A stretch of DNA of 35,568 nucleotides from Planctomycetaceae bacterium (GTDB lineage: Bacteria > Planctomycetota > Planctomycetia > Planctomycetales > Planctomycetaceae). The stretch lies in NCBI GenBank assembly GCA_021732415.1, contig JAKFVC010000204.1:1-35568 (forward strand). Direction: 5' to 3'. Shown here piece by piece: positions 1 to 35,568 of the stretch. Below the pieces are notes generated by a model. It was not told the DNA's origin, did no database searches, and was given only the letters and a program-made list of their open reading frames with translations. How positions within the stretch are numbered: the stretch's first letter is position 1; each line of letters starts with the position of its first letter. Made by a program: the position numbers and the translations under genes.

Positions 1-461
1 TGCGACAGCGATCCTCTCACCGCATTCTGGGAACACCGCGCCACCACACGATCCGGATTCCACTCCTGCTGCCAGGAAAACCACAAGCAGGCGGCCTGAT
101 CCAAAAAGCAAACCCCGTCCCGCACTCTTGCCGGACCAGCGAGAATTCACTCAAGATTTGCAGAACGCCGAGCAAGATTGCCGTTGCCGACGCTGCCGGT
201 TTCCTCTGCTGGCTAAGAATTGGGGTGCCAATGCCTTGCTGGACTGCGAGTCGATAGACGCCCGGCACTGGCAGAGCCAGTGGCACCCGCGGGGAGACGT
301 ATTGAGGATTCTTGCCGTATTGATTTTTCGATGTCGCAGTGGTTTTTGGCTGAGCTGAACTGAGCCCAGGTACGAGCGCTTCAATAAGGCCTGATTCATC
401 CTTAACGCCAGAATTTTGGGTGCCACTGGCTGTGCCAGTGCCTTGCCGCGCTACGCACAAA
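1..461. other. Intergenic stretch at window edge with no convincing gene
   Basis: I see no gene with a recognisable product or ribosome binding site here. The open frames on both strands overlap one another and look like chance translations. The only clear structure is the pair of CACTGGC/GCCAGTG hairpins described separately. A gene entering from outside the window cannot be excluded for the first 100 bases. Confidence 0.5.
264..440. repeat. Two copies of a CACTGGC-N3-GCCAGTG hairpin
   Basis: Positions 267-283 and 424-440 each read CACTGGC, three bases, GCCAGTG, and both are embedded in a GTGCCACTGGC context. Around 224-240 the sequence GGGTGCCAATGCCTTGC matches the surroundings of the second copy (418-446) with the hairpin missing, as if the hairpin had been lost or never gained. 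This looks like a small dispersed palindromic repeat family and not a terminator, since no T-run follows. Confidence 0.7.
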
Positions 462-1625
462 TTAAAGGGATACGTGGCTCGCAAACGGCATCAGATCCTC
501 TGGTCGCTGATTGTCCCTGATCCAATCGACGAGTGATTTTCCAATGATGGGCGCAAACAGCACTTCCGCGAAATCCAGTCCGCCGCTGGCCCAGACGTTG
601 TCGCAATTGGCTACCTTATCAATCACCGGTATGCCGTTGGGCGAGCGTTGGCTGATTCCGGTCCAGGTGCGACCGAAGGCGACGTCACTGAGCGCCGGGA
701 TCAGTTGCCGGGTCCGTTCGATGGTTTGCTCGGCTGAGTTTTCTGCGGAATCGCCGATCGGAACCGCGACGACGATTTCACCGGTCTTCAACTGGACCAC
801 CCAATGAGCATCCAGAACCGATCGCTTCAAGACAGGAGCGATGCGGCTCGTCGCCCGGAAGATCTGGCGAGTTGGTACCAGTCCGGGCAATGCTGCTTGG
901 TCACCGAACTGGCGCGACAACAGCTCGGTGTCGTCACAAAAAACCGACTTGGGATGAATCGTGCCCGAGGGCGTTTCGACACTCGTCACGTGCCCTGATT
1001 CCATCTTCACCGCCGAGATGGAATCCACCGCAGCAATCTGTCCCCCGCGCCGAGTCAGTCCGGTGATGAATCCACTGGCCGCCTTGAGGGGATGCAGCAG
1101 AGCCTCTGACGGATAATGTAAGCCACCCAGGCTGCGAGGACTCAATGCCGGTTCCAACAGGGCAACTTGTTCCGCATCGACGTCATGGACGGAGTACCCT
1201 TCATCCAACGCGGCCAGCATGTGCTGGCGCGGATGGGGGGCCAACCGCTGCTCGTCGACCATCAGGGACCCGCAGACCCTCCAGTCAATCTGAAACTCGG
1301 GACGCACGGCCAGCTTGGCCCACCAGTCGCGGCTGGCCTGTCCCAAGTGTTGAGTCGCCGGAGAAAACTGCCAGCGGCACACATTGGGAATGATGCAACC
1401 CAGGCTCCATTCGGCATCGCGGGCGAGTTCCGTCGATTCGGAAATGACCTGGACTCGCAGACCGCGTTCGGCTGCAAAATATGCGGTGGCCAGGCCGACG
1501 ATCCCGCCCCCGAGAACCAGCAAATCGGGCGACGGCAACAGGGCCGCAGAAGAAACCTGACGCACATTGCGACGCTGAGCGTCGTTCAACGTCGCGAGCC
1601 ATATCGAATCTTGGTCCGGATGCAC
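462..1625 (-). CDS. FAD-dependent oxidoreductase, DAO/glycine-oxidase type
   Basis: This is probably a flavoprotein oxidase or dehydrogenase of the DAO superfamily (PF01266), which oxidises amines or amino acids. The Rossmann FAD-binding motif LLVLGGGIVGLATAY is near the N-terminus, followed by the adenine-binding region, and the C-terminus has the usual second FAD contact (GIPVIDKV ... WASGGLDFAEVL). The open frame continues upstream to 1907, but those extra residues translate the palindromic repeat at 1677-1855 (WEGEAPAEP), so I do not accept that start. There is no ATG between the repeat and the FAD motif. Candidates are GTG at 1625 (387 residues, used here), TTG at 1589 and GTG at 1565 (367 residues, nearer the usual length). 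None has a clear Shine-Dalgarno sequence. The substrate cannot be read from sequence, and the gene stands alone on its strand. Confidence 0.8.
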   Translation of the reverse strand: MHPDQDSIWLATLNDAQRRNVRQVSSAALLPSPDLLVLGGGIVGLATAYFAAERGLRVQVISESTELARDAEWSLGCIIPNVCRWQFSPATQHLGQASRDWWAKLAVRPEFQIDWRVCGSLMVDEQRLAPHPRQHMLAALDEGYSVHDVDAEQVALLEPALSPRSLGGLHYPSEALLHPLKAASGFITGLTRRGGQIAAVDSISAVKMESGHVTSVETPSGTIHPKSVFCDDTELLSRQFGDQAALPGLVPTRQIFRATSRIAPVLKRSVLDAHWVVQLKTGEIVVAVPIGDSAENSAEQTIERTRQLIPALSDVAFGRTWTGISQRSPNGIPVIDKVANCDNVWASGGLDFAEVLFAPIIGKSLVDWIRDNQRPEDLMPFASHVSL

Positions 1626-1676
1626 TGCAACTGACTTTCTAAGAGACCGTCGTTGTGAGACGGAATGGGGATAGTC

Positions 1677-1855
1677 TGCGCCGTGAAGGATTCTTGTTCG
1701 GTGATATCGAAGAAGTACGCTTCGATTCGTGATTCGAGTCGATGGGAGGGTGAGGCTCCTGCCGAACCGGATAGTCTGGCGCGGGCCAATAGACGCTTGC
1801 GGTTCGGCAGGAGCCTCACCCTCCCATGAAGTCGAAATATCCTTCACGGCGCAGG
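1677..1855. repeat. GGGAGGG...GAGGCTCCTGCC palindromic element, copy A
   Basis: Inner arms 1744-1768 and 1801-1825 form a long perfect or near-perfect hairpin (GGGAGGGTGAGGCTCC at the base, GCCGAACC at the tip) with a loop of about 32 bases. An outer pair, TGCGCCGTGAAGGAT at 1677 and its complement near 1840-1853, encloses it. The 41 bases at 1728-1768 reappear exactly in reverse complement at 15402-15442 (copy B). In translation the arms give the peptide GEAPAEP. It lies between the oxidoreductase start and a dehydrogenase fragment. There is no transposase gene nearby. Confidence 0.9.
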
Positions 1856-1953
1856 AATGTTGGGCTCCGGAAATGTTATCGAAGCGCGAGCCAATTGTCG
1901 CCGACACCCATCGCTACGAGCAGAAAGAGGGTAGCCGATATTTGGTGGGGGCA

Positions 1954-2121
1954 TTAGGAAACCGCCCTGTATGTCGTCGGAAACCACTGCAATTCCGTCG
2001 GAGTGACTCCCACCGCGTGAACTTGAATCAGCAACTCGTTGCGATCAGGCACGGGGCGTTCTCTGTTGCATTTGAACAACATCGGAATCGGTCGTGTCTC
2101 GTCACATTGCCAGGCTTCCAT
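1954..2121 (-). pseudogene. Truncated N-terminus of an MDR-superfamily (quinone reductase/alcohol dehydrogenase) gene
   Basis: A 55-codon reading frame starts with ATG at 2119-2121, preceded by GAGGTGAG as a good ribosome binding site, and ends in TAA at 1954. Its middle, PVPDRNELLIQVHAVGVTP, matches the N-terminal GroES-like segment of medium-chain dehydrogenases/quinone oxidoreductases (typically P-x-P-x-x-x-E-[VL]-L-[IV]-x-V-x-A-x-G-V), and TELQWFPTTY continues the family pattern. Intact members are about 320 residues with a Rossmann domain, and nothing of that remains before the repeat at 1855. I read it as a gene remnant truncated at its 3' end, although its start signals are still intact. 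Expression of a 55-residue fragment is possible but unproven. Confidence 0.6.
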
Positions 2122-2924
2122 ATCTCACCTCGAAGATGATTTTCGGATCAGAATAGGGATCGTTGATCCAAGCCTAACTATCGACACTGCGAGTCGATTA
2201 ATAAGGAGTATTCGACAGGTTCGGATGAGCCTCCGAGGGCCGGTAAGGGCAGCGGAATTCGCCCAGTGTAACGACAGTTGGCGTGCGGGAACTCATCTTG
2301 ACGGACTACCGCGCAGCCTTCCCTTAAGGTGCGGAGATAGGTTGGGAGCAATCCGTCGAAAATCAACACGGACGATGACAGTATTTGTACACAGTTGAGC
2401 TTGTCGTCGTGGGCGATTCCCGTCGCCAGAAAGCCAGTGTGCGTGCGATATTACTTTTCCGATTGCCTATCTTTTTTATGCACTTGAAGTGCGTCCTGAG
2501 CTGGAATTCTTCGCGCGAACACTGCCCACACCACTGGGATGCAGCGATCCGTCATGGCCCGAAATGGCATGGTATGTGCATTGGGCTCAACCTCGTTGGG
2601 CGAGTGAATTCCAATATCAAGGTGCGGTAACCTCCTCGTGAGCGAAAGCTCTCCGGGTTGCGTTCTGTCGCCTCGTGGGTTCATTTTCATCGAGCTTACT
2701 GTAGCGGCACCTCTTGCCTGCTGTGGTCTCGTTCCGGCCAGCACGTCATGGCCGGAATTATCCCCTAGCCAGACGGCATTTTCCAACAGCACGCGCCCTC
2801 CTGGTGTGTGCTTCAGTCTGAAAATCCGGGCCGACGTAAGTCGTTAGATCAGTTCATTTTTGTCGGTTTATTCCCACGTGACACGTCTTGAGAACGTGCG
2901 GCGGGAACATCTAGGAGCACGACC
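2122..2924. other. Long gene-poor stretch upstream of the adhesin gene
   Basis: No convincing gene is visible. The frame at 2638-2847 (+) contains GFIFIELTV, which resembles the GFTLIELLV prepilin cleavage motif of pseudopilins, but the residues after it are not the usual hydrophobic helix, so at most it is a decayed fragment. The frame at 2451-2792 (-) resembles nothing I recognise. The last 75 bases are presumably the leader of the adhesin mRNA (GGAGCACGACC before the ATG at 2925). Confidence 0.4.
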
Positions 2925-5900
2925 ATGGTTGAATTTACATTGAGTGAATGGCTGAGACTGATTCCCCGAAAATTGTCCTGGAGTACCCGGCGTAAGTCGC
3001 GCCAAACAAGACTCTCGCGTATTGAGGGTCTAGAAGATCGCTCAATGTTGACGGCCCCGGTTGCGGTTCCTGACATTTACAATGGGACCGAGGACACCCT
3101 GCTGATTTCCGGCACGTCGGTCCTGGCCAATGATACCGATGCTGACGCAGACACTGTTGATACGGCGATATTGGACACAACGACGACCAATGGAACCCTG
3201 GCTCTCGCGAGTGACGGTACCTTCACTTACACACCGAACGCCAATTTCAATGGCACCGATTCGTTTACATATTTTGCCCAAACTTCGTCCAACGGTGATG
3301 TCAGTGCGCTGCCTGCCACAGTCACCATCAACGTCGCTGCGGTCGATGATCTACCGCTGGCGGTGAACGACACGCTCACAGTGGCCGAGGATAGCGGCAC
3401 CACCAACGGCGACCTGGCTACCAATGACACGCCCAGTGGTGACGGCGGCAACGTCTGGAGCCTGACGACGGGGGCGACCAGCGGCGTGGCCGTAGTCAAT
3501 GCGGACGGCACGTTCACCTACACTCCGAATGCGAATTTCAACGGTTCGGATTCTTTCACCTACACGATCACTGACGTCGATGGCGACACCAGCACGGCAA
3601 CCGTGGCCATCACCGTGACCGCGGTGGATGACCTGCCGGTCGCGGTGAACGATTCGCTGATCGTGGCCGAGGACAGCGGTACCACCAACGGTGACCTGGC
3701 ACTCAACGACACCCCCAGCGGTGACGGTGGCAACGTCTGGTCTCTGACAACGGGGGCCACCAGTGGTGTGGCCGTGGTCAATGCGGATGGCACCTTCAGC
3801 TACACGCCGAACGCGAATTTCAACGGTTCAGATTCTTTCACTTATACGATCACTGACGTCGACGGCGACACCAGCACGGCCAACGTCGCGATTACCGTGA
3901 CCGCAGTTGATGACTTGCCGGTGGCCGTGGCCGATACGCTGACTGTGGCTGAAGACAGCGGCACGACGAACGGAAACCTGGCCACGAATGACACCCCCAG
4001 CGGTGACGGCGGCAACGTCTGGTCTCTGACCACAGGGGCCACCAATGGCGTGGCTGTGGTGAATCCGGATGGCACGTTCAGCTACACTCCGAATGCGAAT
4101 TTCAACGGTTTGGATTCTTTCACCTACACCATTACCGACGTTGATGGCGACACCAGTACGGCAGCGGTGGCCATTACCGTCACCGCGGTCGATGACGTAC
4201 CCGTGGCCGTGGATGACGCGCTGACCGTGGCTGAAGACAGTGGTCTCACGACTGGTAGCGTGGCCGCGAATGACACCCCCAGCGGTGACGGCGGCAACGT
4301 CTGGATATTGGCCACACCAGCGACCAATGGTGTCGCTGTGGTCAATCCCGATGGCACGTTCACTTACACGCCGAACGCCAATTTCAACGGTTCGGATTCT
4401 TTCACCTACACCATTACGGACGTGGACGGCGATACCAGCACGGCCAGCGTGGCCATTACCGTCACATCAGTCGATGACCTGCCAGTGGCGGTCAACGACA
4501 CGCTGACAGTCGCCGAAGACAGCGGCACCACCAGTGGCAACGTGGCCCTTAACGACACCCCCAGCGGTGATGGCGGCAACGTGTGGTCGCTGACGACTGC
4601 GGCGAGCAATGGCGTGGCCGTGGTCAATGCGAATGGCACATACACCTATACCCCGAACGCCAATTTCAACGGCTCGGATTCGTTCACGTATTCCATTACG
4701 GACGCCGATGGTGACACCAGCACCGCCACCGTGGCCGTTACCGTCACCTCAGTGGATGATGTGCCCGTGGCCGTGGCCGACACGCTGACTGTCGCCGAAG
4801 ACAGCGGTGCGACCAGCGGCAATCTGGCCCTCAACGATACTCCGAGCGGCGACGGCGGCAACGTCTGGAGCCTGACCACAGGGGCCACTCATGGGGTGGC
4901 CGTAGTCAATGCGAATGGCACCTTTACTTACACGCCCAACGCCAATTACAACGGGGCGGATTCTTTCACCTACACCATTACGGACGCGGACGGCGATACG
5001 AGCACCGCAGCGGTCGCTATTATTGTCACGGCTGTCGATGACGTACCGGTCGCGGTGAACGATACACTCACCGTGGCCGAAGACAGCGGTCTGACCAGTG
5101 GTAACCTGGCCCTGAATGACACCCCGAGCGGTGACGGTGGCAATATCTGGACGCTGGCGACGGGAGCCACTCATGGCGTGGCCGTGGTCAATCCCGATGG
5201 CACATTCACTTACACTCCGAATGTCAATTTCAACGGCTCGGATTCGTTCACCTACACCATTACGGACATCGATGGCGATACCAGCACGGCCACTGTGGCC
5301 ATTACCGTCACATCAGTCGATGACGTACCGGTGGCCGTGGACGATACGCTGACGGTGGCCGAAGACAGCGGCACTACCAGCGGCGACCTGGCCCTCAATG
5401 ACACGCCCAGCGGTGACGGCGGGAACGTCTGGAGTCTGACGACAGGGGCGGCTAACGGCGTGGCCGTGGTCAATGCGAATGGCACCTTTACCTACACTCC
5501 GAATGCCAACTTCCACGGCTCGGATTCCTTCACCTACACGATCACTGATGTCGATGGCGATACCAGCACCGCCACCGTCTCGGTTACGGTCACCACAGTG
5601 AATGATGTTCCGGTTGTCGTCGATGGCTCCGGCACGCTGGCTCAGGATTCGATCTTCAGCGGTTCACTCGCTCCGTTGGGTTCAGATGCCGACGGCGACA
5701 CCTTGAACTTCTCGGCTGTGACCACGCCGCTGCACGGTACACTGTCACTCAGTGCGGATGGGAATTTCACTTACACTCCGGACTCAGGCTTCAGCGGTAC
5801 CGATTTCTTCACCTTCCAGGCGAACGACGGTCAGGCCGACAGCAATATTGCCACGTTCACTTTGAACGTGACCGATTTGTTTACGCTGGTCTTGTCACCA

Positions 5901-6317
5901 GTTCCCGGCACGATCGCCACGTCCACCAAGGCCGCTGTGCCGCTTGATAGTACGGCCCATTTGGAGAATGTGGATCCGTCGGTCAACTTCGCCAATGCGT
6001 CGATCAGCGCGGGTATTATCTCTGGTGCTGACAAGCATGATCGGATCTTCATCACCGATGGCGGAAGCATCGACGCTCGGGGTCGACGAATCCTCTTCAA
6101 TGGCACGGAAGTCGCCCGGTTGAGTGGTGGGCGGCGCGGCCAGGATTTGCAGATCAGTTTCAACGGCAGTGCGACGCTCGATTCCGTGAACGCCGTCCTG
6201 CAACGAATTAGTGTGAAAACGTCCAAGCGTGCCAGTACTTCGACTCGGACGGTTCAGATCACAGTAAATGCGGGCGGGGAAACCAGCTCGTCCACGATCG
6301 ATGCGAATGTTGCGTAA
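2925..6317 (+). CDS. Giant surface/secreted protein with ten cadherin-like (tandem-95/VCBS type) repeats
   Basis: This is likely an extracellular adhesin or structural protein of 1130 residues. Residues 1-45 are basic and contain RIEGLEDRSML, the planctomycete form of the LEPR-like leader motif found on very large exported proteins. The motif takes the place of a classical signal peptide. A first divergent domain (about 46-140) is followed by eight almost identical 94-residue domains (about 141-892), each running from a D-D-[LV]-P-[LV]-A-V start through LTVAEDSG, NDTPSGDGGN, FTYTPNANFNG and DSFTYTITDVDGDTS. A tenth, diverged domain follows (about 893-985). The aspartate-rich DxDGDTST loops suggest calcium binding. 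The last 145 residues form a different domain (ISAGIISGADKHDRI, GRRILFNGTEVARLSGG) without a transmembrane anchor. The ATG at 2925 has GGAGCACGACC just upstream. A terminator follows at 6395. Confidence 0.9.
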   Translation: MVEFTLSEWLRLIPRKLSWSTRRKSRQTRLSRIEGLEDRSMLTAPVAVPDIYNGTEDTLLISGTSVLANDTDADADTVDTAILDTTTTNGTLALASDGTFTYTPNANFNGTDSFTYFAQTSSNGDVSALPATVTINVAAVDDLPLAVNDTLTVAEDSGTTNGDLATNDTPSGDGGNVWSLTTGATSGVAVVNADGTFTYTPNANFNGSDSFTYTITDVDGDTSTATVAITVTAVDDLPVAVNDSLIVAEDSGTTNGDLALNDTPSGDGGNVWSLTTGATSGVAVVNADGTFSYTPNANFNGSDSFTYTITDVDGDTSTANVAITVTAVDDLPVAVADTLTVAEDSGTTNGNLATNDTPSGDGGNVWSLTTGATNGVAVVNPDGTFSYTPNANFNGLDSFTYTITDVDGDTSTAAVAITVTAVDDVPVAVDDALTVAEDSGLTTGSVAANDTPSGDGGNVWILATPATNGVAVVNPDGTFTYTPNANFNGSDSFTYTITDVDGDTSTASVAITVTSVDDLPVAVNDTLTVAEDSGTTSGNVALNDTPSGDGGNVWSLTTAASNGVAVVNANGTYTYTPNANFNGSDSFTYSITDADGDTSTATVAVTVTSVDDVPVAVADTLTVAEDSGATSGNLALNDTPSGDGGNVWSLTTGATHGVAVVNANGTFTYTPNANYNGADSFTYTITDADGDTSTAAVAIIVTAVDDVPVAVNDTLTVAEDSGLTSGNLALNDTPSGDGGNIWTLATGATHGVAVVNPDGTFTYTPNVNFNGSDSFTYTITDIDGDTSTATVAITVTSVDDVPVAVDDTLTVAEDSGTTSGDLALNDTPSGDGGNVWSLTTGAANGVAVVNANGTFTYTPNANFHGSDSFTYTITDVDGDTSTATVSVTVTTVNDVPVVVDGSGTLAQDSIFSGSLAPLGSDADGDTLNFSAVTTPLHGTLSLSADGNFTYTPDSGFSGTDFFTFQANDGQADSNIATFTLNVTDLFTLVLSPVPGTIATSTKAAVPLDSTAHLENVDPSVNFANASISAGIISGADKHDRIFITDGGSIDARGRRILFNGTEVARLSGGRRGQDLQISFNGSATLDSVNAVLQRISVKTSKRASTSTRTVQITVNAGGETSSSTIDANVA
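3345..5600 (+). repeat. Eight tandem 282-bp coding repeats
   Basis: Period 282 bp exactly: unit starts fall at 3345, 3627, 3909 and so on to 5601, each beginning at a GATGAT/GATGAC codon pair and encoding 94 residues. Copies differ mainly at synonymous or conservative positions, with small switches such as NADGTF, NPDGTF and NANGTF. Such near-identity over 2.2 kb points to recent duplication or gene conversion. Copy number probably varies between strains and may be misassembled from short reads. Confidence 0.95.
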
Positions 6318-6394
6318 CATCGGGAAAGCCGGTTCCGATACCGGCTGCTCCTTCGACAACGTTCGATAGACCTCAGATTCGAGCGTTGATTCTA

Positions 6395-6440
6395 AACCTC
6401 ATCCGACGAACAAGTTCGTCCGTCGGATGAGGTTCTTTCA
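6395..6440 (+). terminator. Stem-loop downstream of the adhesin gene
   Basis: AACCTCATCCGACG (6395-6408) pairs with CGTCGGATGAGGTT (6421-6434), giving a 14-bp stem followed by CTTTCAT. The T-run is weak, so this is a probable rather than certain intrinsic terminator of the gene ending at 6317. Confidence 0.6.
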
Positions 6441-6528
6441 TGTTCCAGATCCATTCCCGTCGGTGCGCGGTGACGCATCTCTGTCGTACTTAAGCAGTCT
6501 GACGGATTCTTCGACTTGGATCTGACAA

Positions 6529-8019
6529 TCAGCGTTCGATTTTCACTTTGGGCAGCGACTCCTGAATCGCCTTAATCCCTGCGTCAGTGACCGCGGTCCC
6601 TTTGAGATACAAGGTTTCGAGATAGGTCATCTCTTTCAGATGCCCCAGGCCGGCGTCGGTGATCGCGGCATTTTCGAGCGTCAGGCTGCGGAGTTGCGGC
6701 ATGCTCTTCAACAGAATCAGGCTGGCATCCGTGATCTTCTTCGACTTGAATTCGAGCGTCGTCAATCGTGGCAGGACTCGCAGGTCTTTGATGAAGTCCG
6801 CGACTTCCATGTCGTCCAATTCGTAGTTGCGCAGATCGGCGCGGACCACTGGCTTGTCGGGGCTGGTTTCGTCCACCTCGAACTTCCCGCCATAAGTCCG
6901 AATACGGTCGATCGTCCGTTTTTGCTGGACGACCGGATCGGGGATGACCGGCACGGAACGCACCAGTCCGATCGTCGCCCAGGCACTGCCGAAGTAGGTG
7001 ATGGGCATCGGATTGCGGATGGGATTCCGCGTCGACACGACACCCGGATGATTGCGGGAAGTCATCGGCCACGAACCATCCTCCCGCTGGGTTGATACCA
7101 GGAAGGCCACGGCGCGACCGATCTCTGGCCGATCAGACTTAAGACCCGCAAAGCTGAGAGCCCACAACGACTGCCCGGTGGCGTAGGCGTCGCTGGGACT
7201 ATCGGCGGTCTGGCTCCACCCGCCATCCATGTTTTGTCGGCTGAGGAGCTTATCGATGCCCGGCTGGAGTTGCTCGGCCGACTTGCCCGTGCGGACGTCA
7301 AGTAACAATCGGAGGGCCAGCGCCTGCGGCGTCTCGGACGGTTTAACAGAGTTGAGCCACGCCATCGCTTTCTCACGACTGGCACGAGCCGCGGCCGCTT
7401 CTGCAGGATCTGCTGGAACGTAAGTTTCCCACGCGAGCAGCGCCCACAGAGCCACGGTTTCCTGGGACTCCCAGATCGGCGGGGCCCCGTTTGCGGGAGG
7501 GGGCATCTCCCACGATCCGTCCTCGGCCAGATGCCGTGCAAAGTGGATTGCCACACGGTTGATTTCGTCACGTGACAGGACGGGCAGTGTATAGGACATC
7601 AGACTCAGGTAGATTCCCGGGGTGCTGACCAGTCTCCATCCTGGACGTGGATCTCGCGGCTTACTGATCTTGGGTATGAACAGATCCTTGGTCCACTGAG
7701 TGACATCGGCGAGGGTTTCCGCATTCACTCGGTAGCCGTGACTCTTCGCCTCATTCAAGGCCCAGACGGTCAGCGTTCCGTGGTGGCAGGTCGCACACGC
7801 CCGCTCCTGCCGCCACTTCGCGGCATCTTTGACCATGAAGTCCAGGGCCCGTTCGATCGTCTGCTGGGTCTTCTGCGGAGTCAATGTTGCGGAAGCTGGC
7901 GTTTTTTCAGCAGTTGCCGGTTTGGGTGGTTCTTCCGCGGCCGACGAATTCCCATTCATCGTCAACAGATTGAGAACTGCCACCGCCACGCAGATGATCC
8001 AGGGAGAGCGCATTGTCAT
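6529..8019 (-). CDS. Secreted squalene-cyclase-like repeat protein with CxxCH motif and LRR tail
   Basis: A 496-residue exported protein. The chosen start (ATG at 8019, with AGGAC upstream) gives a clean signal peptide, MTMRSPWIICVAVAVLNLL; the longer frame to 8067 would place 16 residues before it. Residues about 45-360 carry alpha/alpha-barrel repeats of the prenyltransferase/squalene-cyclase type (DGSWEMPP, NMDGGWSQ, REDGSWPM). At about 75-79 the sequence CATCH is a canonical haem c attachment site, as seen in planctomycete relatives. Residues about 390-496 form leucine-rich repeats (LTTLEFKSKKITDASL, LRSLTLENAAITDAGL, LETLYLKGTAVTDAG). The function is unknown. A true hopene-cyclase role is unlikely, because I see no DxDD catalytic motif and the protein is exported. 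The CxxCH may bind haem or simply form a disulphide. Confidence 0.85.
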   Translation of the reverse strand: MTMRSPWIICVAVAVLNLLTMNGNSSAAEEPPKPATAEKTPASATLTPQKTQQTIERALDFMVKDAAKWRQERACATCHHGTLTVWALNEAKSHGYRVNAETLADVTQWTKDLFIPKISKPRDPRPGWRLVSTPGIYLSLMSYTLPVLSRDEINRVAIHFARHLAEDGSWEMPPPANGAPPIWESQETVALWALLAWETYVPADPAEAAAARASREKAMAWLNSVKPSETPQALALRLLLDVRTGKSAEQLQPGIDKLLSRQNMDGGWSQTADSPSDAYATGQSLWALSFAGLKSDRPEIGRAVAFLVSTQREDGSWPMTSRNHPGVVSTRNPIRNPMPITYFGSAWATIGLVRSVPVIPDPVVQQKRTIDRIRTYGGKFEVDETSPDKPVVRADLRNYELDDMEVADFIKDLRVLPRLTTLEFKSKKITDASLILLKSMPQLRSLTLENAAITDAGLGHLKEMTYLETLYLKGTAVTDAGIKAIQESLPKVKIER

Positions 8020-8178
8020 CGTCCTGTGCAGAAGGGTAGTCGCATCAATTGATATAATACGATCCAACTATCGGGCCTCCTATCCAGAACGGGAAAGTGT
8101 TACACCCAGTCGAATTTAGGGGGCATGTCGATTCTCATTTACGTCTTGGATTAAGCACGTTCTTATTGCGAGTTCGTC

Positions 8179-8655
8179 ATGATCAGCTCAGCCTGCACAG
8201 TCGAGGAATATCTTGCAGAACTCCCCGCTGATCGCCGCGCGGCGATTCAAGCGATCCGAGAAGTGATCCTCGCGAACCTTGGTAAGGGGTTTGAGGAAGG
8301 GATGCAGTACGGCATGATCGGCTATCATGTGCCGCACAGCGTGTATCCTGCCGGTTATCACTGCGACCCGCAGCAACCGCTGCCGTTTGCCGGGCTGGCC
8401 TCGCAGAAGAACCATATGTCGTTCTATTTGCACTGCCTCTACAGCGATTCGAAACACGAAGAGTGGTTTCGCAAACGCTGGGCGAAGACGGGTAAGAAAC
8501 TGGACATGGGCAAGTCGTGCATCCGCTTTAAGAAGCTGGATGATTTGCCGCTCGACGTGATTGGTGAGGCGATCGCGCGGATCCCGATGAAGGCTTACAT
8601 TGCCGCCTACGAGGCCGGCCTCAAGGAGAGCCAGAAGGCCCGTAAGAGTTCCTGA
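8179..8655 (+). CDS. DUF1801-domain protein
   Basis: A 158-residue soluble protein of the DUF1801/YdhG-like fold (PF08818). Features that match are the N-terminal VEEYLAELPADRRAAIQAIRE, the EEGMQYGMIGYHVP segment, the central KNHMSFYLHCLY strand and the KSCIRFKKLDDLPLDVI region near the end. No catalytic activity is established for the family. Length is close to full for this family. The start ATG at 8179 has only a weak GAG-containing ribosome site. It is transcribed divergently from the squalene-cyclase-like gene, and the 27-bp-arm palindrome at 8668 lies immediately downstream. Confidence 0.85.
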   Translation: MISSACTVEEYLAELPADRRAAIQAIREVILANLGKGFEEGMQYGMIGYHVPHSVYPAGYHCDPQQPLPFAGLASQKNHMSFYLHCLYSDSKHEEWFRKRWAKTGKKLDMGKSCIRFKKLDDLPLDVIGEAIARIPMKAYIAAYEAGLKESQKARKSS

Positions 8656-8667
8656 GGAATTATTTAC

Positions 8668-8734
8668 GTAGCCGCAATTCGCCAGAATGCGGGCAGTCTG
8701 TGGATCGGCCCGCATTCTGGCGAATTGCGGCTAC
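8668..8734. repeat. Perfect 27-bp-arm palindrome (GTAGCCGCAATTCGCC type)
   Basis: The left arm 8668-8694 begins GTAGCCGCAATTCGCC and is the exact reverse complement of 8708-8734, with a 13-base loop. It could act as a transcript end for the gene stopping at 8655, but no T-run follows. It contributes the first codons of a longer, rejected frame for the isochorismatase gene. Confidence 0.9.
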
Positions 8735-8792
8735 ACAATTTATTCTGCGCTCTTACTTAGAACCTAATACCACCTCAGAGGAAGCTCTAAGA

Positions 8793-9344
8793 ATGCCCAA
8801 ACGTGCCTTGATCGTTATCGATATTCAAAACGACTATTTCCCCGGCGGCCGCTGGACCTTGAGTGGCATGGATGCGGCTGCGGACAATGCGGCTCGATTG
8901 CTCGCGGCCGCCCGCGAGTCAGGAGATCTGGTCGTTCACGTCCGCCATGAATTTCCCACCAGCGAGGCCCCCTTCTTTGCTCCCGGAACCGCTGGTGCGC
9001 AAATCCATCCCAAGGTACAGAACCTGAAAGAGGAACCGGTCGTACTGAAGCATCAGATCAACTCGTTCCGTGACACTGAGCTGAAAGCGATTCTGGATCG
9101 CCATGACGTGAAGGAAGTCGTGATCTGTGGCGCCATGAGCCACATGTGCGTGGATGCCGCGACCCGCGCGGCGAACGACTTTGGCTATGCTTGCACCGTC
9201 GTGCATGACGCGTGTGCCTCGCACGACCTGGAGTTCAATGGCGTCACGATTCCTGCGGCTCAAGTGCATGCGGCATACATGTCGGCTCTCAAGTTTGGTT
9301 ACGCCACGTCGGTCTCGACCGAGGAGTTCTTAGGTGGAAGCTAA
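8793..9344 (+). CDS. Isochorismatase-family cysteine hydrolase
   Basis: A 183-residue hydrolase of the isochorismatase/nicotinamidase superfamily (PF00857). The catalytic triad is visible: Asp10 in ALIVIDIQNDYF, Lys86 in VLKHQINSF and Cys119 in ICGAMSHMCVDAA, with the usual cis-peptide-type GAMSHMC loop. Substrates in the family include nicotinamide, isochorismate, carbamoyl and N-carbamoyl compounds, and which one applies here cannot be told from sequence. The ATG at 8793 is preceded by AGAGGAA and begins the conserved strand directly. The frame extends to 8700, but those 31 codons translate the palindrome at 8668-8734. Its stop overlaps the end of the convergent small membrane-protein gene by four bases. 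Confidence 0.9.
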   Translation: MPKRALIVIDIQNDYFPGGRWTLSGMDAAADNAARLLAAARESGDLVVHVRHEFPTSEAPFFAPGTAGAQIHPKVQNLKEEPVVLKHQINSFRDTELKAILDRHDVKEVVICGAMSHMCVDAATRAANDFGYACTVVHDACASHDLEFNGVTIPAAQVHAAYMSALKFGYATSVSTEEFLGGS

Positions 9345-9556
9345 GCCTGTTTTTCGTTGTCCAGAGGCGTAGCCAGATAACCCGCAAACCACCCGGCAAT
9401 TGCTCCGCCGAGCGGTAGCACAATGAACATCGATTGTGCGAAATCGGGGCGCTGGTCCGGCGCAGCGGGTACGCAGATGCCGATTCCCCAAGCCGCCCCC
9501 AGTCCGATCAACGAGAACGCGAAAGACGAGATGAGGATGAGATACGAAGGTTTCAT
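9341..9556 (-). CDS. Small two-helix membrane protein
   Basis: A 71-residue protein of unknown function with two likely transmembrane helices, SYLILISSFAFSLIGLGAAWG (about 4-24) and MFIVLPLGGAIAGWFAGYLA (about 43-62). The ATG at 9556 has AAGGCAACTCC upstream. It converges on the isochorismatase-family gene with a four-base overlap. A second frame over the same bases (9330-9605) gives no plausible protein. Confidence 0.6.
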   Translation of the reverse strand: MKPSYLILISSFAFSLIGLGAAWGIGICVPAAPDQRPDFAQSMFIVLPLGGAIAGWFAGYLATPLDNEKQA

Positions 9557-9607
9557 GGAGTTGCCTTGGCACGGTCGAACGAAGTAGGCGCCGAGAAAAA
9601 AACAAAC

Positions 9608-9701
9608 AGGCGAGCCCGGCGGCGTAAGCCCCGGGATTCTTTTTCTGACAGGGAGTTAGCAGCGAAGAAGAATCCGGGGGCTTACGCCACCCGGCTCACC
9701 T
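9608..9701. repeat. Inverted repeat, GGCGTAAGCCCCGG type
   Basis: The left arm 9608-9644 (AGGCGAGCCCGGCGGCGTAA, then GCCCCGGGATTCTTTTT) pairs imperfectly with 9667-9701 (GAAGAATCCGGGGGCTTACG and following). It sits between the 3' end of the DUF1559-type lipoprotein gene and the 5' end of the small membrane-protein gene, both on the minus strand. Confidence 0.85.
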
Positions 9702-9733
9702 AATTCCCTATATTGGCGCGATCGATGGGCCGT

Positions 9734-12334
9734 TCATGGGATCTGGACCGGCTTCCCATCCGCGTGCTGAATCAGCTTACTGAGCGTGGCCTTGTCGACG
9801 TCTTGCAGTTTTCGGACGGAGCCGTCCATGAACAAGGCCTGAAACTCCTTAATGCCCCCCAGGCACTTCCACGGATCCGCCGGCTTGAACTCCAGCCCGC
9901 CCGGTTTGGTCCAGATTTCGGCTGTCGAGTCACCTGCCTCGACGGCAAGCAGAGTGTTCGAGGTGCCATCCGTAATGTTGACCATGCCGAGGCCGTCATC
10001 GGTCGCGAAGGGGGTACCCTTGCCTCGGAAGACGTGGATCGTTGTTTTCCCTTCCGCGTTCTTCCCGTAGACTTTGGGCATCTGCTTAACCAGGGCCAAA
10101 TTGTGCGGACTATCCCACGGTTCGTCGAGTTTGAACTGAGTGTAGAGGAAGCCCCCGTCGACATAGGGCAGCAAGTAAACGCGCCAGCTCAGTCCGCGGC
10201 TGGTATCTGTTTTCCCTCCCTTGCCGTTGTACGCTGGGAAATGACCCATGGAGTCGTGGTAGTTGTGAAAGGCGAGGCCGATTTGCTTCAGATTGTTTTT
10301 GCGTTCGGCGGATTCGGCTGCCTCTTTCGCCTTCGCGAGTGCTGGCTGCAGGGCTTGCGCCAACTTGTCGAGGTTCTTGACTTGGGGAACCGTCAGCACG
10401 ATCGTTTCCGCGGTGTTGGTGAGTTTGATCTCTTCGACAAGCTGATCCGAATAAGGCAATAGCGTTTGCGAAGTCGGATCCTGAGCCGCCATTTGTCGCA
10501 GGCCGGTGTACTGCTCCTTGGCCGCTTTGAATTGCTGGTCGAGCATCCCGAACAGGCCTTGGGCCAATTCGGGGGTCTTGAACTTCAAAGAGAGATTGAG
10601 CATGTCCTTGGCGTCCAGGTCCCAGGCCAGGTTCACGGTTTGAGCCCCAGCGATATAGGGAGCAAACAGCGCAAACGGAACAGGTGCGTTCTTCAAGATG
10701 GCCTTGACTGATTTCTCCACCGGAGCCCCATTCACAGCGACCACGACAAGCGGATTTCCCATCGCATCCAGTTGCTGCGTCAGTCCCGATTTGGCCGTTG
10801 TGGAAGCACGCGCCGAAATCATTTTCCGCACGACAGACTCGGCACCGAATAACACCGTGGAGTCGGACAAAAACGCGACCGACATGCGTTCCACTGCGGC
10901 CGGTCCAGTCCCCGGCGGTCCTTGCGGCCGGCGATCCTCCATTCTGGGAGACAACACAATGGCGACCCCTTCGTGTTCGACCAGAGCCATCCCTTCTGGA
11001 TCCCTCGTCAATCGGGCCAGGATGCCATCGACGTCCAGCGGGGCACTGTTCTTGGCAATGACTCCGAACGGCGGCGGTGCGAACGGATTGGCCATCATCG
11101 CGTCAGGCAGCGATTTATCGAGAACGAGGATGACCTGATCAAGATTCTCGAGGGCCACGCCAAACTCTACACGCAGCATCTCGACGTTTTCCAAACTCCG
11201 TTGGGCGTCCCTGGGCAGTTCATCCTTGATGGATGCTCCGCTGACTTTCGAGAATTGCTCGTACAGCGCTTTGACCACAGGATGGTTGACGATGCGACGC
11301 GGATGGACGGCCACCGCGACGAAGGCATCATCCGGAATCGAGTTGAGTGCCAGCTTGGGCGTAGCGGGGGCCAGGGGAGTGACCGGAGCATTGATCTTTA
11401 AGCCCGCGGTTGGCTGCCCTGGCTGCGATCCCGATTCTTCACCAAAGTCCCCAAGGACCTGGCCGTCGCTGTGCTGGACCAGCTTGGCGAAGGTGTCTGC
11501 AGGCATTGACTTTGACAGCCGACGGACAGACCCGTCCATCAGTGTGATCCAGAACTTGCTGCTCACATTGCCCAGAGACTTCAACGGATCCTTAGGATCA
11601 AACTGGCGACCGACCGGCTTCGTCCAGATCTCGGCCGTATCCGGGCCGCCGACAAACGCCAGAATCGTATTGGATGAGCCGTCCGTGACTTCGCTCATCT
11701 TGAGGAGTTCATCTTGCTTGAACGGAGCGCCGTTTCCGGTCAGCACGTGGACCCGCGTTTTGCCTTCCGCGTTCTCACCGAAACATTTGGGCATTCTGGT
11801 GACCAGCGTCAGGTTGTGCGGACTGTCCCACGGCTCGTCCAAGTGGAATTGCTGATAGAGCGCAGCTTCTTCCATGTAGGGGAGCAGAGCGACGCGCCAG
11901 CTCAGCCCATGCTTCGTCGGCATGTTCTTGTCGGCGAAGCCCGAGATGGATGGAAATCCCCCGAAAGTGTCGTGGGTATTGTGAAAGGCCAGGCCCAGTA
12001 GCTTCATCTGGTTCTGTGTCACACCGAGATCAGGGTCCCCCGACTTGAACTTGGCAGCCACTGCCCGGACGCGCTGCTGAACTTGAGCATCGACGCCGGG
12101 TGAAGGAGGAAAGCTGCTGCTCGGGACGGCTGCTGCGACTGCTGGGGGTGTCGTTGCCGCGGGGGCCGTTGCGGGATCGGTCGGAGCCGCTGATTTGCTG
12201 GCTTCCGGTCCAGGGTTCAGTGCTGGCATACCGCCCAGACCACCGCCCATGGGCTGCTCCGCCTTTCCGCAGCCTTGGAGGCCGCACAAGATCACGGCCA
12301 GAACAACGCAACTTCCCCATTGGATGCGACTCAT
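9734..12334 (-). CDS. Lipoprotein with two DUF1559-like modules flanking a central domain
   Basis: An 866-residue predicted lipoprotein. The N-terminal signal VVLAVILCGLQGC places the lipid-modified cysteine at residue 22, followed by a Pro/Ala-rich linker to about 95. Module 1 (about 109-310) and module 2 (about 678-866) are related to each other and to the C-terminal part of DUF1559 pseudopilins. Both contain LGLAFHN or IGLAFHN, GLSWRVxLLPY, LDEPWDSPHNL, AEGKT, DGSSNT or DGTSNT, AEIWTKP and a final MDGSVR. The region 320-670 (DDAFVAVAVHPRRIVNHPV onward) has no family I can name. The ATG at 12334 has AGGGTGACCT before it. The modules lack the pilin N-terminal helix, so the protein is lipid-anchored rather than assembled as a pilin. 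It is a stand-alone gene on the minus strand. Confidence 0.85.
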   Translation of the reverse strand: MSRIQWGSCVVLAVILCGLQGCGKAEQPMGGGLGGMPALNPGPEASKSAAPTDPATAPAATTPPAVAAAVPSSSFPPSPGVDAQVQQRVRAVAAKFKSGDPDLGVTQNQMKLLGLAFHNTHDTFGGFPSISGFADKNMPTKHGLSWRVALLPYMEEAALYQQFHLDEPWDSPHNLTLVTRMPKCFGENAEGKTRVHVLTGNGAPFKQDELLKMSEVTDGSSNTILAFVGGPDTAEIWTKPVGRQFDPKDPLKSLGNVSSKFWITLMDGSVRRLSKSMPADTFAKLVQHSDGQVLGDFGEESGSQPGQPTAGLKINAPVTPLAPATPKLALNSIPDDAFVAVAVHPRRIVNHPVVKALYEQFSKVSGASIKDELPRDAQRSLENVEMLRVEFGVALENLDQVILVLDKSLPDAMMANPFAPPPFGVIAKNSAPLDVDGILARLTRDPEGMALVEHEGVAIVLSPRMEDRRPQGPPGTGPAAVERMSVAFLSDSTVLFGAESVVRKMISARASTTAKSGLTQQLDAMGNPLVVVAVNGAPVEKSVKAILKNAPVPFALFAPYIAGAQTVNLAWDLDAKDMLNLSLKFKTPELAQGLFGMLDQQFKAAKEQYTGLRQMAAQDPTSQTLLPYSDQLVEEIKLTNTAETIVLTVPQVKNLDKLAQALQPALAKAKEAAESAERKNNLKQIGLAFHNYHDSMGHFPAYNGKGGKTDTSRGLSWRVYLLPYVDGGFLYTQFKLDEPWDSPHNLALVKQMPKVYGKNAEGKTTIHVFRGKGTPFATDDGLGMVNITDGTSNTLLAVEAGDSTAEIWTKPGGLEFKPADPWKCLGGIKEFQALFMDGSVRKLQDVDKATLSKLIQHADGKPVQIP

Positions 12335-12496
12335 AGGTCACCCTTGCTGAAACAGATTGAGAGCCGGTTCGAGCTGCTGGAAGCGCTGCTCGAAGATTGT
12401 CGGATTGAATTGAGATCACGCTCAGTCTAACGCGACCGAAGTAACGTTTGCTACCCTGCCCGAAACGCGGCCTCGAAACGGTCCTGAAATTCGCCG

Positions 12497-13117
12497 TCAA
12501 AATCCGTGAGGGGCGTGCATGAGTCCGACGATCGCGGACATCACCGACTGCAGTGACGGGCCGATCAGGAAGACAAAGCTCAGGACGAGCGTCATGAAAT
12601 AGAACAGGCGGTTGCTGTTGAGGTCGAACATCAACAGATACAGCAGTCCCCCCACCAGTAACAGCGCCGCGCAACAGGCGATTCCGTTGCCGTACTCGCT
12701 GACCACGAAGTACCGGTAGCGACGCGATACGAACTCAGTCTGGATCGCTTGCGACTGGTCTTCGACTTCTGGTGTGTTAGGCGGTGTGGGACGTTGCGGC
12801 AGTTGGGGCGGGTCGAGTCTGTCCTTGGTCAGGCGGGCATACTCGTCGAGATCCTTCTGATAGACCGCCAGCACATTCTCATAGTGCTTGAGTTGCAGAT
12901 CGTAGTTCTTCAACGAGACTTCATATTGCTGCTGACGATCGGGGAATGAATCCCGGCTCCGTTGCTGTTCCAGTTCGACTTTCTTCTGATCCGCCGAAAA
13001 ATGGATCCGGCTGAGGGCCAGCACTTCGGACCGCAGCCAATAAGTGATTGTCAGCAGGACCAGAAACCCGGTCATGGCGAGTAACTTCGCCGCGACGATC
13101 CGTCGTTCTCCCGACAT
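12497..13117 (-). CDS. Membrane protein with coiled-coil loop, unknown function
   Basis: A 206-residue protein with one N-terminal transmembrane helix (about 10-30, LLAMTGFLVLLTITYWL), a long charged segment rich in Q, E, K and Y (about 40-100) that should form a coiled coil, a proline-rich stretch (PPQLPQRPTPPNTP), and two C-terminal helices (about 143-165 and 170-198). The ATG at 13117 is preceded by GGAGACTCTGCC. An alternative ATG at 13138 adds seven residues. No family recognised. It precedes the double-DUF1559 lipoprotein gene on the same strand, with a gap of about 160 bases. Confidence 0.65.
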   Translation of the reverse strand: MSGERRIVAAKLLAMTGFLVLLTITYWLRSEVLALSRIHFSADQKKVELEQQRSRDSFPDRQQQYEVSLKNYDLQLKHYENVLAVYQKDLDEYARLTKDRLDPPQLPQRPTPPNTPEVEDQSQAIQTEFVSRRYRYFVVSEYGNGIACCAALLLVGGLLYLLMFDLNSNRLFYFMTLVLSFVFLIGPSLQSVMSAIVGLMHAPHGF

Positions 13118-13189
13118 GGCAGAGTCTCCGAGAGGCATCTTCGTGGGATATGGCTTCCAGCGTAGCGCGGTTTCACTTGACGTGTGAGC

Positions 13190-13310
13190 AATTGAAAACG
13201 TTTGAGAGTATGAGGGTGTGAGAGTAACGGAGTACAGTGCAGTCCAAATTCGATTGGCCTTTCTTTACTCTCATACCCTCACACGCTGGCACTCTCGCAC
13301 TTTCAGTCCG
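13190..13310. repeat. GAGAGTRTGAGGGTGTGAGAG inverted repeat, copy 1
   Basis: The left arm GAGAGTATGAGGGTGTGAGA (13204-13223) pairs with ACTCTCATACCCTCACAC (from about 13267). The loop contains ACGGAGTA and CAAATTCGATTGG, which also occur (with changes) in the copy at 19559-19648, so loop and flanks belong to the element as well as the arms. It lies between two minus-strand genes. Confidence 0.85.
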
Positions 13311-13358
13311 CGCACCCGTTTTGTTGGAGTGCTCTAGCCGGCTTAAGAATGCCCGTGC

Positions 13359-14699
13359 TCAGATTAACTCTTTGATCTTCTCGCGATCATCCAGCAGGTG
13401 TACGGGCCGGCCCTGATAATCGTTGAAGGCGGCGCCCGGGTCAATTCCCAGGACGTGATACATCGTCGCGAGCACGTTTTGGGGCGTATAGGGTTTGCCC
13501 TTGGAACGTTCGGCCCGCCGGTCGGTTTCCCCGATGACCTGGCCCATGCGTAACCCGCCGCCCGCAATCACCGCGCAACCGGCGTCCCACCAGTGGCCAC
13601 GACCGGTGGCGTATCGCTCACCGATATTGATCTCAGCGCCAATCTTCGGAGTCCGGCCGAACTCGCCCCAAATGATGACCGCGACTTGTTGATCCAGGCC
13701 TCGTTCGTAGAGATCGGTGATCAAGGTGTAGATCGCCCGATCGTACCCGGGCAGCAAATTTCTCATATGGGGAAAGTTGTTGGCGTGGGTATCCCAGATG
13801 CCCTCCACCGGACGGCCCTTGTCGACTCCACCTTGAGCAACGGTAACCGCACTGACACCCGCTTCTACCAGGCGTCTCGCTAACAGCAGATTCGGGCAGC
13901 CTTGATAACGGTCCCGCACGCGAGGGTCTTCGCGGCTCAGATCCAGCGCTTTATAGACTTCACCGGACGTAATCATTCCCAGCGCCCGGCGTTGGAAATC
14001 ATCCACGGCACTCATTTTGTCCGAGCCGTTCACTTCGCGACGTACCTCGTCGAAACCCGCCAGCAACGACTTGCGTTCATCGAGTCGCTCGGACGAGATG
14101 CCCGTCGGCAGGCGCAGGTTGGCGAGCCCCGGTCCACTGGGGCGGAAGGGGCCGTGTGCCGGGCCGAGATAGCGCGGGATTTCCGGATCATCACTGTCCG
14201 GTCCCAGTCGCAAGTCGTTCAGATTGACATAGGGGGGAATCGTGTCGGCCTGAGAGCCACGCAACCGGCTGACTACCGAACCCCAGACGGGCCATTTTTC
14301 GTTCTTCCGAATCTGCCCCGATTGTGCAGACGGTCGGCCGCTGAGCAACTCATAAGCATCGTGCCGACCCTTGAAGTACATGCCGCGGAGGACACTGAAC
14401 TTATCCGCGATCTGGGCCTGCAGCGGCATCAGTTCGCAGATGTCCAAGCCCGGCAAGTTCGTACGAATGGGCTGGAATTCGCCGCGGATTTCGGCGGGAG
14501 CGCCGGGCTTGAGGTCATACATGTCGATATGGCTGGGGCCACCCGGCAAATAGATCATGATGACCGACTTCGGCGGAGTCGCAGCCTGCGATCCGGCCTG
14601 AGCCTGCACGCGCAGTATGTCGGCCAAAGTCAGGCCGCCCATCCCGAGAGCGCCGATCTTCAAGAAGTCACGGCGATTGGAATTGGAAACGTTCAGCAT
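13359..14699 (-). CDS. Tat-exported DUF1501 protein
   Basis: A 446-residue protein of the DUF1501 family (PF07394; alkaline-phosphatase/sulfatase-like fold), abundant in planctomycetes. The twin-arginine signal NRRDFLKIGALGMGG starts at about residue 8, so the protein is probably exported folded. Family landmarks are SVIMIYLPGGPSHIDMYD, the RGMYFKGRHDAYELLSG segment, VIIWGEFGRTP and GRGHWWDAG. The start at 14699 (AAAGGAATTCAGGT upstream) places the Tat motif correctly; the frame to 14756 adds 19 unneeded residues. DUF1501 genes usually sit beside a DUF1549/DUF1553 cytochrome-like partner, and none is present here. The substrate is unknown. Confidence 0.92.
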   Translation of the reverse strand: MLNVSNSNRRDFLKIGALGMGGLTLADILRVQAQAGSQAATPPKSVIMIYLPGGPSHIDMYDLKPGAPAEIRGEFQPIRTNLPGLDICELMPLQAQIADKFSVLRGMYFKGRHDAYELLSGRPSAQSGQIRKNEKWPVWGSVVSRLRGSQADTIPPYVNLNDLRLGPDSDDPEIPRYLGPAHGPFRPSGPGLANLRLPTGISSERLDERKSLLAGFDEVRREVNGSDKMSAVDDFQRRALGMITSGEVYKALDLSREDPRVRDRYQGCPNLLLARRLVEAGVSAVTVAQGGVDKGRPVEGIWDTHANNFPHMRNLLPGYDRAIYTLITDLYERGLDQQVAVIIWGEFGRTPKIGAEINIGERYATGRGHWWDAGCAVIAGGGLRMGQVIGETDRRAERSKGKPYTPQNVLATMYHVLGIDPGAAFNDYQGRPVHLLDDREKIKELI

Positions 14700-14935
14700 A
14701 CCTGAATTCCTTTGACGCGCGAGCCACCCGTCAAGAATATCGGTCCAAACACGCAAATGACATCAAAAGACGTCTATATGTTTGCCTGATCGTTCAGTAT
14801 TTGTCAATGCAATTGCGGCAGTCCCGGTTTGGTATGCCTGTCCTTTACCAGTTGAAAATCCAAAGGGCGGAAAGGACACAAGTTTGAATTGGCTGTCAGG
14901 ACATTACGAGAATTTTGATGATTTATGGATTTGAC

Positions 14936-14964
14936 TTGACATTCCTGCTGGGGCGGACGATAAT
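14936..14964 (+). promoter_or_regulatory. Promoter P1: TTGACA, 17 bases, GATAAT
   Basis: TTGACA at 14936-14941 and GATAAT at 14959-14964 with 17-base spacing closely match a housekeeping sigma-70 promoter. The fuller TTGACTTGACA is shared with promoter P2 at about 15953-15963. Transcription would run rightward, away from the DUF1501 gene, into a stretch holding only very small ORFs, a palindromic element and the 55-codon gene at 15582. Confidence 0.7.
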
Positions 14965-14970
14965 ATATTC

Positions 14971-14987
14971 ATTACTAACGTAGTGAT
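14971..14987 (+). promoter_or_regulatory. Operator-like palindrome at P1
   Basis: ATTACTAACGTAGTGAT is a 6-5-6 imperfect palindrome lying six bases after the -10 box of P1, over the expected transcription start. P2 has ATCACTAAATGAGTGAT at the same distance. The position suits a repressor. The regulator family cannot be assigned from the sequence alone; BlaI/CopY-type repressors bind comparable short palindromes. Confidence 0.55.
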
Positions 14988-15033
14988 ATATAAACAGGAC
15001 GTTGACACTCACCGTGCGACGGCCGTAACTTGA

Positions 15034-15172
15034 ATGGATTGCACACTTTCTGTTTGCTGTGTGATTTGCATTCTCTTTCATGCCCCAAGGTGCTGACGTG
15101 TTTCCGCTACCACCAAGTTGTTGTTGCAACTGTGAACTGTTGACTGCCATGCAGTCAGCATGTTGTTGTTAG
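15034..15172 (+). other. Two overlapping Cys-rich mini-ORFs downstream of P1
   Basis: ATG at 15034 opens a 20-codon frame with five cysteines ending at 15096. ATG at 15080, in another frame, opens 30 codons ending at 15172 whose second half is PPSCCCNC, and which closes in ACCC before TAG. Neither has a good ribosome binding site, and the TGTTGT runs are low-complexity, so chance is likely. They are listed because they are the first ORFs after a strong promoter with an operator. An untranslated RNA is an equal possibility. Confidence 0.2.
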
Positions 15173-15315
15173 CCGTACCCAGCGACCGGTGGTTCTGATT
15201 CAGGCGACTCAGTCTGAAGTTCTCTTGCTCGCCGCAGCGATTAACGCTGCGGTTAGATAGCCGCAGTTCCCTGCATTCTTGTCTTGCACCGCGTGATTCG
15301 CATCGCCGGTGCGGG

Positions 15316-15442
15316 CAACACCGCGAAGGATATTTCGACGTTACGGGAGGGCGAGGCTCCTGCCGAACCGCATAGTCTGGCGAGGGCCGAACGACGCTTG
15401 CGGTTCGGCAGGAGCCTCACCCTCCCATCGACTCGAATCACG
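15316..15442. repeat. GGGAGGG...GAGGCTCCTGCC palindromic element, copy B
   Basis: Same family as the element at 1677-1855: arms 15345-15368 and 15402-15426, loop containing ATAGTCTGGCG and GACGCTTGC. The left flank GCGAAGGATATTTCGACG matches the complement of copy A's right flank, and the right flank ATCGACTCGAATCACG matches the complement of copy A's left flank, while the loop has the same orientation in both. It separates P1 from the small gene at 15582. Confidence 0.9.
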
Positions 15443-15521
15443 ACCACGATTGGATTCCTTCAGGGAATCCTAAGAAAAGTCTTTCACCGTATACCCGGTG
15501 CAGGTTGTGCATTCCAAGTAT

Positions 15522-15543
15522 GGAAACTCTCGTAGGAGTTTCC
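15522..15543 (+). other. Hairpin upstream of the 55-codon gene
   Basis: GGAAACTC, six bases, GAGTTTCC forms a perfect 8-bp stem ending 38 bases before the ATG at 15582. No T-run follows, so it is more likely an mRNA leader structure than a terminator. Confidence 0.45.
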
Positions 15544-15581
15544 GCTATCTCACAAATACTCTATCCATGAGGAATTCAGTC

Positions 15582-15749
15582 ATGCTTGATTTTGAAGCGG
15601 AAGAAGGACCGGAAACGATCCTGACAGTCAAAAAAGATCTCATCAAAAGCGGTCCCGAAGTCATCGTGAAGATCCTCGTGCCCCGACCAGGCACCGTTCT
15701 CTTGTTGCTCTGCGCGGCTCTGACCTTGCTGACCCTGACAACGGGTTGA
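15582..15749 (+). CDS. Small protein (55 aa) with C-terminal hydrophobic helix
   Basis: The ATG at 15582 has GAGGAATTCAGTC directly upstream, a good ribosome binding site. The first 33 residues are acidic and soluble (LDFEAEEGPETILTV). The C-terminus VPRPGTVLLLLCAALTLLTL is a single hydrophobic helix. Its P-R-P-G-T plus leucine-rich helix recalls the PEP-CTERM sorting tail, but there is no following arginine cluster and the protein is tiny, so this is only a resemblance. Upstream in-frame ATGs exist at 15498 and 15567 but lack better signals. Unknown function; possibly transcribed from P1. Confidence 0.5.
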   Translation: MLDFEAEEGPETILTVKKDLIKSGPEVIVKILVPRPGTVLLLLCAALTLLTLTTG

Positions 15750-15957
15750 CCATTTCGATGAACCGTCCCTTGAGTTCAACGGACTGCAGGACGGAAGGGC
15801 CAGAAATTCGTCAGCGATTGTGATTGAACAGTAGTTGAGCACTTGCCTCGCACATCCCGTCCTGTTCGTAACGTTATGTGAAATAATATGTTGCGAGTTG
15901 TCTATTCAATCTGAAAAGCAACGAAAAATAAAATACTCCTTACTTGGTGATATTGAC
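15750..15957. other. Intergenic stretch before promoter P2
   Basis: No gene is visible between the 55-codon ORF and P2. The sequence becomes AT-rich over the last 60 bases, as expected just upstream of a promoter. Confidence 0.5.
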
Positions 15958-15987
15958 TTGACAAGCGGCCACGTTTGTGTCGATAAT
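15958..15987 (+). promoter_or_regulatory. Promoter P2: TTGACA, 18 bases, GATAAT
   Basis: TTGACA at 15958-15963 and GATAAT at 15982-15987, spacing 18. It shares TTGACTTGACA and GATAAT with P1 and has the same palindrome placement. It lies about 200 bases before the lipoprotein start at 16192 and should drive that gene, and possibly the pseudopilin gene behind it. Confidence 0.7.
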
Positions 15988-15993
15988 TAAATC

Positions 15994-16010
15994 ATCACTA
16001 AATGAGTGAT
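15994..16010 (+). promoter_or_regulatory. Operator-like palindrome at P2
   Basis: ATCACTAAATGAGTGAT, a perfect 6-5-6 palindrome (ATCACT/AGTGAT), begins six bases after the -10 box, exactly as at P1. The repetition of promoter, spacing and palindrome argues for a shared regulator acting on both transcripts. Confidence 0.6.
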
Positions 16011-16191
16011 AGATCTGTGATAAACGGAACTTGCCACTGAGAAAGCTGTCTACCTGATCGCTTTCGCCTCGCCAGCACCTACCGCAGATTTCCGACTCGT
16101 GGGCCTCGCGGCCCGCTACAAGATTCTTGTCAACGACTCCAGTCGATCACGAATTCTTGTTCTCAAACAGTTGAATATAGAAAGCCAGGAA

Positions 16192-16734
16192 ATGAAGAAC
16201 CTCGCCGACCATCAGGAGCACAACGTGGCCCTGGTTGTCACGCCGGTCAGGCCGACAGAATCATCTGGGGCTTGCATCTGGACTCGTGCTACGAGCCGAT
16301 CGACGAAGAATTTTGCCGTGCTCGCTGTCGCGACGCTCCTGCTGGCAGGCGTCCCGGGATGTGGCTCTGGCAAGCCGAGTTGGGAACATGTTTTCACGAC
16401 CACCGGCTCGTTGACTTTCAACGGCCAGCCGATTGAAGGTGCGGTCTTGGTCTTTACGCCCAAGGACGAATCGATTCCTTCGACCGTGCGACCGATGGCT
16501 CGGACTGATGCCAGCGGCCACTTTGAAGTCGGCACCTATGACATTGCCGATGGAGCACCCGAAGGCGACTACGATGTGGTCGTGACGTGGACTCCGCTGG
16601 TCAAGCACGCGGGTGGAGCTTCACCCGGCCCCAACCGCCTGCCCCCCCGCTATGCGAGCACGGCGACTTCCAAGCTGACGGTCCATATCAACTCGGATGA
16701 TACGCAACTTGAGACCCTGGCACTGACTCGTTGA
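16192..16734 (+). CDS. Lipoprotein with carboxypeptidase-regulatory-like (transthyretin-type) domain
   Basis: A 180-residue predicted lipoprotein. The hydrophobic segment NFAVLAVATLLLAGVPGC has a lipobox-like end, though about 40 residues precede it, which is long for a signal peptide. The true start may be internal, but no better start codon is visible. After the cysteine the protein forms a beta-sandwich domain, GSLTFNGQPIEGAVLVF ... RTDASGHFEV ... APEGDYDVVVTW, typical of the small lipoproteins that accompany DUF1559 pseudopilins in planctomycetes. The ATG at 16192 directly follows CCAGGAA, close for a ribosome site. The pseudopilin gene lies 277 bases downstream on the same strand. Likely surface or periplasmic; exact role unknown. 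Confidence 0.75.
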   Translation: MKNLADHQEHNVALVVTPVRPTESSGACIWTRATSRSTKNFAVLAVATLLLAGVPGCGSGKPSWEHVFTTTGSLTFNGQPIEGAVLVFTPKDESIPSTVRPMARTDASGHFEVGTYDIADGAPEGDYDVVVTWTPLVKHAGGASPGPNRLPPRYASTATSKLTVHINSDDTQLETLALTR

Positions 16735-17011
16735 TCCAGTGCCCATCGTCAGCCGCCGGCTGATTTGAGTTCCCATGTGGCGAGGTTGGCCGTTGGCCAA
16801 TTCGCTTCCCTCGCAGGCCCGTTGATTTCGGGGCCTGTGTGAATCGACCCATCACGGCTGCGTTGCCGTGTTCGAATAACAAGTGGATCGTGCTTCCCGT
16901 GTGGATTGCGATCGTGATGTTTCCGCCGGCACTGACCAAATCGCTGGCTCTGACATCTGCAGTTGACTTCAAACCTTATTTCCTTTGTGTTCCTAAACCA
17001 GGAGTGCTCTC
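16735..17011. other. Spacer between lipoprotein and pseudopilin genes
   Basis: No gene with adequate start signals is visible in these 277 bases. I see no strong promoter or terminator, so read-through from P2 is possible. Confidence 0.4.
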
Positions 17012-18055
17012 ATGCGTCAGTTGTTACCCGTTTCCAAGTCCGGATCGTCTCGCAGCTCAGAAGGCCGCGGCGGTTTTACCCTGATTGAATTGCTGGTCGT
17101 CATCGCGATTATCGCCGTGTTGATCGCCCTGTTGTTGCCCGCCGTACAGCAAGCTCGCGAAGCAGCTCGCCGGTCGCAGTGCAAAAACAATATGAAGCAG
17201 CTCGGCCTGGCCCTGCACAGCTTCCACGACACCTATACTTATCTGCCGACCAGTGCTCGTCCCGTGGCGACCTCTTCGGTCCGCCTGGGATGCATCACCC
17301 GGTTGCTGCCCTACCTCGAACAATCCAACATTTACAACAACTACAACCAGACGGTGAACTGGTCGGCCGCTGCCAATCTGCCTTACACCAGCAAGCGAAT
17401 TCCCTTCCTCGAATGCCCTTCGGACGTGACCGCCGGACAGCTCGATTGTGATCCGAACTTGGGAACGACCGGAATCGTGGCTTCCACCAGCTATGCTCCG
17501 AGCAAGGGTGTCGACAAGGCGATGCAGGCTGTGGCCCCGACCGTCTTCCCGTCCGGCGCCAGCTTGTTTACCGATCCGCTGGTCACCACCAGCCAGTATT
17601 TTGCGGGTTTGCTGCCCCAGAACGTCAATGCTCGATTGGCTGACTGCACCGACGGTTTGTCGAACACGATTGCGTTCCATGAATCGGCTGGCCGTCCCGG
17701 CAAGTGGATCAAGTCGAAGCAATCGGGTACCTTCCCCACGAATCGCGTCAACGGTGGCGGCTGGTGCCGCCCGGCGAGTGACATCCTGGTTTCCGGTTCG
17801 AATGCCGCTGGTACGGCTCTCGGTAGCACCATGCCGATCAACGTCACCAATGGTTATGACGTCGGCGCAGAAACCTACGGTTCCGGTGCTTATGGTGTCG
17901 AGGGCACCAGCCAGCCCTACGCCTTCCACACCGGTGGAGCTCACTTCCTGCTGGGTGACGGTTCGGTCCGTTTCATCAGCGAAAACGTGGATCTCGGCAC
18001 CTTCCTCGGTGCGGTGACCCGCGGCAATGGTGAAGTGACCAGCGTCAACAACTAG
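17012..18055 (+). CDS. DUF1559 pseudopilin (type II secretion G-like)
   Basis: A 347-residue protein of the DUF1559 family (PF07596), massively expanded in planctomycetes. [20 protein letters not shown] at about residues 20-40 is a type IV prepilin signal, with predicted cleavage after the glycine before Phe and Glu at position 5 of the mature helix. It continues through [12 protein letters not shown] and [15 protein letters not shown] into a globular domain ending with [16 protein letters not shown], the family's H-X9-DG signature. AGGAGTGCTCTC before the ATG is a good ribosome site. The protein is presumably membrane-anchored and may assemble into pseudopili or an envelope structure; individual functions are unknown. 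A T-run terminator follows at 18093. Confidence 0.95.
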
Positions 18056-18092
18056 TCGTTCCGCAGTACGACAATCCGCGGTTTGATCTCTG

Positions 18093-18134
18093 ACAGCAGT
18101 CCGGTTGCCTTGGTGGCCGGTCTGCTGTTTTTTC
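18093..18134 (+). terminator. Intrinsic terminator of the DUF1559 gene
   Basis: ACAGCAGTCCGG (18093-18104) pairs with CCGGTCTGCTGT (18117-18128) with one mismatch, followed immediately by TTTTT. It lies 37 bases after the stop codon. Confidence 0.75.
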
Positions 18135-18141
18135 GTTTGCG

Positions 18142-18323
18142 CCCGTGGCGGACGCTGCTAGCGTCCGTCTCTCAGGCTTTCCAAGCAAAAATCCTTCACA
18201 GAGTTGCCCGGATGGGCCGCCGACACATTGGCAGGCAATCGCCGGTCGCCCCTTCCGGGCGACTCCGTAGCTGATTTGTTTGGAAAAACACGGAACACGG
18301 ACGCTAGCAGCGTCCGCCACGGG
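18142..18323. repeat. Long inverted repeat, GGACGCTGCTAGCGTCC type
   Basis: The perfect 27-bp arms are 18142-18168 and 18297-18323, each with an internal palindrome (GGACGCTGCTAGCGTCC). Imperfect pairing continues inward (TTTCCAAGCAAA against TTTGTTTGGAAA). The 128-base centre holds a second small hairpin, GTCGCC/GGCGAC. It fills the space between the convergent ends of the pseudopilin gene and the deiodinase-like gene. Confidence 0.9.
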
Positions 18324-18344
18324 GCCCGGGAGCCTCCACCGAAC

Positions 18345-19481
18345 TCATTTACAAACACTCTCACCCAGCTTCTGATCGAGCAACGTCATCAGCAACGCCT
18401 GCTCCATCTCGCCCGTTTTGAATCCAAACGGTCCGCGGCCTCCCTTGTAGGCGACTCGGCCTGTGGTATCGATCACATAGCAACGAGTCGGCATACCGCT
18501 ATAGGCGTTGCCGGTCGAGTCGTGGATGTCGTCCACCAGCCAGGGCATGGACGGGGCCAGCAGGCGGTGGCACTGGCCGGCGACGGACTGGCGTTCAGCG
18601 TATGTCTTGGGCTGAGACGCGACGACTCCGACGATATCGTTCGAACGCATCTGCCAGGCATCGGTCGGATGGGCTTCACGCACGTAGATGCCGAAGAATT
18701 TCGCGTACTTGTGGAATCGCTTGGCGATGTCATCCGCTCCGGGGTACATCGAGCGAAATGGTCCGCAGGTGAAGTTGCCGAACACCAGGGCGATCGGCTG
18801 GGCTCCCACCTCGGCCGATAACCGCACTGTTTGCTCACCGCCCGTGGTCTGCAGTGCAAAATCCGGGGCCAGTGCGTTGAGGTCCGGGCCCTCTTCCATC
18901 GAACCGATATCGCGCGAGAAGAAACCGTCCAGCAGCCTTTCCTTGGTCGGAGCGTCCCCTGGTAAATATCCAGACGACAAACCAGAGAGCCAGGCTTCTC
19001 GCAATTGCTCCGAATTGATTTCGTCCTGCCCCTGCGCCACGGAATCAAAATACGCGAGCCAGTCCGCGCGGGAGATTCGGCCGTCGCCATTGGGGTCCAT
19101 GCGGCGGAAGAAACGGTTCGCGGTATAGGCCGACTGCACCCACGAACTGTTGCTCGACCAGTCGAGATCATCGGCCGTAATCTGCCCATCCCGATTGCGG
19201 TCCAGACGCTGAAACCAGGCGGGCTCACCCAGGAATTTTTCGCTGGATATCCCAGCGTCGATCGCGACTCCGTGTCGTTCTGCCAGCCAGCTCCACGAGT
19301 ACCGCGATTGTCCCGGCCCATACCAGTCATCGCCCGAGGCCATCGGCCGGCCGCGACAAATTGCGAGGTACATCCGGATGGCTTCCGGCGGAGTCTGCCC
19401 CTCGTAGGCTTGTTCGATTTCCTCCAGCGGAATCGACATCAATTCGGGAGTCAGCGGGAACTGTGGCTGCGTACTGGGCAT
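18345..19481 (-). CDS. EF-hand protein fused to an iodothyronine-deiodinase-like thioredoxin domain
   Basis: A 378-residue protein. The N-terminal part contains two EF-hand calcium loops, DRNRDGQITADD (about 94-105) and DPNGDGRISRAD (about 129-140). The C-terminal part (about 205-375) matches the deiodinase branch of the thioredoxin fold (PF00837): LVFGNFTCGPFRSMYP, where animal enzymes have selenocysteine, here Cys at about 239, then FGIYVREAHPTDAW, a middle helix, and GMPTRCYVIDTTGRVAYKGGRGPFGF. No UGA occurs in the frame, so this is a cysteine form. Function is likely a thiol redox or peroxidase-like activity and is untested. The ATG at 19481 (GGAAGAATTGCCG upstream) is preferred; the frame to 19523 adds MNDRQDAYPT, a translation of the adjacent palindrome arm. 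There is no signal peptide. Confidence 0.85.
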   Translation of the reverse strand: MPSTQPQFPLTPELMSIPLEEIEQAYEGQTPPEAIRMYLAICRGRPMASGDDWYGPGQSRYSWSWLAERHGVAIDAGISSEKFLGEPAWFQRLDRNRDGQITADDLDWSSNSSWVQSAYTANRFFRRMDPNGDGRISRADWLAYFDSVAQGQDEINSEQLREAWLSGLSSGYLPGDAPTKERLLDGFFSRDIGSMEEGPDLNALAPDFALQTTGGEQTVRLSAEVGAQPIALVFGNFTCGPFRSMYPGADDIAKRFHKYAKFFGIYVREAHPTDAWQMRSNDIVGVVASQPKTYAERQSVAGQCHRLLAPSMPWLVDDIHDSTGNAYSGMPTRCYVIDTTGRVAYKGGRGPFGFKTGEMEQALLMTLLDQKLGESVCK

Positions 19482-19493
19482 CGGCAATTCTTC

Positions 19494-19724
19494 CGTAGGA
19501 TAGGCATCCTGCCTGTCATTCAAGTGGTCTAGATTGAAGTTTTGGCAATCGAAAGCGTCTGAGAGTGTGAGGGTGTGAGAGTTACGGAGTAAGATTTCAG
19601 TTCGAATCTAATTGGACACGTTTCGTCCCTCAGACCCTCACACTCTGGCACCCCCCACACCATTTTATCCCGCGCAAACGACTAGTTACGTCGCTAGAGT
19701 GACAGGCAGGATGCCTATCCTACG
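19494..19724. repeat. Nested inverted repeats upstream of the deiodinase-like gene
   Basis: The outer arms 19494-19518 and 19700-19724 are a perfect 25-bp palindrome (core GGATAGGCATCCTGCCTGTC). Inside lies a second inverted repeat of the GAGAGTGTGAGGGTGTGAGAG family (about 19559-19648), related in both arms and loop (ACGGAGTAAG, CGAATCTAATTGG) to the element at 13190-13310. The left outer arm begins only 12 bases upstream of the deiodinase-like start codon. Confidence 0.9.
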
Positions 19725-19807
19725 GGTAGGGTACCACTCGGCAGGGAGAAAGACCATAATCTGCAGGCCAGTACGGCACTTGATTTACGCTCAATCGGGA
19801 GACCACC

Positions 19808-20638
19808 ATGCCGCATCGACGGAACTCGCTGCTGATATTGCCTTGCCTGACCGTGATCGTCGTTGCTCTGGCGACCTTCGCCGAAAAGAGCGCGGCTGTG
19901 GAAGAGCAGGCAGCCCCGGCGCCGGCCGCTGCTCCGGCGAAACGGGTGCTCGTCTTTTCCGGCACCGGCTGGTACCGGCATCCCGACATTCCCCGGACCA
20001 ATAGCTGGCTGGTACGAGTGCTCACGCCCGCGGGATTCGAAGTCGACGTCACCGAGACCCCGGCCGATATTACGCCCGAGCGACTGGCCCAATACCAGGT
20101 CTTGCTGTTGAACAACGCCAATGAATTGTCGACGTTGTTGAACGATCCTCAGCGGAAGGCGATCGAAGACTGGTACAAGCAAGGGGGCGGTCTCGTCACG
20201 CTGCATGCGACGCTGGTTCATCAGACGAAGTGGCAGTGGTTCTACGATCTGGCTGGTTGCGACTTTGACAGTGATTCGACCTTTCAAGAGGCCAGAATCG
20301 TCGTTGATCCAGAGAATCAGGAGCATCCTGCGGTGAAGGGCCACGGCCCGAAGTTCTCCTACAAAGCTGACTGGACCAACCACGACAAGACCGTCACGGG
20401 TCTCCCCGGGTTAAAGGTTTTGTTGCGGGTCGATGAGTCGACCTACGATCCCGTCCGCGAGTATTTCAAGACGCGTGGCGGCAAGGCGATGGGCAAAGAT
20501 CATCCCATCGCCTGGTTGCGAGTCCACGGCGGCGGACGCTTCTTCTATACCGAACTGGGACATGATCTGCGGTCGCTGGACACCGATTTCGGCCGGCAGC
20601 ATGTGATCGAAGGGGTCCGTTGGGCCGTTGAAAAATGA
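19808..20638 (+). CDS. ThuA-like domain protein, exported
   Basis: A 276-residue protein with an N-terminal signal peptide (LLILPCLTVIVVALATFAEK, about 8-28) and an alanine/proline linker, then a ThuA domain (PF06283; class I glutamine-amidotransferase-like fold linked to trehalose and sugar metabolism). Landmarks are RVLVFSGTGWYRHPDIPRTN, the LLLNNANELSTLLNDPQR region, GGGLVTLHATLVHQ, HPAVKGHGPKF and the final HGGGRFFYTELGHD. Planctomycetes carry many such exported ThuA proteins, often with predicted sugar hydrolases, but no carbohydrate gene is adjacent here. GGGAGACCACC precedes the ATG at 19808. The exact substrate is unknown. Confidence 0.88.
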   Translation: MPHRRNSLLILPCLTVIVVALATFAEKSAAVEEQAAPAPAAAPAKRVLVFSGTGWYRHPDIPRTNSWLVRVLTPAGFEVDVTETPADITPERLAQYQVLLLNNANELSTLLNDPQRKAIEDWYKQGGGLVTLHATLVHQTKWQWFYDLAGCDFDSDSTFQEARIVVDPENQEHPAVKGHGPKFSYKADWTNHDKTVTGLPGLKVLLRVDESTYDPVREYFKTRGGKAMGKDHPIAWLRVHGGGRFFYTELGHDLRSLDTDFGRQHVIEGVRWAVEK

Positions 20639-20657
20639 CCCGCCAAGAGAGTGACCG

Positions 20658-20759
20658 AATCAGCCGGCACGCGTTAGCGTCAGGTTCTGCTGGGAAATCT
20701 CTGCTGGAAATTCGAGTCGATTGTTGTTCGAACCGGGGGCTAACGCCCAGCGGCTGATT
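20658..20759. repeat. Imperfect inverted repeat, AATCAGCCG/CGGCTGATT
   Basis: AATCAGCCGGCACGCGTTAG (from 20658) pairs imperfectly with the complement of GGGGGCTAACGCCCAGCGGC and GGCTGATT (to about 20759), about 22 of 30 positions matching. It lies just after the ThuA stop codon. Confidence 0.65.
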
Positions 20760-20903
20760 TGTCTAATGGCTAAAGCGAATGCCCTTTGGCTCATGCCGCC
20801 CCGCTCACCTACTTATCTTGTCAAGCAACTTCACTTAGAATGATCAGCGAAGTCTGGAGACTTCGACGGTGACAAGGCTCGGTAATCGGAAAGAATCACA
20901 CAC

Positions 20904-21941
20904 ATGCCCACTCCCGAAGGTCATCCTGTTGCGCTGGTTACCGGCATTACCGGGCAGGATGGTTCCTATCTGACCGAATTTCTGCTGCAGAAGGGCTATC
21001 ACGTCCACGGGATCGTGCGCCGGGCCAGCAGTTTCAATACAGGGCGCATCGATCACCTGTACCAGGATCCTCATGTCTCTGGAAAGCGGATGGAGCTGCA
21101 CTACGGCGACCTGACCGATGCCACGCGGCTGGGTGAGTTGATCGAACGAATTCAGCCGGATGAGCTCTACAATCTGGCGGCGCAGAGTCACGTCAAAGTC
21201 TCGTTCGACATGCCCCTCTACACAGCAGATGTCGTGGCGGTGGGAGCTTTGCGGCTGCTGGAAGCGGTGCGGGATGCACAGCAACGGATCGGCCGTAAGA
21301 TCAAGTTCTATCAGGCGTCGTCGAGCGAAATGTTTGGGCAGGTACAAGAAACTCCCCAGACCGAGACGACACCGTTTTATCCCCGCAGCCCGTACTCGTG
21401 CGCGAAGTTGTACGCCCACTGGCAGACGATTAACTACCGCGAAGCGTATGACTTGTTTGCCTGTTGCGGCATCCTGTTCAATCACGAATCACCCCGTCGC
21501 GGCGAGACGTTCGTGACTCGCAAGATCACACGTACTGCCACCCGCATCAAGCTGGGCCTGGTCGATAAGCTCTACCTGGGCAACATCGATGCCCGACGCG
21601 ACTGGGGTTACGCCGGAGATTACGTTGAAGCGATGTGGCTGATGCTCCAGCAGGAAAAGCCCGATGATTTTGTGATCGCGACGAATGAGACACATTCCGT
21701 CCGCGAATTCCTCGACGAGGTGTTTGGCCATCTCGGTTTGAAGTGGCAGGACCATGTGGCCATTGACCCGGCGTATTACCGCCCGGCCGAGGTCGACTTG
21801 CTGATTGGCGATTATTCGAAGGCCGAGCGGGAACTAGGCTGGAAGCCCAAGATCACCTTCCGCGAGTTGGCCCGATTGATGACCGATGCCGATATGAAAC
21901 TGGCTGAGCAGGAGCTAAAACTCAAGAGTCCAGCGTCGTAG
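20904..21941 (+). CDS. GDP-mannose 4,6-dehydratase
   Basis: Converts GDP-D-mannose to GDP-4-keto-6-deoxymannose, the first step toward GDP-fucose, GDP-rhamnose or GDP-perosamine for surface glycans. The 345-residue length is normal. This is an extended-SDR enzyme: the NAD(P) motif TGITGQDG lies at 13-20, [15 protein letters not shown] follows, the active-site SSSEMFG is at about 139-145 and YSCAK gives the catalytic Tyr164/Lys168. [18 protein letters not shown] and [17 protein letters not shown] are diagnostic of Gmd. GGAAAG lies upstream of the ATG. No fucose synthase (fcl) or glycosyltransferase is adjacent, so the gene is isolated from its pathway. Confidence 0.97.
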
Positions 21942-21949
21942 CCACGCGT

Positions 21950-22180
21950 TGTAGCCTGACTCTCCAGAGTCGGGCGCATTGGATTCCAAGCTGGCGGATA
22001 TAACCAACTAGTAATTGCTGCGGTCCAACAAAAGAATTGCGAGTGCGAGAGTGTGAGGGAGGGAGAGTATGAGGAGACAACAATCCGGCTGGACGTGGCA
22101 GTTCTGCCTCATCTCTCTCACTCTCATACCCTCTTACCCTCACACTAGCAGAAGGACCCGACTCAGAGAGTCAGGCTACA
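21950..22180. repeat. Nested inverted repeats between gmd and the ABC permease gene
   Basis: The outer arms TGTAGCCTGACTCTCC-AGAGTCGGG (21950-21974) and CCCGACTCAGAGAGTCAGGC-TACA (22157-22180) belong to the TAGCCYGACTCTC family also found at 28203-28315. Enclosed is an inverted repeat of the GAGAGTGTGAGGG family (22041-22074 against 22107-22146). This is the second case in the window of that inner family sitting inside an unrelated palindrome. The right outer arm ends three bases before the permease ATG. Confidence 0.88.
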
Positions 22181-22183
22181 GGC

Positions 22184-22999
22184 ATGTTTCGAGTTCACTG
22201 GTTTCTGCTGCGAACGTCTCTGGAAGAGCGGCTGATCTATCGCGGGGACTTTGCCTTCGCGACCTTTATCCGGTTCCTGCCGATCATCACGCAGATCTGC
22301 CTGTGGGGAGCCATTTTTGATATCGGCACGACCGATGGTACACGCCGGCTCAACGGTTATTCCTACCAGGAGATGGTGGCCTACTACCTCTTAACGATGG
22401 TCGGCCGGGCCTTTTCCAGCATGCCGGGCCTGGCGCGAGATATCTCCAAAGAGATCCGCGACGGTTCGCTAAAACGGTATCTCACGCAACCGGTCGATCT
22501 GCAGACGTTCTACTTCTGGTCGCGAGTGGCCCACAAGCTGGTCTATTACATGGTCGCGATGGGACCGTTTGCGCTGCTCTTCTGGCTGTGCGGTTCGTTC
22601 TTCACGCACCTGCCAACCGGGGTTGAATGGGTCGCCTTGATCGTCTCGTTAATGCAGGCCTTTCTGATCGGATTTTTGCTGGACAGTTTGATTGGCCTGT
22701 GCGCCTTCTGGCTGCTGGAGATCGGTTCGATCAGCTTCATCTTTATGATGCTCACCTATTTCCTGTCGGGGCACATGCTGCCCCTGGACTGGCTACCGGG
22801 CATCCTGGGCCAGATTGTGAGCTACCTGCCGTTTCAATACCTCGCCTATTTCCCCGCGGCGATCATCCTGGGGAAATTCTCAACCCCCGAACTGGCTTGG
22901 CACCTGACGGCAGCGACCGGTTGGGTGTTGGCCCTGTGGTTGTTGAACCGTGCGGTGTATGCGTGGGGCTTGAGGCGTTATGGAGCCTACGGCGGGTAA
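22184..22999 (+). CDS. ABC-2 type transporter permease
   Basis: A 271-residue integral membrane protein with about six transmembrane helices, of the ABC-2 permease group (ABC2_membrane_6/COG4587, PF06182). Typical segments are ARDISKEIRDGSLKRYLTQPVD in the cytoplasmic loop, FFLSGHMLPLDW-like LSGHMLPLDWLPG before the penultimate helix, and a C-terminal RAVYAWGLRRYGAYGG. Such proteins work as a pair of permeases with one ATPase, for export of unknown substrates, but neither the ATPase nor the second permease lies in this window. The ATG at 22184 is three bases after a palindrome arm and has no clear ribosome site, so the real start could be a little downstream. Confidence 0.85.
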   Translation: MFRVHWFLLRTSLEERLIYRGDFAFATFIRFLPIITQICLWGAIFDIGTTDGTRRLNGYSYQEMVAYYLLTMVGRAFSSMPGLARDISKEIRDGSLKRYLTQPVDLQTFYFWSRVAHKLVYYMVAMGPFALLFWLCGSFFTHLPTGVEWVALIVSLMQAFLIGFLLDSLIGLCAFWLLEIGSISFIFMMLTYFLSGHMLPLDWLPGILGQIVSYLPFQYLAYFPAAIILGKFSTPELAWHLTAATGWVLALWLLNRAVYAWGLRRYGAYGG

Positions 23000-23094
23000 C
23001 TTTCGCTCCGCATACTTGCCTCGCGATACATTCGGAAAAAATGGGTGACAAGGTCATTGGCTCAGCCGAAAAATGTGGATACGCTAAAACTATC

Positions 23095-23328
23095 ATGATC
23101 AGAGTCTATGACGAAATTGTTGACTTCATCGCTGCTGGAGCGACCTCCGATGCAGTGTCGAAATTTCAGCCATCACAGCGTGCGAAAGACTATGTTGTCG
23201 ACTTGATTCGGAAGAAAAAAACAGAGTGTCTGACTCCAGAAGAATCCTCTGAGCTTGAGCACTTCATGGTAATTGAGCATATTATGCGTCTGGCCAAAGC
23301 GCGCGCAAGAAAGTTCGGCCCGCAATGA
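23095..23328 (+). CDS. Small conserved protein of unknown function
   Basis: A 77-residue soluble, helical protein. It resembles a small family seen in planctomycetes and cyanobacteria that runs: a short hydrophobic start, an F-x-[AP]-S segment, a region of basic residues, LTPEE-x-x-E-L-E, then a helix ending LMRLAKARAR. Here these are VDFIAAGATSDAV, FQPSQRAKDYV, ECLTPEESSELEHF and MRLAKARARKFG. No function is established that I can state. Starts at 23041 (95 residues, with GGAAAAA before it) and 23095 are both possible; 23095 fits the family length. The frame also extends far back into the permease gene, where it is only a shadow. Confidence 0.6.
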   Translation: MIRVYDEIVDFIAAGATSDAVSKFQPSQRAKDYVVDLIRKKKTECLTPEESSELEHFMVIEHIMRLAKARARKFGPQ

Positions 23329-23416
23329 CAAGCTACGTCAGTGCGGAAGTCGAATGAGTGCAAATCGGAAACCGGAATTTGCAACGATCACCTCAGGATG
23401 GAAAAATGAAGGATTT

Positions 23417-23535
23417 GGAACACTAATCTTCGCTAATTAATACAGATTCAGAAATTCAAAAATCAGGTCTCGATTGGTTGTCGACTCATCTTGTTTTTGT
23501 TTTTATTAGTGTTGATTAGCGTAGATTAGTGTTCC
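23417..23535. repeat. AT-rich inverted repeat, GGAACACTAATCT type
   Basis: GGAACACTAATCTTCGCTAA (23417-23436) pairs with the complement of TTAGCGTAGATTAGTGTTCC (to 23535), one mismatch, with a partly repeating TATTAGTGTTGATTAG inner segment. It is much more AT-rich than the surrounding genome and than the other repeats. Confidence 0.85.
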
Positions 23536-23572
23536 AGAAATCCTCTTCCTTACCACAATCAGGGGGCGAATC

Positions 23573-23608
23573 AAAAAGAGCCCGGCTGTGAGTTCACAAC
23601 CGGGCTCT
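23573..23608 (-). terminator. Intrinsic terminator of htrA
   Basis: Read on the minus strand, GAGCCCGGTTGTGA, a short loop and TCACAGCCGGGCTC are followed by TTTTTGA. The stem is 23578-23607. It lies about 30 bases beyond the HtrA stop codon. Confidence 0.85.
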
Positions 23609-23636
23609 GAGATCGACATTGAGTTACCAACTCAAA

Positions 23637-25199
23637 TTACACTTCCTTGCTCACCACGACGAAGCGTGATCCCGCCGGCGTTCGGACGAGGAGCAGAATC
23701 CCCTTCTCAACTGAAAGATCCTTCATTGCGGCGGTGAATTCGGCGACGTTCGTTACGTGTTTCGTGCCGACCTTCTCGATCACCATACCGGTCTTCAGAC
23801 CTGCCGCATCGGCTGGGCTGTCCGCAGCGACATCAGCAATCAGGACACCCTTCACGGCACCCTTGTAGCCCAATTGTTCTGTGAGTTGAGGATCCACGTC
23901 CTGGATTTCCACCCCCAGATCCTTGAACTGGCTTGGCTTGTGAACTTCAGATTCCTTGCCAGGAACCTTCTCGTGGTCATCGATCCCGGCGGCGGTGAAG
24001 CTCTTCGGCATCTCGGCAACCGATACCGTCAATGTTTGCTTCTTCCCATCACGCAGGACTTCCAGTGGATAGCCTTTACCGAGTTCGAGTTGTTCGACGA
24101 TCCCCTGCAGATTGCGAGGATTCACAACCGGCTTGTTGTTCAAGGTCAGGATTACGTCGCCAGTTTCAAGTTTGGCCTTCGCTGCCGGTGAATCCGGGAC
24201 AACCTGGCCGACGATGGCTCCCTGGCCAATCTTGATTCCAAATTGCTTCGCCAACTGATTGTTGACTGGCTGAATGGCGACACCCAGGTATCCGCGTTTC
24301 ACGAGACCATGGTCCATCAACTGCCGGCTGACCCAGCGTGCCATATTGATGGGAATCGCGAAACCGACACCGTCGTATCCGCCACTCCGGCTGGAAATGG
24401 CAGTGTTGATGCCGACAACTTCACCATCCAGATTCACCAGCGGACCACCGCTGTTCCCTGGATTGATGGCCGCGTCGGTCTGTAGAAAATCTTCTCGCTC
24501 GAGGATTCCCTGAGCGCGTCCCTTGGCACTGATGATGCCCGCAGTGACCGTCGATTGCAGACCGAACGGACTGCCGACTGCTAACACCCAGTCGCCGATT
24601 TCGCACGCATCGCTATCGCCCAACTTGACAGTCGGGAGCGCACCATGAGGCTTGATCCTGACGATCGCCACGTCAGATCGTGGATCGGTTTTCCATTCTG
24701 TGGCCTGGTATTCGGTGCCGTCTTCCATCCGCACCAGGACCTGATCGGCATCGGCGACAACGTGATTGTTCGTGACGATCACGCCCGCAGCATCAACGAT
24801 GAATCCGGATCCCATCCCATGCGAACGAGGAGCCCGCATTCCGTTTCCGCCATTGCCTCGCCGCTTGAAGAACTCGCGAAACTGCGGATTGTCTTTGAAC
24901 AACTCACCGAGTGGTGATTGATCATCCAAAGGTGCCGCTTCCCCGCCGACTTCCTCGGGGGCCTTGGCGATTTTGCCGCGCGTTTCGATAGAGACAATCG
25001 CCGGCAGGACGGCATTGGCCACTTCGCGGAAATTGGCGGACAGTTCCCGAGCGTGGCTCGATTTCACCACGGGCGGCGCCGCCAGGACTGGCTGACGACC
25101 GACCAATGGACTGTGATTAAAAAAGGTGGCTCCTGCCATTAAGCTCGCCAGACTGACCGTGGCGAGCACCCACGGAGTTTGTCGTCGCACTGAATTCAT
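23637..25199 (-). CDS. htrA: HtrA/DegP-family serine protease with two PDZ domains
   Basis: A 520-residue periplasmic quality-control protease and chaperone. The N-terminal helix VLATVSLASLMAGATFF acts as a signal peptide or anchor. The trypsin-like domain (about 55-285) has the triad His146 (TNNHVVADAD), Asp176 (RSDVAIVRI) and Ser250 (NPGNSGGPLVN). PDZ1 covers about 295-385 (RGYLGVAIQPV, GDVILTLNNKPV) and PDZ2 about 415-515 (DLGVEIQDVD, GVLIADVAADSPADAAGLK). The start at 25199 is fixed by AGGAGAACAAAC; the frame runs on to 25526 without any further start signal. A Gly/Arg-rich LA-loop-like insertion (about 90-128) precedes the catalytic core. A terminator at 23573 and an 18-bp palindrome at 25256 frame the gene. 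Confidence 0.95.
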   Translation of the reverse strand: MNSVRRQTPWVLATVSLASLMAGATFFNHSPLVGRQPVLAAPPVVKSSHARELSANFREVANAVLPAIVSIETRGKIAKAPEEVGGEAAPLDDQSPLGELFKDNPQFREFFKRRGNGGNGMRAPRSHGMGSGFIVDAAGVIVTNNHVVADADQVLVRMEDGTEYQATEWKTDPRSDVAIVRIKPHGALPTVKLGDSDACEIGDWVLAVGSPFGLQSTVTAGIISAKGRAQGILEREDFLQTDAAINPGNSGGPLVNLDGEVVGINTAISSRSGGYDGVGFAIPINMARWVSRQLMDHGLVKRGYLGVAIQPVNNQLAKQFGIKIGQGAIVGQVVPDSPAAKAKLETGDVILTLNNKPVVNPRNLQGIVEQLELGKGYPLEVLRDGKKQTLTVSVAEMPKSFTAAGIDDHEKVPGKESEVHKPSQFKDLGVEIQDVDPQLTEQLGYKGAVKGVLIADVAADSPADAAGLKTGMVIEKVGTKHVTNVAEFTAAMKDLSVEKGILLLVRTPAGSRFVVVSKEV

Positions 25200-25255
25200 G
25201 TTTGTTCTCCTGATATCCTCACCTGAAAGCTTTTTGTCTGGTATTGATCCATGAT

Positions 25256-25273
25256 CTACGACCGCGGTCGTAG
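25256..25273 (-). promoter_or_regulatory. Perfect 18-bp palindrome upstream of htrA
   Basis: CTACGACCGCGGTCGTAG is fully self-complementary and lies 57 bases before the HtrA start codon. A TATGATAAAG sequence just upstream on the minus strand could be a -10 box, though no -35 is clear. The palindrome may bind a dimeric regulator. Confidence 0.45.
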
Positions 25274-25956
25274 TCATCTTTATCATACGCACCAAGTAAA
25301 GTGTCGCGTGGGCGCCGTGGCTGAATTTTTTGTCACTCGCCGATGAAGGATCAGCAGAGTGACTCCACCAAGCTTCTGCATTTTGACTCGTCCACCAATC
25401 ACGCCCCGTCGAAGGAACAACCGGTGCCGATCCGTTGACAATTCGACGAAATCTCTCCATTGTGAGCAGACATCGAGTCCGCGCTGCGCTCGATACCAGT
25501 CCACAATCAGGAACTCGCGCGATCAACTTCCAGCTGGATTGGTCGCCGTCCGGATTCCCATATTCATGTTCCGCCAGACGACGTCTTCACAAGACACCGT
25601 CACGGCGGTCGTCAGAATTTTGCTCCGGATCGCCGGCTCTCACCGTGGTCAGAGTGTCGTCAACGCGGGAGCAAGATTGGCATTCTTGATATCACAGCGA
25701 ATTTTGCGCCGATTCCAGACATTAAGGCGTGCCTGAAATTTAAGCGTTGTTGCTTAACGTGCAGGCGTTTTGGTCAAATCGCGATTATTCGGCAAAACCC
25801 AACCTCACGGCGTTAAGGCCATGAGGAGTAATATGTTGCGACTGATCAACCGGATTTGATTGGTCACTTCGGCGCAAGGATTGCTTTCTTCCAAATTAGG
25901 CACCATTGTGCGCACTTTGGGCCTTCCTCGAATCTTTTTATGAATGGACAGCACCA
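25274..25956. other. Divergent intergenic region between htrA and glnN
   Basis: I find no gene of plausible size with start signals. Two local structures are visible: a perfect hairpin TTAAGC-GTTGTT-GCTTAA at 25740-25757, and a very short ORF (25833-25859, described separately). A sigma-54-like GGCAC...TGC at about 25898-25911 has its elements one base too close, so it was not called. Confidence 0.45.
25833..25859 (+). other. Possible 8-codon leader peptide upstream of glnN
   Basis: ATG at 25833 is preceded by GAGGAGTAAT, the best ribosome binding site in this region, and opens an 8-codon frame (MLRLINRI, then TGA) about 100 bases before the glutamine synthetase start. An in-frame ATG at 25821 would give 12 codons. 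Short translated leaders can control downstream genes, but no attenuator hairpin pair is evident. Confidence 0.25.
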
Positions 25957-28137
<2,181 letters not shown>

Positions 28138-28159
28138 TGTGAACAGTCTGTGGTTGAAT

Positions 28160-28201
28160 AAAAAAAGCCATAGCGGGCAAGTTGCTCGCTATGGCTTTTT
28201 T
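28160..28201 (+). terminator. Bidirectional-looking intrinsic terminator after glnN
   Basis: AAAAAAGCCATAGCG and CGCTATGGCTTTTTT flank a short loop (GGCAAGTTGCT). The strong stem and T-run end the glnN transcript 23 bases after its stop. The A-run on the left side would give a T-run for minus-strand transcription as well. Confidence 0.92.
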
Positions 28202-28202
28202 C

Positions 28203-28315
28203 GTAGCCCGACTCTCTGAGTCGGGTGGGTGCGAGGCGTTAGTCGAGCCTGTAGCCTGACTCTCCGAGTCGGGTATCCTTCGTCTTCACACTCCCGACTC
28301 AGAGAGTCGGGCTAC
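28203..28315. repeat. Three TAGCCYGACTCTC units, two direct and one inverted
   Basis: Units at 28203-28225 and 28251-28273 are direct copies of GTAGCCYGACTCTCYGAGTC-GGG, and 28293-28315 is an inverted copy. The same unit forms the outer arms at 21950 and 22157. Each unit also contains its own small hairpin (GACTC...GAGTC). The cluster fills the gap between the glnN terminator and the next gene's stop. Confidence 0.9.
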
Positions 28316-28319
28316 AAAG

Positions 28320-28838
28320 CTATTGCAGGATCCATGGTCCCCACGGGATGGATAAGACATCTGCCTTTCCGCGGGCTCGAGAAAGATCCTCTTCCATGTC
28401 CTCTTGTGTGGCCAGCTGCCAGCCTGACTGAAAATGAAAACCTGACCCGAAGGGGCGGCTGCCAATCCGCGGATTTCCATAGAGACGGATCATCGTCTGT
28501 TTGGAAGCGGGGAACGACTGAGCATTCCAAAAGCAGAAGTCCGGGGCGCGAGGGGCCTGCGATAAGTCGAAATTGCCATGATTCCCAAGAATTGAGATCT
28601 TGCGATCCTCTGCCAGGTTGCTGCTGACACTTGAAATCAACCAGTCTGCAATCCCTCGCAAGCGGAAACCGGTCTGACTCAGTTGGGCAAGTTGTATGTC
28701 CGTAATCAGCGTAATGCTTCCCACAGAGGCCACCGCATAATGGATTTGGGCGGTAGAAGTCTCACCACGCACGGTAATGCACAGGATCATCAAAGAACAG
28801 ACGAGCGCGCCGATTGCAAAGCGTGAATGAACGAGCAT
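28320..28838 (-). CDS. Secreted protein of unknown function (172 aa)
   Basis: The ATG at 28838 is preceded by AAAGGACTCTG and gives a signal peptide, MLVHSRFAIGALVCSLMILC. The frame to 28997 adds 53 residues before it and is rejected. The mature protein has no recognised domain; it ends SIPWGPWILQ. It follows the secreted protein gene at 28999-29445 on the same strand by about 160 bases. The two share a similar opening (ML-x-x-S-R), an A-[DE]-W segment in mid-protein and a similar aromatic C-terminal strand, which suggests distant paralogy. Confidence 0.6.
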   Translation of the reverse strand: MLVHSRFAIGALVCSLMILCITVRGETSTAQIHYAVASVGSITLITDIQLAQLSQTGFRLRGIADWLISSVSSNLAEDRKISILGNHGNFDLSQAPRAPDFCFWNAQSFPASKQTMIRLYGNPRIGSRPFGSGFHFQSGWQLATQEDMEEDLSRARGKADVLSIPWGPWILQ

Positions 28839-28998
28839 CAGAGTCCTTTCTTGACGGTCGACCGATGGCGTGGCGTATTTGAAGGAAGCTACTCCGCCAC
28901 AATGAAGTGGACCATGGGAATCATGTCCTGTGGGCGTCGGTTTGATCATTAACTTGATCGACAAACGGCGCGTTCGCGAAGCTGTGAGCGGCGTCAAT

Positions 28999-29445
28999 CT
29001 ATCTTAGAAATTGGACGTAGATGAACGGAACTCCTACCGCCTCCTGCTTGGGGCTTTCACGACTTAAGGCCAGCAAATTGTGATGTGAACTGGAGCGAGA
29101 CTTTGTGTCCTGGTGGAAAAACGCGGGTTCCCGAATTGCATTGAACGGCGACGAATTGATTGGTTCCGTGACTGTGATGCCGAATGTCTTGGAATTCGCA
29201 ATTCGATCTGCCGGTTGAGCGCCGATTTCCGAGGGCATGAACCACTCCGCACAGTGCTTCACTCGAAAGACGGGCCCCTGTCGGTCTGACGAGATCTGCT
29301 TCAGCGAGTTCAACTTTCGCGCGACCTGTGTCGATGGCACCTTTCTCGCGAAGCAATTCGAGTCCAATGCAATTTGCTCGGTCACGGCGGCGGTGAGCAG
29401 CAGCGTAAAGGTGATAACACCCAGTGACAGACGTGATTGAAGCAT
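28999..29445 (-). CDS. Secreted protein of unknown function (148 aa)
   Basis: The ATG at 29445 with GGAGAACAGTC upstream gives the signal peptide MLQSRLSLGVITFTLLLTAA. The mature part includes AEWFMPSEIG and ends GVPFIYVQFLR. No family recognised. It is upstream of the 172-residue secreted protein on the same strand, possibly co-transcribed with it. Two cysteines (about residues 31 and 65) could form a disulphide. Confidence 0.6.
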   Translation of the reverse strand: MLQSRLSLGVITFTLLLTAAVTEQIALDSNCFARKVPSTQVARKLNSLKQISSDRQGPVFRVKHCAEWFMPSEIGAQPADRIANSKTFGITVTEPINSSPFNAIREPAFFHQDTKSRSSSHHNLLALSRESPKQEAVGVPFIYVQFLR

Positions 29446-29542
29446 GACTGTTCTCCGACTGGACCAATGCAGTGACTATTAAGCCGTATGTCGTGGCAGA
29501 TGAACTCTCTCCATAATATTGGAATCGAGACTTCATTTTTTT

Positions 29543-29720
29543 GACCCTGGAGGGGTCGCAGAGGGTAGCCGGTGGTTGAGCGGAGCGACACCACCGGAAT
29601 AAGTTAGCGATGAAACTCCGACCCTGGAGGGGTCGCAGAAACGTTGCTCTGCGACCCCTCCAGGGTCGAAAATAGGAAACTCTATAACCCGGTGGTGTCG
29701 CTGCGCTCAACCACCGGCTA
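29543..29720. repeat. Composite mirrored repeat (CCCTGGAGGGGTCGCAGA and GCCGGTGGTTGAGC units)
   Basis: Order on the plus strand: unit a (29543-29563, GACCCTGGAGGGGTCGCAGA), unit b (29566-29597, TAGCCGGTGGTTGAGC onward), unit a again (29619-29639), then inverted a (29648-29668) and inverted b (29689-29720). The whole is thus an a-b-a palindrome with one b on each side. Units a and b also occur as short hairpins by themselves. Confidence 0.9.
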
Positions 29721-29799
29721 CTCTCTTTAATCCCTCCGGGATATGTGTTAATCGCAGATCTTACGCCATTCCGCCAATGTGCTAATAAATACAAAATCA

Positions 29800-31128
29800 C
29801 TACGAACCGAGCGTCTTCTTCACCCGTTGCCGACTGTTAAACTCGTTGGGATCAAATGGATCTTCGACCACATCGTCCGGTACCGCTGGCGGCTCGTCCG
29901 AGATGATGGGTTCCGTTTCTGGCAGTCGGCTGGTTTTTGCCGAGGTCGTTTTCTTCTCGGTTCGCGGTGAGGTTGCGGGCTGCGTCCTAGGGGCTGTTTC
30001 ACCCTCTTTCCTGGGCCAGGCGACCCGGGCTTCGGGAATCGGCGGCGCGTCCTCTTCGGCGTTGGCCTGGACGACGCCGGTGCTCGGCGGGCGGACTCCC
30101 TTTTGATACCGCTGCTTCGAGTCTGCCGTATGAGCCGCCTGCTGGATCTTCGCGGGCGCATGTTTCTTCGCGGTCCGAGGTTCCTCGTCCGATTCTTCTT
30201 CGAGTGAGAGCAACCAGTTGCGGAATGATTCGAGCTGTTCTTCGCCCTTCTGTCCCACAAAAATCGAGTTGCCGATCGCACCATGATTGGTCTTCAGCAG
30301 CTTCCAGAGCTTGCTCGATTTGGGGCTCTCGCGATCAATATAGGGCATTAAGGCCAGCAGATTTTTGGATGTCGTCGCCTGCTGCTGAGTACCTGTCTGG
30401 TAAACGAGATTGAGTTTGAAGGTCTGATCGGACTTCGGTCCATGACAGGCTGAGGCCGTGCAGTTGCGCATGATGATCGGCTGGACTCGGCGAGTGAAAA
30501 CCTGGCCCGCTTCACGCGGCAGGCCGCCCAGTGATTCCACTTCCATGCCTCCGACGGCCTGCTTGGCCATGCGTTCGGCTGGTGTCAGGGACTTTACGGG
30601 CTTTGATTCCGTCGAGATTGGACGTTTCAGAAACGAGTCCAGTTTCGTCAGATTGCGGCGGATATCGTCGCGACTGGGGTCGATTTCCAGGGCCGCCTCA
30701 AATTCGAATCGGGCTTCTGACAACAGGCGATAGCCGACACACCAGCGAGCCAGCTCGACATGATCGTCGGCACTGGCGGGGTTGGCCAAACCATCTTGTA
30801 AATGCACATACACGGACTGCAGATCAACACCCACAAACCGGACCTGTTCCTTGGAGACGATCAGAGTCCCCGCGGGTTGTTGGACGGAGTACGTTTGCCC
30901 CTGCGGCGTGATGCGTCCCTGGACGATTCGGTTGCCTTCCAGCAGGAGCACGCCGGGTTCCCCCGCGGGGAGATCGCCTTCAGACCTCGCGAAGGTCGCG
31001 CACAGACTCCAGAGCACCAGAAATGCACCACACCACGCGATCCAGCCGCGTGGCGATCGACCCTTGGCAGAGGCATGATGATCGTGAATCAGAGCTGGGA
31101 AGGGGTGTTTTTCCACGAGATGACTCAT
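29800..31128 (-). CDS. Membrane-anchored/exported protein with TPR-like region and CX4CH motif
   Basis: A 442-residue protein. Residues about 29-47 form a signal anchor (WIAWCGAFLVLWSLCATFA). Residues about 118-165 look like a tetratricopeptide-type helical pair (ELARWCVGYRLLSEARFEFE, then AALEIDPSRDDIRRNL). Residues about 205-330 resemble the planctomycete cytochrome-like domain in which RRVQPIIMRNC...CHG carries the haem motif, but here the motif is CTASACH, a CX4CH instead of CxxCH. The last 110 residues are charged and Pro/Thr/Ser-rich and appear disordered. The start is ATG at 31128; an upstream TTG exists and no good ribosome site is seen. Haem binding is uncertain. Confidence 0.7.
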   Translation of the reverse strand: MSHLVEKHPFPALIHDHHASAKGRSPRGWIAWCGAFLVLWSLCATFARSEGDLPAGEPGVLLLEGNRIVQGRITPQGQTYSVQQPAGTLIVSKEQVRFVGVDLQSVYVHLQDGLANPASADDHVELARWCVGYRLLSEARFEFEAALEIDPSRDDIRRNLTKLDSFLKRPISTESKPVKSLTPAERMAKQAVGGMEVESLGGLPREAGQVFTRRVQPIIMRNCTASACHGPKSDQTFKLNLVYQTGTQQQATTSKNLLALMPYIDRESPKSSKLWKLLKTNHGAIGNSIFVGQKGEEQLESFRNWLLSLEEESDEEPRTAKKHAPAKIQQAAHTADSKQRYQKGVRPPSTGVVQANAEEDAPPIPEARVAWPRKEGETAPRTQPATSPRTEKKTTSAKTSRLPETEPIISDEPPAVPDDVVEDPFDPNEFNSRQRVKKTLGS

Positions 31129-31440
31129 CAATGAGTGAGGCTGAGCCCTTCCGCGAGGATGCGGATGGCAACGTGATTGATAGGAATAGCAGTAGGAAAA
31201 TCGTGCGACGGGGATGAAATCTACGAAGATGTGTGCGGGAGTTTATCCGTCGACCCAAATTGGGGCCAGATCAATCCGCCGTGGAGATTCAGGCAACCTG
31301 GGAGGGCGAGGCTCCCGCCGAGCCTAAGACGACCGCAGGTCGGCGTCCGCCGGAGGCCGGTTTGTTAGAATGCCTCCGGCGGACGCCGAGCTAAAGCTCG
31401 CTTTAGGCTCGGCGGGAGCCTCGCCCTCCCAGTCCGTGCT
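31129..31440. other. Intergenic stretch with palindrome copy C
   Basis: No gene is visible. It contains the palindromic element at 31299-31431, which stops ten bases before the TrmB stop codon, and about 170 bases upstream of the CX4CH protein gene without a clear promoter. Confidence 0.5.
31299..31431. repeat. Multi-hairpin palindromic element, copy C
   Basis: Outer arms TGGGAGGGCGAGGCTCC...GGAGCC-TCGCCCTCCCA enclose three inner hairpins: CGACCGCAGGTCG, a long GGCGTCCGCCGGAGGC stem, and GAGCTAAAGCTC. Copy D at 34036-34164 is nearly the same sequence in reverse orientation. The outer arms are related to those of copies A and B. Confidence 0.92.
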
Positions 31441-32070
31441 TTATCGCGCCTTCCGCTCCCAGCGGGCGCGATAGATCGGCAGCCCGGCTTTGCGTTTCTT
31501 GCGTTCGAAGCTGGTGTGATAGTCCATATCGTGCTCAGCCGGACGCTCTTCCGGGGGCGGCAGCGGCAGGAAGTCGGGGTTCGCCGCGACCGTGGCGACC
31601 ATCACCTGAAAATATTCTTCGACGTCGGTCCAGGCGTGCAGAATGCCCCCCGAGATCAGAATACGAGACGCTTCCGCGACGAACCAGTCGTTGAAGATGC
31701 GGCGGGCATGATGCCGGCGCTTCCACCACGGATCGGGGAAGTACACATGGACCGCCGCCACGCTGGTCGAGGTGATGTATCTGGGGATGCCAATCCGAGC
31801 GTCCCCCCCGAGAATCCGCACGTTGGGTAGGCCGCGTCGCTGCAGGCGTTTGGCTGCGTGACGACCTTCGGTGTATTCGATCTCCATCCCGACGAAGTTG
31901 GTTTCGGGATGAGTCTCGCCGGCGTTGACCAGGAACATCCCGCGGCCCGTGCCGATTTCGACTTCCACCGGCCGCGTGTTGCCGAAGAATTCAGGCCAGT
32001 TCAGGGGGCCGTCTCCCAGATCCTCGTAGGTTTGGAAGAAGGGTCTCAGATCAGGAATGGGCAGGGGCAT
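31441..32070 (-). CDS. trmB: tRNA (guanine-N7)-methyltransferase
   Basis: Methylates N7 of guanine 46 in tRNA using S-adenosylmethionine. The 209-residue length is normal. The SAM-binding segment VEVEIGTGRGMFLVN lies at about 36-50, NFVGMEIEYTEGRHAAKR follows, and the diagnostic YFPDPWWKRRHHARRI lies in the middle. The C-terminal TSFERKKRKAGLPIY matches the family's T-x-F-E-R signature. ATG at 32070 is chosen; the frame opens six codons earlier with TTG at 32088. Neither has a strong ribosome site. The FabZ-like gene lies 51 bases upstream on the same strand, so the two may form a small operon. Confidence 0.95.
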   Translation of the reverse strand: MPLPIPDLRPFFQTYEDLGDGPLNWPEFFGNTRPVEVEIGTGRGMFLVNAGETHPETNFVGMEIEYTEGRHAAKRLQRRGLPNVRILGGDARIGIPRYITSTSVAAVHVYFPDPWWKRRHHARRIFNDWFVAEASRILISGGILHAWTDVEEYFQVMVATVAANPDFLPLPPPEERPAEHDMDYHTSFERKKRKAGLPIYRARWERKAR

Positions 32071-32121
32071 GCGGGCTTCGTCGTTCAAGGGACAAATTCA
32101 AGGGGGGCAAAATGGAGTTCG

Positions 32122-32634
32122 TCAGGCTCGTTCGTCGGCATTCGTGAACACAGCGTCAATCGGCACGCCGATCATATTGCCGCTGATGACCATCTTGCCG
32201 TCCACCAATCCCTGGAAATCAAACTCCGCCCGGCGATTGGGCTTCAACGCCGTCACACGAGCTATCAGCACCAATCGGCAGTTGGGAAAGACCGGAGCGC
32301 GAAAGCGGACTTCGTTCATCCCGCCGAATCCGACGAACGCGCCCGCCAGCAGCTTGTGCTTACGAGCATAAAATCCGGCCAGTTGCGCGATGGCTTCGCA
32401 CATGATGACGCCAGGCATCAGCGGAAACCCGGGCATATGACCAGCGCACCAGAACTCCTTGTCGGTGATATCCTTGTAGCCCACCACCAGATGCGTCGGC
32501 GGATCGATATGCACGATGGCCGTCAGGTGTTCCATGTCTCCCCGCTGGGGATTCACCTGGCGAATCTCGTCGATGTTGTGCAGGGGCTGGTCGAAGTTCA
32601 GGGTCGACAAATCGACCATCATCGGAGGCGGCAT
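32122..32634 (-). CDS. FabZ/FabA-like hotdog 3-hydroxyacyl-ACP dehydratase
   Basis: A 170-residue hotdog-fold protein, probably removing water from 3-hydroxyacyl-ACP in fatty-acid elongation. GHMPGFPLMPGVIMCEAIAQ carries the catalytic His66 and Glu80, the same 14-residue separation as in FabZ. The segment VGFGGMNEVRFRAPVFP forms the next strand. It has an N-terminal extension of about 30 residues over classical FabZ (about 145-150), so it may act in a specialised pathway instead of housekeeping synthesis. ATG at 32634 (GAGAAGATCGCT upstream) is chosen; another ATG at 32688 exists upstream. It is followed by trmB. I leave the symbol empty because more than one such gene is common in planctomycetes. 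Confidence 0.9.
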   Translation of the reverse strand: MPPPMMVDLSTLNFDQPLHNIDEIRQVNPQRGDMEHLTAIVHIDPPTHLVVGYKDITDKEFWCAGHMPGFPLMPGVIMCEAIAQLAGFYARKHKLLAGAFVGFGGMNEVRFRAPVFPNCRLVLIARVTALKPNRRAEFDFQGLVDGKMVISGNMIGVPIDAVFTNADERA

Positions 32635-32821
32635 AGCGATCTTCTCGAAGCAGACAAAACGGTGTGTGATCGGTGGCCCGACCGTCACCGCTCAGATCAA
32701 TGGGTGGTGCTGACTTGGCTGTAAGCTGTAATAAGGACTGTGATTTGTAGTCAAAATTACAAACTACGGGACATTTCGCAAATGAACGGGCGAAGAAATC
32801 GTCATAAAACACGGAAAAACT

Positions 32822-32917
32822 GTGGGACGGGTCTCCAGGCCCGTCAGTCCAGGATGTTTTCACAGCGAAAACTTGGAATTCCAGAGGGGGACGGACGGGC
32901 CTGGAGACCCGTCCCAC
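32822..32917. repeat. Perfect 24-bp-arm palindrome, GTGGGACGGGTCTCCAGGCC type
   Basis: Arms 32822-32845 and 32894-32917 are exact reverse complements. The 48-base centre has a smaller hairpin, GTTTTC-ACAGC-GAAAAC. It lies between the HAD-like stop (ten bases away) and the FabZ-like gene. Confidence 0.92.
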
Positions 32918-32926
32918 GGATGCCTG

Positions 32927-33883
32927 TCAGATTCCCAACAGATCACGAATCTGATCCAGCTTGGTCAGCAACCGGTCGGGCTTGAGGGCCGGGTCCTTGC
33001 ATTCGGCGGCACTGGCCTTCAGGCTCAATTTGTCGCCTGCAAACAAAGCCGTGCGGAATCCCTGCTGTTTCGCGACCGCCAAGTCATCCGCCAATCGGGA
33101 ACTGACGTACAACACCTCTTCCGGTTCGACATTCAACTCGGCAAACTGTTCCCGGCAGCGCTGAAACAGCGAAACCGACGGCTTGCGGACCCCCAATTCG
33201 TGGGTCAGTATCAGGCCTCCCGGGGCGAAAACATCCGCCAGGGGGGGCAGTCTACCTTGCTCTTCCAGCCCCTGCAACAGTTGTGCCAGCGTATACGGTT
33301 GCGACTCAGCGAGCAGACCCTGCTTCAACCCGGCCTGGGCCACATCGGTGAGCACGCGCAGGGCTGACGGTGCGGCTTGGATACCCTGCAGGCACAGTTG
33401 AAAGAAGAACGCCACCTTCTCGGCGAGCTCGTCCCAATCCCCATACCGGGACTCGTCGTACGAGTATTCCTTCTGCGACAGCATATCGAGGAGTTTCCGC
33501 CAGACAAGGGCCGAATTGACCTCCGGAAAATCCCCCTTCTTACAGCCACCCGCCAGTTTGGCTTCCTCAACCGCCGAGTCGTACTTCGGCAGAAAATACT
33601 CCCACGGCTGGCCGGGCCGGCGAGTCATGCTGGCCCACATGTTGAATTCGTGGATGGTCTTTTCCATCGCCACCTGCATGCGGATTTTCTGCGGATGCTG
33701 CAGCAGCAACTGTCCATCCGAAATCGTCAACAAGGTCCCGTAAACATTCCAGGTGACGGCCTTGATGCCCGTCAGCGGGGCGATGAAAGGGGTCGCCTTC
33801 GCGGGCTCCGTTTTCGGAGCCGCCGGCCACAGCAGTTTGCGCTCCTTCAGCCACGTCGCATATTCGCGCAACGACAGACCCAT
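32927..33883 (-). CDS. HAD-superfamily protein with degenerate catalytic motif
   Basis: A 318-residue protein with the HAD fold of the haloacid-dehalogenase/phosphatase group. The first motif reads AVTWNVYGTLLTI where active enzymes have D-x-D/Y-G-T: the nucleophilic Asp (residue 46) is Asn (codon AAT) and the usual motif position two further on is Tyr. The cap helices, Lys motif (GVRKPSVSLF) and a motif-IV-like segment (VSSRLADDLAVAKQQGF) are present, but motif IV lacks the usual G-D pair. It is therefore likely non-catalytic or altered in activity. ATG at 33883 is preferred over 33937. It is transcribed toward the FabZ-like gene. Confidence 0.8.
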   Translation of the reverse strand: MGLSLREYATWLKERKLLWPAAPKTEPAKATPFIAPLTGIKAVTWNVYGTLLTISDGQLLLQHPQKIRMQVAMEKTIHEFNMWASMTRRPGQPWEYFLPKYDSAVEEAKLAGGCKKGDFPEVNSALVWRKLLDMLSQKEYSYDESRYGDWDELAEKVAFFFQLCLQGIQAAPSALRVLTDVAQAGLKQGLLAESQPYTLAQLLQGLEEQGRLPPLADVFAPGGLILTHELGVRKPSVSLFQRCREQFAELNVEPEEVLYVSSRLADDLAVAKQQGFRTALFAGDKLSLKASAAECKDPALKPDRLLTKLDQIRDLLGI

Positions 33884-34425
33884 AACCGGAAAGACCTTTT
33901 TCACCACGGAGTACAGAGAATCACAACGGCCCAGCACGGTGCCGCGATTGTTCTCTTATGCTGACCGTCGTTGTGTGTCAACGATAAACGGGAAGTTCGA
34001 TTGATGGCTAAGAGCCAGTTTGGATCGCCAGTTTTTGGGAGGGCGAGGCTCCTGCCGAGCCTAGTACGAGCTTTAGCTCGGCGTCCGCCGGAGGCATCAA
34101 ACGGGGCCTCCGGCGGACGCCGACCTGCGGTCGTGTTAGGCTCGGCGGGAGCCTCGCCCTCCCATCTTAATCACATTCAGTCTCGGAAATGCGCAGCATT
34201 GGTGCGACATTTGCGGATGACAAGTGACCAGTGTCGTTGGTGCGAGTAATCTGATCGGGAGGATTACTTTCGATTGACGTTTCTGTTACGATTTTGGCTG
34301 GTGAGCAAAACACCATTTGAGACGGAATTGCACTTCGCGGTAGCTCAGCTCGGCAGTCGCCCAGCGCGTTCGGCGATTCACTCTCATCCAGCGGTGACCT
34401 TTCCCTTTTCATGAGACAGGATCCC
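33884..34425. other. Divergent intergenic region between the HAD-like and MoxR genes
   Basis: No gene is visible. It holds palindrome copy D (34036-34164). I did not find a promoter for the MoxR gene that I would stand behind. Confidence 0.5.
34036..34164. repeat. Multi-hairpin palindromic element, copy D
   Basis: An inverted copy of the element at 31299-31431, with the same three inner hairpins in reverse order (GAGCTTTAGCTC, long GGCGTCCGCCGGAGGC stem, CGACCTGCGGTCG). The loop sequences differ. The flanks show no similarity to those of copy C, so the terminal TGGGAGGG/CCCTCCCA likely marks the element ends. Confidence 0.92.
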
Positions 34426-35436
34426 ATGGCTCCTCAGACCGAAATGGCCGACGATGATGTCGCGGCCATCGACCGCCTGCGCGACGTGTTTGGCCGTATT
34501 CGTCAGGAGCTGGGCAAGGTCATCATCGGGCAGCATGCCGTGATCGAGCGGCTGGCCCTCTGCATGTTTGCTCGCGGGCATGCATTGCTGATGGGCGTGC
34601 CGGGACTGGCGAAGACGTTGCTGGTCAACAAGCTCGCCGAGACCATGTCGTTGAAGTTCAGCCGGATTCAGTTCACGCCCGACTTGATGCCGATGGACAT
34701 CACCGGCACCGACATTCTGCAGGATGCCATCGGCGGCAAACGCGAGTTCGAATTCGTCCGCGGTCCCGTCTTCGCCAACATCGTCCTCGCTGACGAAATC
34801 AACCGTGCCCCGCCAAAAACTCAGGCAGCGATGCTCGAAGCAATGCAGGAGCACAAGGTCACGGTCGTCGGCAAGACGTTCAGCCTCGACGAGCCGTTCT
34901 TTGTTTTGGCGACCCAGAATCCGGTGGAGCAGGAAGGCACCTACCCGCTGCCCGAAGCGCAGCTCGATCGTTTCATGTTCCTGATCGACATGGATTACCC
35001 ATCCGAGGCCGAAGAGATCCTGATCGCACGCACGACCACGGGGGATGCGCTGCCGTCGCTCAATCATATTCTGCAGGCCGAAGACATCATCCGGCATCAG
35101 CATCTGGTGCGCCGCGTACCGGTACCTGATCACATTTATGAGTTTGCGGCTCGTCTGGTACGCAAGACTCGTCCGCAGGGGAGTTCGGCGCCCGAATGGA
35201 TGAAACCGCTGGTGGCGTGGGGTGCAGGTCCGCGTGCTGTGCAATATTTGATTCTGGGTGCCAAAGCTCGTGCCGCTCTGCACGGTAGCTATCTGGTACG
35301 CCTGGAAGATGTCATGGAAGTCGCGTTGCCCGTGCTGACACATCGCGTCATCACAACCTTCGCGGCGCAAGCGGAAGGTCTCAGCGCCAAGCATATTATC
35401 GGGCGATTGATTACTGAATCGCTGGAGAAGAAGTAG
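34426..35436 (+). CDS. MoxR-family AAA+ ATPase
   Basis: A 336-residue ATPase of the MoxR/APE2220 group (AAA_3, PF07726), which remodels or activates partner proteins, usually with VWA- and DUF58-domain proteins encoded next to it. Walker A is GVPGLAKT (57-64), Walker B is IVLADE (119-124), then INRAPPKTQAAMLEAMQE, sensor-1 ATQNPVEQEGTYPLPEAQLDR, and a C-terminal lid domain. ATG at 34426 with CAGGATCCC upstream is preferred; the ATG at 34411 has no ribosome site. The genes usually found with it would lie beyond the right edge of the window. Confidence 0.93.
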   Translation: MAPQTEMADDDVAAIDRLRDVFGRIRQELGKVIIGQHAVIERLALCMFARGHALLMGVPGLAKTLLVNKLAETMSLKFSRIQFTPDLMPMDITGTDILQDAIGGKREFEFVRGPVFANIVLADEINRAPPKTQAAMLEAMQEHKVTVVGKTFSLDEPFFVLATQNPVEQEGTYPLPEAQLDRFMFLIDMDYPSEAEEILIARTTTGDALPSLNHILQAEDIIRHQHLVRRVPVPDHIYEFAARLVRKTRPQGSSAPEWMKPLVAWGAGPRAVQYLILGAKARAALHGSYLVRLEDVMEVALPVLTHRVITTFAAQAEGLSAKHIIGRLITESLEKK

Positions 35437-35524
35437 ACAAAGCAAGCTGTCGTCGAAGTCTGATGCATTGGCAAATACGCAGCGCTACCCGCAGGAAAAA
35501 GTCCAAACAAAAGTAAGGATTCAG

Positions 35525-35568
35525 CTCCCCTCGCCCTGGTACTCCGGGGAGAGGGGTTGGGGGTGAGG
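35525..35568. repeat. Partial GC-rich inverted repeat at window end
   Basis: CTCCCCTCGCCCTGGTACTC followed by GGGGAGAGGGGTTGGGGGTGA forms one side of a dispersed C/G-rich repeat of the CCTCACCCCCAACCCCTCTCC type. The window ends within it. Confidence 0.6.

Follow-up and report, generated by a model that had tools for sequence, protein, structure and literature searches.

The terminal hairpins of parvoviruses such as AAV occur in a flip and a flop orientation and are processed by a replication protein. The hairpins described here likewise stand in two orientations with respect to their flanks, those of AAV being terminal and viral and these being internal to a chromosome. According to the accessible parts of three reports, studies of loop inversion between inverted repeats have dealt with individual loci or with loops that are very short (PMC8604942, PMC8794818, PMC2903610), and one of them also mentions hairpin-primed parvovirus replication (PMC8794818). 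In the chloroplast trnH-psbA spacer, a loop of 25–27 bp is enclosed by inverted repeats with a minimum length of 18 bp, and was found in both orientations within one plant family (19 and 16 of 35) and variable within species (PMC2903610). The geometry is like that of the bacterial hairpins, with the difference that trnH-psbA is one organellar locus and the bacterial element a dispersed mobile family; for half-flipped loops, present in the latter, no mention concerning trnH-psbA was found in the accessible part of that report (PMC2903610). Copying of arms and inversion of entire loops have both been documented, in yeast (PMC8604942) and in rRNA genes (PMC8794818), where template switching turns a spacer between its arms, as the spacer is turned between arms here. 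Arm homogenisation is the sister product of this inversion, which in yeast is recurrent and reversible (PMC8604942, PMC8794818). The spacers are short in yeast (2–5 substitutions; PMC8604942) and the rRNA loops typically have 4 nt, up to 7–8 (PMC8794818), versus 30 nt in the bacterial element, with more than 100 copies per genome.

As a repeat family, the element resembles the bacterial MITEs and the REP/BIME/REPIN sequences with their RAYTs, which are also short, dispersed and palindromic (PMC3733652), tagged REPs having been reported in planctomycetes too (PMC3733652). Unlike REP/BIME/REPIN as described in the accessible part of that source, it measures about 175 bp, is bounded by terminal inverted repeats of 14 bp and has a single long hairpin. 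No description of this element, or of loop inversion in a dispersed bacterial repeat, was found in the titles and abstracts of open-licence papers. The process is real and mostly familiar, and it concerns a repeat family for which no description was found in that literature: MITE-like hairpins that insert and whose loops can later flip.

The window, that is, the whole stretch of 35,568 nucleotides analyzed, is contig C86 of a genome of 9.87 Mb in 350 contigs (the own genome). Two copies, A and B, of a mobile element resembling a MITE lie in it; the element has about 175 bp, ends in inverted repeats of 14 bp and contains a central hairpin. The parts of the element are, in order, a terminal repeat (ACGCCGTGAAGGAT), flank Y (about 50 nt, ending in GTGATTCGAGTCGAT), an arm, the loop, an arm, flank X (ATGACGTCGAAATATCC) and a terminal repeat. 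In the window they are located as follows:

1678..1852, + strand: copy A, complete element of 175 bp including both terminal repeats, in the order Y, loop(+), X
1678–1691 (+) and 1839–1852 (−): terminal repeats of copy A, by pattern match
1692..1743, + strand: asymmetric flank Y of copy A, ending in GTGATTCGAGTCGAT, from column conservation and the listing of classified copies
1744..1825, no strand: 82-nt hairpin of copy A, with short arms GGGAGGGTGAGGCTCCTGCCGAACCG, from repeat search, parser and folding
1770..1799, + strand: 30-nt loop of copy A, forward, from repeat search and loop pattern
1826..1852, + strand: asymmetric flank X of copy A (ATGAAGTCGAAATATCCTTCACGGCGC), from the sequence, column conservation and terminal-repeat pattern
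15320..15492, − strand: copy B, complete element of 173 bp, its terminal repeats decayed, in the order X, loop(+), Y on the + strand, with ends set by eye
15320..15344, − strand: asymmetric flank X of copy B, from the sequence and column conservation
15345..15426, no strand: 82-nt hairpin of copy B, from repeat search, parser and folding
15371..15400, + strand: 30-nt loop of copy B, on the same strand as the loop of A despite the inverted flanks
15427..15492, − strand: asymmetric flank Y of copy B, from the sequence and column conservation

The preliminary description had claimed that A and B match in reverse complement, that their flanks are inverted with respect to each other and that their loops have, nonetheless, a common orientation. 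All this was borne out. Positions 1727–1769 are the exact reverse complement of 15401–15443 (43 nt, 100%, instead of the 41 previously noted), the segments 1798–1849 and 15321–15372 are inverted copies with 90% identity, and both loops lie on one strand; in a repeat search of the window, 1733–1836 was also a direct repeat of 15334–15437 (104 bp, 87%). Palindromic arms make part of the 43-nt match trivial; what is informative in it is the asymmetric flank that lies outside GGGAGGG. Folded as single-stranded DNA, the hairpins of A and B gave −48.3 and −42.4 kcal/mol (z of −12.5 and −8.7), and none of 200 shuffles of each folded as well. The window was without any Rfam family at gathering scores. 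Copy A is the usual form of the hairpin element and copy B is its flipped form.

The loop pattern, with up to three mismatches allowed, gave 109 matches in the own genome and none with a reversed control, so its recurrence is not due to chance; the two flank-plus-arm patterns gave 144 and 137. The matches listed for the three patterns, about 100 places for each, were merged to 142 places, every one of which was read; the family therefore has further copies outside this set. Among them, 126 hairpins were parsed, 110 being canonical and 16 being dropped (eight of another family with the same arms, seven with symmetric loops and one weak). The arm is GGGAGGGTGAGGCTCC[T/C]GCCGAACCG or a version 12 nt longer (GGGACCCAGAGGGTACCCC), both versions occurring, for instance, at the own loci L010, L012 and L016, and 10 of the 77 classified own copies among the matches listed have one arm of each length. 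The loop has 30 nt and is asymmetric, with conserved ends. In the own genome, arms and loops were much more alike between copies than the outer flanks. Own copies with both terminal repeats measured 175 bp in eight of nine cases among the matches listed, the ninth, with one long arm, reaching 186 bp; in three genomes taken together the figure was 16 of 23, the others having 170–186 bp. One or both terminal repeats were lost in 86 of the 109 copies classified in the three genomes among the matches listed, and of the 47 terminal-repeat places, some are on contigs in which no hairpin copy was found. Many elements (L024, L117, L119, L143 and others) are bracketed on both sides, just outside the terminal repeats, by short GCCCC-nnn-GGGC hairpins, possibly as parts of longer terminal repeats or as an insertion preference.

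The family is also carried by two sister genomes of the same genus, both metagenome assemblies and taken to be JAQGHS01 (G003) and CAMAVF01 (G002). An empty-site survey was run with 24 own loci, using one flank piece of each against G003, and 20 gave a place. In a loose scan for arms, two of these 20 places matched, neither of them being the element when inspected by eye; one further locus, L275, has a broken element. At the site of A, the flanks abut in the sister (L258) and the own genome has 178 extra bases, and at the site of B the sister (L211) has 22 bases versus 211. The corresponding figures were 0 versus 200 at L072, 6 versus 183 at L026 and 15 versus 120 at L010, and at other loci the sister carries different sequence, tens to hundreds of bases long. 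As the whole unit of Y, hairpin and X is missing at the sister sites of A and B, the element moves together with its flanks. No target-site duplication was seen by eye at the two cleanest sites, L072 and L026, where the flanks are diverged. The element is thus short, dispersed, bounded by terminal inverted repeats and inserted as a unit at empty sites, like a MITE. Mobilisation by a RAYT was considered and rejected since, at 13 loci with Y1 transposases of the own genome, no terminal repeat, X or Y was present in up to about 1.5 kb per side at up to one mismatch, a difference from the REP/RAYT systems; arm matches appeared at two of the 13, at a distance of over 1 kb from the match to Y1.

Concerning the orientation of loops with respect to flanks, the preliminary description had proposed to look at whether both combinations are frequent across the genome, constant coupling being the observation that would speak against it. 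With the loop read forward, the 110 own copies among the matches listed were distributed as YX 53, XY 24, XX 4, YY 1 and unclear 28. Both combinations are therefore common, constant coupling is absent, and the two orientations are uncoupled, the split of 53 to 24 being different from even (p 0.001). A second parse of the same 110 with slightly wider flank rules gave 53 and 25. The loop variants are largely the same in the YX and XY forms. On trees of flanks and loops the flipped copies were scattered, with 19 and 21 label changes, whereas 300 shuffles averaged 20.7 and 20.5; the trees comprise 77 own copies with about 115 and 42 nt and are poorly resolved, so the absence of a flipped clade is weak evidence. 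The C or T base of the arm was tried as a side marker and dropped, being only weakly tied to the flank side.

When the own loci were compared with 122 sister loci, some of which share a place, this yielded one pair in which the loop is reversed at the same locus with unchanged flanks, that is, a spacer inversion. Own locus L177 and G003 locus L229 are 86% identical over 826 bp, in an alignment that takes in the Y-side neighbourhood, Y, the arms of the hairpin and X. Their loops agree at 26 of 29 positions when one is reversed and at 14 of 29 when both are read forward; in the middle of the loop the figures are 17 of 19 and 5 of 19, and none of 200,000 shuffles of the middle reached the former. 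L177 is the best match to the L229 loop of the 118 own copies among the matches listed, and the sole one with TAACGAG. This pair shows directly, in one instance, a single insertion with opposite loops in two species, i.e., flipping in place; it is the only unambiguous orthologous flip and is read from draft assemblies. Loop flipping is shown again by two close paralogues of G003, L050 (+) and L205 (−), whose flanks agree at 73 of 80 positions and whose loops, in opposite orientation, agree at 29 of 30. The preliminary description had offered recombination between arms or active hairpin flipping as the cause; that loops flip in place was corroborated by these two pairs, neither process being shown as such.

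The orientation was kept in three orthologous pairs (L196/L169, L245/L085 and L283/L077), the element flanks of which align poorly, so that separate insertions are not fully excludable. At L196 of G002, the left neighbour of the hairpin matches one of the own contigs of L169 and L092 and the right neighbour the other, these two own copies being members of two hairpin families that share arms; rearrangement at the repeat or a chimeric assembly are possible causes. Other pairs were set aside. L184/L168 have opposite loops at the same gene junction, but their element flanks fail to align; L212/L130 match at 67% in a gene to which L067 is matched too, and which is probably one of a multi-copy family; in L277/L068 the sister hairpin is reduced to 37 nt and the element is reversed; in L279/L125 and L292/L126 the sister loop is lost or cut off; L299/L101 have unclear flanks; L275/L094 have a broken and reversed element; and L240/L160 and L237/L219 are homologous repeat nests without shared genes in the aligned part.

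The likeliest mechanism of the loop flip is polymerase template switching between the arms, which would account for the observations by biochemistry that is already known. The element inserts whole, as the empty sites show, and, judging from the best-preserved copies, mostly in the order Y, loop(+), X; the loop can afterwards be turned in place, as shown in one orthologous pair. During replication, the nascent strand would jump to the complementary strand at one hairpin arm, copy the loop backwards and jump back at the other arm. A half-completed exchange would copy one loop end onto the other and give symmetric loops. Template switching between arms thus predicts half-flipped loops as well as full inversion, and half-flipped loops were present in 6 of the 109 anchored own loops, four with C-C ends (L078, L090, L130 and L174) and two with A-A ends (L110 and L153); L177, one of nine loops without an anchor, is also half-flipped by eye. 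The half-flipped copies measure 83 (C-C) and 81 and 93 (A-A), lengths that match the prediction because the exchange joins unequal loop ends. The arms of flipped copies were no more alike than those of unflipped ones (p 0.5–0.8), although template switching tends to homogenise arms. In the minus (flipped) copies L235 and L306 of G002 and L124 of the own genome, the arm markers are on their usual sides, so the switch points would have to lie in the innermost bases and the exchange would be confined to the tip. Taken as a whole, a MITE-like element inserted as a unit, with loops flipped later by template switching, is probably the right explanation.

The age of the copies was considered in a pooled set of 109 classified copies from the three genomes (76 plus and 33 minus, among the matches listed). 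Those with a near relative (at least 65/80) were 21 plus and 2 minus, versus 55 plus and 31 minus for the others (Fisher p 0.011), with a cut chosen after the table had been seen; a rank test of the pooled trend gave p 0.019. Nine of the 21 young plus copies come from G002 and, as mostly relatives of one burst, lack independence. The copies of the three genomes that keep both terminal repeats were also 21 plus and 2 minus, a split that is not independent of the former because it has the same two minus copies. In the own genome alone, the trend was not significant by consensus score (p 0.21) or by nearest neighbour (p 0.34), and gave p 0.03 when only the Y flank was used. The well-preserved minus copy L205 looks like a recent flip. 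The other one, L235, and L306, which is also minus and also from G002, have related loops; so a flipped form can be passed on by transposition and flips are not simply countable.

Several other explanations have to be weighed. Ectopic gene conversion would exchange loops between dispersed copies and yield a reversed loop without inversion in place, as palindromic arms allow a donor to pair in either orientation. It agrees with the greater likeness of arms and loops than of outer flanks across copies, with the existence of XX and YY copies, and with a G002 locus that joins, at such a hairpin, neighbours which are apart in the own genome, whereby copies may recombine. Nevertheless, the L177/L229 loop variant occurs in no other of the 118 own copies among the matches listed, the L050/L205 loops kept their identity while turning, and the arm markers of L235, L306 and L124 would require conversion tracts confined to the tip; gene conversion is thus regarded as rather unlikely. 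The confinement to the tip agrees no less well with tip processing than with template switching anywhere along the arms. A dedicated cellular enzyme could open and re-seal the hairpin tips, with more than 100 loops per genome flipping back and forth within a culture, and loop orientation would then be a genome-wide heritable binary mark. In a search that covered the Y1 transposases of the own genome no dedicated flipping enzyme was found, nor was any function found for the hairpin element, and we consider an enzyme of this kind very improbable.

It is also highly unlikely that flipping occurs during transposition alone, for instance through a single-stranded hairpin intermediate, with inserted copies never changing. 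Such a course would suit the scatter of the flipped form over the family and the flipped loops that look inherited within a subfamily, but L177/L229 is the same insertion with opposite loops in two species, and the best-preserved copies have nearly all one orientation. The latter also bears on the suspicion of an assembly artefact, by which short-read assemblers would be unable to orient a loop between long perfect inverted repeats. All three genomes are multi-contig drafts, both sisters being metagenome assemblies, and several copies lie near contig ends. An artefact, however, predicts about 50:50 at all ages, versus 21 to 2 in the well-preserved copies. Furthermore, the longest perfect arm run has a median of 16 nt in plus and 23 nt in minus copies (up to 40 nt), and the arms are unequal in length in ten copies, two of them flipped; short reads should thus suffice for reading most orientations, and there is little reason to believe in an artefact. 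Finally, the preliminary description had given as its alternative the insertion of the hairpin into two copies of a flank repeat that was there before; insertions into such an older Y-X repeat would have been independent and of either orientation. The flanks are less conserved than the hairpin, as if the latter were younger, but the sister lacks the whole unit at the A, B and other sites, and an exact pattern (up to 20 bases between) found no hairpin-less Y-X junction in the own genome. This alternative, left unsupported, is extremely unlikely.

In the probable case of insertion as a unit followed by template switching, as in any other where loops flip, flips would mislead alignments of such repeats. 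Since one genome offers more than 100 replicates of the hairpin, graded in age and each with asymmetric flanks and a loop of 30 nt, it could be measured in natural bacterial genomes how often and in which direction flipping occurs, and species could be compared in this respect.

The region of the window is rich in palindromic repeats. An inverted pair of another hairpin family, at 31299–31432 and 34036–34164, has its outer arms (TGGGAGGGCGAGGCTCC) in common with the element and a different, longer centre; eight more hairpins of that family with TGGGAGGGCGAGGCTCC arms are in the own L011, L025, L027, L069, L092, L132, L135 and L145. An open frame of 1130 aa at 2925–6317, with 282-nt tandem repeats, matches bacterial Ig and cadherin-like domains. 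Further strong inverted repeats, unlike these in sequence, are located at 8657–8745, 9608–9701, 18142–18323, 19493–19725, 28200–28318, 29532–29740 and 32822–32917.
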